Shown: positions 1-64,000 of the stretch, piece after piece | Position numbering within the stretch: the first letter of the stretch is position 1 | How the letters are laid out: every line of letters begins with the position of its first letter | From: Longibaculum muris | GTDB lineage: Bacteria > Bacillota_I > Bacilli_A > Erysipelotrichales > Coprobacillaceae | Direction: 5' to 3' | Assembly: GCF_004343035.1 (NCBI RefSeq) | Contig: NZ_SMCQ01000015.1 | Span: 1-64,000, forward strand | DNA: 64,000 nt | Translations under genes and position numbers: made by a program | The notes under the pieces: generated by a model | What the model saw: the letters and a program-made list of their open reading frames with translations, nothing else | Told to the model about the DNA's origin: nothing | Database searches by the model: none

Positions 1-2
1 AT

Positions 3-494
3 AAAGAGAAAGAAAAAGTAACAGAAAAAAACAGATACAAATCAATACACTTTATCAAAGATGATGAAGGAAATTATATATGTCCAGCTGGACATGCATT
101 TGAACTAGAAAAGGAGACAATCGATAGACAAGGAGAATATGAAAGAATAAATAAACATTATGTAAACAGACATTGTGAAGGTTGCCCATTGAGAAGCAAA
201 TGCACCAAAGCAAAAAATGGGAGAACATTGGTACATTGTGATAAGCTGGAAGAATATCATCAAGAGGCAAGAAGCAACGTGACAAGTGATGAAGGTATCA
301 AGCTGATGAAGAAACGAAGCAATGAGTCAGAGGGGACATTTGGAGATTTAAAATATAATCAGAAATATGACAGATTACGTCGGCGAGGAGAAGCTGGAGT
401 AAAATTAGAGATATATTTAATAGCGATAGGAGAAAACCTAAGGAAATATCACCGAAATAAAATGAAAGAAAAAGAAAAGAAACAAATAAACTAA
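3..494 (+). CDS. IS1182-type transposase, C-terminal part (5' end outside window)
   Basis: The reading frame is open from the window edge to a TAA at 492-494, so only the last ~163 residues are visible. The segment carries the zinc-ribbon-like cysteines of DDE_Tnp_1_6 proteins (CPAGHAF near the start, then HCEGCPLRSKC) and the family's late signature SEGTFGDLK, followed by a helix with YLIAIGENLRK. In the IS1182 family this region lies behind the DDE catalytic core and holds its final acidic residue. Whether the upstream part is intact cannot be seen, so this may be a complete element or a fragment. No terminal inverted repeat could be assigned downstream. Confidence 0.85.
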   Translation, partial: KEKEKVTEKNRYKSIHFIKDDEGNYICPAGHAFELEKETIDRQGEYERINKHYVNRHCEGCPLRSKCTKAKNGRTLVHCDKLEEYHQEARSNVTSDEGIKLMKKRSNESEGTFGDLKYNQKYDRLRRRGEAGVKLEIYLIAIGENLRKYHRNKMKEKEKKQIN

Positions 495-545
495 TAAATT
501 TTTAAAATAAAAGAGGTAGTTCTTTTTAAGTGCGCCAAAAAGAGT

Positions 546-597
546 AAATGAATGAGAAAAAGAAAGAGTAAAAAGGCTAAAATTTTCTCATTCATTT
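546..597. repeat. Long imperfect-loop hairpin behind the IS1182 transposase
   Basis: The arms 546-560 and 583-597 are perfectly complementary over 15 bp (core AATGAATGAGAAAA) around a 22-nt loop. No clear U-run follows, so it is a weak terminator candidate. It could also be part of the element's end. Confidence 0.45.
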
Positions 598-604
598 TAA
601 TTTA

Positions 605-660
605 CAAAAAAAGAGCTGTAACGCTCTAAAATAGTTAAAAAACTACTTACTCGTTACAGC
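605..660 (-). terminator. Terminator of the minus-strand membrane-protein gene
   Basis: Read on the minus strand, GCTGTAACG (652-660) pairs with CGTTACAGC (615-623). A small inner hairpin lies in the loop and a T-rich run corresponds to 605-612. Confidence 0.75.
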
Positions 661-663
661 CTA

Positions 664-1251
664 TTATTCCTGAGGTATTGTTTGATCATTATTGTCATCA
701 AGAGGTTTATCTTCTTGATCGGCAGAATTTGATTCTTGATCATCAGTTTGCTGAGTTGAAGAATCTTGTTGCTGATCTTGTTTTGATTCCTGTAATTGTT
801 GTTGTAATTCTTCAATTTGATTTTGTTGCTTTAAATAATAGTGATAAGCCACATATCCACCAAAACAAACACCCGCAATGATTAACAAACTTAATAAAAA
901 GAGAAAGAATGTAGAAAACCAAGAACGTTTTCTTTTTTCTTTTATAACTTTTGTTTTGACTTTATTCTTTGTCTTTTTCTTTATTTTCTTTTTGACTTTG
1001 GTTTTTGGTTTCTTATAATGCTGAACTACTTTTTGATCTTCTAATTCATGAGAATCATCATGTTTAGGGACTTTTTTCTTTTGTGGAAGGGGCTGTTTTG
1101 TTGTAGGAACAGTTGTTTTTTTATGTGGTTGGTTTATTTGTTTTGTTTTTGGTGTTTGTTGATAATAACTATCATATTTATCTATATGTGATTGATAGAT
1201 ATCATTTGTATCTTCATCTTCATCATTAAAAGTAAATTTCTTTTGACTCAT
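664..1251 (-). CDS. Hypothetical single-pass membrane protein with very basic linker
   Basis: No family is recognised. The ~195-aa protein has an acidic/polar N-terminus, a long Pro/Lys/Thr-rich stretch that becomes almost pure Lys/Arg at residues ~80-110 (KVKKKIKKKTKNK), one strong membrane segment at ~112-139, and a short Gln/Asp/Ser-rich acidic tail of about 55 residues. Positive-inside logic puts the N-terminus in the cytoplasm and the acidic tail outside. I chose ATG 1251 because GGGTGAT at 1256-1262 lies 4 nt upstream; GTG 1260 and ATG 1257 are alternative starts. It is monocistronic and divergent from padR. The basic segment could touch nucleic acid or anionic lipid, but that is a guess. 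Confidence 0.6.
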   Translation of the reverse strand: MSQKKFTFNDEDEDTNDIYQSHIDKYDSYYQQTPKTKQINQPHKKTTVPTTKQPLPQKKKVPKHDDSHELEDQKVVQHYKKPKTKVKKKIKKKTKNKVKTKVIKEKRKRSWFSTFFLFLLSLLIIAGVCFGGYVAYHYYLKQQNQIEELQQQLQESKQDQQQDSSTQQTDDQESNSADQEDKPLDDNNDQTIPQE

Positions 1252-1316
1252 TTTCATCACCCGCTTATAGTATTGACTTTCTTTATGACTTTAGTATTAA
1301 CTTTTATTCGTAATAA

Positions 1317-1365
1317 TTGACTATTTTTATATTTGGTATTAGAATATATTTAGTAATACTAAATA
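1317..1365 (+). promoter_or_regulatory. padR promoter with palindromic operator
   Basis: The -35 is TTGACT (1317-1322) and the -10 is TAGAAT (1340-1345), 17 nt apart. Directly downstream, 1347-1365 is a perfect palindrome (TATTTAGTA-A-TACTAAATA) across the expected start point. This is the position from which a PadR-type repressor would autoregulate. Confidence 0.7.
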
Positions 1366-1381
1366 GAAAAGAGATGATGCT

Positions 1382-1729
1382 ATGAATGCGAAATATGAAA
1401 GACAATTAAAAAAGGGTGTTTTAGAAATTATAGTATTACAGCTTTTATCAAAAGAAAAAATGTATGGTTATCAATTGATTATGACTATGAAAGAATTAAG
1501 TCAAGGCATGTTTGAAATGCGTGAAGGAACGCTATATCCAATTCTATATCGTTTAGAAGATGATGGATTGGTTAAGAGTGAATGGAGTGAACAAAAGGAT
1601 AAAGAAATTTCAAGAAAGTATTATAAAATCACTGAGGATGGTCAAAAGACTTTAATTGAATTGCGGAGTTTATGGCATGATTTTTCAAAAAATGTAAATC
1701 AAATATTGGGGGATAATGATGATGAATAA
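1382..1729 (+). CDS. PadR family transcriptional regulator
   Basis: A 115-aa protein matching PadR winged-helix repressors along its length. It begins with the family's short helix (KGVLEIIVLQLLS), then YGYQL and the wing/turn signature REGTLYPILYRLEDDGL, with a C-terminal helix used for dimerisation. PadR proteins usually repress their own operon and nearby membrane genes, and release DNA on ligand binding; the ligand cannot be told from sequence. It leads an operon with the HAAS/DUF1700-like protein, overlapping that gene's start by a few bases. A perfect palindrome sits between its promoter and start codon. Confidence 0.9.
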   Translation: MNAKYERQLKKGVLEIIVLQLLSKEKMYGYQLIMTMKELSQGMFEMREGTLYPILYRLEDDGLVKSEWSEQKDKEISRKYYKITEDGQKTLIELRSLWHDFSKNVNQILGDNDDE

Positions 1730-2357
1730 AGAACAATATATTAAATTAGTTATGAAAAAATTAGGATGTACAAAGAAAGAAAAAGAAAAAATCAAAGTTG
1801 ATTTGAATAATGATATTGAAATGGCATTGAAAAATGGTGAAACATTTGAAGATATTATGAAAAGAATGGGGACACCTGAAGAATTAGCACAAGAATTTAA
1901 TGATAATTTAGGAGTTGTTTACAAAAAGTCACATAAGAAATTGATTATAGGTATTATTATTGGCGTGGTTGCTGTTATTATTGCTATTGTCTTGTATATT
2001 CAATCACTGATACCTGATATCAATCCATTAGGAACATCAGGATTATATCAAGAAAGTGAAGTACATCAATGGAATGTAGAAGCAATTGGTTATCTTAATC
2101 AAAATGATTATGATTCGCTTCATCAAATGTTAAGTCCAAATTTACGAGATCGATTAGATGATATTTTAAAGGCTAAAAATGATTTAGGGGAACTTGGGAA
2201 TTTTGAAAAAATAACGAGTGAGCAATCTGTTGAAGCTAAACAAAAAGGTGAGTTATTAGTGGCGAGTGAAGTTGTTGCGTTATATGAAAAAAGAAGTGTG
2301 ACTTATACAATTAGTTTTAATGAATCTGGTCAAATGGTTGGCATTTATATGAAATAG
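1722..2357 (+). CDS. HAAS/DUF1700-like membrane protein with DUF3887-like C-terminus
   Basis: Residues ~1-60 resemble the HAAS/DUF1700 helical domain (KEQYIKLVMKKLG, RMGTPEELAQEF) that commonly pairs with PadR repressors. One membrane segment follows (about 72-92). The rest is an extracytoplasmic domain whose start (WNVEAIGYLNQNDYDSL) looks like DUF3887, a small alpha+beta fold. Three ATGs in a row (1716, 1719, 1722) overlap the end of padR; GGGGG at 1708-1712 best fits the second or third. PadR-HAAS pairs are thought to act together in envelope-stress sensing, with HAAS affecting the repressor. That role is inferred from such pairs, not shown here. Confidence 0.7.
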   Translation: MNKEQYIKLVMKKLGCTKKEKEKIKVDLNNDIEMALKNGETFEDIMKRMGTPEELAQEFNDNLGVVYKKSHKKLIIGIIIGVVAVIIAIVLYIQSLIPDINPLGTSGLYQESEVHQWNVEAIGYLNQNDYDSLHQMLSPNLRDRLDDILKAKNDLGELGNFEKITSEQSVEAKQKGELLVASEVVALYEKRSVTYTISFNESGQMVGIYMK

Positions 2358-2368
2358 AAGGAGTATAT

Positions 2369-2632
2369 ATGGTAGAAATCATTTTAGGTATTTTATCTAT
2401 TGCTTTGGGACTTTATTGTTTTATTCAAGGGAAAATTCCTCTGATTAAAAATTATAATGGTGTTAAGGATATCAAAAAACATGTTCGTTTAGAAAGTGGA
2501 GCGGTTATTTTTGTCGGAATGATAATATTGTTTCATGCGTATTTTCATTTCTCATCAGTTATGTTAATGGGAATGATGATTACTGTTGCTGTGCTTTGTT
2601 TAATATTAGAAGTTGTTTTGAAAGCTATTTAA
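2369..2632 (+). CDS. Small membrane protein, unknown function
   Basis: An 87-aa protein with about three hydrophobic helices (residues ~2-20, 47-63, 66-86) and a basic loop (NGVKDIKKHVRLESGA) resembling the loop of small DUF3784-like proteins. GAAGGAG lies 5-6 nt before the ATG, 11 nt after the preceding gene, so it belongs to the PadR operon. It may work with its neighbour at 2661 as a membrane complex. Function is not known. Confidence 0.6.
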   Translation: MVEIILGILSIALGLYCFIQGKIPLIKNYNGVKDIKKHVRLESGAVIFVGMIILFHAYFHFSSVMLMGMMITVAVLCLILEVVLKAI

Positions 2633-2660
2633 AAAATTAATGACTATAAAAGGTGAGACT

Positions 2661-2939
2661 ATGGAAAATATCATATTTTTAGCAATAGGGTTATTGCTGT
2701 TGTTTTATGCTTATCAGTTGATTGTAAAGCATAATATAAAGATAATGCATGATTATCACTATCAAAAAGTAAATGATTCACAAAAGAAAGCTTATCCACA
2801 AGTAGTGGGATTAGGACTTTTTGTTATGGGGGTTGATTATTTTCTTGTTGTTTTGCTTTATATCTTAAGTGGCAAGTTCTCTGCTATTTTGATTCTTTTA
2901 GGAACTGTTTTAGGGATAGGCATCTTGATTTATGGTTAA
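2661..2939 (+). CDS. Small membrane protein, DUF3784-like
   Basis: About 92 aa. There are hydrophobic helices at residues ~3-18, 46-67 and 70-90, and a cytoplasmic loop with YHYQKVNDSQKKAYPQV, a pattern seen in short DUF3784-type proteins. I prefer ATG 2661 to the earlier in-frame ATG 2640 because AGGTGAG (2651-2657) lies just upstream. It is the last gene of the padR transcript or close to it. No catalytic motif is visible. Confidence 0.6.
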   Translation: MENIIFLAIGLLLLFYAYQLIVKHNIKIMHDYHYQKVNDSQKKAYPQVVGLGLFVMGVDYFLVVLLYILSGKFSAILILLGTVLGIGILIYG

Positions 2940-2985
2940 TATCGTTATAATGGAAGTATTATGTAAAAATGGAGGATGAAGTAAG

Positions 2986-3720
2986 ATGACATTATTGCCT
3001 AATTATGTTGATGATTCATGGAAAGAGTTATTGAGTGATGATTTTATAGAAAAATTAAATGTCATAGAAAAAACATTGGATAGGATGCCATTACACGATT
3101 GTGGTTATGCGTATTTTCCTAAAAAAGACAAGATTATGCGTTTTCTTTCGCTTGATCTTCAAAATATCAAATGTATTATTCTTGGCATGGAACCCTATCC
3201 TTCATGGTATATAAATGAAGATGGAAAAATTGAAGGTGTTGCTACAGGAAGAAGTTTTGAAGTAAAAAATGTTAAAAGCTGGCAACAAAAATTTAAACAA
3301 GCATCATTGATAAATATATTAAAAGCTATTGTCTTTAATGAAACAGGTCAAAAGAAAACAATAGCAGAAATCCGTAATGATATTGATAATGGTGATTTCC
3401 AAATGAGTGAACCTCCTGAATGGTTTGATAAACGAGAACAAAGTGGTGTGCTATTCTTAAATGCGACATTAACTGTCAAACCAGATCAGCCAGATTCTCA
3501 TACACAATTATGGGAAGCAGTTATGAATGATGTTATGAAGTATATTGATAAGAAAAATAAAAACGTGAAATGGCTTTTATTTGGAAAAAATGCTAAACAA
3601 AGAGTAATTTTTACAATAGGGGAGAATAATAATCAATATCACTGTTGTCATCCCAGATTGCCGCAATTTGTTGATGAAAATATTTTTAAGAATATTGAAG
3701 AAATAAAATGGAATTTATAG
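2986..3720 (+). CDS. Divergent uracil-DNA glycosylase-like protein
   Basis: A 244-aa protein with the order of family-1 UDG motifs in altered form. The water-activating motif GQDPYH reads GMEPYPSW (from residue ~67), the uracil-binding strand is GVLFLNATLTV with the Asn kept, and the leucine-loop motif HPSPL appears as HPRLP with the His at ~222. The catalytic Asp is replaced by Glu and the motif His by Pro. UNG enzymes remove uracil from DNA; this one may have lower activity or another base specificity. GGAGGATG lies 8 nt before the ATG, and TATAAT at 2946-2951 suggests its own promoter. Confidence 0.65.
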   Translation: MTLLPNYVDDSWKELLSDDFIEKLNVIEKTLDRMPLHDCGYAYFPKKDKIMRFLSLDLQNIKCIILGMEPYPSWYINEDGKIEGVATGRSFEVKNVKSWQQKFKQASLINILKAIVFNETGQKKTIAEIRNDIDNGDFQMSEPPEWFDKREQSGVLFLNATLTVKPDQPDSHTQLWEAVMNDVMKYIDKKNKNVKWLLFGKNAKQRVIFTIGENNNQYHCCHPRLPQFVDENIFKNIEEIKWNL

Positions 3721-3738
3721 ATAGAGAGGAAAATAATT

Positions 3739-4449
3739 ATGATAATAGGGTTAAGTCTTATTTTTGGGATTATGGCTATTTTCTTATTAATGGGAAAAGG
3801 TGGTTTTTTAATCGCGGGTTATAATACTGCAAGTGAAAGCGAAAAAGCACGCTATGATGAAAAGAAATTATGTCGTGTAATGGGAGTAGGGATGATGCTT
3901 ATAGCTTTTGGTTTGCTTGCTACGGCATTTTTTAAAATGATCGGAGTCGTTATTATGCTTATAACAATCGCACTAGCATTGGTTGTTATGTTTGTAGGGA
4001 GTGGACATTGTTATCGTGAGGAATATCAAAAAGAAGTTGCCAAAACCCCTTGGTATAAAAACAGTCAAGTTTATTTTGCAATAATAGGTATATTGATTTC
4101 TATTGGAGTAGGAATCATGATGTTTATAGGGAATATCAATGTGAAGTTTTTAGATCAATCAGTTGTTTTCAAGGCAACTTTATCGAGAACGACTGAAGTT
4201 CTTTATCAAGATATTGAAAAAGTCAGTTATGTTGAAAATTTAGATATCGGTAAGAAAAAAATGGGGATTAATAATATGGCTATTAATGCAGGACGTTTTC
4301 AAAATGATAAGTTTGGTAGATATTTATTATATTGTTATACAAGCTGCAAAGATTATGTTGTTATGGAAACAAAAGATGGAATTGTTGTTGTTAATGATAA
4401 AACAGTAAGTCAAACGAAAGCGCTTTATGAAAAATTAAAAGATAAGTAA
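3739..4449 (+). CDS. DUF3784 membrane protein with PH-like C-terminal domain
   Basis: Residues 1-90 match DUF3784: a first helix, the loop AGYNTASESEKARYDEKKL with KLCR, then two further helices. A fourth helix follows (~110-132). The remaining ~100 residues form a beta-rich stretch ending in a helix (SQTKALYEKLKDK), typical of bacterial PH-like domains on membrane proteins. It lies 18 bp behind the UDG-like gene and is probably cotranscribed, ending at a clear terminator. DUF3784 function is unknown; a membrane scaffold role is only a possibility. Confidence 0.75.
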   Translation: MIIGLSLIFGIMAIFLLMGKGGFLIAGYNTASESEKARYDEKKLCRVMGVGMMLIAFGLLATAFFKMIGVVIMLITIALALVVMFVGSGHCYREEYQKEVAKTPWYKNSQVYFAIIGILISIGVGIMMFIGNINVKFLDQSVVFKATLSRTTEVLYQDIEKVSYVENLDIGKKKMGINNMAINAGRFQNDKFGRYLLYCYTSCKDYVVMETKDGIVVVNDKTVSQTKALYEKLKDK

Positions 4450-4450
4450 A

Positions 4451-4486
4451 AAAGGTATCATGGGATGTGATACCTTTCCTTTTTTG
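4451..4486 (+). terminator. Terminator after the DUF3784 gene
   Basis: AAAGGTATCA (4451-4460) pairs with TGATACCTTT (4468-4477), followed by CCTTTTTT. Confidence 0.9.
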
Positions 4487-4512
4487 AGGGGAGTTAAATA
4501 TTATTATATATA

Positions 4513-4641
4513 TTATTTATTCCAGAAAAAAGATAATAACTTTGAGAAGTGAGCACAATTGAAATAACGTTCACTTTGTACCCAAGATGGGCAATAATTG
4601 CGTTCGCTAGCTAATGCATAATAATCAGATGAGATAAACAT
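4513..4641 (-). CDS. Orphan 42-aa small protein
   Basis: Minus-strand ORF with a near-perfect Shine-Dalgarno (AAAGGAGGA, 4648-4656) placed 6 nt before ATG 4641. A second ATG at 4647 touches the SD and is unlikely to be used. A TATAAT lies at 4687-4692 (minus). The peptide (MFISSDYYALASERNYC..., ending FFWNK) is aromatic-rich with two Cys, weakly basic, and has no signal peptide or clear membrane helix. It is divergent from the PucR regulator. I do not recognise it. The SD strength is the main argument that it is translated. Confidence 0.55.
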   Translation of the reverse strand: MFISSDYYALASERNYCPSWVQSERYFNCAHFSKLLSFFWNK

Positions 4642-4744
4642 AGTCATTCCTCCTTTGAAATATTGTTTCCTTTTTAATACAATTACATTATATAACATAA
4701 TCAAAATAAAAAAAGGGTCTCAAAATATAAAGATAACCCCATTA

Positions 4745-4776
4745 TTTTGTGCGCAGAGCACAAAAAGTGTTATAAT
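4745..4776 (+). promoter_or_regulatory. pucR promoter with palindromic operator over -35
   Basis: TATAAT at 4771-4776 is preceded, 18 nt upstream, by TTGTGC (4747-4752). The -35 lies inside an inverted repeat TTTTGTGC-5 nt-GCACAAAA (4745-4765). A regulator bound there would block this promoter, so autoregulation by the PucR protein is the simple reading. Confidence 0.6.
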
Positions 4777-4801
4777 AAAAAAGAAGGGGGAAGTGATTGT
4801 T

Positions 4802-5956
4802 ATGGGATTTACAATTGAAGATGCTTTGGTCCAAACGCAAACTCAATATCAATTAAAATTATTAGCTGGTAAAAAGGGATGTGCCAATGCGATTAGTTGG
4901 GTTCATTTGATAGAAGATACAACGATTATTAGACAATTATGGGGAAAAGAATTGGTCGTCACAACAGGACTTGGTTTTCAAGAAGCGGGTGATCTATTAG
5001 AGTTGGTTCAATATCTTGTCAAATATCATAGTGTTGGTTTGATTATTAATACAGGTAAATATATTTTTGATATTCCAAGTGATGTTATTGATTATTGTGA
5101 TGAACAAGATTTTCCATTATTGACAACACCATGGAAAGTTCATTTGGCAGATTTAATTAAGGATTTTAGTATGCGTTGTCTTTATTCAGAAAAAGAAGAT
5201 CGACAAGTTGCAACTTATTTTAAAAAGGTTTTTATGAATGCTCAGGATATTGAAGAATCTCGATTAGCATTAACAAGTACATTTGATGTTGATGGTACCT
5301 TTCAAGTATTATCTATTCATATTGAGGATTCTGATCAATGGGATACGATTGAAAGACGACGTATGGCTTTTCAAATTGAATTGTATTTTGAAAAGATTGA
5401 ATGCCCTTATAGTTTCTTTTGGTATGATGGACGTTTTGTATTGGTAGTCAATAATTTAGCTGAAAGTGAATTTGATGAAATTATTAAAAGTATGTGTCAG
5501 CGTGCTAAAAAACGTATGAACAAATATCAAATTCATATTGGTGTTGGAACAATGGTTAAAGATTTTAGAAATATTATTTTAAGTTATAAACGTGCTTTAA
5601 GTGCGACAACTTTAGCAACTCATTTTCAACAGGCCATTCTACATTTTAGAGATATGGGGGTTTATCAAATTCTTTCTTCTATTGAAGATGAACAAATTTT
5701 AAAAGATATGTATCATCGTTTATTAGATCCTTTAATATCTTATGATGAAAAACATCATGGTGAGTTAGAAAAAACACTTTATTATTATTTGGAGTATAAT
5801 GGAAGTCCTCAAATGATGGCAAAACATTTATATACTCATCGTAATACAATTAATTATCGTTTAACAAAGATTAAAGAACTGTTAAATAATCCACTATCTT
5901 CATATAATGATTTATTACCTTATATGTTAGCTTTTTATATCAAAAGAATGTTTTAA
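4802..5956 (+). CDS. PucR/CdaR-family transcriptional regulator
   Basis: A ~384-aa protein with PucR architecture. Residues 1-125 form the PucR N-terminal domain (IEDALVQTQTQYQLKLLAG, ELVVTTGLGF). The middle is a GGDEF-like CdaR fold. The C-terminal helix-turn-helix (residues ~325-370) contains GSPQMMAKHLYTHRNTINYR. Members control purine, sugar-acid or amino-acid catabolic genes in response to metabolites, but no catabolic gene is adjacent. ATG 4802 is chosen because AGAAGGGGG precedes it; an in-frame extension further 5' runs through the promoter and is rejected. The gene downstream starts 33 bp later and may be cotranscribed. Confidence 0.88.
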   Translation: MGFTIEDALVQTQTQYQLKLLAGKKGCANAISWVHLIEDTTIIRQLWGKELVVTTGLGFQEAGDLLELVQYLVKYHSVGLIINTGKYIFDIPSDVIDYCDEQDFPLLTTPWKVHLADLIKDFSMRCLYSEKEDRQVATYFKKVFMNAQDIEESRLALTSTFDVDGTFQVLSIHIEDSDQWDTIERRRMAFQIELYFEKIECPYSFFWYDGRFVLVVNNLAESEFDEIIKSMCQRAKKRMNKYQIHIGVGTMVKDFRNIILSYKRALSATTLATHFQQAILHFRDMGVYQILSSIEDEQILKDMYHRLLDPLISYDEKHHGELEKTLYYYLEYNGSPQMMAKHLYTHRNTINYRLTKIKELLNNPLSSYNDLLPYMLAFYIKRMF

Positions 5957-5989
5957 ATAGGAATATGATTGTTCATTTAGGAGGATGAA

Positions 5990-6475
5990 ATGAAGAAATA
6001 TATCATTAATCCAATCAGTTTATTTATAATTGGATTCCTTTTAGGAATACTATCAAGATTATTGGATATCTATACTCAAAATTTAGGAAATATTTTTTCA
6101 CAAATGGCTATATGGATATTATTTGGTGTTCTTATCTCTATTTATAGTCATACAAAGAAACAAGCAATGATTAATATTTTACCATTTTGTTTAGGAATGC
6201 TAGGCACATATTATAGTGTTGCTTATTTTAACCAAGGCGTTTATAGCAAGACTTTTATTATGGCATGGACATTATTTGCATTGTGTTCTCCAATATTGGC
6301 CTATTTTACTTGGATGACAAAAGAAAAAGGTCTTTTATCTTATATCATCCGTATTGGAATTGTATTGATATCCATTTTATCAAGTCTTATTCTTTTTGAT
6401 GGATTAAGAATATATGATTTTATAATTGATGGGTTATTAATTTATATTTTGTTTTTTAAAAAGATAATACGCTAA
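5990..6475 (+). CDS. Hypothetical polytopic membrane protein
   Basis: A 161-aa protein, almost entirely hydrophobic, with about five membrane helices joined by short loops and a basic tail (FFKKIIR). AGGAGG lies 6 nt before the ATG. The 33-bp gap from pucR has no promoter I can see, so it probably shares that transcript and could be a target of the regulator. No family recognised. Confidence 0.65.
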   Translation: MKKYIINPISLFIIGFLLGILSRLLDIYTQNLGNIFSQMAIWILFGVLISIYSHTKKQAMINILPFCLGMLGTYYSVAYFNQGVYSKTFIMAWTLFALCSPILAYFTWMTKEKGLLSYIIRIGIVLISILSSLILFDGLRIYDFIIDGLLIYILFFKKIIR

Positions 6476-6507
6476 AAACCCTGTTTTAAAAATAAACAGG
6501 GTTTTAA
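6475..6507. terminator. Bidirectional terminator
   Basis: AAAACCCTGTTT pairs with AAACAGGGTTTT with A/T runs on both sides. It can end the plus-strand membrane gene and the minus-strand tRNA operon. Confidence 0.85.
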
Positions 6508-6547
6508 CATAAAAAACTTCCTAATTTATAGGAAATATTATTTCGAA

Positions 6548-6621
6548 TGGAGCGGATGATGGGAATCGAACCCACGTAGTCAGCTTGGAAGGCTGAAGTT
6601 CTACCATTGAACTACATCCGC
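6548..6621 (-). tRNA. tRNA-Gly (UCC), copy 3
   Basis: A 74-nt cloverleaf on the minus strand with acceptor GCGGATG/CATCCGC, anticodon loop with TCC, T-loop GGTTCGATTCC and an encoded CCA end (6548-6550). Last gene of an eight-tRNA operon; its body matches the copy at 6739. Confidence 0.97.
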
Positions 6622-6642
6622 ATAAGAAATATAAAATTTTAA

Positions 6643-6716
6643 TGGAGCGGGTGATGGGAATCGAACCCACGTAGTCAGCTTGGAAGGCTGAAGTTCTACC
6701 ATTGAACTACACCCGC
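6643..6716 (-). tRNA. tRNA-Gly (UCC), copy 2
   Basis: Same as its neighbours except for a paired change in the acceptor stem (GCGGGTG/CACCCGC), which keeps pairing. Anticodon TCC, CCA encoded. Confidence 0.97.
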
Positions 6717-6738
6717 ATAGGGAATATAAAATCTTAAA

Positions 6739-6812
6739 TGGAGCGGATGATGGGAATCGAACCCACGTAGTCAGCTTGGAAGGCTGAAGTTCTACCATTG
6801 AACTACATCCGC
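6739..6812 (-). tRNA. tRNA-Gly (UCC), copy 1
   Basis: A 74-nt cloverleaf with anticodon TCC, acceptor GCGGATG/CATCCGC and encoded CCA. First of three tandem Gly genes about 95-96 bp apart. Confidence 0.97.
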
Positions 6813-6821
6813 ATATTAAGA

Positions 6822-6897
6822 TGGTGACCCGCAGGCGACTCGAACGCCTGACCCTCTGATTAAAAGTCAGATGCTCTACCGACTGAGCTAGCGGGTC
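6822..6897 (-). tRNA. tRNA-Lys (UUU)
   Basis: A 76-nt minus-strand cloverleaf with acceptor GACCCGC/GCGGGTC, anticodon TTT in loop CTTTTAA and encoded CCA. Confidence 0.97.
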
Positions 6898-6904
6898 AAA
6901 TAAT

Positions 6905-6980
6905 TGGCTGGGATACCTGGATTCGAACCAGGGAAATGACAGAGTCAAAGTCTGTTGCCTTACCGCTTGGCTATATCCCA
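6905..6980 (-). tRNA. tRNA-Gln (UUG)
   Basis: A 76-nt minus-strand cloverleaf with acceptor TGGGATA/TATCCCA, anticodon TTG in loop CTTTGAC and encoded CCA. The U1-A72 start is typical of bacterial tRNA-Gln. Confidence 0.97.
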
Positions 6981-6986
6981 ACAAGA

Positions 6987-7070
6987 TGGTGGGGAGGGGC
7001 GGATTCGAACCACCGAACCGAAAGGAACTGAGTTACAGTCAGCCGCGTTTAGCCACTTCGCTACCTCCCC
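6987..7070 (-). tRNA. tRNA-Tyr (GUA)
   Basis: An 84-nt class II tRNA with a long variable arm, anticodon GTA in loop CTGTAAC, acceptor GGGGAGG/CCTCCCC and encoded CCA. Confidence 0.97.
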
Positions 7071-7077
7071 ATCAATA

Positions 7078-7153
<76 letters not shown>

Positions 7154-7155
7154 AA

Positions 7156-7231
7156 TGGTGGAGGTTAACGGGCTCGAACCGCTGACCCTCTGCTTGTAAG
7201 GCAGATGCTCTCCCAACTGAGCTAAACCTCC
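7156..7231 (-). tRNA. tRNA-Val (UAC)
   Basis: A 76-nt cloverleaf with acceptor GGAGGTT/AACCTCC, anticodon TAC in loop CTTACAA and encoded CCA. First gene of the tRNA operon, with the promoter just upstream. Confidence 0.97.
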
Positions 7232-7251
7232 GTATTTCTTAGTGCTTACAT

Positions 7252-7280
7252 ATAATACCATAGGAGATATTTTCCGTCAA
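7252..7280 (-). promoter_or_regulatory. Promoter of the tRNA operon
   Basis: On the minus strand, TTGACG (7275-7280) and TATTAT (7252-7257) are 17 nt apart. They lie about 20 nt upstream of tRNA-Val. Confidence 0.85.
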
Positions 7281-7290
7281 GAAAAAATTT

Positions 7291-7325
7291 TAAAAAAATA
7301 AAAGAAGTAGATTTCTCTACTTCTT
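7291..7325 (-). terminator. Terminator of the cvfD-pgi operon
   Basis: AAGAAGTAGA/TCTACTTCTT stem (7302-7311, 7316-7325) with a T-run on the minus strand. It overlaps the pgi stop codon. Confidence 0.85.
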
Positions 7326-8604
7326 AAACACCAGGTTTTCCTAATAATTTAAACATGTTTTTCTTGTAAACTTCTACACCAGGTTGATTAAATGGATTGA
7401 CATCTAATAAATATACTGACATAGCACATGCTTTTTCAAAGAAATAAACCATATATCCAAATGAATATGGAGTTAATTCATCAAGTGTGATTTGGATATT
7501 AGGAACATTACCAGTATTAACATGGGCATCAATTGTTCCTTCACAAGCTTTTTTATTTACATAATCAACAGTTTTTCCAGCTAAGTAATTTAAATTATCT
7601 AAATTATCAGCATCACTAGGAATTTCTAAATCAGAAATTGGTTTTTCAATTTTTAAAACTGTTTCATATAAAACTTTTGTTCCTTCTTGGATAAATTGTC
7701 CAAGTGAGTGTAAATCTGTAGAGAAAGTTGCACTTGTTGGTAAGATACCTTTTCCTTCTTTACCTTCAGATTCACCAAATAATTGTTTCCACCATTCTGC
7801 AGTCATAGCAAGTTGTAATTCATAAGTGACAAACATTTCAGCAGGATATCCTTGTTTTGATAACATTTGTCTAGCTACACCATATTGATAAGCTGCATTT
7901 TTAGCTAAATCAGGATTACTATATTCTTCTCTTGCATCAGCTGCACCTTTTAACATAGCTTCAACATCAATTCCTGCCATAGCAATTGGGAATAAACCAA
8001 CTGCTGTTAATACTGAATAACGTCCACCAACATCATCAGGTACAACGAATGTTGTATATCCTTCATTAGTTGCTAAAGTTTTTAAAGCACCTTTTTCTTT
8101 ATCAGTAGTTGCGACAATTCTTCTTCTGGCAACTTCTTTTCCTTTAGTAGATTCAAGTAAATCTTTAAAGATTCTAAATGCAATTGATGTTTCAGTAGTT
8201 GTTCCTGATTTAGAAATAACATTGATTGCAAATTCTTTATCTTTAACATATTCTTTAACTTGAGATAAGTAATTAGATGAGAAAGTATTTCCAACATAGA
8301 TGATTTGTACATCATTTGTAGGGAATAAACCATTTAATGCTTCAATAGCAGCTCTTGCTCCTAAATAAGAACCCCCGATACCACATACTAATAAAACATC
8401 AATTTCATCTTTTAATTGTGCAGCTTTTTCTTTAATTGCTTTGACTTCTTCTTTATCATAAGCAACAGGTAAGTCTACCCATCCTAAAAAATCATTTCCT
8501 TTACCAGTTTTGTTATGGATCATATCATGAATAGAAGCAACTTGCTTTGTATATGCATCCATACTTTCAGCTAATTTAGCTTGTGATAAATCAACTTTAA
8601 TCAT
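7324..8604 (-). CDS. pgi: Glucose-6-phosphate isomerase
   Basis: Interconverts glucose 6-phosphate and fructose 6-phosphate in the cytoplasm. The 426-aa protein is the short Gram-positive form. The N-terminal SIS-fold half has [12 protein letters not shown] and the phosphate-binding [10 protein letters not shown]. Later come the glycine-rich [12 protein letters not shown] and the family's ending, with a C-terminal helix after [12 protein letters not shown]. The start is set by AAAAGGAGGA (8611-8620); ATG 8604 gives 7-nt spacing and overlaps the upstream stop by one base, and ATG 8607 is also possible. It is translationally coupled to the S1-domain gene, which may tie it to growth-state control. 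Confidence 0.96.
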
Positions 8605-8978
8605 CATTCTTCCTCCTTTTTGATGCCTTGAGCAATCCACTCAGGCAATTTTTCTTTCAATGGATTAAATCCTAAAGGTGTCTCTTGTATCTTTTCCCTT
8701 TGGTTTTTATAAGCTCGCTTATACTTTCTTTTTGCTGTATGTACAGCTTTTAAAGAAAGCTTGGCTTGATGACTTTCTTCATCTATATCAATAACTTTGA
8801 CACGAATAACTTCACCAACATGGACAAAGCTTTCAACACTTCTTACAAACTTATCAGATATTTCTGAAATGTGTATTAAACCAGAAGTATGATCGGGTAA
8901 AGAGGCAAATGCACCATAAGGTTGAATTCCAGTAATGGTCACATCAATAATATCACCAGTTTTGACGCGATATTCCAT
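8604..8978 (-). CDS. S1-domain RNA-binding protein (GSP13/YugI/CvfD-like)
   Basis: A 124-aa protein. Residues 1-75 are one S1 domain with the classic order [28 protein letters not shown] and VKVIDID. A basic linker and a conserved-looking C-terminal segment ([12 protein letters not shown]) follow, as in the general stress protein 13 / CvfD group. Those proteins associate with ribosomes and affect expression post-transcriptionally. ATG 8978 is preceded by GGAGGG. The stop overlaps the pgi start, so the two genes form an operon from an extended -10 promoter near 9001-9006 (minus). Confidence 0.88.
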
Positions 8979-9000
8979 TAACAGCCCTCCAATCAATGAG

Positions 9001-9077
9001 ATTATATCACAAAAGGGTTCTACATGAAAGCGAAAATAGGTTATGTCACTTTTATATTTTAAAAATTATGGTATAAT
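9001..9077. promoter_or_regulatory. Divergent promoters between cvfD-like gene and nfu
   Basis: On the minus strand, TGA-TATAAT (9001-9006) is an extended -10 for the S1-domain gene. On the plus strand, TATAAT (9072-9077) precedes nfu by 25 nt. Neither has a strong -35. Confidence 0.55.
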
Positions 9078-9102
9078 ATGGAGGACGTTAGGAGGAAGAA
9101 GA

Positions 9103-9327
9103 ATGAATCAAGAAGAAGAAATTAAGAAAGTCATTCATAAACTAAGACCATATTTACAAAGAGATGGTGGAGATATCGAATTCATCAAATTTGAAGATGG
9201 TATTGTTTATGTTCAAATGCATGGAGCTTGTGCTGGTTGTACAATGCTTGATGCAACTTTAAAAGATGGTGTTGAACAAATCCTGATTGAAGAAGTTCCT
9301 GGTGTTTTGGAAGTACAGGCTATTTAA
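9103..9327 (+). CDS. NifU C-terminal-domain Fe-S scaffold/carrier protein
   Basis: A 74-aa stand-alone Nfu domain. The cluster-binding pair is C43 and C46 in GACAGCTM, preceded by the typical LRPYLQRDGGDIEF. Proteins of this type accept [4Fe-4S] clusters from SufU/SufB machinery and pass them to apo-enzymes in the cytoplasm. ATG 9103 follows AGGAGGA. Its stop overlaps the mscL start by one base, so the two are coupled, although no functional link is obvious. Confidence 0.92.
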   Translation: MNQEEEIKKVIHKLRPYLQRDGGDIEFIKFEDGIVYVQMHGACAGCTMLDATLKDGVEQILIEEVPGVLEVQAI

Positions 9328-9743
9328 TGAAAAAATTTATTGCTGAGTTTAAAGAATTTGCCATGCGTGGAAATGTGCTAGATATGGCCGTTGGGGTTAT
9401 CATTGGTGGAGCTTTTGGTAAAATTGTTTCATCACTTGTTAATGATATTATTATGCCAGTGATTACATTATTAACTGGTGCGGCTGATTTCACAAAGCTT
9501 TCATTGGTTTTAAAAGAGCCAGTGAATGGAAGTGAAGGGATTGCTTTAATGTATGGTAATTTCTTACAAAATATCATTGATTTTTTAATTATTGCATTGG
9601 TAATCTTTGTTATGTTAAAAATCATGATGAAATTATCTTCACTTCGTCAAAAAGAAGATGTTGAAGAAATCAAAGAAAAAGGACCAACAACAGAAGAACT
9701 TTTAATAGAAATTAGGGATTTATTAAAAGAAAATAAAAATTGA
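9327..9743 (+). CDS. mscL: Large-conductance mechanosensitive channel
   Basis: A 138-aa inner-membrane channel that opens under hypo-osmotic tension. The N-terminal amphipathic helix FKEFAMRGNVLDMAVGVIIG runs into TM1 with the pore-lining GGAFGKIVSSLVND. A periplasm-facing loop follows, then TM2 (~75-98) and a charged C-terminal helix (TTEELLIEIRDLL) that forms the cytoplasmic bundle. Length matches the family. It starts on the last base of the nfu stop. Confidence 0.96.
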   Translation: MKKFIAEFKEFAMRGNVLDMAVGVIIGGAFGKIVSSLVNDIIMPVITLLTGAADFTKLSLVLKEPVNGSEGIALMYGNFLQNIIDFLIIALVIFVMLKIMMKLSSLRQKEDVEEIKEKGPTTEELLIEIRDLLKENKN

Positions 9744-9804
9744 GAAAAATTTGAGAAAAAAACAATGAAAAATGTGTTATAATCATAGTATGTGAAAATA
9801 TCTC

Positions 9805-9833
9805 TTGATTTATAGATATGATTAGCATATAAT
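9805..9833 (+). promoter_or_regulatory. Promoter upstream of the 41-aa ORF and metK leader
   Basis: TTGATT (9805-9810) and TATAAT (9828-9833) are 17 nt apart. A second, extended -10 (TGTTATAAT, ending 9783) lies just upstream. No promoter was seen between the 41-aa ORF and the riboswitch. Confidence 0.65.
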
Positions 9834-9896
9834 GAACAAAGTCTTGATTTGTAGAATAATGTCTGACGATTAGGTTAAACTAAGAGTGGTGATATT

Positions 9897-10022
9897 ATGA
9901 ATACAAGAAAGCAGGAGCAGTTAAAAATAGCTGCCATTCTTTATGACTTAGGAATAGATATGGAACTTATTGAAGCCATGACATCCTTAAGCCGTGAAGA
10001 TCTAACAAAATTATATCAATAA
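9897..10022 (+). CDS. 41-aa small protein upstream of the metK riboswitch
   Basis: The ORF (begins MNTRKQEQLKIAAILYDLG, ends LTKLYQ) is preceded by GTGGTGAT about 5 nt before the ATG and ends seven bases before the SAM-I aptamer. The peptide is predicted helical with alternating hydrophobic residues (helix 1 to ~18, helix 2 from ~21), like a small helix-turn-helix. No Met-rich or Cys-rich run suggests a classic leader peptide. Sitting between the only visible promoter and the riboswitch, it probably shares the metK transcript. I do not recognise it. Confidence 0.55.
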   Translation: MNTRKQEQLKIAAILYDLGIDMELIEAMTSLSREDLTKLYQ

Positions 10023-10028
10023 TAGAAG

Positions 10029-10158
10029 CTCTTATTCAGAACCACGAGATGAGGATCGATGAAGTGGTGGCAACCCTTAGAAAAGAAGGTGCCTTTACCT
10101 AGCAAGTTTACTTGAACAATAAGAGGAAAGAAAAGCTTTCCTCTTGAAAGCTTTTTTT
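10029..10158 (+). promoter_or_regulatory. SAM-I (S-box) riboswitch with attenuator, controlling metK
   Basis: P1 is CTCTTATT (10029-10036) with AATAAGAG (10118-10125). Conserved aptamer parts include GATGA, GGCAACC and AAGGTGC. The antiterminator AAGAGGAAAG/CTTTCCTCTT (10121-10130 with 10136-10145) and the terminator AAAAGCTTTC/GAAAGCTTTT (10131-10140 with 10146-10155, then T-run) exclude each other. High SAM favours P1 and termination, switching metK off. Confidence 0.93.
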
Positions 10159-10183
10159 ATTGAAATGCGGGAGGAAAGAAAAA

Positions 10184-11326
10184 ATGGAAAAGATTTTATT
10201 TACATCTGAATCAGTTTCAGAAGGACATCCAGACAAAGTCTGTGATCAAATTAGTGATGCTATCTTGGATGCATGTATTGGACAAGATCCACATTCAAGA
10301 GTGGCTTGTGAGTGTTTCACAACAACAAATTTATTGATGATTGGTGGTGAAATCACAACTAATGCTAAAGTTGATTATGAAAGCATTGCAAGAGATGTTT
10401 TAAGAAAAATTGGTTATACAAGTGATGATTTAGGAATTGATGCCGATCATTGTGAAGTTAAAGTTGTGATGGATACCCAATCAGCTGATATCGCTCTTGG
10501 AACAAATGTTGAAGTTGGTGGAGCAGGAGACCAAGGTATTATGTTTGGTTATGCTTGTAATGAAACAGAAGGATATATGCCTTTACCAGTTTCTATTGCT
10601 CATCATTTGGTACGTTATGCCACAGAAAAAAGACATGCTGGTGAATTTAAATGGGCACGTCCTGATATGAAATCACAAGTGACAGTTGATTATAGTGATC
10701 CTACTCATCCTAAGATTGATACGATCTTAATGTCAATTCAACATGATTCAGATTTTAATGAAACAGAATTTAAAGATTATATTCAAAATGTCATTATGAA
10801 AGAAGTTGTTAAAAAATATGACATGAATACAGATTACAAAGTTTATATTAATCCAACTGGACGTTTTGTAATTGGTGGACCTCATGGTGATACAGGTTTA
10901 ACTGGACGTAAGATTATTGTTGATACATATGGTGGAACAGCTAGACATGGTGGAGGAGCATTCTCAGGAAAAGATCCTTCTAAGGTGGATAGAAGTGCAG
11001 CTTATATGGCAAGATACATGGCTAAGAACATTGTTGCTGCTGGACTTTGTGATAAAATTGAGATTCAATTATCTTATGCAATTGGGGTTAAAGAACCAAC
11101 AAGTGTCTTTATTGAAACATATGGTAGTGAAAAAGTTGATAAAGATGTTATCTTAAAAGCGATTAAAACTGAATTTAATTTAACACCTCAAGGAATTATT
11201 GATACTTTACAATTGCTTCAGCCATTATATTCAAAAACAGCTGTTTATGGACATTTTGGACGTGGTGATTTAAATTTACCTTGGGAAAATTTAGATAAAG
11301 TTGAAGATTTGAAAAAATATTTGTAA
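10184..11326 (+). CDS. metK: S-adenosylmethionine synthetase
   Basis: Makes SAM from methionine and ATP in the cytoplasm. The 380-aa protein has the ATP motif SEGHPDKVCDQISDA near its start, GGAGDQGIMFGYA, and the phosphate loop GGPHGDTGLTGRKI with GGGAFSGKDPSKVD. It ends with the usual FGRGD and PWE. Start ATG 10184 follows GGGAGGAAAG; a longer in-frame start would lie in the terminator. The gene is controlled by the S-box directly upstream, so synthesis falls when SAM is high. Confidence 0.98.
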   Translation: MEKILFTSESVSEGHPDKVCDQISDAILDACIGQDPHSRVACECFTTTNLLMIGGEITTNAKVDYESIARDVLRKIGYTSDDLGIDADHCEVKVVMDTQSADIALGTNVEVGGAGDQGIMFGYACNETEGYMPLPVSIAHHLVRYATEKRHAGEFKWARPDMKSQVTVDYSDPTHPKIDTILMSIQHDSDFNETEFKDYIQNVIMKEVVKKYDMNTDYKVYINPTGRFVIGGPHGDTGLTGRKIIVDTYGGTARHGGGAFSGKDPSKVDRSAAYMARYMAKNIVAAGLCDKIEIQLSYAIGVKEPTSVFIETYGSEKVDKDVILKAIKTEFNLTPQGIIDTLQLLQPLYSKTAVYGHFGRGDLNLPWENLDKVEDLKKYL

Positions 11327-11347
11327 GCTCCTATCGGGGCTTTTTTA
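11325..11347 (+). terminator. metK terminator
   Basis: AAGCTCC-TATC-GGGGCTT followed by a T-run; it overlaps the stop codon. Confidence 0.8.
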
Positions 11348-11418
11348 CTTTTTTTAAGGATAGGAGTGTAATTTTTATTAATTTATTGTATAATATAATT
11401 ATCAAAGGAGGAATATTT

Positions 11419-11949
11419 ATGAAAGTCATTATTAGAGGAAAAAACATTGAGCTAACTGAAGGGATTCAAGCAAAAGTCAACAAGAAATTAAGTATGTTAG
11501 ACAAATACTTTATCATGAGTGATAATGTTGAAGCGAAAGTTTTAATTAGAACGTATCCAGTTGGTCAAAAAATCGAAGTGACTATTCCAACAGAATATGT
11601 ATTATTAAGAGCTGAAGAAATGGATGAAGATCTTTATAATGCAATCGATTTAGTAATCGACAAATTAGAAGGGCAAATTAGAAAGTACAAGACGAGATTA
11701 AACAGAAAATCTAAAGATAATAAACTCGCATTGAACATTGCTTCTATTGAACCATTAGAAACAGAGGAGGAAGATGTTCTCGTCAAAACAAAGACAATTA
11801 GTCCAAAACCTATGGATATGGAAGAAGCTATTATGCAAATGGAATTAATTGGACATTCATTCTTTGTTTATAAGGACACTGAAACAAATTTAATTAGTGT
11901 TGTTTATAAAAGACATGATGGAAATTATGGCTTAATTGAAACTGAATAA
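11419..11949 (+). CDS. hpf: Ribosome hibernation promoting factor, long form
   Basis: A 176-aa long HPF. The N-terminal RaiA/HPF domain (~1-100) starts MKVIIRGKNIELTEGIQ and contains KLSMLDKYF. A linker leads to a C-terminal dimerisation domain (~120-176) with KPMDMEEAIMQMELIGHSFF. Long HPFs join two 70S ribosomes into inactive 100S particles in stationary phase. AAAGGAGGAA precedes ATG 11419, and TATAAT at 11389-11394 gives a likely promoter. Monocistronic. Confidence 0.95.
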   Translation: MKVIIRGKNIELTEGIQAKVNKKLSMLDKYFIMSDNVEAKVLIRTYPVGQKIEVTIPTEYVLLRAEEMDEDLYNAIDLVIDKLEGQIRKYKTRLNRKSKDNKLALNIASIEPLETEEEDVLVKTKTISPKPMDMEEAIMQMELIGHSFFVYKDTETNLISVVYKRHDGNYGLIETE

Positions 11950-11952
11950 CAT

Positions 11953-11976
11953 AAAAAGCCCAAGCTTGGGCTTTTT
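11953..11976. terminator. Bidirectional terminator, hpf / radical SAM gene
   Basis: A perfect 24-bp palindrome centred on AGCT (arms AAAAAGCCCAAG) between convergent genes. Confidence 0.9.
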
Positions 11977-11977
11977 A

Positions 11978-12910
11978 TTATACCAAAGAACCTTGATAAA
12001 GGTCTTTTTCTTTCATTAATTTATCAATATCATTTAAAATCGTTACTTTTTTAATAGACCATAATGGTTCAACAAGATCTTTTAATGGGGCATCACCAGT
12101 TAGACGTTCAATCACAACAGAATCAGGAATATAAGTTAATTGTTCAACAACAAGTTTTATATAGTCCTCTCTAGAAAGTAATGGAAAAGGCTTTTGCAAA
12201 TACATTTTATGTAAAGCAGTATCTTTTAACATAAAGAGATTGTGAATCTTAAGACCTTGAATGTCTAGCTTGCCAACTACTTTTGCAGTTTCAATCATCA
12301 TATCATAGGTTTCATAAGGGAGACCATTGATAATATGGACACAGACATCAAGATGACGTTTTCTTAAACGCTCTAGTCCTTTTAAAAATGTTTGATAATC
12401 GTGTCCACGATTAATCAGTTGAGCTGTTGAATCATGAATGGTTTGTAGACCTAATTCAATATAGAGATCACATTTTTGTGATAGTTCGTAAAGATAATCA
12501 CAAATCTCCTCACTTAAACAATCAGGACGTGTTGCAATAGCAATTCCAACCACATCAGGATAATCTAAAAACGGCTCAAAGGTTGCTTTTAATCTGTCTA
12601 ATGTTCCATAGGTATTGGTATTAGCTTGAAAATATGCAATGAATTTACAATCAGGCCATTTTTTTCTCATCATTGTAGATACATCTTGAAATTGTTTTTG
12701 TAAAGAATCATAGACATTTCCAGCAAAATCACCAGAACCACTATCTGAACAAAAAATACATCCACCTTTTCCTTTGGTTCCATCACGATTAGGACAAGTA
12801 AAGCCAGCGTTTAAAGAGACTTTGGCTATTTTTTGTTGATATTTATTTTTTAAATAATAGTTATATGTATGATAACGCTTGTTATCATTTGAATAAGGGA
12901 ATTTGTTCAT
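11978..12910 (-). CDS. Radical SAM protein, TIGR01212 (YtqA/YhcC) family
   Basis: About 310 aa. The family's atypical cluster site is present: FTCPNRDGT then GGCIFC, in which three cysteines hold the [4Fe-4S] that reductively cleaves SAM. IATRPDCLS and a TIM-barrel-like core follow (ELGLQTIHDSTAQLINRGHD), with a C-terminal segment ending near ERLTGDAP. The exact substrate of YtqA/YhcC proteins is not firmly established; tRNA-related roles have been suggested. ATG 12910 is preceded by GGTGAT at 4 nt. It is convergent with hpf and divergent from the exporter operon. Confidence 0.88.
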   Translation of the reverse strand: MNKFPYSNDNKRYHTYNYYLKNKYQQKIAKVSLNAGFTCPNRDGTKGKGGCIFCSDSGSGDFAGNVYDSLQKQFQDVSTMMRKKWPDCKFIAYFQANTNTYGTLDRLKATFEPFLDYPDVVGIAIATRPDCLSEEICDYLYELSQKCDLYIELGLQTIHDSTAQLINRGHDYQTFLKGLERLRKRHLDVCVHIINGLPYETYDMMIETAKVVGKLDIQGLKIHNLFMLKDTALHKMYLQKPFPLLSREDYIKLVVEQLTYIPDSVVIERLTGDAPLKDLVEPLWSIKKVTILNDIDKLMKEKDLYQGSLV

Positions 12911-12949
12911 TTTTATCACCGAAATGATTATAGCATAAAGGAGGAAACA

Positions 12950-14728
12950 ATGTTAGAGTTAAAACATATTTCAAAAAGATTTGAGGAACATCTTATCATT
13001 GATGATGTTTCTTTAGTGTTACCTGATTGTGGAATGGTAGGAATTCAAGGAACAAGTGGATGTGGGAAAAGTACGTTACTTTATATTATTGGAATGTTGG
13101 ATGATGATTTTGCAGGTGAAATTTTTTATAATGGCGAAAAAGTCATGGATAGAAGTGAATTTATAAGTCAAAATATTTCTTATATGATGCAAAATAAGGA
13201 TTTTATTTCTGCTTTGACAATAAAAGAAAATATTACACTTGCATCACAAGTCAGTCAGTTTGATTATTCACCAGCTATTTTACAAAAAATCACAACTCAA
13301 CTTTCTATTCAAGATTTATTAAAACGTTATCCTCATCAATTATCTGGAGGACAATTAAAACGTGCCTCGATTGCAAAAGCAATGCTCAAACAATCACCAA
13401 TTATTTTATGTGATGAACCAACAGGAGCCTTACATAGTCAACAAGCTCAAATTGTTATGCAAGAGTTAAAAAAACTATCATTAAAATCATTAGTAATTAT
13501 TGTTTCACATGATCCTTTGTTATTGAAACAATATTGTGATAGTGTTTTGACTTTAGAAAATGCAAAATTAAAAGGTCGACTTAAAAAAACACCAATTATT
13601 CAAACAACTCATCCTCAACCCAAGACATATTCCATGTTTTTTTATTCTTTTAAACAATTACTTTATCAAAGAAACAAACTACTGTTTCTTTTTTTATTTC
13701 AATGGATTGTGATTGTGGCATTCTTTTTGATTGTTACAGCAATGAATGGCGTTTTTGATGCAATAAGTGAAAGTGAGAAAAGTTCAGTTCAAGTCAACAT
13801 GATGACGATTGAGAAAAAAGATAGCAGTGCTTTTGAAGAACTGATAACTCATCTGCAGATAAAGAATGTCACTTATGATTATTCATTGGAACAATTACAA
13901 TGGTCTTATCAAAATAAAGATATAACATGTTTCATTTCCTTTTTGCCAATACAAACATCTCATATTCAATTATCAAAAGGACGATTACCCCAAAATAGTC
14001 ATGAAATTATTTTGAGTTTACCTTTATATCAAACATTAAAACAGCCTCAAACATTAACTTGTCTTACTGATACAAAAATAGAAATGCAGGTTGTAGGTGT
14101 TTTAGAAGAACATTTCTTTACCCAAGAAGAAATTTATTGTTCACCATTATTACAAAACGAATTATCTGCTTTTAAAGATATGAAAACTTTATGTGTAGAA
14201 GCTAAGGAGCAATCTCATCAAATGCTGTATAAAAGTTTATCTCAGGATTATTTTGTTTATAGTGATGTAATTGAAAGGGTTGAAAATTATCAATCCATTC
14301 TTTCTCTAGCAAGATTGATTGCCTATGTTTTTATAGGAATCAGTTTTTTTGTTTCTTTGCTTTTAATTGGGATTGTTGAATCAACGATTTATTATGAAAG
14401 AACTCATGATGTTGCTTATTTATTATCTTTAGGTATGAAAAGAAAAAGGTTGTTTGTTTTATCAATTATTGAAGCCTTGAGTTTAGGTATCATGATGGCA
14501 ATAGGTGGTTGTTTATTATCAGCATTTTTATATTTTTATTTCAATAATGTTTATTTATTAAAAGAACATTTTGGGATTCTTTTAAGTTTACATCCCATAT
14601 TATTGAGTCAATATGATTTATATGGCTTTATTTTTATTTGTTATATGTTGATGACTATGTTAGGGGCACTATTACCAACAAGAAAGATGATGAGTATCAA
14701 TATGATTGATGTTTTAAGGGAGGAATAA
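12950..14728 (+). CDS. ABC exporter, fused ATPase-permease (MacB/FtsX-like), subunit 1
   Basis: Residues 1-215 are a LolD/MacB-type ATPase: Walker A GTSGCGKST (34-42), signature LSGGQ (~132), Walker B ILCDEPTGAL (~152) and H-loop VSHD (~185). A linker leads to one membrane helix (~245-267), an external domain of about 170 residues, and three helices (~445-470, 500-525, 560-580), the FtsX topology. GGAGG lies 7 nt before the ATG. The next gene has the same layout and follows at 2 bp, so the two likely form a heterodimer exporting peptides or lipids, or sensing antimicrobials. Substrate unknown. Confidence 0.85.
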   Translation: MLELKHISKRFEEHLIIDDVSLVLPDCGMVGIQGTSGCGKSTLLYIIGMLDDDFAGEIFYNGEKVMDRSEFISQNISYMMQNKDFISALTIKENITLASQVSQFDYSPAILQKITTQLSIQDLLKRYPHQLSGGQLKRASIAKAMLKQSPIILCDEPTGALHSQQAQIVMQELKKLSLKSLVIIVSHDPLLLKQYCDSVLTLENAKLKGRLKKTPIIQTTHPQPKTYSMFFYSFKQLLYQRNKLLFLFLFQWIVIVAFFLIVTAMNGVFDAISESEKSSVQVNMMTIEKKDSSAFEELITHLQIKNVTYDYSLEQLQWSYQNKDITCFISFLPIQTSHIQLSKGRLPQNSHEIILSLPLYQTLKQPQTLTCLTDTKIEMQVVGVLEEHFFTQEEIYCSPLLQNELSAFKDMKTLCVEAKEQSHQMLYKSLSQDYFVYSDVIERVENYQSILSLARLIAYVFIGISFFVSLLLIGIVESTIYYERTHDVAYLLSLGMKRKRLFVLSIIEALSLGIMMAIGGCLLSAFLYFYFNNVYLLKEHFGILLSLHPILLSQYDLYGFIFICYMLMTMLGALLPTRKMMSINMIDVLREE

Positions 14729-14730
14729 GG

Positions 14731-16584
14731 ATGTTAGAATTAAAGAATATTCAAAAAAGATATGATTATCATAAAGTGTTACAAGATATTAATATGTCTT
14801 TTCCAAGTTGTGGAATGGTTTCAATTGTTGGACCTTCAGGATGTGGGAAAAGTACGCTGTTACATATTATTGGAGGTATTGATCAAGATTTTTTAGGTGA
14901 TCTTCTATGGCAGGGAAAAAGCGTGAAAAAGCATTTAACAAAATATCGTCGTCAACATGTAAGCTTTATCTTTCAACAATTTCATTTAATTATGTGGTTG
15001 TCAGTGAAACAAAATATCGCTTTACCACAATTTTTCCATCCTCAAGAAAAACAACAGATTCTTTTAGATATGCAAGCTTTTGAAAATGCTAGTATGTCCT
15101 CTTTATCATTAGGACAAAGACAACGCATTGCATATTTAAGAACACGTTATCATAAAAGTGATATTTTATTATGTGATGAACCGACAGGTTCTTTAGATCC
15201 TATTCATGCAAAGGAAATTATGGAGTTATTAAAAGAAGAAGCAAAACAACGATTGGTTATTTTGGTATCACATGATCAAAAATTAGTTGAAAAGTATAGT
15301 GATGAAATCTATGAAATGAAAGATGGACAAATCATAGCTCATCGTGTCTATCGACAGTCAGTGCATCAAGATCAAATGAAAAAGAAAACTAAGAGAATCT
15401 TTTTCCCACATCTTCGTTTATCAATTGAATCATTTTTATCACATAAGAAACGTTCTTTACAACTGGTTTTTGGTTTAACCCTTTCTTTGTTATGTATTGT
15501 TTTTACATTGACATTAAGTCAAAATTTAGAAAATCAAATTCATCAATATATTCATTCATTATTTCCTGCTTCCAGCATTAGTTTTCAATCAATGCATCAT
15601 CAATCTTTGACTGTTGAATTACTCAATCAAATACAAGCTCATCCAGATATTATTAAAGCCGAAATGTATTTAGATGATTATGAATGTTTAGGAATGAGTT
15701 TTATAAAAGAACGCTACCAAGAATCAACAACTCTTTTTATCGGTGATGAAACATCTCCTTATGAGGATTTATCATTAAAATTAGGAAGATTTCCGCAAAA
15801 TCAACATGAAATTTTAGTATCACTATCAACAGCTCAACATCTTTGTCAAAATGAAGATATTTCTTTATTAATTGATAAAGCAGTTTATGTTTATTATCAA
15901 CATGGTTTAGAAGTCAAACCCATTGCTTTTCATGTGGTAGGAATCACGACACAAACAACTTCATTAGATACTTTCTATCAACAAAATCATGCTTCTTATT
16001 ATCTTTTAAAAGAAGTTTATCAGTTTCCGGAGAATCCATCAGCAAGTTTAGGAATTATATATGTTGATAAAAATAAAGAAAGAAAAACTGTTTTAGATGA
16101 TCTTCAAAAAACTTATCCCACTTATCAATTTAAAGAAGTTGGTACTTCTACAACTCAAAATATAAGTCAAACCATGAAACAGGTGAGAATTGTTTTATAT
16201 ATTTTTTCAATCTTAGCTATTTTATCTTCTTTGTTTTTAATTGGAGAGGTGATGTTTTTAAATGTTGTTCAAAAAAAGAAAGATTTAGCAATTATGAAAT
16301 GTTTTGGTGCTAGTCCAATTGATATTATGAAAATTGTTTTATATGAGTCATTGGAAATTGTTTTATTTGCTCAGTTGATATGTACTTTGTTATATTATGA
16401 AGCTATTGAAATGATGAACCAAGTTGTTAAAGAGATTTTATTAAATCATCAGTTTGTCTTTTCTTTTGATATAAGATTATTGTTGATTGTTTTTGGTGTA
16501 ACATATTTGTTTGTATTAATCAGTCAAATTCCACCATTGATTTATGTTTTGAAGATCAATACAGTTGAATCTTTAAAAGAATAA
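14731..16584 (+). CDS. ABC exporter, fused ATPase-permease (MacB/FtsX-like), subunit 2
   Basis: A 617-aa partner of the preceding gene with the same order: Walker A GPSGCGKST (34-42), Walker B LLCDEPTGSLD (~148), VSHD, one helix near 243-263, a large external domain, then three helices. The signature is LSLGQRQR rather than LSGGQ, so one composite ATP site may be weakened. In heterodimeric ABC exporters this asymmetry is common. GGGAGG precedes the ATG, and the two-base spacing means coupled translation. No two-component system lies next to it, unlike BceAB loci. Confidence 0.85.
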   Translation: MLELKNIQKRYDYHKVLQDINMSFPSCGMVSIVGPSGCGKSTLLHIIGGIDQDFLGDLLWQGKSVKKHLTKYRRQHVSFIFQQFHLIMWLSVKQNIALPQFFHPQEKQQILLDMQAFENASMSSLSLGQRQRIAYLRTRYHKSDILLCDEPTGSLDPIHAKEIMELLKEEAKQRLVILVSHDQKLVEKYSDEIYEMKDGQIIAHRVYRQSVHQDQMKKKTKRIFFPHLRLSIESFLSHKKRSLQLVFGLTLSLLCIVFTLTLSQNLENQIHQYIHSLFPASSISFQSMHHQSLTVELLNQIQAHPDIIKAEMYLDDYECLGMSFIKERYQESTTLFIGDETSPYEDLSLKLGRFPQNQHEILVSLSTAQHLCQNEDISLLIDKAVYVYYQHGLEVKPIAFHVVGITTQTTSLDTFYQQNHASYYLLKEVYQFPENPSASLGIIYVDKNKERKTVLDDLQKTYPTYQFKEVGTSTTQNISQTMKQVRIVLYIFSILAILSSLFLIGEVMFLNVVQKKKDLAIMKCFGASPIDIMKIVLYESLEIVLFAQLICTLLYYEAIEMMNQVVKEILLNHQFVFSFDIRLLLIVFGVTYLFVLISQIPPLIYVLKINTVESLKE

Positions 16585-16656
16585 AAATAATGTATTTAGA
16601 ATTGTTGAAGTTAATAGCAAGCTCAATAGATGGAGTTAATTAAAAAAGATTAATAG

Positions 16657-16684
16657 TTGAAATTATTAAATCATGTGATATAAT
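16657..16684 (+). promoter_or_regulatory. Promoter of the leuS T-box transcript
   Basis: TTGAAA (16657-16662), 16 nt, then extended -10 TGA-TATAAT (16679-16684). Confidence 0.7.
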
Positions 16685-16689
16685 GTTGA

Positions 16690-16914
16690 ATAAGTAAAAA
16701 TCAATGAAAAGGAATAGTAATTGTCTGTAATCTTTTAGAGAGCTTGTGGCTGGTGGAAACAAGTAGAGGAAGCAATGAACTCGCCTTGGAGATGTAAGGG
16801 TGAATCAAGTAGTCTTTACCGTATCACTGCGTTAAAGTGTTGAGGGCATACAATGATTGTATGAACTAAGGTGGTAACGCGATAAAGTCGTCCTTAGATG
16901 GAGGACTTTTTTTA
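16690..16914 (+). promoter_or_regulatory. T-box leader (tRNA-Leu-sensing) of leuS
   Basis: The conserved T-box AAGGTGGTAACGCG is at 16869-16882. Its UGGU pairs with the ACCA end of uncharged tRNA-Leu. The antiterminator CTAAGG/CCTTAG (16866-16871 with 16892-16897) competes with the terminator AAAGTC...GACTTT (16884-16909). A CTC triplet at 16780-16782 in the stem I region is the likely Leu specifier codon. Confidence 0.92.
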
Positions 16915-16933
16915 TTTTAAGGAGGAATGAAAG

Positions 16934-19330
16934 ATGCCGTTTGATCACAAACAAATAGAAAAGAAGTGGCAAAAATATTGGGATGAAAATCAAACATTTT
17001 ATACTGATGTTTGGGATTTCTCTAAGCCAAAATACTATGCTTTAGATATGTTCCCATATCCATCAGGACAAGGGTTACATGTTGGACATCCAGAAGGTTA
17101 TACTGCAACTGATATTATGTCAAGAATGAAAAGAATGCAAGGATATAATGTATTGCATCCAATGGGATTTGATGCTTTTGGATTACCTGCTGAACAATAT
17201 GCTATTAAAACTGGGAATCATCCAGAAGGATTTACTTTAGAAAATATTGAAACATTTACAAAACAATTAAAGATGTTAGGTTTTTCTTTTGATTGGGATA
17301 AATGTATTTCAACGTGTGATCCTGATTATTACAAATGGACACAATGGATTTTTAAACAACTTTATGAAGATGGTTTAGCTAGAAATGTTGATATTCCAGT
17401 TAACTGGTGTGAGGAATTAGGAACAGTTCTTGCCAATGATGAAATCATTGATGGTAAGAGTGAACGTGGAGGATATCCTGTTGTGAGAAAGAATATGAAA
17501 CAATGGGTTATTGATATTCCTGCTTATGCAGAAAAATTGTTGGCTGGGTTAGAAGATATTGATTGGCCAGAATCAACCAAAGAAATTCAAAGAAACTGGA
17601 TTGGAAAATCAATTGGTGCTCATGTTGATTTTAAAGTTGCTGGACATGATGAAAAATTTACTGTTTTTACAACACGTTGTGATACTTTATTTGGAGCAAC
17701 TTATTGTGTTTTAGCTCCAGAACATGATTTAGTAGCAAAAATTACAACTGAAGCACAAAAACAAGCGATTGATGACTATGTGAAAGTTTGTGCGACAAAA
17801 TCAGAATTAGAACGTACAGAATTAAATAAAGAAAAAACAGGTGTTTTCACTGGGGCTTATGCAATCAATCCAGTCAATGGTAAAGAAATTCCAATTTGGA
17901 TTTCTGATTATGTTTTAGCTGGTTATGGAACTGGGGCAATTATGGCTGTTCCAGCACATGATGATCGTGACTGGGCGTTTGCTAAGAAATTTGGAATTGA
18001 TATTATTCCTGTCTTAGAAGGTGGCGATGTGACAAAAGAAGCATGGACACAAGATGGAGTACATATTAATTCAGACTTCTTAAATGGTATGAATAAAGAA
18101 GATGCAATTGCAGCAATGACAAAATGGTTAGAAGAACATCATTGTGGTCAACAAAAAATTAATTATCGTTTAAGAGAATGGATTTTTGCAAGACAAAGAT
18201 ATTGGGGAGAACCAATTCCTGTGATTAATTTTGATGATGGTAGCTCAGTAGCATTATCAGATGATCAATTGCCATTAATTTTACCACCATTAGAAGATTA
18301 TTCACCATCTAAGACTGGGGCTTCACCACTTGATAAAGCAACTGATTGGGTAAATGTTGAAATTGATGGTAAAAAAGGAAAACGTGAAACAAGTACAATG
18401 CCAGGAAGTGCTGGAAGTAGCTGGTACTATATGCGATATATTGATCCACATAATGATAAAACGATTGCTGATCGAAAATTATTGGATCATTGGTTACCAG
18501 TGGATTTATATGTTGGTGGACCTGAACATGCGGTTGGACATTTATTGTATTCACGTATGTGGAATCGTTATTTGTTTGACAAAGGATATTTATCTCATCC
18601 AGAACCTTTTCAAAAGTTATATCACCAAGGTATGATTTTAGGTGGTAATGGTGAAAAGATGAGTAAATCTAAAGGAAACGTTATTAATCCAGATGATATT
18701 GTTAATGCTTATGGAGCAGATACATTACGTGTTTATGAAATGTTTATGGGACCATTAGAAGCAAGCAAACCATGGAGTGAAAGTGGTGTTGATGGTGCTA
18801 GAAAATGGTTGGATCGTGTTTATCGTTTGGTTATTGAATCTGATAAATTAAGTGATGAAAATGATCATTCATTAGATTTTATCTATCATCAAACGGTTAA
18901 GAAAGTCACTCATGATTATGAAACTTTAGGATTTAATACAGCAATTTCACAAATGATGATTTTTGTGAATGAAGCTTATAAAGCTAAGAGTGTCTATCGT
19001 CCATATGCCGAAAACTTAGTTAAAATGTTAAGCTGTATTGCTCCTCATGTTTGTGAGGAAATGTGGCAATTATTAGGACATGATACAACAATTGCTTATG
19101 AAACATGGCCTACATATGATGAAGCTATGTTGGAACAAGCAACAGTTGAAATGGCTGTTCAAGTGAACGGAAAAGTTCGTGCTAAGATTACTGTTAACAA
19201 GGATGAAGATGATGAAGTTGTTAAACAAACAGCTTTATCTCAAGACAATGTGAAAACACATACTGATGGTAAGAATATTGTTAAAGTGATTGTTGTTAAA
19301 AATAAGATTGTCAATATTGTTGTTAAATAA
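16934..19330 (+). CDS. leuS: Leucyl-tRNA synthetase
   Basis: Charges tRNA-Leu. The 798-aa class I enzyme has the HIGH motif as HVGH ([14 protein letters not shown], ~48), a CP1 editing domain in the middle ([34 protein letters not shown]), and [14 protein letters not shown] near residue 575. A tRNA-binding helical bundle and a C-terminal domain ending in [11 protein letters not shown] complete it. Length equals the usual ~800. AAGGAGG precedes the ATG. Expression is under the upstream T-box, so the gene rises on leucine starvation. Confidence 0.98.
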
Positions 19331-19451
19331 TATTTGTTAACTTATGTATTGAAGTATGACTTCTGTTTGAAGATACTCAATAATTGTAATAGGATGAAAG
19401 GAAACTTTCGTTATACAATTGTTATAAATATATTTTTGGTAAAGAGTAAGG

Positions 19452-19480
19452 GAGGAATCATTGTGATTCCTCTTATTTAT
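19452..19480 (+). terminator. Probable leuS terminator
   Basis: GAGGAATCA-TTG-TGATTCCTC perfect stem, then TTATTTATT, an imperfect T-run. Confidence 0.6.
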
Positions 19481-19526
19481 TATCTAATAGGAAAAATTAT
19501 TTGTTGTGATGAGGATAAATGCATGG

Positions 19527-19556
19527 TTGATTAATATGAAAGTTTTTTGTTATAAT
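19527..19556 (+). promoter_or_regulatory. Promoter of the acetyltransferase gene
   Basis: TTGATT (19527-19532), 18 nt, then extended -10 TGT-TATAAT (19551-19556). The gene starts 28 nt later. Confidence 0.65.
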
Positions 19557-19583
19557 TAACTAAATATTTGGAGGAGGAATATT

Positions 19584-20147
19584 ATGAATCATTTAGGGAC
19601 AAAAGAAATCAAAACTCAACGATTAACATTAAGAAAGTTTAATGAAAATGATGCAGTTATGGCATATCGAAATTGGACAAGTGATGAAAAGGTTATAAAA
19701 TTTTTAACATGGCCAGTTCATCAATCTGTTGATGTTACAAAGAAAGTTTTAAATGATTGGATTGAATCATATCAAGATTTATCATTTTATCAATGGGCTA
19801 TTGTTCTTGATGAAATTAATGAACCTATTGGAAGTATAAGTGTTGTTGATATCAATGAACAAACCAACATGGTTCATATAGGCTATTGTATTGGAAGTCA
19901 GTGGTGGCATCAAGGAATTACAAGTGAAGCATTTGCGGCAGTGATTCAATATTTATTTGAAGAAGTGAAAGTGAATCGCATTGAAACTCAACATGAACCT
20001 AATAATCCTAATTCTGGTAAAGTTATGAAAAAATGTGGTTTAACTTATGAAGGTACATTACGCCAAGCTATGCATAGTAATCAAGGGATTGTCGATGCTT
20101 GTGTTTATGGGATACTTGCTAGTGAATATTTTCAAAAGAAACAATAA
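19584..20147 (+). CDS. GNAT acetyltransferase, RimJ/RimL type
   Basis: A 187-aa Acetyltransf_3 protein: start KEIKTQRLTLRKFNENDA, acetyl-CoA motif GYCIGSQWWHQGITSEA, then NRIETQHEPNNPNSGKVMKKCG. Such enzymes acetylate N-termini of ribosomal proteins, antibiotics or small amines; the substrate cannot be told from sequence. It has its own promoter and GGAGGAGG ribosome site and ends at a bidirectional terminator. Confidence 0.88.
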   Translation: MNHLGTKEIKTQRLTLRKFNENDAVMAYRNWTSDEKVIKFLTWPVHQSVDVTKKVLNDWIESYQDLSFYQWAIVLDEINEPIGSISVVDINEQTNMVHIGYCIGSQWWHQGITSEAFAAVIQYLFEEVKVNRIETQHEPNNPNSGKVMKKCGLTYEGTLRQAMHSNQGIVDACVYGILASEYFQKKQ

Positions 20148-20191
20148 AAAAAGCAATTGGAACTATTTAAAATAGTTTCCGATCGCTTTTT
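20147..20191. terminator. Bidirectional terminator between acetyltransferase and integrase
   Basis: Nested stem: AAAAAGC...GCTTTTT outside, GGAACTATTT/AATAGTTTCC inside. It serves both convergent genes. Confidence 0.85.
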
Positions 20192-20201
20192 ATGATCTAA
20201 T

Positions 20202-21161
20202 CTATAGATCTGTGATAAAAGAAGGTTTTTGTAATTTGTTCACCTGATTGATTTTAAATTCTAAAGTTGAATGAACATAAAGCTCTAATGTAATTGATAC
20301 ACTAGAATGTCCGAGCATTTCAGATAATGATTTAACATCAATATCATTCATAATACAGTTTGTTGCATATGTATGTCTTAAAGTATGGAAATTAATTTGG
20401 AAACCATATAATTGACATATCTTTTGAAAATGATATTGAATATTACGCGGGTCAGATATTTTATGTGAATTGGTATAAATATAGTGAGTTATATCTTTAA
20501 CATCAAGTAATTCATAATATTTTCTGATATAATCTAAGATGAATTTTGGAATAGGAACAATTCTTTTTGAAGTTATTGTTTTGGGTTCTAAAATCATTAA
20601 TTGTGTTTTCGTTTCACTCTCCTGAGTAACTTTTAATCTTTCAATTGTTCTATTTACACTAATTAATCCAGTGTGAAAATCAATGTCCTCCCACTTTAAC
20701 CCTGCAACTTCTCCTAAACGAAAACCACCATATAATGATAATAAAACAACTAATGATATGCCTTCATAACGTTGAAAGCAATGTGATTCTAAAGATACTT
20801 TCTGCTCAATTGTTAGTGGTTTATAACCATTATTAGATTTACCTAATTTAATAAAATTAAAATTAATATTCATCGTATGATATTTCATTTGAGAATATTC
20901 TAAAATAGATTTTAATACATATCTAATACTTTTTAATGTACTAATAGAATAAATATTCTTTTCAATCAATTCATGAAAATATGTCATCACAAAATCTTCA
21001 TGAATTTCACTCATTAATAAATTATCAAAAGATATATTCAAATGTGTATTGATAATATTTTCATATTTTGTATACGTTGAATATTTGATTGATAATTTCT
21101 TTAACAACAACCACTCATTTGATACTTCTTTAAAATACTTCTCTTTCTTTAAAAATTTCAT
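20202..21161 (-). CDS. Tyrosine recombinase (phage-type integrase), orphan
   Basis: A 319-aa integrase with a SAM-like DNA-binding N-terminal domain (~1-105) and a catalytic domain holding GGFRLGE (first Arg ~148), the HTLRHTYAT box (~260) and LGHSSVSITLELYVH with the nucleophilic Tyr near 293. All catalytic residues seem present. AGGAGG precedes the ATG. No other phage, conjugation or excisionase gene is nearby and no tRNA attachment site is adjacent. It may be the last part of a lost element or a stand-alone recombinase acting elsewhere. Confidence 0.88.
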   Translation of the reverse strand: MKFLKKEKYFKEVSNEWLLLKKLSIKYSTYTKYENIINTHLNISFDNLLMSEIHEDFVMTYFHELIEKNIYSISTLKSIRYVLKSILEYSQMKYHTMNINFNFIKLGKSNNGYKPLTIEQKVSLESHCFQRYEGISLVVLLSLYGGFRLGEVAGLKWEDIDFHTGLISVNRTIERLKVTQESETKTQLMILEPKTITSKRIVPIPKFILDYIRKYYELLDVKDITHYIYTNSHKISDPRNIQYHFQKICQLYGFQINFHTLRHTYATNCIMNDIDVKSLSEMLGHSSVSITLELYVHSTLEFKINQVNKLQKPSFITDL

Positions 21162-21264
21162 TTTTTCTTACCTCCTATCTCATATTGTAACTAATATACA
21201 AAATTCGACATAAAATAATGATGTTTTATATAGAAATGAACAAAACTAAATATGTTAAATTATC

Positions 21265-21296
21265 AAAAAGTCATCGAATTATACAATGACTTTTTC
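21265..21296. repeat. Inverted repeat between integrase and next gene
   Basis: AAAAAGTCAT and ATGACTTTTT are separated by about 12 nt in the divergent intergenic region. It has terminator shape, which is odd here; a recombinase site is possible but unproven. Confidence 0.4.
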
Positions 21297-21326
21297 TTTT
21301 ATGTTAAAATTATTTTGGTGATAATG

Positions 21327-21938
21327 ATGAAAGAAAGATATATTGAAACAAATTTAAAGAAGCAGGAGCTTGCTGATTTATTAAAAGAATATCAAAAAAG
21401 AAGTGATCGATTTTCAATTGTAAGGTATTATGAAGAATATATGAGTTTAGAAGAATATGAACAAATGCAATTAGAATTGAAAACATATATTATTCAAGCT
21501 CATGAAAAGCGTCTTTTAGATTATCAAAATAATCAAGATGGATATCGTGATGAATTAAATCAATTATTTCATTTTGTCGATGAAAATGAAGCAGCTGATT
21601 ATTTTGATGACCTATTAAATCAAGAAATGGATATTTATGATAATTGTCAGTATTGTGAATTTGAGCATCAAACTCAAAAAAGTTTATCCTTTCCTAAAGA
21701 TTATTTCATAGAAAGAAAATTGACAAGAATAACTCCAGTAACGATTGGACCGGTTTTTGAAATGTTGACATTTTCGATTGAAGCATTAGACATTGTGACT
21801 TCAAAGATGAAAAAATTATTTTCAACCTATCAAGTTTTTGGTGATGAGTTTGAAGATTTATGTTTTTATAAAGATGGAGAGGTTATATTTAAAATATGTA
21901 GTCATGAAGAATTTGCAATTGCTTATGAAGATATGTAG
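21327..21938 (+). CDS. Hypothetical cytoplasmic protein
   Basis: A ~203-aa charged, soluble protein, mostly helical by composition, with heavy acidic content in its middle. NCQYCEFEHQT holds two Cys two residues apart, without a second pair for a zinc site. ATG 21327 (or 21324) follows TTGGTGAT. A longer reading frame from 21252 would run through the inverted repeat and is rejected. No family recognised, and the next gene has its own ribosome site. Confidence 0.6.
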   Translation: MKERYIETNLKKQELADLLKEYQKRSDRFSIVRYYEEYMSLEEYEQMQLELKTYIIQAHEKRLLDYQNNQDGYRDELNQLFHFVDENEAADYFDDLLNQEMDIYDNCQYCEFEHQTQKSLSFPKDYFIERKLTRITPVTIGPVFEMLTFSIEALDIVTSKMKKLFSTYQVFGDEFEDLCFYKDGEVIFKICSHEEFAIAYEDM

Positions 21939-21990
21939 AAATACATGTCTTTTTTTCTTTGCTTCAGTTATAATGAATGCAGGTGATTTT

Positions 21991-23139
21991 ATGAAAAAAA
22001 TTGTTATAAAAGAAAATAAAATTCCACTTATTGTTGGGATTATTGATACATTATTTTTTGGATTCTGTTTGATTTTTTCAATGATAGATGGAATTACAAG
22101 TCATGATCTTGTACAGATTGTTTTGTGTGGGGTTATTTTTGGTAGTTTTACTTTTTTAGGAATTGGGCTTATTTTAGATGCTTTATTAAGATGTGTTGTC
22201 ATAACGCAAGAAGAATGTTATTCACGTTCGTTTTATGGTGTTAAGAAATCCTTTGATTATACCGATATCAGTTATTGTTTAATGATAATAAAAAACCATC
22301 ACATTCAATATCGTCTTTATCGTTCAAACCATCAAAAATTGGCTTCATTTGAAGATAATATGATTGGAAGTGAAGGTTTGATTTCGCATTTCATGAAACA
22401 TAATATTCCAATTCAAAAGAAATATTCACATGCATTTCAAACTAAAAAAACTAATACTTCTATGCAAAGTCGTTGGACTTCCTTGGAACAACAAATGAAA
22501 AAAAGACTGGACATATTAAAAATAATATGCGCTGTCCTTATGCTTGTCTCATTGTTTTTCTTTAATCATTCAATAAAGCTTATTATTTATCTTATCATAC
22601 CACTTATATGGTATGGACTTTATATCTATTTTTATCCAACAATGTTTTTTGATACTTCATCCAAATCATCGCATTTAGGTTTTCCTTATATCATTGTAGG
22701 AATAGATATTATTGTCCTTTTAAAGTTATCATATATGGCAAATATTCAAAATATGACTCGCTTTTTTTATATGATTGTGATGATGACAATTGTTTTATTT
22801 ACTCCATTTCTTATTGTTTATCAGCGTTCAAAGAAATTAACTCGTTTATTAGGTGTGGTTATGGCTTTAATGGTTTATAGTTTTGTATCAAGTTATAGTT
22901 GGAATTGGTTATTTTGTAAAGATATTGTACATGAACAAGTTCAAGTTGTTGATTTTAAAGAGATTCATACGACAAAAGGAGGCTCAAGCTATTATTTATA
23001 TATTGATACCTCACAACAAAAACATGTAAAATTAGAATGTTCAAAAAATATCTATGAAAAAGCTAAGCAAACACATCATGTTATCTTGTGTCAAAGAAAA
23101 AGTATCTTTGAGATTTGTTATTGGAATGTTCATTTGTAA
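21991..23139 (+). CDS. Hypothetical membrane protein with PH-like N-terminal region
   Basis: A ~382-aa protein with two membrane helices near the N-terminus (~12-32, 40-65). A beta-rich stretch follows (VITQEECYSRSFYGVKKSFD, YTDISYCLM) that looks like a bacterial PH-like domain. Further helices occur at ~175-215, 230-250, 260-280 and 290-310, and a beta-rich C-terminus ends the protein. ATG 21991 is preceded by AGGTGAT; TATAAT lies at 21969-21974. No conserved catalytic motif. Function unknown. Confidence 0.6.
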   Translation: MKKIVIKENKIPLIVGIIDTLFFGFCLIFSMIDGITSHDLVQIVLCGVIFGSFTFLGIGLILDALLRCVVITQEECYSRSFYGVKKSFDYTDISYCLMIIKNHHIQYRLYRSNHQKLASFEDNMIGSEGLISHFMKHNIPIQKKYSHAFQTKKTNTSMQSRWTSLEQQMKKRLDILKIICAVLMLVSLFFFNHSIKLIIYLIIPLIWYGLYIYFYPTMFFDTSSKSSHLGFPYIIVGIDIIVLLKLSYMANIQNMTRFFYMIVMMTIVLFTPFLIVYQRSKKLTRLLGVVMALMVYSFVSSYSWNWLFCKDIVHEQVQVVDFKEIHTTKGGSSYYLYIDTSQQKHVKLECSKNIYEKAKQTHHVILCQRKSIFEICYWNVHL

Positions 23140-23163
23140 AATAATTTGATGAAAAGAAAAATA

Positions 23164-23192
23164 TTGACAGTAACTAGAAAATATGGTATAAA
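23164..23192 (+). promoter_or_regulatory. rpsD promoter
   Basis: Consensus TTGACA (23164-23169), 17 nt, TATAAA (23187-23192). Confidence 0.9.
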
Positions 23193-23198
23193 TAGCTA

Positions 23199-23354
23199 GT
23201 GCAATAAATGATAGCAGCACATAGAGTGTTAGCCAATGCGTTTGTAACGAACGGATGTAAAGTATCTGGCTGCTAATAGAGAAATACTTAGTACAAACAC
23301 AACCTGACGGATCTATGAATGTTATTGTTTTATGCCAAATAAAACAATAGGAGG
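23199..23354 (+). ncRNA. Structured 5' leader of rpsD (probable S4 autoregulatory leader)
   Basis: About 160 nt of untranslated, GC-richer RNA lies between a consensus promoter and rpsD. Firmicutes rpsD leaders bind S4 and repress their own translation. At the 3' end an 11-bp stem TATTGTTTTAT/ATAAAACAATA (23323-23333 with 23339-23349) directly abuts the Shine-Dalgarno GGAGG. Confidence 0.7.
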
Positions 23355-23362
23355 AAAAAATA

Positions 23363-23968
23363 ATGGCACGTTATACTGGACCACAATGGAAAAAATCAAG
23401 ACGTTTAGGATTTTCTACATTAGAAACTGGTAAAGAATTATCAAAAAGACCTTATGCTCCTGGGCAACATGGTCAAAAAAGAAAGAAACCAACTGAATAT
23501 GGATTACAATTAGCTGAAAAACAAAAAGTAAGACATATGTATGGAGTTAATGAAAAACAATTCCATAACACATTCAAAAGAGCAAGCAAAATGGAAGGAA
23601 TCACTGGTTATAACTTCTTCTGTTTACTTGAATCAAGATTAGACAATGTTGTTTACAGATTAGGTTTCGCTACTACAAGAAGACAAGCTAGACAATTAGT
23701 TAACCATGGACATATTTTATTAAATGGTGTTAAAACTGATATCGCTTCTTGTCAAGTTAAAGTTGGAGATGTTGTTTCAGTTAAAGAATCTTCTAAATCA
23801 TTAGAAATTATTAAAACTGCTTTAGCTTCTCAAACTCATGTACCTGGATTTGTAGAAGTAGATGCTGAAAAGATGGAAGGTAAATATATCAGATTACCAG
23901 AAAGATCTGAATTAAACCAAGAAATCAACGAAGCATTAATCGTAGAATACTACAACCGTTTAGGATAA
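23363..23968 (+). CDS. rpsD: 30S ribosomal protein S4
   Basis: A 201-aa primary 16S rRNA-binding protein of the small subunit. It starts [16 protein letters not shown] and has the S4 RNA-binding domain at ~90-150 ([30 protein letters not shown]). Length fits the family. In Firmicutes it is often a single-gene unit away from the alpha operon, as here, with its own promoter, leader and terminator. Confidence 0.98.
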
Positions 23969-23977
23969 TCATGAAAT

Positions 23978-24000
23978 GGACACTTTGGTGTCCTTTTTTT
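23978..24000 (+). terminator. rpsD terminator
   Basis: GGACAC-TTTG-GTGTCC followed by seven to eight T. Confidence 0.92.
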
Positions 24001-24190
24001 TACTAAGATGGTTAGTATACATATATGATTGTAATGTTAATAATTTTAAAGAGACTTATAAATATGAAGCCATGATGTCAAGAACTATAAGAGTCATATC
24101 AAAATCACAAAACTACAGCTAATGATGTCATGAATTAATATCAATAAATACAAACGCTTAAATCAATATTCTTGAGCGTTTTCTTTTTTT
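24001..24190 (+). other. Intergenic stretch ending in a terminator-like hairpin
   Basis: No ORF is supported between rpsD and ezrA. ATGATGTCA occurs twice (in the 24070s and the 24120s). A hairpin AAACGCT...AGCGTTT followed by a T-run lies at 24152-24190. A small RNA ending there is possible, but no convincing promoter was found. Confidence 0.35.
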
Positions 24191-24301
24191 GTTAAAAAAA
24201 CATGATTCAATTTTTTCTTGGGATGAGTTGTTGAAAAGATGATGAAATCTTACGATATTTATGATACAATAAAGGAGTGTAAAAGAAAGGATTTTGGATA
24301 T

Positions 24302-26044
24302 ATGGATGGAATCATGGAGTTTATTGAAAAAATAGGAACACGTAATCTCATCTTTGCGGGGGTAGGATTGGTTGTTTTGATTATTTTATTCCTTTTTTAT
24401 CGTGGAATGAGACTTAGAAAATATAGAAAATTAATTGTTGATATTGAAAATCGTATGAATGCAATCAAATCATTGCCATTACAATATCGCTTAGGCAGAG
24501 TTCAAAGTATTTCTAAAAATATGCCTGATATTGTTGAACAATATGAAGAATATGCCGCTGAATTTGAAAAAATTAGTGATTTTCAAAAGAATGAATTGGC
24601 AGTTTTAGTCAATGAAGTTGATGAACAGTTGTTCTATGGGAAATTAAGAAAAGTATCGAAAAAAATGAAAGAATTAAATGAAATGCTTGATGTTTATGAA
24701 AATGATTCACAAGCATTACTTACGAAAATAGAAAAAATTACTGAAATTGAAAATATTCAAAGAATTGAAATTATTCGAGTAAAAGAAAAATATCGTCAAA
24801 CAATTGATCAATTTGAATCCATTCGTTTTAAAGTTGAAGAATTTGTTCCAAGTCTTTTAGATATATTTAATGAAGTTGATGATTCATTTGTTCAATTAGA
24901 AGGAATGATGAATAATCAAAGATTTGAAGATGCAAAAAACTTTACTGGTGAAATTGAAGAAAGAGTTGATTGGTTGAATCAACGATTAGAAGATTTGCCA
25001 AGCTATATTGCAGTTGTCAGACAATATATTCCTAAAAAGATTAATCATATTGATACATTGATTGAAGAAATGTCAAAAGAGAGTTTTTCTTTAAATCAGT
25101 TAGAGGTTGATTCTCGTTATGATTCAATTAAAAAAACATTAGAAGAATGTGTTGTTCATATTAAACATCTTGAATTAGATGATATGGGAACTATTTTACA
25201 AGGTGAAGCAGATGCAATTGATCGTTTGATTCATGATTTAGAAGTTGAACAACAAGCTTATCATGAATTTAAGGAAAAATGGGATGCATGTTATAGTTTG
25301 ATTACAGAAATCTATGATCAATATAAGCAAGCTTTGATTGATTCTAATCGTATTAATAGTTTATATGTTATTAATGAGGAACATATTGAAATTGATGAAA
25401 GATTCCAAGAGTTTGATAAAATATTAAGAGAGTCTTATGATTTAGAAGAAGAAATGAATAAGGGTGATTTTGCCTATTCACAAATGATTGCAAAGGTTGA
25501 GTTGTTAAAAGATCGCGCAAGTGTTCATCAAGATGATTTAAATACTTTCTTTGCTTTTAGGGATCATTTATATTTACAAGAACAACGTGCTATTGATGAA
25601 TTAGAAAATATTAATATTGTATTATTAGAAATTAAATCAGAAATAAAAAACAAACATTTACCAATGATTAATGAATCATATAAAGATTATATTCAAGATT
25701 CTTATGATAAAGCGGCCCAAATTCAAGCATATCGGATGAATCGACCAGTTGAATTATCAGAATTGTCTAAGCGTGTTGATGGCGCAAGAGATGTCATTTA
25801 TAAGCTTTATGATAATGTTCATAATTTGATTGTTACTGCGGAAATGGTGGAAGAAGCTATTGTTTTTGGAAATCGTTATCGTTCAACATTTTTAGAAGTG
25901 AATACAGAATTAACAAAGGCTGAAGTTTTATTTAGAAATGGTGAATATACAAAGGCTTTATCAACAGCTGTTGATATTATTGAAAAGATTCAACCTGGTT
26001 CATATGAAACATTAATCAAAAAATCTACTGAAAAGTCCGAATAA
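24302..26044 (+). CDS. ezrA: Septation ring formation regulator EzrA
   Basis: A membrane-anchored cell-division protein that limits FtsZ ring assembly to midcell and helps shift the elongation machinery. About 580 aa: a short outside N-terminus, one membrane helix (~18-38), then coiled-coil spectrin-like repeats to the C-terminus. The typical start of the cytoplasmic part is present (MRLRKYRKLIVDIENRMN, LPLQYRLGRVQSISKNMP). An extended -10 TGA-TACAAT lies at 24262-24270. ATG 24302 or 24314 could be used. Its stop codon lies in the terminator stem. Confidence 0.9.
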   Translation: MDGIMEFIEKIGTRNLIFAGVGLVVLIILFLFYRGMRLRKYRKLIVDIENRMNAIKSLPLQYRLGRVQSISKNMPDIVEQYEEYAAEFEKISDFQKNELAVLVNEVDEQLFYGKLRKVSKKMKELNEMLDVYENDSQALLTKIEKITEIENIQRIEIIRVKEKYRQTIDQFESIRFKVEEFVPSLLDIFNEVDDSFVQLEGMMNNQRFEDAKNFTGEIEERVDWLNQRLEDLPSYIAVVRQYIPKKINHIDTLIEEMSKESFSLNQLEVDSRYDSIKKTLEECVVHIKHLELDDMGTILQGEADAIDRLIHDLEVEQQAYHEFKEKWDACYSLITEIYDQYKQALIDSNRINSLYVINEEHIEIDERFQEFDKILRESYDLEEEMNKGDFAYSQMIAKVELLKDRASVHQDDLNTFFAFRDHLYLQEQRAIDELENINIVLLEIKSEIKNKHLPMINESYKDYIQDSYDKAAQIQAYRMNRPVELSELSKRVDGARDVIYKLYDNVHNLIVTAEMVEEAIVFGNRYRSTFLEVNTELTKAEVLFRNGEYTKALSTAVDIIEKIQPGSYETLIKKSTEKSE

Positions 26045-26055
26045 GGACTTTTTTA
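26031..26055 (+). terminator. ezrA terminator
   Basis: AAAAGTCC-GAATAA-GGACTTTTTT; it includes the stop codon. Confidence 0.85.
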
Positions 26056-26113
26056 GTGGTATTTTTTCATAAAAAATGGTATATATACATATAATGAGAT
26101 ATGGAGGGAACCT

Positions 26114-27253
26114 ATGATTTATTTAGATTATGTATCTACAACACCTTTAAATAAAGAAGTTAATCAAATGTATCAATCATTATTAAATGATTATTTTGCT
26201 AATGCTGACTCTTTATATTCACTTGGATTACAAACCAGTTCATTAATGGAAAAGTCAAGAAGCTTAATTGCTCAAATGTTAAATGTTAAACCAACTGAAA
26301 TTATTTTTACAAGTGGTGCAAGTGAATCTAATAATACGGCAATTAAAGGTTGTGCTTTTCAATATCAAAATAGAGGGAAACATATTATTACTACTGCAAT
26401 CGAACATTCAAGTGTCTATAATACTTGTTTACAATTAAGAGATGTTTTTGGTTTTGATGTGGATTTTATTTCAGTTGATCAAAATGGACATATCGATTTA
26501 GATGAATTAAAAAATAAAATTCGTGATGATACGATTTTAATTTCAATCATGTATGTGAATAATGAAATTGGAAGTATTCAACCGATTGATAAAATAAGAG
26601 AATTAATATTAAATATGAATCCTAAAATTAAATTACATGTTGATATGGTTCAAGCACTTGGAAAAATTCCGGTTGATTTGTCTTTGGTTGATATGGCTAG
26701 CTTTTCAGCTCATAAAATTTATGGACTTAAAGGAAGTGGCGTTTTATATAAAAAAGAATCCACAACGCTGGTACCATTGATTTGTGGTGGTCAACAAGAA
26801 AACAACTTACGTGGTGGGACTTCTAATACTGCTACTCATATTATGTTTGCTAAAACATTACGTTTGGCTTTAGAAGATCAAGCACAAAAATTTCAACGTG
26901 TTCATGCTTTAAATCAATATGTAAGAAATGAGTTAATGAGAGAAAAAGATATTGTTATAAATAGTCCAATTGAAAATTGCTCACCTTATATTTTAAGCTT
27001 TTCAGCGATTGGTTATAAACCCGAAGTTATCTTACATGCTTTAGAAGCTAAGGAATGTTATGTATCAACGAAAAGTACATGTTCATCACATAAAAATGAT
27101 GTTTCTAGAACTTTAGCTGCAATGGGTGTGGATGATGCTATTGCTAAAAGTGCGATTCGTATAAGCTTCTCACATTTAACAACTCAAGAAGAAATTGATG
27201 AATTTTTATATCATCTTCAAACAATATTAAAAACTATTAAGAAACAGAGGTAG
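26114..27253 (+). CDS. Cysteine desulfurase (NifS/IscS family), thiI-linked
   Basis: A PLP enzyme removing sulfur from cysteine as persulfide. The 379-aa protein has the N-terminal YLDYVSTTPL, GASESNNTAIKG, the PLP lysine K201 in SAHKIYG, RGGTSN, and the catalytic Cys ~323 in TKSTCSSH. It ends 4 bp before thiI, the arrangement in which a dedicated desulfurase (B. subtilis NifZ type) feeds ThiI for tRNA 4-thiouridine. YVSTTP replaces the common NAATTP, a small variation. Fe-S assembly could be a second role. Confidence 0.92.
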   Translation: MIYLDYVSTTPLNKEVNQMYQSLLNDYFANADSLYSLGLQTSSLMEKSRSLIAQMLNVKPTEIIFTSGASESNNTAIKGCAFQYQNRGKHIITTAIEHSSVYNTCLQLRDVFGFDVDFISVDQNGHIDLDELKNKIRDDTILISIMYVNNEIGSIQPIDKIRELILNMNPKIKLHVDMVQALGKIPVDLSLVDMASFSAHKIYGLKGSGVLYKKESTTLVPLICGGQQENNLRGGTSNTATHIMFAKTLRLALEDQAQKFQRVHALNQYVRNELMREKDIVINSPIENCSPYILSFSAIGYKPEVILHALEAKECYVSTKSTCSSHKNDVSRTLAAMGVDDAIAKSAIRISFSHLTTQEEIDEFLYHLQTILKTIKKQR

Positions 27254-27257
27254 AAAA

Positions 27258-28454
27258 ATGGAATGTAATCATATTTTAGTACGCTTTGGTGAATTAACAA
27301 CCAAAGGAAAAAATCGAAAAATGTTTATTCGTAAATTATGTCAAAATACAAAAGAAATCTTAAAACCAATGAGTCAATTGAAATATGAGTTATCTTTTGA
27401 TCGTATGTATATTATTTTAAATGGGGAAGATCCAAAGGCTGTGGCTGAGAAATTGAAAACAGTCTTTGGGATTCATTCATTTTCATTTTGTTATAAGGTG
27501 GAAAGTGACTTAGAAAAAATAAAAGAAGTATGTCTGCAAGTTGTCGAAAATAATCCGGGACAGACTTTTAAAATTGATACCAAACGTAATGATAAAGACT
27601 ATCCATTACATTCACATGATATCAATACAGCCATTGCGGGATATATTTTCCATCATACAAGCAAAACTCTAAAGGTTGATGTCCATCATCCAGAAATTTT
27701 AGTGAAAGTTGAATTACGTAAAGATTATACATATGTTATGGATAATGTGATTATGGGTGCTGGTGGTTATCCTGTTGGTGTTGGTGGAAAAGCATTATTG
27801 ATGTTATCGGGAGGAATTGATTCTCCGGTTGCTGGATACTTAACTTTAAAACGTGGAGTCGATATTGAATGTATTCATTATGCTTCACCACCATATACAA
27901 GTGATTTGGCAAGAGAAAAAGTTTTAGATTTAGTTGATGTCTTGAGACAATATACACATGGTAAAATTGTGGTACATATTGTTCCGTTTACTGATTTACA
28001 ATTAGCTGTTTATGAACATTGTGAAGAAAGCTATGCGATGACTGTTATGCGAAGAATGATGTATCGTATTGCTCAAGGGGTTGCTCAAAAAAATAATTGC
28101 TTAGCGATTGTTAATGGAGAAAGTATTGGACAAGTTGCTTCACAAACATTAGAAAGTATGGCAACTATTAATGAAGTGATTCACATGCCAGTTTTACGTC
28201 CTGTGGCTTGTATGGATAAATTAGAAATTATTGATATTGCAACAAAAATTGGAACATATGATATTTCTATTCGTCCACATGAAGATTGTTGTACAATTTT
28301 CACGCCAAAACAACCTGCAACAAAACCAAAAAGCTATAAAGCACAAGCTTTTGAGGCTAACTGGGATTTTGAAACAATGGTTCAAGAATGTGTTGAAAAT
28401 ACGCAAGATATTGTGATTGATGATAGTTATAAAAATATTGAAAATTTATTTTAA
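27258..28454 (+). CDS. thiI: tRNA 4-thiouridine synthase ThiI
   Basis: A 398-aa protein with a ferredoxin-like plus THUMP N-terminal half (~1-165) that binds tRNA, and a PP-loop ATPase half with LSGGIDSPVAGY (~184) that adenylates U8 of tRNA. There is no C-terminal rhodanese domain, as is normal in Firmicutes, so the persulfide comes directly from the desulfurase encoded upstream. GAGGTAG precedes the ATG. s4U8 gives near-UV sensing and tRNA stability. Confidence 0.95.
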   Translation: MECNHILVRFGELTTKGKNRKMFIRKLCQNTKEILKPMSQLKYELSFDRMYIILNGEDPKAVAEKLKTVFGIHSFSFCYKVESDLEKIKEVCLQVVENNPGQTFKIDTKRNDKDYPLHSHDINTAIAGYIFHHTSKTLKVDVHHPEILVKVELRKDYTYVMDNVIMGAGGYPVGVGGKALLMLSGGIDSPVAGYLTLKRGVDIECIHYASPPYTSDLAREKVLDLVDVLRQYTHGKIVVHIVPFTDLQLAVYEHCEESYAMTVMRRMMYRIAQGVAQKNNCLAIVNGESIGQVASQTLESMATINEVIHMPVLRPVACMDKLEIIDIATKIGTYDISIRPHEDCCTIFTPKQPATKPKSYKAQAFEANWDFETMVQECVENTQDIVIDDSYKNIENLF

Positions 28455-28460
28455 AAAAAA

Positions 28461-28498
28461 TGAATAATTTTGTAACCTTGACACAAACTAATTGTGTC
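28461..28498 (+). promoter_or_regulatory. Sigma-G-like promoter of the spore protein gene, with palindrome
   Basis: TGAATA (28461-28466), 17 nt, then CAAACTA (28484-28490) resemble forespore sigma-G sites (TGAATA / CATACTA). GACACAA-5 nt-TTGTGTC (28480-28498) overlaps the -10 and could bind a regulator. Confidence 0.6.
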
Positions 28499-28512
28499 AG
28501 GAGGTGAAAGTT

Positions 28513-28728
28513 ATGAACTCAAACAATTCAAATAGAAACAAATTAGTCGTTCCTGGTGCTCAAAATGCAATCGATCAAATGAAATACGAAATCGCTAATG
28601 AATTTGGTGTTAACCTTGGACCTGATGCAACTTCACGTGCTAACGGATCTGTTGGTGGTGAAATCACTAAGAGATTAGTTGAAATGGGACAAAACCAAAT
28701 CGCAGGTAGACAATCTCAAAGTCATTAA
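28513..28728 (+). CDS. Alpha/beta-type small acid-soluble spore protein
   Basis: A 71-aa DNA-binding protein that coats spore DNA and protects it from UV and heat. It carries the family's two conserved segments: [19 protein letters not shown] then the germination-protease site region EFGVNLG, and [31 protein letters not shown] precedes the ATG. A sigma-G-like promoter lies directly upstream and a strong terminator follows. Its presence implies a sporulating lineage. Confidence 0.95.
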
Positions 28729-28735
28729 GCTCAAT

Positions 28736-28774
28736 AAAAACCCTAGTCATAAAACCTTATGAGTAGGGTTTTTT
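28736..28774 (+). terminator. Terminator of the spore protein gene
   Basis: AAAAACCCTA...TAGGGTTTTTT around an 18-nt loop. Confidence 0.88.
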
Positions 28775-28785
28775 CATGTAAAAAA

Positions 28786-28841
28786 TGTTATCGCTTTCAA
28801 ATTTTTGTTGTATTTACTCTTTATTTTAGGTAAAATAAATA
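28786..28841 (+). promoter_or_regulatory. Catabolite-response element and promoter of ackA
   Basis: TGTTATCGCTTTCA (28786-28799) fits the CcpA consensus TGWNANCGNTNWCA fully. TTTACT (28813-28818), 17 nt, and TAAATA (28836-28841) form the promoter. The element centre is about 55 bp upstream of the predicted start, the activating position known for Bacillus subtilis ackA. Confidence 0.7.
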
Positions 28842-28864
28842 TATGTATGTAGGAGGAATGAATT

Positions 28865-30061
28865 ATGACAAAAGTTATGGCGGTTAACGCAGGAAGCTCA
28901 TCATTAAAATTTCAATTATTCAATATGCCAAGTGAAGAAGTCATTACTTCTGGGATTGTTGAAAGAATTGGAATGGATGATGGTATTTTTACGATTAAAT
29001 ATAATGGAGAGAAAAAGACAAAAACTTGTCCAATTCCAGATCATCAAGTTGCTGTAGATATGCTTTTAGAAGCATTGATTGATGAAGGTGTTTTAAAAGA
29101 ATTAACAGAAATTGATGCCGTTGGACATCGTATTGTTCATGGTGGTGAATACTTTAGTGATAGTGCTGTTGTTGATGAAGATGTTGTTAGTAAAGTAGAG
29201 GAACTTTGCGAACTTGCTCCATTACATAATCCAGCACATTTAATTGGATATCGTGCTTTTAAAAAAGCTTTACCAGGAGTCGGACATGTTTTCACATTTG
29301 ATACAGCTTTCCATCAAACACTTGATAAAGAAAGATATTTATATCCATTACCATTAGAATATTATACTGATTTAAAAGTCAGAAGATATGGAGCTCATGG
29401 TACAAGTCATAAATATGTTTCAGAACAAGTGATTGAAATGTTAGGAAAACCAAGAGGTTCTCGTGTGATTGTTTGTCACCTTGGAAATGGAGCTAGTGTT
29501 TCTGCTGTCTTAGATGGAAAATGTATTGATACATCTATGGGATTTACACCACTTGCAGGAGTGATGATGGGAACACGTTGTGGTGATGTTGATCCATCAA
29601 TTATGCCTTATTTATGTAATAAATTAAATAAAACACCTGATGAAGTCTTAGAAATCTATAACAAAAAATCAGGGATGTTAGGAATTTCTGGCATTTCTTC
29701 AGATTCTCGTGATATTGAAAATGCTTTATTTAAAGAAGGAGATGAACGTGCTTTATTAACAAGTTTATTATATGCACGTATTGTATCTAAATATATTGGT
29801 TCATATTATGCTGAACTTGGTGGTTGTGATGCGATTGCCTTTACTGCTGGAGTTGGTGAAAATGCAGCTTATTTAAGACGTTTAATCATTGACAATGTTT
29901 CTAAAGCATTTGGTGTTTTCTTGGATGAAGAATTAAATTCAGTAAGAAGTTCAGAAAACAGAGTGATTTCACATCAATATTCACAAATCAAAGTCATGGT
30001 TATTCCAACAAATGAAGAAGTCATGATTGCTAGAGATACAGTCAGATTATTAGGATTATAA
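28865..30061 (+). CDS. ackA: Acetate kinase
   Basis: Converts acetyl phosphate and ADP to acetate and ATP, the last step of fermentative acetate overflow. The 398-aa protein has N-terminal MAVNAGSSSLKFQLF, DTAFHQT, RRYGAHGTSH, CHLGNGAS and a late FTAGVGENA. Length equals the family. AGGAGG precedes the ATG. The neighbouring pta gene is not in the window. Likely activated by CcpA in sugar-rich growth through the upstream element. Confidence 0.98.
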   Translation: MTKVMAVNAGSSSLKFQLFNMPSEEVITSGIVERIGMDDGIFTIKYNGEKKTKTCPIPDHQVAVDMLLEALIDEGVLKELTEIDAVGHRIVHGGEYFSDSAVVDEDVVSKVEELCELAPLHNPAHLIGYRAFKKALPGVGHVFTFDTAFHQTLDKERYLYPLPLEYYTDLKVRRYGAHGTSHKYVSEQVIEMLGKPRGSRVIVCHLGNGASVSAVLDGKCIDTSMGFTPLAGVMMGTRCGDVDPSIMPYLCNKLNKTPDEVLEIYNKKSGMLGISGISSDSRDIENALFKEGDERALLTSLLYARIVSKYIGSYYAELGGCDAIAFTAGVGENAAYLRRLIIDNVSKAFGVFLDEELNSVRSSENRVISHQYSQIKVMVIPTNEEVMIARDTVRLLGL

Positions 30062-30081
30062 GAACCTACGGGTTCTTTTTC
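30059..30081 (+). terminator. ackA terminator
   Basis: AGAACC-TAC-GGGTTCT then TTTTC, overlapping the stop. Confidence 0.85.
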
Positions 30082-30130
30082 TTATGTTCAATAAAATATG
30101 TGATATAATAATCATAAGGAGGTGATGAGC

Positions 30131-32311
30131 TTGAATAAACAATGGGATAATCAAGATTTTCGAAAAGTCTTTCAATTTGCTAATGATGAGAAAAAACATA
30201 AAAAGATGCTTATTGAATCACTGAATCATCACGAACAAAATGAATTGATCTTAGAAAGAATAAAAGCCTCATTAAACGATGATTATCCAACATTTTTGGA
30301 TATGATGAGTCGAGTTTATAAGGAATTAGATGAGGATGTGAAAAGACCTTTATTTGAATGGGTGATTGAACATTCTGATTTTGAAAATGAAGCAGCTCTT
30401 TTACAAGAATTACAATACTATCGTTTTTTTATTGAAACAATTCAAAATCAAAAAGAATACTTACATATCATAACACTACAACAAGTCATTGAAAATCTCT
30501 CACAAGCTGGTTTACAAGACTTAGAAACAATAACTCATTATTTGCTGGCTAGATATTATTTTGAAAAGAAAGCAAACAAAAATGACTATCTTGAAAGAAG
30601 TCATGAAAAAGGTGAAGTTCTTTATCAAATCATTGATGCATATTTTCAACATAATAAAGACTATCTTATCGTTGTTGCACAAGCATTTTTCAAAGAAGAA
30701 CAACTCCTACAACAAGATCTTATCAATAAAAAAATTGAGAAAATCATGCATAAGGCAACAAAAAAATTAGATGATATTTATTATTGTCAGTTGCCTCAAG
30801 AAACAAAAATAACGCAATTAGAAGAACTTAAGGTGAAAGTTCTCCATAAACTTCCGATTGAATCAAATGAATTTGAACAATATCCCCTCATTCATCGCTT
30901 TTTACAAACTCTACAACAATATTTAGAATATCTTACTCAGCTACAACCTATAGAATATAACGAAACAATAGATTCACTACCAACTCAACCAATGCCTGAT
31001 GAACAGCAATTACAATTGATTGAAGCTTTTTATCATCAACATCATCTCTATTATAAAAAATCACAAATTATTGAAGAACTATTAGAAAATCCGTTTGTTA
31101 TTCAATTTTATCAATTCTATAATCAAATAGATGAATTAACAGATTGTGAAGAAATGATTAAGAAACTAGAGGAATTAATTTTAGATATTCGTGAAAGTGG
31201 TCTTAAAAATAAAGAAATCTTACGTCGTTTGTTGAGTGTTGCCCAAAAAGAAGTAGAAGACTTTATTCAAAGTGAAGAAAAAGAAGAAATAGTTGAAGAA
31301 CCTTTACCAATTCCTATTCAAAATACGGATGAGGTTATGAAAATTGGGAAGTTCTATGTTTTAAAAGAAAGTGTGGAAGATAATCCGGTTAATATTCAAA
31401 AGATTGTTCAATTATTAGCTAAAGAAGATCAAAAAGAAATCGCCTGGCTTAAATCACTTGTCTATCAAATTGGCTATGATAAAGTGCATGCTTATTTATT
31501 AAAATCACCAGCGATGTCAATTGATAATTTACAAACAATTATTCAACTAGATCGTTCTTTAAGATTTGAATATCAACGTATATTAGAAGATATTGAAATG
31601 TATTTTCGTTCTAGCTTTACTTATTTTTTATCTAATAAATATGATCAAAAATATTTAATGGCTTCAACCTATCAACCTTTTTATAAGCGTGGCTATTTAA
31701 TGGGAAATCTTTTTGAAGATAAACAAGAACATTATGATCAAGTAAAATTACTACGTAATCGAATTGATGATGAAATCAAAAATAATAATTTACAGATAGT
31801 TGAAGAATATCGACGTTATAAATATGCTTTGCCTTTTTCTACAGCAGCAGGAATTATGACATTTGGTTGGATGATTAATGTTTTTGAAAACTTAAATTAT
31901 TATGATAAAGCAGAATATTTAAGATGTTATTTTGAACGTTTAACGCCTCAAACATTTTGGCATTGGATGATGAGCTTAAATAATTTAAGAAATCATTGTG
32001 CGCATTATCAAAGTCTCTATCGTTTATCTTCATTAAAAGAATTAAGACCAATTATGACTAAAGATGTAGATAGTAATGGTTATGATGATGATTTTAAGCA
32101 TTCTTCATTATTTTATTATACTTTGATTATGATTCGTCTTTCTCCCAATGTTTTTAATGCTGAAGATTTTATTGATAGTGTAGGCATTTTATTGAGAAAA
32201 GCAGGCCGTGAAAGTGGTTTAGTTGATTTATTAAAAGATTATTCTTTTCCTAAGAATTGGCGATATGTTTTAGAAAATGAAAAGTCATCTAAAATTCATT
32301 TGGTTGATTAA
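30131..32311 (+). CDS. Abi_2-type HEPN protein with long unknown N-terminal region
   Basis: A ~726-aa protein. The C-terminal ~290 residues match Abi_2 (AbiD/AbiF-like): a start near LQTIIQLDRSLRFEYQRIL, then YFRSSFTYFLSNKY, and the HEPN ribonuclease motif RNHCAHYQ (R ~620, H ~625). Abi_2 proteins are phage-abortive-infection candidates thought to cleave RNA when triggered. The preceding ~430 residues are helical, rich in Gln and acidic residues, and resemble nothing I know; they may sense or inhibit. AAGGAGG lies 8 nt before TTG 30131, which I take as the start over GTG 30122 or ATG 30125. It is monocistronic, with no antitoxin-like gene beside it. Confidence 0.75.
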   Translation: MNKQWDNQDFRKVFQFANDEKKHKKMLIESLNHHEQNELILERIKASLNDDYPTFLDMMSRVYKELDEDVKRPLFEWVIEHSDFENEAALLQELQYYRFFIETIQNQKEYLHIITLQQVIENLSQAGLQDLETITHYLLARYYFEKKANKNDYLERSHEKGEVLYQIIDAYFQHNKDYLIVVAQAFFKEEQLLQQDLINKKIEKIMHKATKKLDDIYYCQLPQETKITQLEELKVKVLHKLPIESNEFEQYPLIHRFLQTLQQYLEYLTQLQPIEYNETIDSLPTQPMPDEQQLQLIEAFYHQHHLYYKKSQIIEELLENPFVIQFYQFYNQIDELTDCEEMIKKLEELILDIRESGLKNKEILRRLLSVAQKEVEDFIQSEEKEEIVEEPLPIPIQNTDEVMKIGKFYVLKESVEDNPVNIQKIVQLLAKEDQKEIAWLKSLVYQIGYDKVHAYLLKSPAMSIDNLQTIIQLDRSLRFEYQRILEDIEMYFRSSFTYFLSNKYDQKYLMASTYQPFYKRGYLMGNLFEDKQEHYDQVKLLRNRIDDEIKNNNLQIVEEYRRYKYALPFSTAAGIMTFGWMINVFENLNYYDKAEYLRCYFERLTPQTFWHWMMSLNNLRNHCAHYQSLYRLSSLKELRPIMTKDVDSNGYDDDFKHSSLFYYTLIMIRLSPNVFNAEDFIDSVGILLRKAGRESGLVDLLKDYSFPKNWRYVLENEKSSKIHLVD

Positions 32312-32342
32312 ATAATCTCTTTTGTTGAGGAGATTATTTTTT
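32311..32342 (+). terminator. Terminator of the Abi_2/HEPN gene
   Basis: AATAATCTC...GAGATTATT followed by a T-run. Confidence 0.85.
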
Positions 32343-32406
32343 GTTTGTTATTTATGGTTCATATTAAGGTCATTCTATGGTAGTATATTATATAAGGTGA
32401 TGAAAA

Positions 32407-33330
32407 ATGGATAGGATATTTAAAGTAAGAAAAGAATATGATCAAATAATTATTTATCGACATGTGAATCCGGATTTAGATGCATTAGGTTCACAGTTAG
32501 GTTTGTATTGGACATTGAAAGAAATGTTTCCTCAAAAGAATATTGTTTTAGCCGGAAATATGGAAAGTGATTTATTGAAGATGTACGCTTCTTTTGAAGT
32601 TGAAGACATTCAAAAAGGTTCAACTTTAGGCATTGTTTTAGATACGGCTAATCGTGAACGAATTGATGGGGATATTACAATTTGTGATAAGGTTTTAAAG
32701 ATTGATCATCATATTGTTGTTGATTCGTATGGTGATTTAAATATCGAAGATGAGAGTGCTTCATCTTGTAGTGAAATTGTTACATTACTTTTAAAAGAAG
32801 GACGAGTTAAAATTCCACTTATTGCAGCGAATGCTTTGTATTTAGGAATCATTGGTGATAGTAATCGTTTTATGTATAGTTCAACTTCAGCTAAGACTTT
32901 TGAAGCCGCTGCATATTTATTAGAAAGTGGTATTCAAATTGAAGAATTATATCAATCTTTATATATGCGTGATTTGAATGATCTAGAAGTCACTAAGTTT
33001 ATTTTAAATCATTATCATAGAGATGGTAAGATTGCTTGGTATTATTTAGGTCAAGAAGATTTAGATGTACTTCATCTTACACGTGAACAAGGCTCTAATT
33101 ATGTGAATACGCTTGCAAATTATGAAGAATTTGAAGTGTGGATGGCCATTACTGAAAATACAAAGGAACATAATTATCGTGTCAGTATGCGTAGCCGTCA
33201 CACAGCAATCAATGAGGTGGCCAATGCTTTTCGAGGTGGTGGGCATGCCTATGCGAGTGGGGCAACGCTTGAATCATTAGATGAATTAAAAGATTTGATT
33301 GAGAAATTAAAGGAGAAAATGAATGGATAA
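32407..33330 (+). CDS. nrnA: DHH-family oligoribonuclease / pAp phosphatase, NrnA-like
   Basis: A 307-aa DHH/DHHA1 phosphoesterase: RHVNPDLDALGS (metal site, normally HxxPDxDaxGS), VLDTANRER, KIDHH (the DHH motif) and C-terminal FRGGGHAYASGA. NrnA degrades 2-5 nt RNAs, including pGpG from cyclic-di-GMP turnover, and hydrolyses 3'-phosphoadenosine 5'-phosphate. It opens an operon with the membrane protein (8-bp overlap) and the Sel1 protein. Confidence 0.9.
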   Translation: MDRIFKVRKEYDQIIIYRHVNPDLDALGSQLGLYWTLKEMFPQKNIVLAGNMESDLLKMYASFEVEDIQKGSTLGIVLDTANRERIDGDITICDKVLKIDHHIVVDSYGDLNIEDESASSCSEIVTLLLKEGRVKIPLIAANALYLGIIGDSNRFMYSSTSAKTFEAAAYLLESGIQIEELYQSLYMRDLNDLEVTKFILNHYHRDGKIAWYYLGQEDLDVLHLTREQGSNYVNTLANYEEFEVWMAITENTKEHNYRVSMRSRHTAINEVANAFRGGGHAYASGATLESLDELKDLIEKLKEKMNG

Positions 33331-34978
33331 AGTATTTGAAAGATTTTTTGGAAAGATGGGGGAAAATCATCAGAGTGACTTTTTTAATAATCGTCAGCCC
33401 CAAAAGAAAGGAACATTGAAGGCAGCTATCATTGTCATTTTATTTTTCTTGATTGCTGAATATTTTACAATGTTGCCACTTAATTTAAGATCACCAGATT
33501 TTGTGTTCTTTTTGAGTTTTTGTTTAATTATTTTTGTGGGATTAAGAAGTTTATTTCAAGCTTCTTTTGATAAGGTTGGAAAAGTCCTTGTTGGATTGGC
33601 TGCTGTATTTATTGCCTATGTTTTTATTGGACAATTAATCAGTTCACCAATTTTCCATGCTTCAAGTTATCAAAAACAATTAAATGTTGATAAGAAAGCT
33701 GATTTTTATGCTGATAACCCAAAAGTTAATTATCAATCAATACCAGTTGTTGATAAAGATAGTGCAGAACGTTTAGGTGATCGTAAAATGGGAGAAATTG
33801 TTGATTATGTTTCTCAATTTGAAGTTGATGATGAATATGGTCAAATCAACTATAAAGATAAACCATATCGTGTTACAACGATTTCTTATAGTGATTTTAT
33901 TAAATGGTTTACTAATCATGGTGAAGGGTTACCTGCTTATATTCGTGTTGATATGGTTACTCAGGAAAGTGAAGTTGTTCGTTTAAAAGAAGGAATGAAA
34001 TATTCTCATTCTGATTTATTTTTTAGAAATATTAATCGTCATATTCGTGTTCATTATCCAACGAAGATGTTTGAAAATCCATCTTTTGAAATAGATGATG
34101 CCGGGAATCCATATTGGATTGCTCCAACATATACTTATAAAATTGGATTATTTGGTGGTAAAGATATTACGGGGGCTATTTTGGTTAATGCGATTGATGG
34201 TAGTTGCCAATATTATAACATTGATAAAGTTCCAACTTGGGTTGATCGTGTTTATCCATCAGATTTATTGTTAACGCAATTAGAAAATTGGGGTCAATAT
34301 ACAAATGGATATTTCAATACAATCTTTTCTCAAAAGGGGGTTTTAAAACCTACAGATGGATATAACTATATTGCTTTAAATGATGATGTTTATTTGTATA
34401 CTGGTTTAACATCAGTATCAAGTGATGCTTCTAATGTTGGGTTTGCTTTAATTAACATGCGTACAAAAGAAGCTAAATATTATGCAATCAGTGGAGCTGA
34501 AGAATTTTCTGCAATGTCATCAGCAGAAGGAAAAGTTCAAAACTTAAAATATACAGCAACTTTCCCAATCTTGATTAATGCTGGTGGGCAACCAACTTAT
34601 TTCTTGTCACTAAAAGATAGTGCAGGATTAGTTAAAAGCTATGCGTTTGTTAGCGTTGAAAATTATCAAATTGTAGCCGTTGGAAATAGTGTTGCAGAAG
34701 CTGAAAAAGAGTATTATCAATTGTTAAATGATAATGGTAAAGTGAAGGTTGATTTTGAAACTAAGAGTTTAAAAGCTAAGATTACAGCGATTCAAGAAGC
34801 TGTCGTGAATGGCAATTCACATTACTATTTTAAAATTGAAGGTGAAGATAAAGTCTTTATTGCACCAATTTCTTTAAATAGTGAGTTACCATTACTAAAA
34901 GTTGGAGATCAAGTGAGTATTGAATTTGTTGATGATGATTCAGCAAGTCAGACAGTTTCAACTTTAAAAATCGGATAG
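33323..34978 (+). CDS. Large membrane protein of unknown function, nrnA-linked
   Basis: A 551-aa protein with a short cytoplasmic N-terminus, three membrane helices (~33-55, 60-80, 87-108) and a ~440-residue soluble domain. The soluble part looks beta-rich and repeated (INYKDKPYRVTTISYSDF; ITGAILVNAIDGSCQYYNID; FALINMRTKEAKYYAIS), recalling PepSY/CvpA-associated outer domains, but I cannot name a family. With three helices and N-in, the domain would face outside. The ATG overlaps the nrnA stop by 8 bp. It may anchor or report envelope state to the Sel1 protein encoded behind it; inference only. Confidence 0.7.
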   Translation: MDKVFERFFGKMGENHQSDFFNNRQPQKKGTLKAAIIVILFFLIAEYFTMLPLNLRSPDFVFFLSFCLIIFVGLRSLFQASFDKVGKVLVGLAAVFIAYVFIGQLISSPIFHASSYQKQLNVDKKADFYADNPKVNYQSIPVVDKDSAERLGDRKMGEIVDYVSQFEVDDEYGQINYKDKPYRVTTISYSDFIKWFTNHGEGLPAYIRVDMVTQESEVVRLKEGMKYSHSDLFFRNINRHIRVHYPTKMFENPSFEIDDAGNPYWIAPTYTYKIGLFGGKDITGAILVNAIDGSCQYYNIDKVPTWVDRVYPSDLLLTQLENWGQYTNGYFNTIFSQKGVLKPTDGYNYIALNDDVYLYTGLTSVSSDASNVGFALINMRTKEAKYYAISGAEEFSAMSSAEGKVQNLKYTATFPILINAGGQPTYFLSLKDSAGLVKSYAFVSVENYQIVAVGNSVAEAEKEYYQLLNDNGKVKVDFETKSLKAKITAIQEAVVNGNSHYYFKIEGEDKVFIAPISLNSELPLLKVGDQVSIEFVDDDSASQTVSTLKIG

Positions 34979-34997
34979 AAAATAAGGAGGGGAAATA

Positions 34998-37900
34998 ATG
35001 AATGAATTATTAGAACGTTTAAAAATGTATGAACCATTGTTTGGTCAATGGAAAGTGGATTTTATTGCGATTAATTATGGTGATATGGCTTGGGTTTATT
35101 TAAAAAATGATCGTGATGAAGAAGCTTTAATGAAAGTGAAAACATTATATTGTCCTGAAGAAGAAGTTGAAGGACGCGTCTTTGATTTAATGATGAAGTA
35201 TGATGTTGTTGCTTATCCTGAACTGACAAATTCGCCTTATTTACAAGAAGAACATTATTATTTGGAAAATGATCATCATATTGAAGGTGTTGATATTTGT
35301 TTGTTATCGGTTTTACCAAAATTAGATGATGATGAAACACCGGTTTTAGAAGAAGATTTATTCCAATTGGCACTTCGTTATATGAATGGTAAAGAACGTG
35401 TGCAAGATGAATATCGTGCTTATGAGCTTTTTGAAAAAGCAGCGAAAAATAATCATGCCAAATCGATTTGTTCTTTAGGGTATATGAATGAAGTTGGTTT
35501 AGGAACACCAATGGATAAAGAAAAAGCCGTTTATTACTATCGACAAGCAGCGGATTTAGATGATGAAATTGCTTCATGTAATTTTGCGTTTTGTTGTTAT
35601 GAAGGAATTGGCTGTGAACAAAATGATGAATTAGCGTTTGAATATTTTGAAAAGGCAGCAGCTAAAAATTTACCACGTGCATTATTCTATTTAGGAGAAT
35701 GTTATTGTTTTGGTAGAGGTGTGGAAAAAGATGGTATCAAAGCCATGACACATTATAAACAAGCGGCTGATGCTGGTTTTATTCAAGCTAAATATAGTGT
35801 TGGTTATTGTTATGAATATGGAATTGGGGTTCCTCAAGATTTATCTCAAGCAGCTTCATGGTATCAAGAAGCTGCTAATGATGGATTAGAAGTAGCTCAG
35901 TTACAATTAGGTTATTTCTATGAAGCTGGAGAAGGTGTTGAACAAAACGAAGAAATGGCAGTGTATTGGTATCAACAGGCTTCAAATCAAAACTATGCGC
36001 CTGCTCATTGTTATTTAGCTTATTGTTATGAAATGGGAATTGGTGTTGAACAAGATGTTGAAAAAGCCAAAGAACTTTATTTAAGAAGTGCTAACATGGG
36101 ATATCCTCGTGCTATGTTAGCTTATGGAAAACTCATTGAAAATGAAAATATGCCACTTGCTATGGAATATTTAAAACGTAGTGCTGATATTGGTTATGTT
36201 TATGCAATGTGTAAGTATTCTTATTATTTAGAAAATGGAATTGGGGTTGAAAAGAATGAAAATCTGGCTTTTGAATATTGTCAAAAGGCAGCTCAATATC
36301 AAGACCCTAGTGCTTTATGTACCCTTGGATATTATTATGAAAATGGAATTGGTTGTACAAAAGATTTACAAAAGGCTTTTGAATATTATCAACTTTCTAG
36401 TGATGCAGGAAGTTTAAGAGGAATGACTAATTTAGGATATTGTTATGAAGTGGGGATTGGAGTTGAAGAAAATCCTCAAAAAGCTGTTGAAATTTATCGT
36501 CGTGCAGCGGATTTAGATTATGATGTTGCGCAATGTAATTTAGGATATTGTTATGAAGCAGGAATTGGCGTAGAAAAAGATCTTCATAAGGCTAAGGAAT
36601 ATTATGAAAAAGCATCGGCTCAAAACAATTTACGTGCGATTTGTAATTTAGGTTTCTTATATGAACAAGGAATTGATGGGGAACCGGATTATCAAAAAGC
36701 AATTGAACAATATGAAAAAGCTGCTCAATTTGATTATCCAAGAGGTTTATGTAATTTAGGATATCTTTATGATGAAGGTATTGGAGTCGAAAAAGACATG
36801 AGCAAAGCTTTCTACTATTACAATCGTGCTAGTGATGTTGGTGATCCTTCAGCAATGTGTACAATTGGATATTATTATGAAAATGGTTTAGGGTGTCCTA
36901 AAGATGTTAAAAAAGCTTTTGAATATTATCAACGTTCAAGTGCTGGTGGAAATTTACGTGGAATGACAAATTTAGGATATTGTTATGAAGCGGGAATTGG
37001 AACTGAAGTGGATGAAGAAAAAGCTGTTGAAGTTTATCGCCATGCGGCAGAATTAGGCTTTGACGTTGCTCAATGTAATTTGGGATATTGTTATGAAGCT
37101 GGAATTGGTGTTGAAAGAGATTTACAAAAAGCTAAGGAATATTATGAACAAGCAAGTGAACGTAATAATCTACGCGCTTTATGTAACTTAGCAAATTTAT
37201 ATGAAATTGGTTTTGATAATCAAGAAGCCAATTATGATAAAGCTAGAGAATTATATGAACGTGCAGCTCAGTTTAACTATCCACGCGCCTTATGTAACTT
37301 AGGTTTATATTATGAAGAAGGTACAGGGGTTGAAAAAGATGAAGAAAAAGCAGTTGAATATTATCGTCAAGCAGCTGAACTTGGTGATGATGTTGCGCAA
37401 TGTAATTTAGGATATTGTTATGAAATGGGAATTGGCGTAGAGGTTGATTTGAATCAAGCGAGACATTGGTATAGTGTATCTGCTGAAAGTCGTTATCCAC
37501 GTGCATTATCTAATTTAGGATTGTTCTATGAACTTGGAAAAGCTTGTGAAGTAGATGAGAAGAAAGCTTTTGAGTATTATCAAGAAGCTGCTAGCTATAA
37601 ATATCCTCCAGCAATCTGTAATTTAGCATGTTGTTATGAGGATGGAATTGGAACAGCTGTGGATGAAAGAAAAGCGTTTGAGTTCTATCTTGAGGCATCA
37701 AAATATAATTCATCACGTGGTTATTACAATGTTGGACGTTGTTATCACTATGGAATTGGAACAGAAGTTGATTATCAGGCCGCGATGAATTATTATCAAG
37801 AAGCTTATCATCGTCATTATATTGATGCTTATATTTCACTTGGACAATTGTATGAAAGTGGCTTAGGTGTTAAACAAGACTATATGAAAGCTTTTGAATA

Positions 37901-38447
37901 TTATAATGAAGCTAAGGAACAAGGTTTTTCTAGAGGTTACTATGCTTTAGCAAATCTGTATAAAGCTGGTGTAGGTGTTGATAAAGATACACCTAAGGCC
38001 ATTGAATATTTTACGATTGGGGCTAGTAAAGGACATGTTTCATCAATGTACAATTTAGCGGTATTGTATGATTTTGAAGCTGAAGAAAAATATCGTGATA
38101 TGCCAAAAGCCATTGAATATTATAAAATGGCAGTGGAACATGGACATTATGGAGCGATGAATAATCTTGGTGTTTGTTATAAAGAAGGCGATGGAGTAGA
38201 GCTTGATTTTGATGAAGCATTTCGTTTGTTTGAAAGAGCTGCTAGAGGTGGCGATGAACATGCTTATTTAAATTTAGCGAGAGCTTATACTTATGGACAA
38301 GGAACTGATATTGATTTAGACAAAGCTTTACCTTGGTGTGAAAAAGCTGTGGAAGCTGGTTTAAATGATGCTAAGGATTTATTAAAAGAAATTAAAGGCA
38401 AATCTCAAAAGAAAAAAGGTTTCTCAATATTTAAAAAGAAGAATTAA
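34998..38447 (+). CDS. Giant Sel1-like repeat protein (about 28 repeats)
   Basis: A 1149-aa cytoplasmic solenoid. After a ~120-residue unique N-terminus come about 28 Sel1 repeats of ~36 residues (pattern A-CNLGYCYEAGIGVE-D--KA-EYY--AA), then a basic tail (KKKGFSIFKKKN). Sel1 arrays are protein-binding scaffolds. Repeats 10-14 and 15-19 are near copies of each other (540 bp apart), a five-repeat duplication. Cys is unusually common inside the repeats (CNLGYCY), arguing against export. GGAGG precedes the ATG. Third gene of the nrnA operon. Confidence 0.92.
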   Translation: MNELLERLKMYEPLFGQWKVDFIAINYGDMAWVYLKNDRDEEALMKVKTLYCPEEEVEGRVFDLMMKYDVVAYPELTNSPYLQEEHYYLENDHHIEGVDICLLSVLPKLDDDETPVLEEDLFQLALRYMNGKERVQDEYRAYELFEKAAKNNHAKSICSLGYMNEVGLGTPMDKEKAVYYYRQAADLDDEIASCNFAFCCYEGIGCEQNDELAFEYFEKAAAKNLPRALFYLGECYCFGRGVEKDGIKAMTHYKQAADAGFIQAKYSVGYCYEYGIGVPQDLSQAASWYQEAANDGLEVAQLQLGYFYEAGEGVEQNEEMAVYWYQQASNQNYAPAHCYLAYCYEMGIGVEQDVEKAKELYLRSANMGYPRAMLAYGKLIENENMPLAMEYLKRSADIGYVYAMCKYSYYLENGIGVEKNENLAFEYCQKAAQYQDPSALCTLGYYYENGIGCTKDLQKAFEYYQLSSDAGSLRGMTNLGYCYEVGIGVEENPQKAVEIYRRAADLDYDVAQCNLGYCYEAGIGVEKDLHKAKEYYEKASAQNNLRAICNLGFLYEQGIDGEPDYQKAIEQYEKAAQFDYPRGLCNLGYLYDEGIGVEKDMSKAFYYYNRASDVGDPSAMCTIGYYYENGLGCPKDVKKAFEYYQRSSAGGNLRGMTNLGYCYEAGIGTEVDEEKAVEVYRHAAELGFDVAQCNLGYCYEAGIGVERDLQKAKEYYEQASERNNLRALCNLANLYEIGFDNQEANYDKARELYERAAQFNYPRALCNLGLYYEEGTGVEKDEEKAVEYYRQAAELGDDVAQCNLGYCYEMGIGVEVDLNQARHWYSVSAESRYPRALSNLGLFYELGKACEVDEKKAFEYYQEAASYKYPPAICNLACCYEDGIGTAVDERKAFEFYLEASKYNSSRGYYNVGRCYHYGIGTEVDYQAAMNYYQEAYHRHYIDAYISLGQLYESGLGVKQDYMKAFEYYNEAKEQGFSRGYYALANLYKAGVGVDKDTPKAIEYFTIGASKGHVSSMYNLAVLYDFEAEEKYRDMPKAIEYYKMAVEHGHYGAMNNLGVCYKEGDGVELDFDEAFRLFERAARGGDEHAYLNLARAYTYGQGTDIDLDKALPWCEKAVEAGLNDAKDLLKEIKGKSQKKKGFSIFKKKN
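36305..37384 (+). repeat. Tandem duplication of a five-Sel1-repeat block (540 bp each)
   Basis: Protein blocks starting PSALCTLGYYYENGIGC and PSAMCTIGYYYENGLGC, each followed by LRGMTNLGYCYE and DVAQCNLGYCYEAGIGVE in the same order, lie 180 residues apart. Boundaries are approximate. Confidence 0.7.
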
Positions 38448-38485
38448 AAGCAAAGACGATATCAATGAGATATCGTTTTTGCTTA
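38448..38485 (+). terminator. Terminator of the nrnA-Sel1 operon
   Basis: ACGATATC-AATGA-GATATCGT with outer AGCAAA/TTTGCT pairing. Confidence 0.8.
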
Positions 38486-38561
38486 GATAAAATATATTCT
38501 TAAAAAAATAGGATTCAAAGTGGGAAATCTCTTGATAAATATAGGAATTTATTTGTAATTA

Positions 38562-38570
38562 TGATATAAT
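38562..38570 (+). promoter_or_regulatory. Extended -10 of the two-component operon
   Basis: TGA-TATAAT (38562-38570), about 27 nt before the response-regulator ATG; no good -35. Confidence 0.5.
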
Positions 38571-38596
38571 TACACAATGAATTGAGGTGGATAATC

Positions 38597-39271
38597 ATGA
38601 AATCTAAAATTTTAGTTGTAGATGATGAAGAACATATTAGAGAGTTGATACGTTTTTATTTAGATAAAGAAGGCTTTTCTGTGGCTGAAGCTGAAACAGG
38701 ACAAAAAGCTTTAGAGATATTAGAAAATGAATATATTGATTTAGCAATTGTTGATATTATGATGCCAGTTATGGATGGTTTTCAACTTGTTGAAGAAATG
38801 AAGGAATTTAAAGATATTCCAGTTATTATGTTAACTGCGAAATCACAATCGGCTGATAAATTAAGAGGTTTTTCTTTAGGAATTGATGATTATGTTACAA
38901 AACCTTTTGATCCTGATGAATTATTAGCGAGAGTGAAAACAATTTTAAAACGTTATAGTATTAATAGTCAGAATATTGTTCAAATTAAAGATGTTATTTT
39001 TGATGGTGATAAATATGAAATACGTTATCATGATGAGACTATTCATTTGCCATTAAAACAATTTGAATTAGCTTTTGAGTTAGCTAAAAACCCTAATCAA
39101 ATTTTTACTCGTGAACAATTGATTGAAAAAATTTGGGGAATGGATTATGATGGATTCGATCGTACTGTTGATGTTCATATCAAACGTATTCGTGAAAACT
39201 TAGGACATTTACCTGGATTTAAGGTTGTAACAGTGAGAGGATTAGGATATAAGATTGAGGTTGAACAATGA
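38597..39271 (+). CDS. OmpR-family response regulator
   Basis: A 224-aa protein. The receiver domain (1-~118) has acidic pair DD (9-10), phosphoacceptor D53 (IVDIMMPVMDG), T in MLTAKS and K in YVTKPF. The C-terminal winged helix (~130-224) includes FTREQLIEKIWGMDYDGFDR and the closing VRGLGYKIE. It is coupled to the kinase gene by a 4-bp ATGA overlap. Targets cannot be told; nearby genes show no shared operator. Confidence 0.92.
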   Translation: MKSKILVVDDEEHIRELIRFYLDKEGFSVAEAETGQKALEILENEYIDLAIVDIMMPVMDGFQLVEEMKEFKDIPVIMLTAKSQSADKLRGFSLGIDDYVTKPFDPDELLARVKTILKRYSINSQNIVQIKDVIFDGDKYEIRYHDETIHLPLKQFELAFELAKNPNQIFTREQLIEKIWGMDYDGFDRTVDVHIKRIRENLGHLPGFKVVTVRGLGYKIEVEQ

Positions 39272-40662
39272 AATCCATCTATGGGAAATTAATCTTAGGA
39301 TTTTTAGCAAGTATTTTGTTTAGTTTTTCAATTGCTGGATATTTTTCATTGCGTAAGAATTCTGATGAATTGAGTCGTTTGACAGTTGAGGAATTAGAAA
39401 ATTCAACTGAATTAATTGCTGATTTTTTACAATTAATTGATAATGAAAATTTACCAAAAGTTTTAAATGGTTATGCTTCAACTTCTGAAGTTTCTTTTTC
39501 CATTGAAAGTCAAAATCATAAAGAAGTTTATGGAACATTGACGGGTCGTCAATTGACGAATAAAGAACATCAATTATTAGAAAATCAATTAGGTAAAACC
39601 ATTACTTTACATGATTCTTCAATGCGTAAGTTAGCAAAATCATTTGAAGTGAATGGTCAACAATATATTGTCTTTGTCCAAAAAGATATTGGTAAAAAAC
39701 AAATGATTTTTATTGATTCTGCAATGATTGCTGTTTTTTGTATGTTAATTGCGGGAAGTATTACTTTCTTGGTTATTGCTGATATTATTGTTAAACCAAT
39801 TTCACGTTTAAATAAAGCAACTAATGAATTGTCTAAGGGAAATTATCGTGTTCGTGTTAATTATAGTGGAAATGATGAAATTGCTCGTTTGAATCGCAGT
39901 TTTAATCAAATGGCTCAACAATTAGCAAAACAAGAAGAAACGAGGCAACAATTTATTTCTGATGTTTCTCATGAGTTTCAAACGCCTTTAACAGCAATCC
40001 AAGGTTTTGCTACAATTTTAAAAAATGAAAAGTTAACAGATGAACAACGACAAAAATATGCAGATATTATCTTGTTTCATAGTAAACGTTTATCGACTTT
40101 ATCTAGGAATATGTTACAATTAACAATCCTAGATGGTGAAGATGTGAAATTAGAAGTCAGTGAATTTTCATTGATTGAACAATTAAATCGTGTGATTGAA
40201 ACACAGGATAATTTAGCAATAAGTAAGAATATTGAGATAGAATTTGATATTCCTAAAAATGATATTCTTATTGAAGCAGATGAATCACGATTAGAACAGG
40301 TTTGGATTAATCTGGTGAATAATGCGATTAAGTATACGAATGAAAATGGGGTTGTCACTATTAGTGTGAAAAAGACAACAAAAGAAGTAGAAGTAAGTAT
40401 CGAAGATACCGGTGTAGGAATGAGTAAAGAAGCGATTTCGCATATTTTTGAAAGGTTTTATCGACAAGATAAATCGAGAAGTGTGGAAGGAAATGGCTTA
40501 GGGTTATCGATTGTTAAAAGGATTGTTGATTTACATCAAGGAACGATTGATGTTAAGTCAAGAGAAGATGGTGGTAGTCAATTTATAGTTAAATTACCAC
40601 AAGTCAGATCTTTCCATTTGAGTGAAAGATTGATGAAAAAAGACAGAGATAATCATTCATAG
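39268..40662 (+). CDS. Sensor histidine kinase
   Basis: 464 aa. Two membrane helices (~9-26 and ~150-175) enclose an extracytoplasmic sensor of ~120 residues. A HAMP domain follows (DIIVKPISRLNKATNELSKG), then HisKA with H235 in DVSHEFQTPLTAIQG (FQ instead of the usual LR), and HATPase_c with NLVNNAIKY, DTGVGMS and GNGLGLSIV. The ligand is unknown. It overlaps the regulator gene by 4 bp and sits 16 bp before smc. Confidence 0.93.
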   Translation: MKSIYGKLILGFLASILFSFSIAGYFSLRKNSDELSRLTVEELENSTELIADFLQLIDNENLPKVLNGYASTSEVSFSIESQNHKEVYGTLTGRQLTNKEHQLLENQLGKTITLHDSSMRKLAKSFEVNGQQYIVFVQKDIGKKQMIFIDSAMIAVFCMLIAGSITFLVIADIIVKPISRLNKATNELSKGNYRVRVNYSGNDEIARLNRSFNQMAQQLAKQEETRQQFISDVSHEFQTPLTAIQGFATILKNEKLTDEQRQKYADIILFHSKRLSTLSRNMLQLTILDGEDVKLEVSEFSLIEQLNRVIETQDNLAISKNIEIEFDIPKNDILIEADESRLEQVWINLVNNAIKYTNENGVVTISVKKTTKEVEVSIEDTGVGMSKEAISHIFERFYRQDKSRSVEGNGLGLSIVKRIVDLHQGTIDVKSREDGGSQFIVKLPQVRSFHLSERLMKKDRDNHS

Positions 40663-40678
40663 GAAAGGAAAGAAATCT

Positions 40679-43621
40679 ATGTATTTAAAGAAAATAGAAT
40701 TACATGGTTTTAAATCATTTGCAGATAAATCAGTTATTGAATTTCAGCCAGGAATTACGGGAATTGTTGGTCCAAATGGTTGTGGTAAATCCAATATCAG
40801 TGATGCTGTAAGATGGGTTTTAGGTGAACAATCAGTTAAATCGTTACGTGGTTCTAATATGTCTGATGTTATTTTTAATGGAAGTGAAGATCGTAAAGCA
40901 CAAAGTGTTGCTGAGGTAACATTGGTTTTTGATAATGAAGATCGTTTTATGAATTTTGATTATAATGAAGTTGAAATTACAAGACGTCTTTATCGTCAAA
41001 ATAATGAAGCTGAATATTTGATTAATCGTGAACCATGTCGTTTAAAAGATATTATTGATTTAATTATGGATACAGGGTTAGGGCGTGATTCTTTATCAAT
41101 TATTTCACAAGGAAATATTTCTAGTTTTGCTGATAGTAAGCCAGAAGAAAGACGTGGGATGTTTGAAGAAGCAGCCGGTGTTGCAAAATATAAAAAGCGT
41201 AAGTTGGAGTCTATTCGTAAATTAGAGAGAACAAAGGATAATTTAGATAGAGTTGAGGATATTTGTTTAGAGTTAGAAAAACAAATTGCGCCATTAAGAA
41301 GGCAAAAAGAAAAGGCTGAAGTTTATTTGGAATTAAAGGATCAATTGCAGTCTATTGAAGTGAGTGTGTTGGTTAAGGAAATTGAAAATTTATCTGCATC
41401 TTTAAAAGAATTAAATGATTCTTTGGATTCTTTAGATAAAGAAAAAGTAACTATTGAAGGTCAGATTCTTTTAAATGAACAACAAAATGAAACCTTAAAA
41501 AAGAAGATGTATGATTTGGATCAAGAAGTCAATGGGTTACAAGGACAATTATTAACAGCTATGAATAATGTTAATGAATTAGAAACTCAAAAAGTTGAAA
41601 TTGATACCAATCGTAAACATATTTTAGAAAATACAGATAAAGAAGATTTACAGGCACGTATTGCTCAGATGAGAGCTATTTTACAAGATGCTGTTAATGA
41701 ATATAATGATCGTGTTAATCGATATAAAGAAACCAAAGAAGAAAAGTTAGATTTAGAAGCTGCACAAGAAAAGAATCGTAGTGAAATGATGGCATTACGT
41801 CAAAATATTGAAAACTTAAATCTTCAATTACATAACAATCGAAATCGTAGAGAACAATTGGTTGATATTGTTGAAAATAAGTCTGGCTATAGTTATGGTG
41901 TCCGTTCAATCATGAAGGCTAAAGATTCTTTATCAGGAATCATTGGAGTTTTAGGTGATTTATTAGAAAGTGATGCTCAATACGAAACTGCTTTAACGAC
42001 AGCTTTGGCTGGGGCAGTACAGTTTATTGTCACAAAGACAGATCAAGATGCTAGAGAAGCGATTCATTTCTTAAAAGAAAATAAATCAGGGCGTGCGACT
42101 TTTTTACCTGTTGAAGTGATGAAACCTCGAAGTTTAAGAGATGATCATTTGATGGTATGTCAAAATTTTGATGGTTATTTAGGGGTGATGAGTGATTTTG
42201 TTCGTTATCCTCAAGAGATTGAAAGTGTTGTTTTGAATCAGCTAGGGAATATTATCTTGGTTGATACTTTAAAACATGCATCAGCTTTATCACGTGCTAC
42301 TTTTGCTAGATATAAAGTTGTGACAATGGATGGTGAGGTTGTTAATATTGGTGGTTCTTTAACTGGTGGAACAAATAAATCACAATCATCGAACTTTGCG
42401 AGTAAACGTGAGTTAGAGATGATTAAAGAGACAATTGTGAGTCAAGAAAAAGAAATTAATCATAAAAAAGCAAAATTGAATGAATTGGACAATTTAGCAA
42501 GAGAAATTTCTCATCATTTATTGCAAAAACAAATGTCATTTGCTAAGCTTGAAGTTGTAGTTACAAATAAGAAAAGTGAACTTCAAGTGGCTAAGAGTGA
42601 ATATGAAAGTTTAACTCATCGTAGTGTTGAATTATCAGAGATTGAAAGTGGTGCTCAAGATAATCAATTGATTAATGAATTAAATGAAGCAAAGAAATTA
42701 CGTGATCGTTTAACTGAATCTATTCAAGCAAAACGTGAATTACGTATGAGTTTTGTCAATGAAAATGATAAATTAGAAGAAACTCTAAGAGCATCACGTG
42801 CTCATTTAAGAGAAATTCAATCGGAAATGACTCAAAAACAAGTCAATAAAGCTAAACAAGAAACTGAGTTATCTAATTATTTATTGCGTTTAAATGATGA
42901 ATATAAGATGACTTATGAATTTGCTAAGGAAGAATATACACAAGAAATCAATATGGGTGAAGCAAAAGAAAATGTTCGTTTATTGCGTCATAAAATTGAT
43001 TCTTTAGGGAATGTTAATTTACAGGCGATTGAAGATTATCAAGAAGTTTCAACCCGTTATGAAACATTGAATAGTCAAAGATTAGATTTAATCAATGCAC
43101 AAGATAGTATCTTAAAGGCAATTGATGAGATGGATGAAATTATGATTAGTCGTTTTGGTGAAACCTTTGAAAAGATTAATAAAGAGTTTAATATTGTCTT
43201 TAGAAATCTTTTTGGTGGAGGAAAAGCTGAATTAAGATACAGTGATCCTGATAACATTTTAGAAACTGGAATTGATATTGATGTGCAGCCGCCAGGAAAA
43301 GCCGTCCAAAATATTACTTTATTTTCTGGGGGCGAAAAGGCTTTGATTGCCATTTCATGTTTATTTGCAATCTTGCGTGTTCGACCAGTTCCAATGTGTA
43401 TCTTAGATGAAGTTGAAGCTGCATTGGATGTTGCGAATGTTGAAAGATTTGCAAAATATTTAAGAGAGTTTTCAACCCAAACCCAATTTATTGTTGTAAC
43501 GCATAGAGAAGGAACAATGGAAGAATGTGATTTATTATATGGTGCAACAATGCAACAAAAAGGGGTTACAAAGCTAGTCAGTGTTAAATTGAAAGATGCA
43601 ATTGACTTGGCTGGTGCATAA
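40679..43621 (+). CDS. smc: Chromosome segregation protein SMC (short form)
   Basis: Condensin ATPase that loops and segregates the chromosome with ScpA/ScpB. Both heads are present: Walker A GPNGCGKSN (~32-40), signature LFSGGEKAL and Walker B CILDEVEAALD near the C-terminus. The hinge (~415-545) contains GIIGVLGDLLESD and GRATFLPVEV. Total length is 980 aa against ~1190 in Bacillus, the loss being in the two coiled-coil arms; mycoplasma SMCs are of similar short length. The gene heads the conserved smc-ftsY-ylxM-ffh order. Confidence 0.95.
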   Translation: MYLKKIELHGFKSFADKSVIEFQPGITGIVGPNGCGKSNISDAVRWVLGEQSVKSLRGSNMSDVIFNGSEDRKAQSVAEVTLVFDNEDRFMNFDYNEVEITRRLYRQNNEAEYLINREPCRLKDIIDLIMDTGLGRDSLSIISQGNISSFADSKPEERRGMFEEAAGVAKYKKRKLESIRKLERTKDNLDRVEDICLELEKQIAPLRRQKEKAEVYLELKDQLQSIEVSVLVKEIENLSASLKELNDSLDSLDKEKVTIEGQILLNEQQNETLKKKMYDLDQEVNGLQGQLLTAMNNVNELETQKVEIDTNRKHILENTDKEDLQARIAQMRAILQDAVNEYNDRVNRYKETKEEKLDLEAAQEKNRSEMMALRQNIENLNLQLHNNRNRREQLVDIVENKSGYSYGVRSIMKAKDSLSGIIGVLGDLLESDAQYETALTTALAGAVQFIVTKTDQDAREAIHFLKENKSGRATFLPVEVMKPRSLRDDHLMVCQNFDGYLGVMSDFVRYPQEIESVVLNQLGNIILVDTLKHASALSRATFARYKVVTMDGEVVNIGGSLTGGTNKSQSSNFASKRELEMIKETIVSQEKEINHKKAKLNELDNLAREISHHLLQKQMSFAKLEVVVTNKKSELQVAKSEYESLTHRSVELSEIESGAQDNQLINELNEAKKLRDRLTESIQAKRELRMSFVNENDKLEETLRASRAHLREIQSEMTQKQVNKAKQETELSNYLLRLNDEYKMTYEFAKEEYTQEINMGEAKENVRLLRHKIDSLGNVNLQAIEDYQEVSTRYETLNSQRLDLINAQDSILKAIDEMDEIMISRFGETFEKINKEFNIVFRNLFGGGKAELRYSDPDNILETGIDIDVQPPGKAVQNITLFSGGEKALIAISCLFAILRVRPVPMCILDEVEAALDVANVERFAKYLREFSTQTQFIVVTHREGTMEECDLLYGATMQQKGVTKLVSVKLKDAIDLAGA

Positions 43622-43633
43622 GGAGGAATAACA

Positions 43634-44611
43634 ATGGGATTTTTTAGTAAGATTAAAGAAGCAATTGTTGGTAATTCGGCTAAGCAAAATGAGAAATATG
43701 TTGCTGGATTGGATAAATCTGGATCATCACTTTCATCAAAGATTAATGAATTAGCAGCACGTTATCGTGAGATTGATGATGATTATTTTGAAGAATTAGA
43801 AAATATCTTGATTATGAGTGATGTTGGTGTTTCAATGGTTATGACCATTGTTGATGAAATTAAAAAAGAAGTGCGTTTACAAAATATTAAAGACCCACAA
43901 ATGATTAATGATATTATTGTCGATAAAATGTTTGTTATTTATGCTAATGATTCTTATATGACAACAAAGATTAATTATGATGATAATGATTTAACAGTTA
44001 TCTTGATGGTTGGAGTCAATGGAGCAGGAAAAACAACGACAATTGCGAAACTTGCACATATGATGAAACAAGAAGGAAAATCTGTTATGGTAGCTGCTGG
44101 TGATACATTTAGAGCTGGAGCGATTGATCAATTAGCAGTTTGGGCTGATCGTTTAGGAATTGAATGTATTAAAGGAAAAGAAGGTGGAGATCCTTCATCG
44201 GTTGTCTTTGATGCTTTAAATCAAGCCAAAGAAAAGAATGTTGATGTTTTAATTTGTGATACTGCAGGACGTCTACAAAATAAAGTCAATTTAATGAACG
44301 AATTAGAAAAAATGAATCGTATTATTAAACGTGTTGTTCCTGCTGGACCACAGGAGACACTATTGGTGGTTGATGCAACAACTGGTCAAAATGGTATTTC
44401 TCAAGCACAAGAGTTTTCTAAAATCACAGATATTACAGGAATTGTTTTAACGAAGATGGATGGAACTGCCAAAGGTGGAATTGTTTTATCAATCAAAGAT
44501 AAATTAAATATTCCAGTTAAATTCATTGGTCTTGGAGAAAGCATGGATGATTTACAAGAATTTGATCTTGAACAATATATCTATGGTTTATGCAAGAATT
44601 TAATGGAGTAA
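43634..44611 (+). CDS. ftsY: Signal recognition particle receptor FtsY
   Basis: A 325-aa SRP GTPase that docks ribosome-nascent-chain complexes at the membrane. It has a short charged N-terminal part, the helical N domain (~25-115), then the NG GTPase with GVNGAGKTTTIAKLA (~127), AAGDTFRAGAIDQL (the IBD start), DTAGRLQNK and TKMDGTAKGG. GGAGG precedes the ATG, 12 bp behind smc. Confidence 0.97.
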   Translation: MGFFSKIKEAIVGNSAKQNEKYVAGLDKSGSSLSSKINELAARYREIDDDYFEELENILIMSDVGVSMVMTIVDEIKKEVRLQNIKDPQMINDIIVDKMFVIYANDSYMTTKINYDDNDLTVILMVGVNGAGKTTTIAKLAHMMKQEGKSVMVAAGDTFRAGAIDQLAVWADRLGIECIKGKEGGDPSSVVFDALNQAKEKNVDVLICDTAGRLQNKVNLMNELEKMNRIIKRVVPAGPQETLLVVDATTGQNGISQAQEFSKITDITGIVLTKMDGTAKGGIVLSIKDKLNIPVKFIGLGESMDDLQEFDLEQYIYGLCKNLME

Positions 44612-44615
44612 TGAT

Positions 44616-44945
44616 ATGGAATCAAATTTAGAAAAGAAACAAAGAGTAAATTTGTTGATGGATTGTTATGAGGAATTATTAACGGATAAACAAAAAGAAT
44701 ATTTGATGCTGTATTATGAAGAAGATTTTTCATTAGCAGAGATTGCTGAGGATTTAGATGTCTCACGTAATGCTGTTTATGATAATTTAAAAAGAGCAGT
44801 AGCATCTTTAGAAGATTATGAAAAGAAATTACATTTACTTGAAAAGCATATTCAAAGAATGGATTTAATTCAAAGGATTGAAGCTGAACAAGAAACATCA
44901 AGAGAAGAATTAAATGATTATCTAGAAATGTTAAAGAAGATATAG
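44616..44945 (+). CDS. ylxM: YlxM-family SRP-associated HTH protein
   Basis: A 109-aa UPF0122 protein with a sigma-70 region 4-like helix-turn-helix: LLTDKQKEYLMLYYEEDFS, then LAEIAEDLDVSRNAVYDNL, followed by a coiled coil. YlxM stimulates the Ffh GTPase cycle in some Gram-positives. It lies between ftsY (4-bp gap) and ffh as usual. Confidence 0.93.
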   Translation: MESNLEKKQRVNLLMDCYEELLTDKQKEYLMLYYEEDFSLAEIAEDLDVSRNAVYDNLKRAVASLEDYEKKLHLLEKHIQRMDLIQRIEAEQETSREELNDYLEMLKKI

Positions 44946-44956
44946 GAGGGTGAATT

Positions 44957-46348
44957 ATGGCTTTTGAGTCTCTTTCAGAAAGATTACAAGAGAGTTTAAA
45001 GAAAATTAGAGGGCAAGCAACATTAACTGAAGAAAACATGGATGAGATGCTTCGTGAGATTAGATTAGCATTACTTGAAGCAGATGTTAACTTCCAAGTT
45101 GTTAAGGAATTTATTGCCAATACAAAGGAAAAAGCATTAGGACAAGATGTTTTAGGTTCTTTAAAACCTGGACAAGTTGTTGTTAAAATTGTTCATGATG
45201 AATTGGTAGAATTATTAGGAACAAGTGTTAGTGAGTTGAATTTATCAAAAACTCCAACAGTGATTATGATGGTTGGGTTACAGGGGTCAGGGAAAACAAC
45301 GACTTCTGGAAAGATTGCTAAGTTATTAGTTAATAAATATAGTAAAAAACCATTACTCGTTGCAGCCGATATTTATCGTCCTGCTGCGGTTGACCAATTA
45401 AAAACATTAGGACAACAATTAGACATTCCTGTCTTTGAAAAAGGAACAGATATCTCAGCTGAACAAATTGTCAGTGAAGCTATGAACTATGCATATGCCA
45501 ATCATCATGATGTTGTTTTAATCGATACCGCTGGTCGTTTACATATTGATGAACCATTAATGCAAGAATTACAAAATATTAAAGGAATCGTCAATCCAAG
45601 TGAAATCTTATTGGTTGTTGATGCGTTAACAGGGCAAGATATTGTTAATGTTGCTCAATCATTTAATGATCATTTAGGAATTACTGGGGCCGTTTTAACG
45701 AAGTTAGATGGTGACTCTCGTGGTGGGGGTGCATTATCTGTACGTCATATTACACATGTACCAATTAAATTTATTGGGACTGGTGAAAAATTAGATGCAA
45801 TTGATTTGTTCTACCCAGATCGTATGGCAGATAGAATCTTGGGAATGGGGGATGTTGTTTCATTAGTTGAAAAAGTTCAAGATGTCTATGATGAAAAAGA
45901 CACAATGAAAACATTCCAAAAGATGCAACAAGGAACATTTGGTTTAGATGATATGCTTGATCAGATGCATCAGGTTCGTAAATTAGGACCATTATCAGGA
46001 ATCTTAAAAATGATTCCAGGAATGCCAAAAATGCCTGAAATTAATGATGAAGATACTGATAAAAAATTAAAAATGACGGAATCTATTATCTATTCAATGA
46101 CTAAGGAAGAACGTCGTAATCCTGATATCTTAAATGCTAAGCGTAAAGAAAGAATTGCTAAAGGATGTGGACGTAGTGTGGCTGATGTCAATCGTTTGAT
46201 TAAACAGTTTGAAGCCTCTAGACAAATGATGAAACAAATGGGTAATTTAGATCCAGTGACTGGTATGCCTACTCAAAAACCTAAACAAAACATGACTTTT
46301 AATCCTTATCGTAAAAAAGAAAGACATAAGAAGAAAAAGAAAAAATAA
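44957..46348 (+). CDS. ffh: Signal recognition particle protein Ffh (SRP54)
   Basis: A 463-aa GTPase binding signal sequences and 4.5S/scRNA. The N domain is followed by G-domain motifs GLQGSGKTTTSGKIA (~106), AADIYRPAAVDQL, DTAGRLHID and TKLDGDSRGGGALS. The methionine-rich M domain (~325-440) carries MTKEERRNPDILNAKRKERI and KGCGRSVADVNRLIKQF. It ends in a very basic tail (RKKERHKKKKKK). GGAGG precedes the ATG. In relatives rpsP follows directly; here an ISL3 element and two short ORFs intervene. Confidence 0.98.
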   Translation: MAFESLSERLQESLKKIRGQATLTEENMDEMLREIRLALLEADVNFQVVKEFIANTKEKALGQDVLGSLKPGQVVVKIVHDELVELLGTSVSELNLSKTPTVIMMVGLQGSGKTTTSGKIAKLLVNKYSKKPLLVAADIYRPAAVDQLKTLGQQLDIPVFEKGTDISAEQIVSEAMNYAYANHHDVVLIDTAGRLHIDEPLMQELQNIKGIVNPSEILLVVDALTGQDIVNVAQSFNDHLGITGAVLTKLDGDSRGGGALSVRHITHVPIKFIGTGEKLDAIDLFYPDRMADRILGMGDVVSLVEKVQDVYDEKDTMKTFQKMQQGTFGLDDMLDQMHQVRKLGPLSGILKMIPGMPKMPEINDEDTDKKLKMTESIIYSMTKEERRNPDILNAKRKERIAKGCGRSVADVNRLIKQFEASRQMMKQMGNLDPVTGMPTQKPKQNMTFNPYRKKERHKKKKKK

Positions 46349-46366
46349 TGTATGAAATAGAAAGCG

Positions 46367-46594
46367 ATGGATAGAGAAAAATATAAGTTTATATCTGTTG
46401 CTTTTATTTTGTAACTCTTAAATGCGAAAGAATCAAAAACAAGAGATTATCTTCATTACCATACTTCTTCTGATAAGATACTATGTAAATATCCAACTTT
46501 CTCAGGTAGTTCAAGTTATAGCTTGTTAGATGATAAGGATAATAGAACGAGTAATATAAATATTGATAATGATTATATAAATAGTTTTGAATAG
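46367..46594 (+). pseudogene. Possible decayed short ORF with in-frame stop
   Basis: ATG 46367 opens a frame (start MDREKYKFISVAFIL, like the beginning of a signal or membrane segment), stopped by TAA at 46412-46414. The same frame then continues through ~60 codons (LLNAKESKTRDYLHYH...) to TAG 46592-46594. The ribosome site is weak. It may be the wreck of a small secreted protein or chance. No homology is claimed. Confidence 0.3.
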
Positions 46595-46617
46595 TGAGCT
46601 AAAAAGGAGGGGCTGTG

Positions 46618-46890
46618 ATGAATGATATAATATTATGCGTTATTTCAATTTGCATATTATGTATATGTTTGCATTTTAAATGTTCATTAAAAATGACTAA
46701 GATTCTATTTGGATTCAATTTTGTTGCAATTATTGCGAATTTTATTTATTATTCTATTCAACCAAAAGTAGGTGTTGCAAGTGCATATCCAGAAGTTTAT
46801 GGTTTATTATACACCTATAAAGCTATTTTTGTATTCATTATATGTGTAATTATTATCGCTTTAAAAAAACATATTGAAATCAGAAAATAA
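46618..46890 (+). CDS. Small membrane protein, unknown
   Basis: A 90-aa protein with three hydrophobic helices (~3-20, 27-47, 66-83) and four Cys in the first ~22 residues. AAGGAGG (46604-46610) lies 7 nt before ATG 46618; GTG 46615 is an alternative. It ends at a strong terminator, immediately after which the ISL3 element begins. No family recognised. Nothing comparable stands between ffh and rpsP in better-known Firmicutes. Confidence 0.6.
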   Translation: MNDIILCVISICILCICLHFKCSLKMTKILFGFNFVAIIANFIYYSIQPKVGVASAYPEVYGLLYTYKAIFVFIICVIIIALKKHIEIRK

Positions 46891-46914
46891 AGAGAATTAT
46901 ATCAAGTATCAAAT

Positions 46915-46964
46915 AAAGGTATAAATATAGTGAATTATTCTATCACTATATTTATACCTTTTTA
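46915..46964 (+). terminator. Strong terminator next to the ISL3 insertion
   Basis: A perfect 19-bp stem (46915-46933 with 46943-46961) with a 9-nt loop, followed by TTTAT. The left ISL3 end starts 1-2 bp further on. Confidence 0.88.
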
Positions 46965-46965
46965 T

Positions 46966-48588
46966 GGGTCTCTAAATTTCCGCGGGGTTTGTAAAAACGA
47001 GACTCAAAAATAACGTGGGGTTTTATTGACCCCACACGTGTTTAAAGTGAAGAAAGTATCATTCAAAACCATGGGGTTAAGAATGATACTTTTATTCTAC
47101 AGAAACAGCCATTTCTAATGATTATTTTTTATTTTTCTTATAATTTCCTCTTTCTTTTCCAGGCTCTCTATTTGTCTTCTTTTTATTTGTCAATAGAGGT
47201 AAGGAATCTTTATTTATGCAGTACATTATACGGCTTCTTAATCTTTCAAAGTTCTTATATTTTAATGATGTTTTCAAAAGAACTTTTATTCTTCCGTTAA
47301 TTGATTCTATTGGACCATTTGATATTCTTCTTTGACCAATAAGAATGAAAGAATTCAAAATTTCAGTTCTCCAGTTTTTTAAAAATCCAACAACATCCTT
47401 AAACTCATTCATATTCAATTTGACTAATTCATTATATAATTCATCATATCTCTTAGCTGCATTTTTATATGTATAGTCTTCGTTGAAGTCAAGATAGTCT
47501 TCTTTCCATTCATATGCATTTTTTAATAATGGATCAATCTTGAGCATCAATTCAAGTATTTGAGGCTTGTTTATGGCATAGCCGATTTTCTTATTGTATT
47601 GAGGAATATTATCTTCAATGTCTCCTTTTCGTTTCATGAGAAGGTGATTCCAATGTTTCAGCAAATAATAATTAACGCTGTCCTTATCTTGCTTGGACAT
47701 AACATGAATTCGTACATTCTTTAATGCATCGTTAATATTTTTTACGACATGAAATGAATCGACCATGACAATACAGTTCTTAAAATGATGATAGGCAAAA
47801 TCTCCGTAGGTTGTGTTCATATCAATGCTTACATATTTAACATTACTGAATTCACTTTTATTGATGTACTGCATATAAGAATAGAGCTTGAATTTTTTCC
47901 TGCTTGGAAATATATCGATAATCTGACTTGTTTCCCAATCAATGAAGATACAAGCAAATTTATTATCCCAGGTTCTGCCTAGATAAAATTCATCAATTGA
48001 AAGAACTCTAGGAAGTGGGTTAGGACGCATGGTGACATACTGATCAAAAATATTGACAACAGAAGAAGTAGAGATATGATTTTTTTCAGCAATAGAAGTA
48101 AAGGTATAATTCAATCTCTTACAGTCCTTGAGAACCTGTATAATTGTAGCGTTGGAAATTCTTTGTCTAGCAGCAATGAAAGGATTATCTTCAAGAAAAG
48201 ACTTATGACAATCATTGCATATAAATCTTCTGCATCTGTAATTGATATAGGTGTTATTTGTGTTGAAAATAGAATGAGTGATTTTTTTAATCTTGTAATC
48301 TTTGATATTTGCATTTAAACTGCCACAGCAGGGACAAGGCTTAATTTTTCTGGATAAAGTGACATTAATAAAAACGGTATTATCAGTTCTTGCAATGTTT
48401 AAATCTTGAATATCATCAGGTTGTAAACCAAGTAAATTTATAGTATCATAATCCATGAGTTAAAACTTTCCTTTCATATATGGTTGTTTCTGCAAAAATA
48501 TCATATCATGAAAGGATTTTTTTAATATGAAGGAGACCCCTTTAAAATTTAGAGATAAAAAAAGGGACACCCCACGGAATTGTAGACC
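46966..48588 (-). mobile_element. ISL3-family insertion sequence
   Basis: The transposase gene is flanked by imperfect inverted repeats. The left end reads GGGTCTCTAAATTTCCG-CGGGGT (46966-46988). The right end, on the reverse strand, reads GGTCTACAATTCCG-TGGGGT (48569-48588). A second candidate right repeat (reverse TCTCTAAATTT...GGGGT) lies nearer the transposase at 48534-48554. No 8-bp target duplication could be recognised, so the outer bounds are approximate. Confidence 0.7.
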
Positions 48589-48615
48589 AAAGGGTTGACC
48601 CCACACTAATTTAAA
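47026..48615 (+). repeat. Direct repeat pair near both ISL3 ends
   Basis: TTGACCCCACAC, three variable bases, then TTTAAA occurs at 47026-47046 and at 48595-48615 in the same orientation. The first copy is inside the assigned element, the second just outside. Confidence 0.6.
47122..48456 (-). CDS. ISL3-family transposase
   Basis: A 444-aa full-length DDE transposase. The N-terminal zinc-binding part has CPCCGSLNA and CRRFICNDCHKSF, a helix-turn-helix follows (~85-130), and the catalytic core has LSIDEFYLGR, SIDMNTTYGDFAYHHF, VMVDSFHVVKNIN and the late GPIESINGRIK. These are the family's conserved blocks and the frame is intact, so the element may be active. GAAAGGAAAG precedes the ATG. Transcription is opposite to the surrounding ribosomal genes. 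Confidence 0.95.
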   Translation of the reverse strand: MDYDTINLLGLQPDDIQDLNIARTDNTVFINVTLSRKIKPCPCCGSLNANIKDYKIKKITHSIFNTNNTYINYRCRRFICNDCHKSFLEDNPFIAARQRISNATIIQVLKDCKRLNYTFTSIAEKNHISTSSVVNIFDQYVTMRPNPLPRVLSIDEFYLGRTWDNKFACIFIDWETSQIIDIFPSRKKFKLYSYMQYINKSEFSNVKYVSIDMNTTYGDFAYHHFKNCIVMVDSFHVVKNINDALKNVRIHVMSKQDKDSVNYYLLKHWNHLLMKRKGDIEDNIPQYNKKIGYAINKPQILELMLKIDPLLKNAYEWKEDYLDFNEDYTYKNAAKRYDELYNELVKLNMNEFKDVVGFLKNWRTEILNSFILIGQRRISNGPIESINGRIKVLLKTSLKYKNFERLRSRIMYCINKDSLPLLTNKKKTNREPGKERGNYKKNKK

Positions 48616-48803
48616 TTTCTCTTTTTATTTTGTTTATTTACTTTTATAATTAGTATGTTTTTTATCTGATTATTTTATTGTTTGGAATTTATCTGCTGAA
48701 TTGAGTATTGAGTTTTTATTCAATAAAAATATAATTTTATGTCTTGTTCTTGAAACTATTAGTAAATAGTAATGCAGAAAATACAAGTGTTAAGTAAAAA
48801 TAC
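48589..48803. other. AT-rich gap between ISL3 and rpsP
   Basis: Apart from the outer copy of the direct repeat, the stretch is extremely AT-rich with no supported ORF or RNA. Confidence 0.5.
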
Positions 48804-48831
48804 TTGACAGATAAAATATTTATGGTATTAT
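48804..48831 (+). promoter_or_regulatory. rpsP promoter
   Basis: TTGACA (48804-48809), 16 nt, extended -10 TGG-TATTAT (48826-48831). It lets the rpsP operon run independently of ffh despite the insertion. Confidence 0.8.
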
Positions 48832-48864
48832 ATGTAGGCAAACTAAAATAACGGAGGAAATATT

Positions 48865-49149
48865 ATGGCTGTAAAAATTAGATTAAAAAGAATGGGTGCT
48901 AAAAAATCACCATTTTATAGAATTGTGGCTGCAGATTCAAGAATGCCAAGAGATGGACGTTTCATTGAACAATTAGGAACTTATGATCCTAGACAAAATC
49001 CTGCAGTAGTAACAATCAAAGAAGAAGAAGTTTTAGCATGGTTAAACAAAGGTGCTCAACCTTCTGATACTGTAAGAAATTTATTAAGTCAAAAAGGTAT
49101 CATGAAAAAATTCGCTGAAGCTAAAGATGCTGCAAAAGCTAAGAAATAA
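48865..49149 (+). CDS. rpsP: 30S ribosomal protein S16
   Basis: A 94-aa small-subunit protein: start [20 protein letters not shown], then [20 protein letters not shown] and a lysine/alanine-rich tail. GGAGG precedes the ATG. First gene of rpsP-khpA-rimM-trmD. Confidence 0.98.
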
Positions 49150-49163
49150 GCTGGTGATTTTAA

Positions 49164-49415
49164 GTGGACTACGTAAAAACTTTACAAGATATTGCTAGTG
49201 AATTAGTAAGTGATAAAAATAAATTAGAAGTGAGACAAATGCCTTCTTTAGAAGAAGATACAATTGTTTTATATGTTTACGCTTCTCATGAAGATATCGC
49301 TAAACTCATTGGTAGAAAAGGTATGATGGCTAATTCAATTCGTCAATTAATGTCTGTTTGTGGACGCTTAAATGACAAGAAATTAGATATCAAATTTGAA
49401 TCTTATGGAGAATAG
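49164..49415 (+). CDS. khpA: KH-domain RNA-binding protein KhpA
   Basis: An 83-aa single KH domain with GRKG in IAKLIGRKGMMANSIRQLM, the RNA-contact loop. KhpA dimerises with KhpB/Jag and binds many RNAs, affecting cell division in streptococci. It starts at GTG 49164 with GGTGAT upstream, 14 bp after rpsP, the usual place (ylqC). A terminator follows inside the operon. Confidence 0.93.
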   Translation: MDYVKTLQDIASELVSDKNKLEVRQMPSLEEDTIVLYVYASHEDIAKLIGRKGMMANSIRQLMSVCGRLNDKKLDIKFESYGE

Positions 49416-49440
49416 ATGTGATATCACATCTATTTTTTTT
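49411..49440 (+). terminator. Intra-operon terminator between khpA and rimM
   Basis: The palindrome AGATGTGAT/ATCACATCT (49414-49431) then eight T. It should reduce rimM-trmD transcription relative to rpsP-khpA. Confidence 0.85.
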
Positions 49441-49453
49441 CAAGGAGGAAATT

Positions 49454-49957
49454 ATGGAACAGGTCATTGTTGGAAAAATTGTAAATACACATGGGATTAA
49501 AGGTGAATTAAAGGTTAAAACTTCAACTGATTTTATTGAAGAAAGATTTGCGAAGGGAGCACATCTTTATATTGATGAAAATGGTGTAAAAAAAGAAATG
49601 ATTGTAAAAAGTCATCGTTTTCATAAAGGCCATGTCTTGGTTTGTTTTGAAGGATATCAGGATATTAATTTGGTAGAAAAATATAAGGGATGTTTGCTGT
49701 ATGCTGATAAAGATGTTGATTTATTGGATGAAGGCGAATATTATGTTGGAGATTTGATTGGTTGTGAAGTTTATAATCAGGGTGAATTGATTGGTAAGGT
49801 AAAAGATATTCAGCTCTATGAACATCATGATCTTTTGGTAGTTGAAGGAAAACAAAAGATTATGATTCCTTATGTTGATGCATTTGTTGAAGCTGAAGAT
49901 ATTGAAAACAAACGTATTGATGTTCATTTGATTGAGGGTTTTTATGATGAAGATTGA
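49454..49957 (+). CDS. rimM: 16S rRNA processing protein RimM
   Basis: A 167-aa 30S maturation factor binding S19 and the 16S 3' domain. The N-terminal domain holds VGKIVNTHGIKGELKVK; the PRC-barrel C-terminal half has LIGCEVYNQGELIGKVKDI and IPYVDAFVEAED. AAGGAGGAAATT precedes the ATG. It overlaps trmD by 11 bp. Confidence 0.95.
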   Translation: MEQVIVGKIVNTHGIKGELKVKTSTDFIEERFAKGAHLYIDENGVKKEMIVKSHRFHKGHVLVCFEGYQDINLVEKYKGCLLYADKDVDLLDEGEYYVGDLIGCEVYNQGELIGKVKDIQLYEHHDLLVVEGKQKIMIPYVDAFVEAEDIENKRIDVHLIEGFYDED

Positions 49958-50669
49958 TATTCTTTCTTTGTTTCCCGAAATGTTTGAAGGCTTTTTGAAC
50001 ACGTCTATTATTAAAAGAGCAATTGATGCTAAAGTTGTTGAAGTGAATGTGCATGATTTTAGAGAATTTGCTGATAATAAGCATAAGAAAGTTGATGATT
50101 ATCCTTATGGTGGAGGACAAGGAATGGTCTTGATGTGTCAGCCTATCTTGGATTGTCTAAAAACTTTGGTAACTAAGGAGTCATTAGTTATTTTAATGTC
50201 TCCACAGGGACAAACGCTTAATCAGGCTTATAGTCAAAAATTAGCCCATGAGCAGAAACATTTGATAATTATTTGTGGACATTATGAAGGATTTGATGAA
50301 CGAATTAGAGATTATGTGGATGTTGAATTATCAATTGGTGACTATGTTTTAACAGGTGGCGAATTAGCCAGTATGGTTGTTTGTGATTCTGTGATTCGTT
50401 TATTAGAAGGCGCTATTCGAGAAACTTCTCATGAAGATGATTCTTTTAGTGATGGACTTTTAGAATATCCGCAGTATACTCGTCCTTATGAATATGATGG
50501 AAGTGTTGTTCCAGAAGTTTTAATGAGTGGTCATCATGAAAATATTCGTAAATGGCGTTTACATCAGTCACTTTTAAAAACATATCGTAAAAGACCTGAT
50601 TTGTTACAAAATAGAGAGTTTAGTGAAGAAGAATTAAAAATTTTACAAGAAATTCAAAAAAATGATTGA
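49947..50669 (+). CDS. trmD: tRNA (guanine37-N1)-methyltransferase
   Basis: A ~240-aa SPOUT enzyme making m1G37 beside the anticodon, which prevents frameshifting. The start MKIDILSLFPEMFEGFL, the motif DDYPYGGGQGMV, and the knot with CGHYEGFDERI and LSIGDYVLTGGELA are present. ATG 49947 (or 49944) lies behind GAGGG inside rimM, so translation is coupled. Confidence 0.97.
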   Translation: MKIDILSLFPEMFEGFLNTSIIKRAIDAKVVEVNVHDFREFADNKHKKVDDYPYGGGQGMVLMCQPILDCLKTLVTKESLVILMSPQGQTLNQAYSQKLAHEQKHLIIICGHYEGFDERIRDYVDVELSIGDYVLTGGELASMVVCDSVIRLLEGAIRETSHEDDSFSDGLLEYPQYTRPYEYDGSVVPEVLMSGHHENIRKWRLHQSLLKTYRKRPDLLQNREFSEEELKILQEIQKND

Positions 50670-50694
50670 TTTTATAAAGAAAAAATGATAATAT
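50666..50694 (+). promoter_or_regulatory. rplS promoter
   Basis: TTGATT (50666-50671), 17 nt, extended -10 TGA-TAATAT (50689-50694). Confidence 0.75.
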
Positions 50695-50698
50695 ATTT

Positions 50699-50757
50699 CA
50701 GTCTTTGGACGCAGAAGCTCCGCTGGTTATAAAACGTATGAACTTCGTAGACTAAAT
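50699..50757 (+). ncRNA. L19 leader (ribosomal protein autoregulatory leader)
   Basis: A compact structured stretch between promoter and rplS: outer arms CAGTCTTTGG/GTAGACT with an inner hairpin GCAGAAGCTCCGCTGGTT. Size and position match the Firmicutes L19 leader. The ligand is presumed to be L19. Confidence 0.7.
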
Positions 50758-50780
50758 TTTGTGAAGGAGGAAGTCATATT

Positions 50781-51131
50781 ATGAATATGCAATTAGTACA
50801 AGAAATTACTAAGAAACAATTAAGAAAAGACATCCCTGATTTTAAAGCTGGGGATACAGTAAAAGTTTATGTAAAAATTCAAGAAGGTGACAAAACACGT
50901 ACTCAGTTATTTGAAGGTGTTTGTATCGCTAAAAAAGGTGGAGGAATTTCTGAAACTTTCACAGTAAGAAAAATCTCTTACCAAGTTGGTGTAGAAAGAA
51001 CTTTCCCAATTCATTCACCAATCATTGATAGAATTGAAGTTGTTAAAATCGGTAAAGTACGTAGAGCTAAATTACATTACTTACGTGGATTATCTGGTAA
51101 AGCTGCTAGAATTAAAGAAATCCGTAAATAA
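50781..51131 (+). CDS. rplS: 50S ribosomal protein L19
   Basis: A 116-aa protein at the 30S-50S interface. It has [49 protein letters not shown] and [27 protein letters not shown] precedes the ATG. Own promoter, leader and terminator. Confidence 0.98.
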
Positions 51132-51161
51132 GAAGTATGGGGAGATCCCATACTTTTTTTC
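51132..51161 (+). terminator. rplS terminator
   Basis: AAGTATGGG/CCCATACTT (51133-51141, 51147-51155) then a T-run. Confidence 0.9.
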
Positions 51162-51207
51162 TAGTTTTTTAGCTTATTTACATGTATAATAGGAAAAGGT
51201 GATGATG

Positions 51208-51756
51208 ATGGATAAACAAAAGAAAAAATGGATAGCTTCTTTATTAGAAATGCTTGGAGTCATAGTTTTAACAGTTGCAATATTTAAGTTTGTTGTGATT
51301 CCTGTACGTATAGATGGAATTTCAATGGAAAATACTTTACATGATCAAAGCGTGGCTATGATTAATGCTATTGGTGTAAGCGAGGAGAATATTCATCGTT
51401 TTGATATTGTTGTTTTATATAGTGATAAGCTAGATGAAAAGATTATTAAAAGAGTGATTGGAATGCCTGGGGATACAGTTGAATTTAAACAGGATGAATT
51501 GTATATTAATGGTGAGAAAATGAATCAGGATTTTTTGGATTCTGATTTTGTTGAACAATCTAAAATTACATATAATGTTTCTCAATTTACGGATGATTTT
51601 AAAGTGAAGGTTGATGAAGGAAAATATTTTGTAATGGGAGATAATCGTTTGCGTTCAACTGATTCTAGGGAATTAGGAGCGTTTACTTTGGATGATATTA
51701 TCGGAGTAAAAGGATTGGTGATTTATCCTTTTAGCGATATTCAATGGATAGATTAG
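51208..51756 (+). CDS. lepB: Type I signal peptidase
   Basis: A ~182-aa Ser/Lys protease removing signal peptides outside the membrane. One N-terminal anchor helix (~9-31) is followed by the catalytic Ser39 in GISMENT, the base Lys81 in KRVIGMPGD, and the conserved VMGDNRLRSTDSRELG. Four possible starts lie in a GTG-ATG-ATG-ATG run; ATG 51208 best fits AAAGGTGA. TATAAT at 51185-51190 suggests its own promoter. It sits between rplS and rbgA as in several low-GC Firmicutes. Confidence 0.95.
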   Translation: MDKQKKKWIASLLEMLGVIVLTVAIFKFVVIPVRIDGISMENTLHDQSVAMINAIGVSEENIHRFDIVVLYSDKLDEKIIKRVIGMPGDTVEFKQDELYINGEKMNQDFLDSDFVEQSKITYNVSQFTDDFKVKVDEGKYFVMGDNRLRSTDSRELGAFTLDDIIGVKGLVIYPFSDIQWID

Positions 51757-51766
51757 GAGGATTCAT

Positions 51767-52636
51767 ATGGCACAGATTCAATGGTTCCCTGGTCATATGG
51801 CAAAAGCCAAAAGGGAAATAAGTGAAAAGATAAAGGTTATTGATATTGTGATTGAATTGGTGGATGCAAGAGCACCTTATTCATCAAAGAATCCAATGAT
51901 TAATGACATTATTAAAAATAAACCACGTTTAATTGTTTTAACTAAAAAAGATATGGCAGATGAAAATCTTACAAAACAATGGGTTCAATATTATGAATCA
52001 TTAGGTTATCAGGCAATGAGTGTTAATCTTAAGAATTTTAATGAATATCAAAAGATTATTGATAAATGTCGACATGTTTTAAAAGAAAAAATGGAAAAAG
52101 AACTTGCCCGTGGATTAAAACCACGTGCGATTCGTGCAATGGTTTTAGGAATTCCAAATGTTGGGAAGTCAACTTTTATTAATCGTTTAGCTAATCGTAA
52201 AGCGACAATCACAGGGAATAAACCAGGTGTTACAAAAGCTCAGCAAATCATTAGAGTAGCTAAAGATTTTGAATTGTTTGATACTCCAGGGGTTTTATGG
52301 CCTAAATTTGAAGATGAACATATTGCTAAAAATATTGCAATGATAGGTTCTATTAAACAAAATATTTTACCATTAGATGATTTATTTATTGAAGCGATGA
52401 CTTATTTAAGTCAAAATTATTCTTCAATTTTAAAAGAACGTTATCAACTGGAAATTGATTTAGAAGATCCTGACTGGGTTTTAAAGACATTTGATCACAT
52501 TGCTCAGTTACGTAAGATTAAACCATTAAAGGGTGAAACAGATTATGACCGTGTGATTGAACTATTCTTTAGTGAAATTAATGATGGTAGTATTGGAAGA
52601 ATCACATGGGAGGATACATCATGTGTGAAAGATTAA
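51767..52636 (+). CDS. rbgA: Ribosome biogenesis GTPase RbgA (YlqF)
   Basis: A 289-aa circularly permuted GTPase needed for late 50S assembly. Motif order is G4 first (VLTKKDMAD), then G1 GIPNVGKSTFINRLA (~128), G2/G3 with LFDTPGVLWP. The start IQWFPGHMAKAKRE and a C-terminal ANTAR-like helical region are typical. AGGAGG precedes the ATG. It overlaps rnhB by 16 bp. Confidence 0.97.
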   Translation: MAQIQWFPGHMAKAKREISEKIKVIDIVIELVDARAPYSSKNPMINDIIKNKPRLIVLTKKDMADENLTKQWVQYYESLGYQAMSVNLKNFNEYQKIIDKCRHVLKEKMEKELARGLKPRAIRAMVLGIPNVGKSTFINRLANRKATITGNKPGVTKAQQIIRVAKDFELFDTPGVLWPKFEDEHIAKNIAMIGSIKQNILPLDDLFIEAMTYLSQNYSSILKERYQLEIDLEDPDWVLKTFDHIAQLRKIKPLKGETDYDRVIELFFSEINDGSIGRITWEDTSCVKD

Positions 52637-53247
52637 AATTTGAAAAAATGGCTTATGATTTAGGGAAACAATATGTGATTGGACTTGATGAGGCAGGACG
52701 TGGTCCAATGGCTGGGCCTTTAGTTGTAGGTGGAGTTATTTTTGAAAAAGGTTATTATAATGAATTGATTAATGATTCTAAACAATTATCAGAGAAAAAG
52801 CGTGAAGAATTGTATGATATTATTATTCGTGATGCTTTAGCGTACCAAATTGAAGTGATTGATGTTGAGGATGTAGATCGTTTAAATGTCTATCAAGCGA
52901 GTAAAAAAGGGATGTTAGATGCGATTGAGCATATTGCTATAGAGCCTGATTATGCATTAAGTGATGCGATGCCTTTAGGTGATCAGATTGAACACTTAGC
53001 CATTGTTAAAGGAGATACTTTATCAATGAGTATTGGTGCAGCGAGTATTTTAGCAAAAGTGACACGTGATCGCATTATGAAAGAATATGATAAAATTTAT
53101 CCTGAATATGGCTTTGCCAAGCATAAAGGTTATCCAACCAAACAACACAAAGAAGCTTTAAAACAATATGGAGTTACACCTATTCATCGTCGTTCTTTTC
53201 AACCTGTCATTGATGTTTTAAATGAACAATTAACCCTTCCGATTTAG
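52621..53247 (+). CDS. rnhB: Ribonuclease HII
   Basis: A ~208-aa enzyme that cuts RNA in RNA-DNA hybrids and at single ribonucleotides. Catalytic residues lie in VIGLDEAGRGPMAGPLVV; VKGDTLSMSIGAASILAKVTR and KHKGYPTKQH are also present. ATG 52621 follows GGGAGGA at 6 nt, within the end of rbgA. Confidence 0.97.
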   Translation: MCERLKFEKMAYDLGKQYVIGLDEAGRGPMAGPLVVGGVIFEKGYYNELINDSKQLSEKKREELYDIIIRDALAYQIEVIDVEDVDRLNVYQASKKGMLDAIEHIAIEPDYALSDAMPLGDQIEHLAIVKGDTLSMSIGAASILAKVTRDRIMKEYDKIYPEYGFAKHKGYPTKQHKEALKQYGVTPIHRRSFQPVIDVLNEQLTLPI

Positions 53248-53276
53248 AAAATTATACAAAAAGTATAATTTTTTTA
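53248..53276 (+). terminator. Terminator after rnhB
   Basis: AAATTATAC-AAAAA-GTATAATTT then a T-run. Confidence 0.8.
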
Positions 53277-53344
53277 TTTTTTTTCAATAAAAAAAAGAAA
53301 AATGAAAATTTTTTGGGTATATAGTAGTAGGAGGGAAAATATAT

Positions 53345-54109
53345 ATGGAAGAATTATTATTGTATTTCGCATTAAAGTATGAAGGTGATTATAGGAAAAT
53401 CTATGAGGCTTTAACCAAAAAGGAATTAGTTGATGATGCTTTAAAGTTTGAACTTAAGAAGAAGTTAAAATGTCAATATACGACAATCTTTAGTGATGAT
53501 TATCCAAAAAGACTGAAACAAATCAACTGTCCACCATTTATCTTATTTTATTATGGGGACATTTCCTTAGTTAATCAAAAAAACATCGGTGTTGTTGGAA
53601 TGCGTGAAATGAGTGATTATGGTAAAAAAGCAACTGAAAACTTTACAACTCAGTTGGTCAAAGAAGGCTATACGATTGTAAGTGGGATGGCTCGTGGGGT
53701 TGATCGGATTGCACATAAAAGTGCAATTGCTGCTAATGGAAAGACGATTGCTGTTTTAGGAACTGGGATAGATTATTGTTATCCTAAAGAAAATCGAGAT
53801 ATTTATGAAGAAATGAAAAAGAATCATTTGGTATTGAGTGAATATCCATGGCTGGTTGCTCCACAAAAACGCTTGTTTCCATTTCGTAATCGGATTATTT
53901 CAGGATTATCAGAATCTTTGCTGATTAGTGAAGCGAGAGTGAAAAGTGGAACGATGATTACAGCTGGTTATGCCTTAGAACAAGGCAAAAATATTTATTG
54001 TGTACCAGGTCGTTTTGATGATTTTCAGGGTTGTAATGAATTGATTAAACAAGGTGCAAAATTAATAACAAATATTCAAGATATTCTGGAAGATGAATAT
54101 TTTGGTTGA
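53345..54109 (+). CDS. dprA: DNA processing protein DprA
   Basis: A 254-aa RecA loader on incoming single-stranded DNA in transformation. The Rossmann-like DprA core is complete: VVGMREMSDYG, VSGMARGVDRIAHKSA, GTGIDYCYPKEN, FPFRNRIISGLS and GTMITAGYALEQGK. There is no C-terminal winged-helix (DML1-like) domain and the N-terminal SAM part is short, so the protein is near the minimal size. GGAGGG precedes the ATG. topA follows, as in Bacillus. Confidence 0.94.
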   Translation: MEELLLYFALKYEGDYRKIYEALTKKELVDDALKFELKKKLKCQYTTIFSDDYPKRLKQINCPPFILFYYGDISLVNQKNIGVVGMREMSDYGKKATENFTTQLVKEGYTIVSGMARGVDRIAHKSAIAANGKTIAVLGTGIDYCYPKENRDIYEEMKKNHLVLSEYPWLVAPQKRLFPFRNRIISGLSESLLISEARVKSGTMITAGYALEQGKNIYCVPGRFDDFQGCNELIKQGAKLITNIQDILEDEYFG

Positions 54110-54157
54110 CAAATTGAAAAAAAGACCTAATAATAGAGTGAACTAGGAGGTAGATTA

Positions 54158-56233
54158 ATGGGTAAGAATTTAGTAATTGTCGAATCACCTTCAAAATCAA
54201 AGACAATTGAAAAATATTTAGGCTCTGATTTTGAAGTGACTTCCTCAAAAGGACATATAAGAGATTTGGCCACAACGGGAAAAGGTGGTCTTGGTGTAGA
54301 TGTAGAAAATAGTTTTAAACCAAACTATGTGATAAATAAAGATAAGAAAGATGTTGTCAAGGAATTAAAGAAATGTGTAAAAGATGCTGATTATGTTTAT
54401 CTGGCAACCGACCCTGATCGTGAAGGAGAAGCCATTTCTTGGCACTTGGCAGAGGTTTTAGGGATTGATCAAACACTAAGCAATCGAGTGGTTTTTAATG
54501 AGGTCACACGTGATGCGGTTATTGATGCTTTAAATCATCCTCGAACAATTGATCAAAATCTTGTGAAATCTCAAGAAACAAGACGTGTTTTAGATCGTAT
54601 TATTGGATTTAAGCTTTCTAAATTATTACAAAAGAAGATTAAATCAAAATCAGCGGGTCGTGTTCAATCAGTAGCTTTAAGACTTATTTGTGAAAAAGAA
54701 AAGGAAATTGAAGCATTTATTCCTGAAGAATATTGGAAGGTTAAAGCATTATTTGAAAAAGATGATATTTCTTTTGAAGCGGAACTGGCTAAATATCAAG
54801 GGAAAAAGATTGAATTAAAAAATGAAGAACAAACGCTAGCTGTTTATGAATCATTGAATAAAGAATTTATTGTTTCTGATGTGAAGAAAACACAAAAGAA
54901 ACGTGCCTCTAAACCACCATTTATTACTTCAACGTTACAACAGGAAGCTTCTTCTAAGTTGAATTTTAAAGCAAAGCGTACAATGATGATTGCTCAAAAG
55001 CTTTATGAAGGTATTGATATTGGTGAAGAAACTGTTGGTTTAATTACTTATATGAGAACCGATTCAATTCGTTTATCAGATACATTTATTGAAGAAGCTA
55101 AAGACTATATTGAAAAGAAGTATGGAAAAGATTATGTTGGAAGTGTTAAGGTTTCTAAAAAGAAAGAAAATGTTCAAGATGCCCATGAAGGGATTCGTCC
55201 AACAAGTGTAATGCGTACACCAGAAAGCATGAAAGAATACTTAAGTGCTGATGAATTTAAATTATATTCTTTAATCTATGCACGTGCTGTTGCTTCTTTA
55301 ATGGCACCAGCAAAATTAAATTCAACAAGTTTAGCATTAGATAATAATGGTTATGAATTTAAGGCAAGTGGATCAATCATTACTTTTGATGGGTATTTAA
55401 GAGTTTATGGAAGTTATGAAAAACAAAGTGATGAAATTTTACCAGTGGTTGTTGTAGACGAAAAATTGATGAGTCAAGATATTCAAAAGAGTCAACATTT
55501 TACTAAACCACCAGCAAGATATACAGAAGCTAAGTTGATTAAGGAATTAGAGGAATTAGGAATTGGTCGTCCAAGTACTTATGCAAGTATTATTGATACA
55601 ATTGTGACAAGACAATATGTTGAAATGGTTGATAAAGCATTTAAACCAACTGAATCTGGAGTTTTAACAAATGATAAATTGGTTGAATTTTTTGATAGTA
55701 TTATCAATGTAGAATATACAGCATCAATGGAACAAGAATTGGATGAAATTGCTGAAGGTGAAGATAATTATGTGAATGCTTTGACAAAGTTTGAGGATAA
55801 GTTTGAACCTTTACTTGAAAATGCTTATGATAAGATGGAACAAATTCAACCAGAAAAAACTGGTGAACAATGTCCTGAATGTGGTGGGGATTTGGTTATT
55901 CGTAAAGGACGTTATGGAACATTTGTAGCTTGTTCAAATTATCCAACTTGTAAGTATATTAAAAAAGAACCTGAAAAGATTGAATATACTGGAGAGACTT
56001 GTCCAAAATGTGGAAGTCCAATGATTTATAAGACAGGTCGTTTTGGAAAGTTTGAAGCATGTTCAAATTATCCTGAGTGTAAGTATATTAAAAATGAGAA
56101 AAAAAAGGCTGAACCAGTGATGACTGATGAAGTTTGTCCAAATTGTGGAAGCCCAATTGTGATTAAGAAAGGTCGATATGGTGAATTTAAGGCATGTTCA
56201 GCATATCCAAAGTGTAAAACAATTATTAAATAA
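54158..56233 (+). CDS. topA: DNA topoisomerase I
   Basis: A 691-aa type IA enzyme relaxing negative supercoils. The Toprim domain starts VESPSKSKTIEKYLG and has ATDPDREGEAIS. The active Tyr (~298) is in TYMRTDSIR. GIGRPSTYASII is in the core. Three C-terminal zinc ribbons (from ~572) each have CPxCG then CSxYPxCK. AGGAGG precedes the ATG. Confidence 0.98.
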   Translation: MGKNLVIVESPSKSKTIEKYLGSDFEVTSSKGHIRDLATTGKGGLGVDVENSFKPNYVINKDKKDVVKELKKCVKDADYVYLATDPDREGEAISWHLAEVLGIDQTLSNRVVFNEVTRDAVIDALNHPRTIDQNLVKSQETRRVLDRIIGFKLSKLLQKKIKSKSAGRVQSVALRLICEKEKEIEAFIPEEYWKVKALFEKDDISFEAELAKYQGKKIELKNEEQTLAVYESLNKEFIVSDVKKTQKKRASKPPFITSTLQQEASSKLNFKAKRTMMIAQKLYEGIDIGEETVGLITYMRTDSIRLSDTFIEEAKDYIEKKYGKDYVGSVKVSKKKENVQDAHEGIRPTSVMRTPESMKEYLSADEFKLYSLIYARAVASLMAPAKLNSTSLALDNNGYEFKASGSIITFDGYLRVYGSYEKQSDEILPVVVVDEKLMSQDIQKSQHFTKPPARYTEAKLIKELEELGIGRPSTYASIIDTIVTRQYVEMVDKAFKPTESGVLTNDKLVEFFDSIINVEYTASMEQELDEIAEGEDNYVNALTKFEDKFEPLLENAYDKMEQIQPEKTGEQCPECGGDLVIRKGRYGTFVACSNYPTCKYIKKEPEKIEYTGETCPKCGSPMIYKTGRFGKFEACSNYPECKYIKNEKKKAEPVMTDEVCPNCGSPIVIKKGRYGEFKACSAYPKCKTIIK

Positions 56234-56256
56234 AAAGCCCTTGATGGGGCTTTTTG
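56231..56256 (+). terminator. topA terminator
   Basis: AAAAAGCCC-TTGAT-GGGGCTTTTT. Confidence 0.88.
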
Positions 56257-56278
56257 AAATGAAAGAGAGTTGATAGTG

Positions 56279-57571
56279 ATGGAAAAAGTAAATGTTATTG
56301 GAGCGGGACTAGCTGGAGTTGAAGCTGTTCATCAGCTTGTCCGTCGTGGGATTCCAGTTCGTTTATATGAAATGCGCCCAGTCAAAATGACTGATGCACA
56401 TAAAAGTGAATATTTTGCTGAATTGGTTTGTTCAAATTCATTGCGTGCTGATGGGCTCAATAATGCGGTTGGAGTTTTAAAAGAAGAAATGCGTATGAAT
56501 GATAGTTTGATTATTAAGTTTGCTAGAGAACATCAAGTTCCGGCTGGAGGATCTTTGGCAGTTGACCGTGAAGGGTTTGCTAAAGCAATTACTGAATATA
56601 TTAGTTCACATCCTTTGGTTGAAGTCATCCATGAAGAAGTGACTCAAATTCCTGAAGGTCCAACGATTATTGCTTCTGGTCCTTTGACAAGTGAACCATT
56701 ATCAAATGCAATTAAAGAATTATTACATGAAGATTATTTCTATTTTTATGATGCAGCTGCTCCAATTGTAACAAAAGACAGTATTGATTTTGATAAGGCT
56801 TATTATAAATCACGTTATGATAAAGGTGATGCTGAATATATCAATTGTCCTATGACTGAAGAAGAATTCGATGCTTTTTATGATGCATTGATGCAAGCTG
56901 AAGTTGTCAAACCAAAAGATTTTGAAGAAATCTTCTTTGAAGGTTGTATGCCTTTTGAAGAAATGGCAAGACGTGGGAAACAAACCCTTCTATTTGGTCC
57001 GATGAAACCAGTTGGATTGGAAAAAGATGGTGGTAAAAGATCACATGCAGTTGTTCAATTAAGACAAGATAATGCGGTTGGGTCACTTTATAATATTGTT
57101 GGTTTTCAAACTCATTTAAAATGGGGTGAACAAGATCGTATTATTCATATGATTCCTGGTCTTGAAAATGCTAAGATAGTTCGTTATGGAGTGATGCATC
57201 GTAATTGTTTTATTTGCTCACCACGTTACTTAAAACAAACATATCAATATATTGATCGTGATGATTTATTCTTTGCAGGGCAAATGACTGGGGTAGAAGG
57301 ATATGTTGAATCGGCACAAAGTGGGATGGTAGCAGGAATGAATATGGCGCGTTATTTAAATCAACAATCATTGCTTGTTTTTCCAAGAGAAACGGTGATG
57401 GGGTCTTTAGCTTATTATATTACCCATGGCGATGAGTCACATTTTCAGCCGATGAAAGCAAATTTTGGAATTTTACCAGATTTAGCAACACGTGTGAAAA
57501 AGAAAGAAAAGAAACAAGCTTATGCAACACGAGCAATTGATACAATGAAGGAGTTTTTAGCAAATGTCTGA
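56279..57571 (+). CDS. trmFO: Methylenetetrahydrofolate-tRNA-(uracil-5-)-methyltransferase
   Basis: A ~430-aa FAD enzyme making T54 in tRNA with methylene-THF, the Gram-positive alternative to TrmA. The FAD loop [19 protein letters not shown] is at the start, followed by [25 protein letters not shown] (with the conserved Cys) and [16 protein letters not shown]. It follows topA as in Bacillus and overlaps xerC by 8 bp. ATG 56279 is preferred over TTG 56270. Confidence 0.97.
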
Positions 57572-58469
57572 TTTTAGAGGACGTATGCAAGAATATCTTG
57601 ATGTTTTAAAATACCAAAAGAATTATTCGGATTTGACAATCCAAGCTTATCAAAGAGATATTGAACAATTCTTTCTTTATTTAAGAGAGGAATGTATTGA
57701 AGATTTATCTGAAGTTCAATATTCTTTTTTAAGAGGTTATTTATCATCTTTGCATCAACAAAATCTATCAGCGAAAACAATTAATCATAAGATGAGTAGT
57801 CTAAGAGGGTTTTATCGTTATTTACAAAATCAAGAATATATTAATGATAATCCCTTTTTATTGGTTGATTCATTGAAAGAACCTCAAAGGAATCCGGATT
57901 TCTTATATATTGATGAAATGGTTGCTTTACTTGATAGTATTGATATAACAGCACCACTAGGAAAAAGAAATAAGGCAATGTTAGAATTAATGTATGCTTC
58001 AGGGTTGCGTTGTCGTGAAGTTGTAGAGTTAACATTAGCACAGATTGATTTTTCCAGACAGTTATTATTGATTCATGGGAAGGGGAAAAAAGATCGTTAT
58101 GTGCCTTTTCATGATTTTGCTAAAGAGTGTTTACAAGATTATTTAGAAACTGAACGACTTGAATTGATGGCTAAAAAACATCAAGAACATCATTTTGTTT
58201 TTGTTAATAAATTTGGTGGACAGATGACTAATCGTGGTATTGAGGATATCGTGAATCGTGTGACTCAAAACTACGATCCAACTAAAAAAATTCATCCGCA
58301 TACTTTCCGTCATTCTTTTGCAACACATTTATTACAACAAGGTGTTGATATTCGTCTTGTTCAAGAATTACTAGGGCATAGTTCTCTTTCAACAACCCAA
58401 GTTTATACGCATGTGACGAATCAACATTTAAAAGAAGTGTATGATCATGCACATCCTAGAAGCCAATAG
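57564..58469 (+). CDS. xerC: Tyrosine recombinase XerC
   Basis: A 301-aa recombinase resolving chromosome dimers at dif. The N-terminal SAM-like domain ([32 protein letters not shown]) and the catalytic set [12 protein letters not shown] (Arg ~147), [30 protein letters not shown] (Tyr ~280) are complete. In Bacillus this slot (codV) is followed by hslV-hslU-codY. Here an L21 unit follows instead. Confidence 0.95.
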
Positions 58470-58491
58470 CATCTTTAAGGTGCTATTTTTA
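58465..58491 (+). terminator. xerC terminator
   Basis: AATAGCA...TGCTATT followed by T-run, overlapping the stop. Confidence 0.8.
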
Positions 58492-58530
58492 ATATCTAGA
58501 AAAAGATGGGAAAATTATTTTGAAAAAACA

Positions 58531-58559
58531 TTGACGAATTCACTTGAAAATGATAATAT
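58531..58559 (+). promoter_or_regulatory. rplU operon promoter
   Basis: TTGACG (58531-58536), 17 nt, extended -10 TGA-TAATAT (58554-58559). Confidence 0.85.
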
Positions 58560-58564
58560 ACAAA

Positions 58565-58646
58565 TGTTGTAGACCTCTAGCTACAACCGCACATAAAAGG
58601 TATTAAAGCTTAGCTGCCTTGGTTGGCGAGTCTGAGAATATTACAA
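58565..58646 (+). ncRNA. L21 leader
   Basis: Structured GC-richer leader between promoter and rplU, with hairpin TTGTAGacctctaGCTACAA and a later stem around TTGGTTGGCGAG. Position and length fit the Firmicutes L21 leader; autoregulation by L21 is presumed. Confidence 0.7.
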
Positions 58647-58662
58647 AAGAAGGAGGTACATC

Positions 58663-59025
58663 ATGTACGCAATTATTGAAACTGGTGGAAAACAATTAAA
58701 AGTTGAAGTTGGAGATACTATTTTTGTAGAAAAATTAGATGTTGCTGAAGGAGAAACAGTTGTTTTAGACAAAGTTTTATTCATTGGTGATAAAACAAAT
58801 AAAATCGGAAATCCTTATATCAAAGGTGCAACTGTAACAGCAAAAGTTGAAAAACAAGGAAAAGAAAAGAAAGTATTAATCTACAAATACAATCCTAAAA
58901 AACATTATCATAAGAAACAAGGTCATAGACAACCTTATACAAAATTAGTTATCGAAGATATTAAGAAAACAGCTAGAAAAGCTGCTGCTAAAAAAGAAGA
59001 AGCTGCAACTGAAGCTGCTGAATAA
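58663..59025 (+). CDS. rplU: 50S ribosomal protein L21
   Basis: A 120-aa protein: [40 protein letters not shown] and RQPYTKLVI, then an Ala/Glu/Lys tail. GGAGG precedes the ATG. Its stop shares a base with the prp start. Confidence 0.98.
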
Positions 59026-59348
59026 TGATTCAAGTTATAATTAAAGAAAACAATCAACAAATCTTAGAAATTCAGGTTTCAGGTCATGCGGATAGCGCTA
59101 AATATGGAAAAGATCTTGTCTGTGCAGGAGTTAGTACAACTTGTGTTGGAATAGCAAATGCGTTGGTTAACAATCATTTTCTAGATCAGGGACGTGGAAC
59201 AATTGATGTTCAAGAAGGTTTTGTTAAGATTAAGGTAAATCAATTTGATGAAGTGATACAAGTGGTACTAGAGACATTTGTAACGATACTTGAAACAATT
59301 GAGGAGTCTTATTCAAAATACATGAAAATCACAAAGATGGAGGTATGA
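59025..59348 (+). CDS. prp: Ribosomal-processing cysteine protease Prp
   Basis: A 107-aa protease that removes the N-terminal extension of L27. It has the catalytic His in [20 protein letters not shown] and the Cys in the same block (VCAG), with the family fold and length. It lies between rplU and rpmA as in most Firmicutes. Its substrate, an L27 with extension FKLDLQLFA, is encoded next. Confidence 0.95.
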
Positions 59349-59352
59349 AACC

Positions 59353-59637
59353 ATGATGTTTAAATTAGATTTACAATTATTCGCTTCTAAAAAAGGAGTT
59401 GGGTCAACTAAGAATGGTCGTGACTCTGAATCTAAAAGATTAGGGGCTAAATTATCTGATGGACAATTCTGTACAGCTGGTTCTATCATTTACAGACAAA
59501 GAGGAACAAAAATTCATCCTGGTGTAAATGTTGGTAAAGGTGGAGATGACACATTATTTGCAAAAGTAGATGGTGTTGTTAAATTTGAAAGATACGGAAG
59601 ATCAAAAAAGAAAGTTTCTGTTTACCCAGTAGCTTAA
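59353..59637 (+). CDS. rpmA: 50S ribosomal protein L27 with cleavable N-terminal extension
   Basis: A 94-aa peptidyl-transferase-centre protein. The precursor begins [20 protein letters not shown]; Prp cuts after the FA, leaving SKKG at the N-terminus. Then come [27 protein letters not shown] and [19 protein letters not shown] precedes the start. Confidence 0.98.
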
Positions 59638-59639
59638 TG

Positions 59640-59669
59640 GGGAACCCCTTATTTGGGGTTCTTTTTTTG
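59640..59669 (+). terminator. rpmA terminator
   Basis: GGAACCCC/GGGGTTC stem then seven T. Confidence 0.9.
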
Positions 59670-59694
59670 AAAAAGAAAGGAAGAAGGTGAAAAT

Positions 59695-60981
59695 GTGAAA
59701 TTTATAGATAAAGTTAATATTTATGTAGAAGCTGGAAAAGGCGGAGATGGTGTTGTTGCCTTTCGTCGAGAAGCTTATGTACCTAAAGGTGGTCCTGCCG
59801 GTGGAGATGGTGGAAAAGGTGGAAGTATTATATTTGAAGCCACAACATCTTTATCAACACTTTTAGATTTTAGATATCATCGTGAGTATAAAGCCAGAAG
59901 TGGTGAACAAGGGATGGCGAAAAAGATGCATGGAGCTGATGCCGCTGATATGATTTTAAAAGTTCCTGTTGGAACAGTGATTTATGATGAAGATACTGGT
60001 AAAATTTTAGCTGATTTAACTCAGGATAAACAACATGCTGTGATTGCTAAAGGGGGACGTGGAGGTCGTGGAAATGCACGATTTGCAACAAGTCGAAACC
60101 CAGCACCAACTATTTGTGAACGTGGTGAACCTGGTGAAAAACATAATTTAGTATGTGAGTTGAAATTGTTAGCTGATGTTGGTCTTGTTGGATTCCCATC
60201 AGTTGGAAAATCTACTTTCTTATCAGTTGTAACGCGAGCAAAGCCAGAAATTGCTGATTATCATTTTACGACAATTGTCCCTAATTTAGGTGTTGTTCAA
60301 GCCAAAGATGGTCGTTCTTTTGTAATGGCAGATTTACCAGGATTAATTGAAGGGGCAAGTCAAGGTAAAGGATTAGGACATCAATTTTTAAGACATATTG
60401 AAAGATGTCGTGTTATTGTTCATGTTGTGGATATGGGAGCAACTGAAGGACGTGATCCTTATGATGATTATGTTGCGATTAATAAAGAACTTGGTGAATA
60501 TAAATATCGTTTATTAGAAAGACCACAAATTATTATTGCTAATAAGATGGATGAACCGGGTGCTGATGAAAATTTAAAAGCATTTAAAGAAAAAATTGGT
60601 GATGATATTCCAGTTTTTCCAGTTATTGCTTTGATTCATGAAGGTGTTGATTTACCATTATATGCAATTGCTGATTTATTAGATAAGACACCATCATTTG
60701 CAACTGAGGAAGAAGAAATTGAAAATAGCGTTCTTTATACTTATGAAAGTGAAGATGAAGTTGGATTTGAAATTCATAATGAAGGTAATGGTTATTGGCG
60801 TGTCACAGGTGCTAAAGTTGAACGAATCTTACAAATGTCATCTTTAGGTAGTGATGATGGAGTTAAACGTTTTGCGCAAAAAATGCGTAATATTGGACTT
60901 GATGATGCTTTACGTGTAGCTGGAGTCCAAGCGGGTGATACGGTTGCAATATTGGATTTTGAATTTGAATTCTATGAATAA
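59695..60981 (+). CDS. obgE: Obg GTPase
   Basis: A 428-aa GTPase in 50S assembly and stress response. It has a glycine-rich Obg domain (~1-158; [20 protein letters not shown]), a G domain with [13 protein letters not shown] (~165), [20 protein letters not shown] and NKMD, and an OCT C-terminal domain (~350-428). It starts at GTG 59695 behind AAGAAGGTGA. In Bacillus it also affects sporulation onset. Confidence 0.97.
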
Positions 60982-60997
60982 ATAGGGAGTAAAATGT

Positions 60998-61681
60998 ATG
61001 TTAGGAACATTAGTGAATACAATTTCAGTTTTAGTGGGAAGCACAATTGGTATGATTGTGAATAAAGGAATCCCTCAACGGATTGCTGATCAAATGATGA
61101 GAGCGTTAGGATTATGTTCAATCTTTATTGGAATTCAAGGAGCATTCAAAGGTGAAAATACACTTATTATGATTATCTCAATGGTTATTGGGGTTGTGAT
61201 TGGTGAGGGTATTGATATTGATAAACATGTGACCAATGGTGTGAATTATTTAGAAAAGAAGTTTGTTAAAAAACAAACTGGAAAACATACAATATCTGAA
61301 GGGTTAATTACTTCAAGTTTATTGTTCTGTGTTGGTTCTATGACAATTGTAGGATGTTTAAATGCTGGAATGCTTAATGATTATACAATGCTTTATACAA
61401 AGTCCACTTTAGATTTTTGTTCATCAATGATTTTTGCTTCAACATTAGGAGTTGGAGTGATGTTATCGGCGGTTGTTATCTTGATTTATCAAGGTGGATT
61501 GACACTTCTTGCAATGTTTGCAGCCCCTCTATTAACGACAGCGGTTATTAATGAGATGACATGTGTTGGATCACTTGTGATTATTGCAACAGGTCTTAAT
61601 TTATTGGGTGTGACAAAGATTAAATTGATGAATTATATTCCAGCAATGTTTCTACCTATTATTCTTTGTTTATTTATGTAA
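60998..61681 (+). CDS. DUF554 membrane protein
   Basis: A 227-aa protein with about seven hydrophobic helices. It has the family's start (MLGTLVNTISVLVGSTIGM) and motif SSLLFCVGSMTIVGCLNAG. DUF554 (YdfK/YqgA) proteins are conserved, function unclear, possibly transporters. It follows obg at 16 bp and ends at a terminator. Confidence 0.88.
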   Translation: MLGTLVNTISVLVGSTIGMIVNKGIPQRIADQMMRALGLCSIFIGIQGAFKGENTLIMIISMVIGVVIGEGIDIDKHVTNGVNYLEKKFVKKQTGKHTISEGLITSSLLFCVGSMTIVGCLNAGMLNDYTMLYTKSTLDFCSSMIFASTLGVGVMLSAVVILIYQGGLTLLAMFAAPLLTTAVINEMTCVGSLVIIATGLNLLGVTKIKLMNYIPAMFLPIILCLFM

Positions 61682-61709
61682 AAAATGAGAAAAAATTTTC
61701 TCATTTTTT
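61680..61709 (+). terminator. Terminator after the DUF554 gene
   Basis: AAAAAATGAGAAAA/TTTTCTCATTTTTT. Confidence 0.85.
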
Positions 61710-61727
61710 AATTTCTGTACTTTTCTA

Positions 61728-61736
61728 TGCTATAAT
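61728..61736 (+). promoter_or_regulatory. Extended -10 of ruvAB
   Basis: TGC-TATAAT at 61728-61736, about 31 nt before the ruvA start; -35 poor. Confidence 0.55.
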
Positions 61737-61767
61737 AGAAAAGGTTTAAGAAAATAGGAGTTAGATT

Positions 61768-62334
61768 ATGTATAGTTATATTAGAGGTGTGATTGTTGAT
61801 ATGGCTAGGGATCATATTGTTGTTGATAATCAAGGAATTGGTTATTTGCTTTATGTTTCTAATCCATATCAATTTACTAAGGGAAAAGAGACTTTGGTTT
61901 ATGTTTATCAACAAGTCAAAGAAGATGGCATTTTACTTTATGGATTTTTAACCAAGGAAGAAAAAGAATTGTTTTTGAAATTGATTTTAGTAAAAGGAAT
62001 TGGTTGTAAAACAGCGATTGGTATTTTAGCAACGGGTGATGTGAATGCGATTATTCAAGCTATTGAATCTAAGAATATTACATATTTAAAGAAAATTCCT
62101 GGGATTGGTCCAAAGGCTGCTCAACAGATTGTTTTGGATTTACAAGGGAAGTTCAATGCTGTTGCAACTGATATGGTTTTAACTTCAGTTGAATATGATG
62201 AAGCGATTGAGGTTTTAATTGCTTTGGGTTATAAACGACAAGATGTTGAACGAGCAATGAATTCTTTATCACATGAACAATTAGATACAAATGGTTATGT
62301 GAAAAAAGCTTTAAGTTTATTAGTTAAATTATAG
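61768..62334 (+). CDS. ruvA: Holliday junction DNA helicase subunit RuvA
   Basis: A 188-aa junction-binding protein. OB fold ([19 protein letters not shown]), two HhH motifs ([30 protein letters not shown]), and a C-terminal three-helix domain that contacts RuvB ([20 protein letters not shown]). AGGAG precedes the ATG. Confidence 0.97.
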
Positions 62335-62345
62335 GAGGTGAATTT

Positions 62346-63338
62346 ATGGATAGAGATCTTTTAGATACTCAAGAACATATTGAAGATGATGAAAGTCAAC
62401 TTCGTCCGCAATCCTTTGATGAATATGTTGGACAAGCAAATTTAAAAAGTAATTTAAAGGTTTTTGTTGGTGCAGCAAAATTACGTGATGAATCATTAGA
62501 TCATGTTTTGTTATATGGCCCTCCAGGACTTGGAAAGACAACTATGTCAATGATTATTGCCAATGAAATGGGAACACATTTAAAAACAACAACAGGACCA
62601 AGTATTGAAAAAACTGGTGACTTAGTCGCAATTTTGACTTCTTTAGAACCAGGTGATGTTTTATTTATTGATGAAATTCATCGTTTAAATAAGGTAGTTG
62701 AAGAAATATTATATCCTGCGATGGAAGATTTCTGTGTGGATGTTGTGATTGGTAAAGAAGCATCAACGAGATCAATTCGTATAGATTTACCACCATTTAC
62801 GCTTGTTGGCGCAACAACGCGTGCTGGGGATTTATCAGCACCACTAAGAGATCGTTTTGGAATTGTTTCAAAGTTAGAGTATTATAATGAAGAAGAATTA
62901 ACGAAAATTATTGATCGAACGAGTCAGGTTTATCATATGGTCATGGATGAAGAAGCCAAAAGAGAATTGGCCAAACGTTCAAGAGGAACTCCAAGAATTG
63001 CGAATCGTTTATTTAGACGTGTGAGAGATTTTGCTCAATATAATGGTGATGAAACAATTACAAAAGAAAGAACAATTGAAGCTTTACAACGCTTAAAAGT
63101 TGATGAGTTAGGCTTGGATGATGTCGATCATAAATATTTATTAGGAATTATTCATCGTTTTCGTGGTGGTCCAGTTGGTTTAGAAGCAATTGCTGCAAGT
63201 ATTGGTGAAGAACCGATGACTCTTGAAGATGTATATGAACCTTATTTATTGCAAACAGGGCTGATAAAAAGAACACCTAGAGGTCGTGTTGCGACAGAAC
63301 TTGCTTATGAGCATTTTCATATTGTTAAAGAAAAATAA
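62346..63338 (+). CDS. ruvB: Holliday junction DNA helicase subunit RuvB
   Basis: A 330-aa AAA+ motor. It has [18 protein letters not shown], Walker [10 protein letters not shown] (~59), Walker [29 protein letters not shown] (sensor 1/Arg finger) and a winged helix with [24 protein letters not shown] precedes the ATG; coupled to ruvA. Confidence 0.98.
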
Positions 63339-63348
63339 ATGATTGCAT

Positions 63349-63378
63349 AGGGATGAAAACTATTCATCTCTTTTTTTG
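63349..63378 (+). terminator. Terminator after ruvB
   Basis: GATGAA-AACTA-TTCATC then seven T. Confidence 0.78.
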
Positions 63379-63395
63379 TTGAAAAGGTGAGAAAA

Positions 63396-63869
63396 ATGAA
63401 AAGAAAGTATCAAATTATAGGATTGATTATTCTTATTATATGTTCTATTGTTTATGATTTTCAAAAGCCCAGTGTTAAAGATAAACAGGAAAAAGTTTAT
63501 TCATATGTGATTTTAGAAGGAGAGTTTTTGAAAAATGGAAAATATGAATATGAGGGTGAAAAGTATGTTTCAGATTTGGTGAAAGAAGTAGGAGTTAGTA
63601 AGCAGGCTAATTTAAAAGCTTTGTCATTAGATATGTTAGTAGAAGATGAATCAAGATTATATTTACCTGCTCAAAATGAAAAAGCGATTTCTTTAAATCA
63701 AGCAAGTAAAGAAATGTTAATGAGTTTAAAGGGAGTGGGGGAGAAAACAGCGCAAAAGATTATTGATTATCGAAAAGTACAACCGTTTTTAAAAATTGAA
63801 GATATCATGAAAGTGAGTGGGATAGGAGAAAAAACATATTTAAGATTGCGAGAATTTTTATGTTTATAA
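63396..63869 (+). CDS. comEA: ComEA-like helix-hairpin-helix DNA-binding protein
   Basis: A ~157-aa protein with an N-terminal membrane anchor (~6-21), an SLBB-like domain (VILEGEFLKNGKYEY, VSDLVKEVGVSKQAN) and a C-terminal HhH pair: SLNQASKEMLMSLKGVGEKT and KVSGIGEKTYLRL. ComEA binds incoming double-stranded DNA outside the membrane. ATG 63396 follows AAAAGGTGAG. Its end overlaps the next ORF, a ComEC-like start. Confidence 0.92.
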   Translation: MKRKYQIIGLIILIICSIVYDFQKPSVKDKQEKVYSYVILEGEFLKNGKYEYEGEKYVSDLVKEVGVSKQANLKALSLDMLVEDESRLYLPAQNEKAISLNQASKEMLMSLKGVGEKTAQKIIDYRKVQPFLKIEDIMKVSGIGEKTYLRLREFLCL

Positions 63870-64000
63870 GATATCATTTATTTTATTATGCGATGGGGTG
63901 TTTATTGCTTGTTTTAGCTCAATATTTTCATCCGCTTTTTTATATCTTTTTATTTTTATATGTACTTTGGTTGATAAAGAATTGGGATAAGCGAATTGTT
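63860..64000 (+). CDS. ComEC/Rec2-like protein, N-terminal fragment (cut by window end)
   Basis: ATG 63860 overlaps the comEA stop by 10 bp and the frame stays open to the window end (47 codons; MFIRYHLFYYAMGCLL..., then two hydrophobic segments separated by FHP). ComEC proteins form the DNA-uptake channel, begin with several membrane helices and follow comEA. The call rests mainly on that neighbourhood. Confidence 0.7.
   Translation, partial: MFIRYHLFYYAMGCLLLVLAQYFHPLFYIFLFLYVLWLIKNWDKRIV

Follow-up and report, generated by a model that had tools for sequence, protein, structure and literature searches.

Why does a complete small open reading frame stand between the promoter and the SAM-I riboswitch of a metK gene? 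The question is raised by a locus of Longibaculum muris, in a 64,000-nucleotide stretch of DNA (the window), where an earlier note based on the letters had offered two readings of the frame: a separate small-protein gene, or a leader peptide whose translation affects folding of the aptamer. The architecture on which these readings rest is present (Table 1). The ORF is complete from ATG to TAA, encodes the 41-residue product MNTRKQEQLKIAAILYDLGIDMELIEAMTSLSREDLTKLYQ, has a credible ribosome site and lies between the best promoter-like site of the region and a SAM-I aptamer. The distance of seven bases that had been given from the end of the ORF to P1 is right if counted to the first base of P1; six bases intervene between the stop codon and the stem.

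Table 1. Features of the small-gene/metK region (window positions)
Feature	Position	Strand	Basis or remark
Promoter-like site, TTGATT-17-TATAAT	9805..9833	+	Top score of region, 10/12
Candidate 5'-UTR hairpin pairing with small-ORF ribosome site and start codon	9856..9898	+	Predicted fold; p 0.33 in this genome alone
Shine-Dalgarno sequence GGTGA, 4 nt 5' of ATG	9888..9892	+	4-6 nt before start in 24/24 homologues
Small-protein gene, 41 aa, predicted three-helix HTH-like product	9897..10022	+	Conservation, dN/dS, predicted structure
SAM-I riboswitch aptamer (RF00162), between small gene and metK	10029..10125	+	54.3 bits vs gathering score 44.4
Antiterminator hairpin, P1 3' strand in common	10120..10146	+	Hairpin scan, reinterpreted from sequence
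Intrinsic terminator (stem 10131-10155) and T run, AAAAGCTTTC-CTCTT-GAAAGCTTTT then T	10131..10158	+	Sequence reading
metK, S-adenosylmethionine synthetase, 380 aa	10184..11326	+	ORF; adjoins small gene in relatives

Conservation and coding capacity of the small ORF

The length of the ORF is by itself unremarkable, dozens of frames of 25-45 aa surrounding it; it stands above chance because of its conservation, its low dN/dS and the fixed spacing of its Shine-Dalgarno sequence. A search with the peptide among 60 relatives recovered homologues in 24, every one a member of the same family, and a profile search then found one in 30 of the 43 genomes of that family. A second genome collection contained homologues in Stoquefichus, Massilimicrobiota, Faecalibacillus and Thomasclavelia. 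All homologues from the first search keep the frame open, ten residues are invariant among 23 sequences, and in the 24 homologues the position of the GGTGA is held at 4-6 nt from a start codon that is itself variable (ATG, GTG or TTG). Differences over codon positions 1, 2 and 3 within five clades number 2290:1317:4825. The corresponding NG86 dN/dS values are mostly 0.03-0.15, and as high as 0.43 in one clade, with dS near saturation in many pairs and individual values accordingly rough. Judged by these comparisons, the ORF is a protein gene under strong purifying selection. The earlier note had held that a lack of peptide conservation, with dN/dS near 1, would count against it; the relatives show the opposite, and show it beside metK.

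Profile searching gave no homologue in the other 13 of the 43 family genomes, and the small protein is thus not essential to metK control. In the family genomes without a detectable homologue, it is mostly nfu that lies next upstream of the metK leader.

Searches of Pfam, NCBIfam and PDB sequences returned no family above cut-off for the 41-aa protein, and matches to ankyrin, L7/L12 and Wmk were discarded as short or far below cut-off. A role as a Met-codon attenuator, already thought unlikely in the earlier note, was also rejected: there is no run of Met codons, and the three that are scattered among the 41 differ in position among homologues.

Gene order across families

Within the family, SAM-I and metK follow directly on the ORF at every examined locus whose contig reaches far enough, and this includes the most divergent family homologue. 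In the window the ORF is preceded by its 5' UTR and mscL. Seventeen homologues in a sister family, small ORFs of 32-50 aa, are found away from metK and SAM-I, and all 17 start 39-59 nt past the stop codon of a TSCPD gene (loci L091-L107); one of these TSCPD examples matches TIGR03905 with an E-value of 3e-18, as a fragment. A phylum-wide profile search added homologues of 56-91 aa in three further families, f13, f8 and f28. The order TSCPD - small gene - metK is seen in f8, in f28 and in three of the five f13 genomes, and small gene - metK in the remainder. A class-wide search added a fourth family, f26, with the order small gene - SAM-I - metK. In f28 and f26 the gap between the small gene and metK contains SAM-I, no SAM-I match is found at the f13 loci even at an E-value of 0.1, and in f8 (L157:1480-1802) a SAM-I match (36.1 bits, E 8e-5, under the gathering score) shares sequence with the 3' portion of the small gene. 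In the window genome, the TSCPD gene is on another contig.

These surveys place the small gene with metK where there is no riboswitch (f13), and place it where there is no metK (the sister family). The simplest history suggested by gene order would be an old cluster, TSCPD - small protein - metK, of which different lineages have kept different parts. The small ORF is thus a protein gene in its own right, from an old cluster, and the intercistronic position of the riboswitch accounts for the distance between the S-box and the promoter. A separate small protein fits such a gene better than a leader peptide does, and the protein side of that first reading is strongly supported, both by selection at the amino-acid level and by homologues that are away from metK and SAM-I or beside metK without SAM-I. 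The conservation is explained without the second reading; an effect of translation on the aptamer could still be a secondary one, since the stop codon hugs or invades P1.

Signals upstream of the small gene and of metK

Most aligned relatives have boxes similar to the -35 and -10 of the promoter-like site in the corresponding position, one genus (g8) being without them. Their presence upstream of the ORF in most relatives counts for a two-gene unit. An internal promoter just before P1 was considered and rejected, the matches there being weak and not conserved.

The aptamer exceeds the curated gathering score of RF00162 by covariance-model score, and at a relaxed threshold Rfam gave nothing credible other than SAM-I in 9780-10200. 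A simple terminator scan labels the hairpin at 10120-10146 the terminator. Reading of 10118-10158 suggests instead that this hairpin is the antiterminator, into which the P1 3' strand (AATAAGAG) can extend, and that the terminator is the overlapping stem which it excludes. The P1 3' strand is common to the aptamer and the antiterminator, as expected for SAM-I, and the expression platform of the metK switch therefore looks canonical. The genome has another metK-like gene (G000:C3:223395-224540), 52% identical to that of the window, whose flanks contain no SAM-I match. Elsewhere in the window there are a T-box leader (16695-16898) and an L21 ribosomal-protein leader (58575-58643), both above their gathering scores, and a cluster of eight tRNA genes on the minus strand (6551-7231), three of which are near-identical neighbouring copies.

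In most lineages, folding predictions place the Shine-Dalgarno sequence of the small gene in the paired part of a local hairpin. Compared with shuffled 5' ends, its occlusion gives a combined z of 4.2 over 24 genera, which are not independent of one another; 39 ordinary genes of the window, taken as a control, have a mean p of 0.49. The base pairs of the hairpin shift between genera, often with a YACU-like string on the loop side. One possible source of the recurrent hairpin is translational coupling to TSCPD under the ancestral gene order. The hairpin was not accepted as a conserved RNA element, given the shifting pairs and the p-value in the window, and stays a candidate. In a consensus fold of ten sequences of 5' UTR plus ORF, the sole stem lies in the ORF and may be codon-driven.

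Junction of the ORF with the aptamer

The ORF ends beside or within the aptamer across the 32 loci compared: 31 have a stop-to-P1 distance of between -10 and +20 nt, and the f8 locus has one of -61. In the Thomasclavelia-type genomes the stop is inside P1, so that the last codons (GACTCTTATTAA, Asp-Ser-Tyr-stop) themselves form the P1 strand, and in f8 (L157) the small ORF enters the aptamer, the 5' half of which doubles as coding sequence. The last five codons (9996-10022 in the window) show identity at synonymous sites beyond the expectation from codon usage across 12 genomes of the wider group to which the window belongs, most clearly at a Leu codon that is TTA in 12 of 12 against an expected identity of 0.41. 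The tight spacing and the frozen 3' synonymous sites hint at a role for this sequence as nucleic acid too. A ribosome terminating here would mask the P1 5' strand in part or in full, and so favour the antiterminator. The spacing is compatible with such a translation gate; dense packing of genes, or a need for unstructured flanks, would explain it too.

Predicted fold of the small protein

AlphaFold2, supplied with 27 homologues, predicts helices at residues 3-17, 22-29 and 33-40 with a mean pLDDT of 91. The best match among solved structures is RpnA-S (PDB 7th0), at an rmsd of 0.5 A over 34 columns with a Foldseek probability of 1.00, and by VIA at Z 7.0 and 1.1 A over 38 residues with 29% identity. 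TrpR-like proteins, FlhC and the HTH of a serine recombinase rank closely after it in the structure search. With a Foldseek E-value of 0.48, and with Z values of this size often seen among small helical folds, the RpnA-S match speaks for shape and not function. Weak profile matches point the same way: FlhC at E 1e-4, below its cut-off, and the Rpn C-terminus at 0.04-0.08. The FlhC match reaches 22.6 bits against a Pfam cut-off of 27 (PF05280), over only the first quarter of the profile, and 22.5 against 216 in NCBIfam. The long ORFs that the small-protein profile matches in relatives look like Rpn nucleases and are matched at their C-termini. The Rpn nuclease family TIGR01784 has ten matches on several contigs of the window genome (L179-L183), each of them under the curated cut-off.

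The model thus describes what is probably a compact three-helix HTH-like module of the shape of RpnS or of the FlhC N-terminus. Such a protein is most likely to be a trans-acting helical regulator or adaptor, and most likely a dimeric one that serves partners in the metK/TSCPD pathway, where both the dimerisation and the link to the pathway are what we infer.

A probable two-gene unit and its alternatives

We consider it probable that the ORF is a genuine small-protein gene, a survivor of the TSCPD cluster, and the first of a two-gene unit with metK in which an intercistronic SAM-I switch leaves the product to be made in both SAM states and to act in trans. RNA polymerase would start near 9840, transcribe the small gene and then reach the switch. 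At high SAM, P1 would keep the strand needed by the antiterminator, the terminator would form and a short mRNA carrying the small gene alone would result; at low SAM, transcription would proceed into metK. Abundant SAM should silence metK only, since the switch lies between the genes, and the small protein would be made at high and low SAM alike. Co-transcription with metK, expression in both states and action in trans are thus parts of this reading that we infer.

The position of the stop codon invites a rather unlikely alternative, in which the ribosome finishing the small ORF covers the P1 5' strand, frees the 3' strand for the antiterminator and overrides SAM-dependent termination, so that metK would sense both SAM and translation, while the protein might act in trans too. 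The stop positions described above, inside P1 in the Thomasclavelia-type genomes and within the aptamer in f8, agree with this, as does the synonymous identity of the last five codons, and interplay between an upstream ORF and a riboswitch is documented in Mycobacterium tuberculosis, where metE and ppe2 provide a worked precedent (PMC11260477). Yet the peptide is conserved at the amino-acid level where SAM-I is absent (f2 and f13), so a gate is not the reason that the gene exists, and dense packing would explain the spacing. The ribosome would also be too late where transcription outruns translation, as is established for Bacillus subtilis. The two readings can be combined in a two-input unit, in which translation of the small protein ends on the 5' strand of the aptamer, ribosomes and SAM jointly set metK transcription and the protein acts in trans on MetK or on a TSCPD partner; we regard this as unlikely.

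It is distinctly improbable that the two genes are independent units, in which metK would use a promoter of its own near the aptamer, within the last part of the ORF, and would have the small gene as no more than a neighbour. S-box leaders do often begin near the aptamer, and the A/T-rich end of the ORF has weak -10-like strings (AATAAT, 10018-10023), but no site in this stretch reaches 9/12, the -10-like string is broken at two loci (L006 and L026) and missing in other genera, and where ORF and P1 overlap there is no promoter between them. Even more doubtful is a stand-alone antitoxin of the RpnS type that would neutralise Rpn nucleases whose genes lie at other places in the genome. RpnA-S is the best structural match, the small-protein profile matches Rpn C-termini in relatives and the genome has ten Rpn-family matches; against this, none of the ten reaches the curated cut-off of the family, the small gene is neither inside nor beside an Rpn gene, its conserved neighbours, TSCPD and metK, being metabolic, and RpnS domains are highly variable (PMC10327210) whereas the small-protein family is not. 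Finally, short ORFs are common in the window and the region folds better than shuffled sequences, as might be expected of a chance ORF in a long untranslated leader, but the protein-type substitution pattern, a frame open in every homologue of the first search and homologues in two gene contexts leave that idea with almost no probability, and it was ruled out by the coding signal.

Significance

The locus is a clear-cut natural example of a riboswitch that separates two genes, and since in some genera the ORF runs into the aptamer, ribosome override of a transcriptional riboswitch is directly testable. The small protein belongs to an uncharacterised family that no Pfam or NCBIfam model matches above its cut-off, and gene order across several Bacilli families ties it to a SAM-making enzyme and an uncharacterised TSCPD protein. 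A literature search on metK upstream ORFs, intercistronic S-boxes and TSCPD function, which mostly did not extend to subscription papers, found no study of this locus.

Comparison with known systems

As a SAM-I (S-box, RF00162) element before metK, the switch is typical in its aptamer score and in its predicted antiterminator/terminator platform. It differs in being intercistronic and preceded by a conserved small-protein gene, and its aptamer begins about 190 nt into the predicted transcript. The TIGR03905 TSCPD gene is a recurrent neighbour, 38-131 nt upstream of the ORF homologues in the sister family, f28, f8 and three f13 genomes; its protein is not homologous to the small ORF.

RpnS proteins are dimeric antitoxins produced from inside rpn genes (PMC10327210). 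The predicted monomer fold matches the three-helix bundle of 7th0, the antitoxin domain of an Rpn nuclease in which helix 1 forms the dimer, superposing at 0.5-1.1 A over 34-38 residues with 29-32% identity, a likeness of fold only. The small gene, in contrast, is not within the 3' end of an rpn gene. It is free-standing, with its own ribosome site, after mscL in the window and after TSCPD in the sister family, and is conserved beside TSCPD and metK instead; by definition, therefore, it is not an RpnS. The N-terminal domain of FlhC (PF05280) is alike in its weak profile match (E 1e-4) and similar predicted fold, but the match is below cut-off, spans the first quarter of FlhC only and is found where the flagellar context is absent.

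The B12 riboswitches of M. tuberculosis metE and ppe2 resemble this locus in having a short ORF, translated there and predicted to be so here, next to or inside the aptamer, which in the case of metE also precedes a one-carbon/methionine gene (PMC11260477). There, the peptides are little conserved (the metE upstream ORF) and control is translational, whereas the small protein of the present locus is conserved from family to family and the metK switch appears to be transcriptional.
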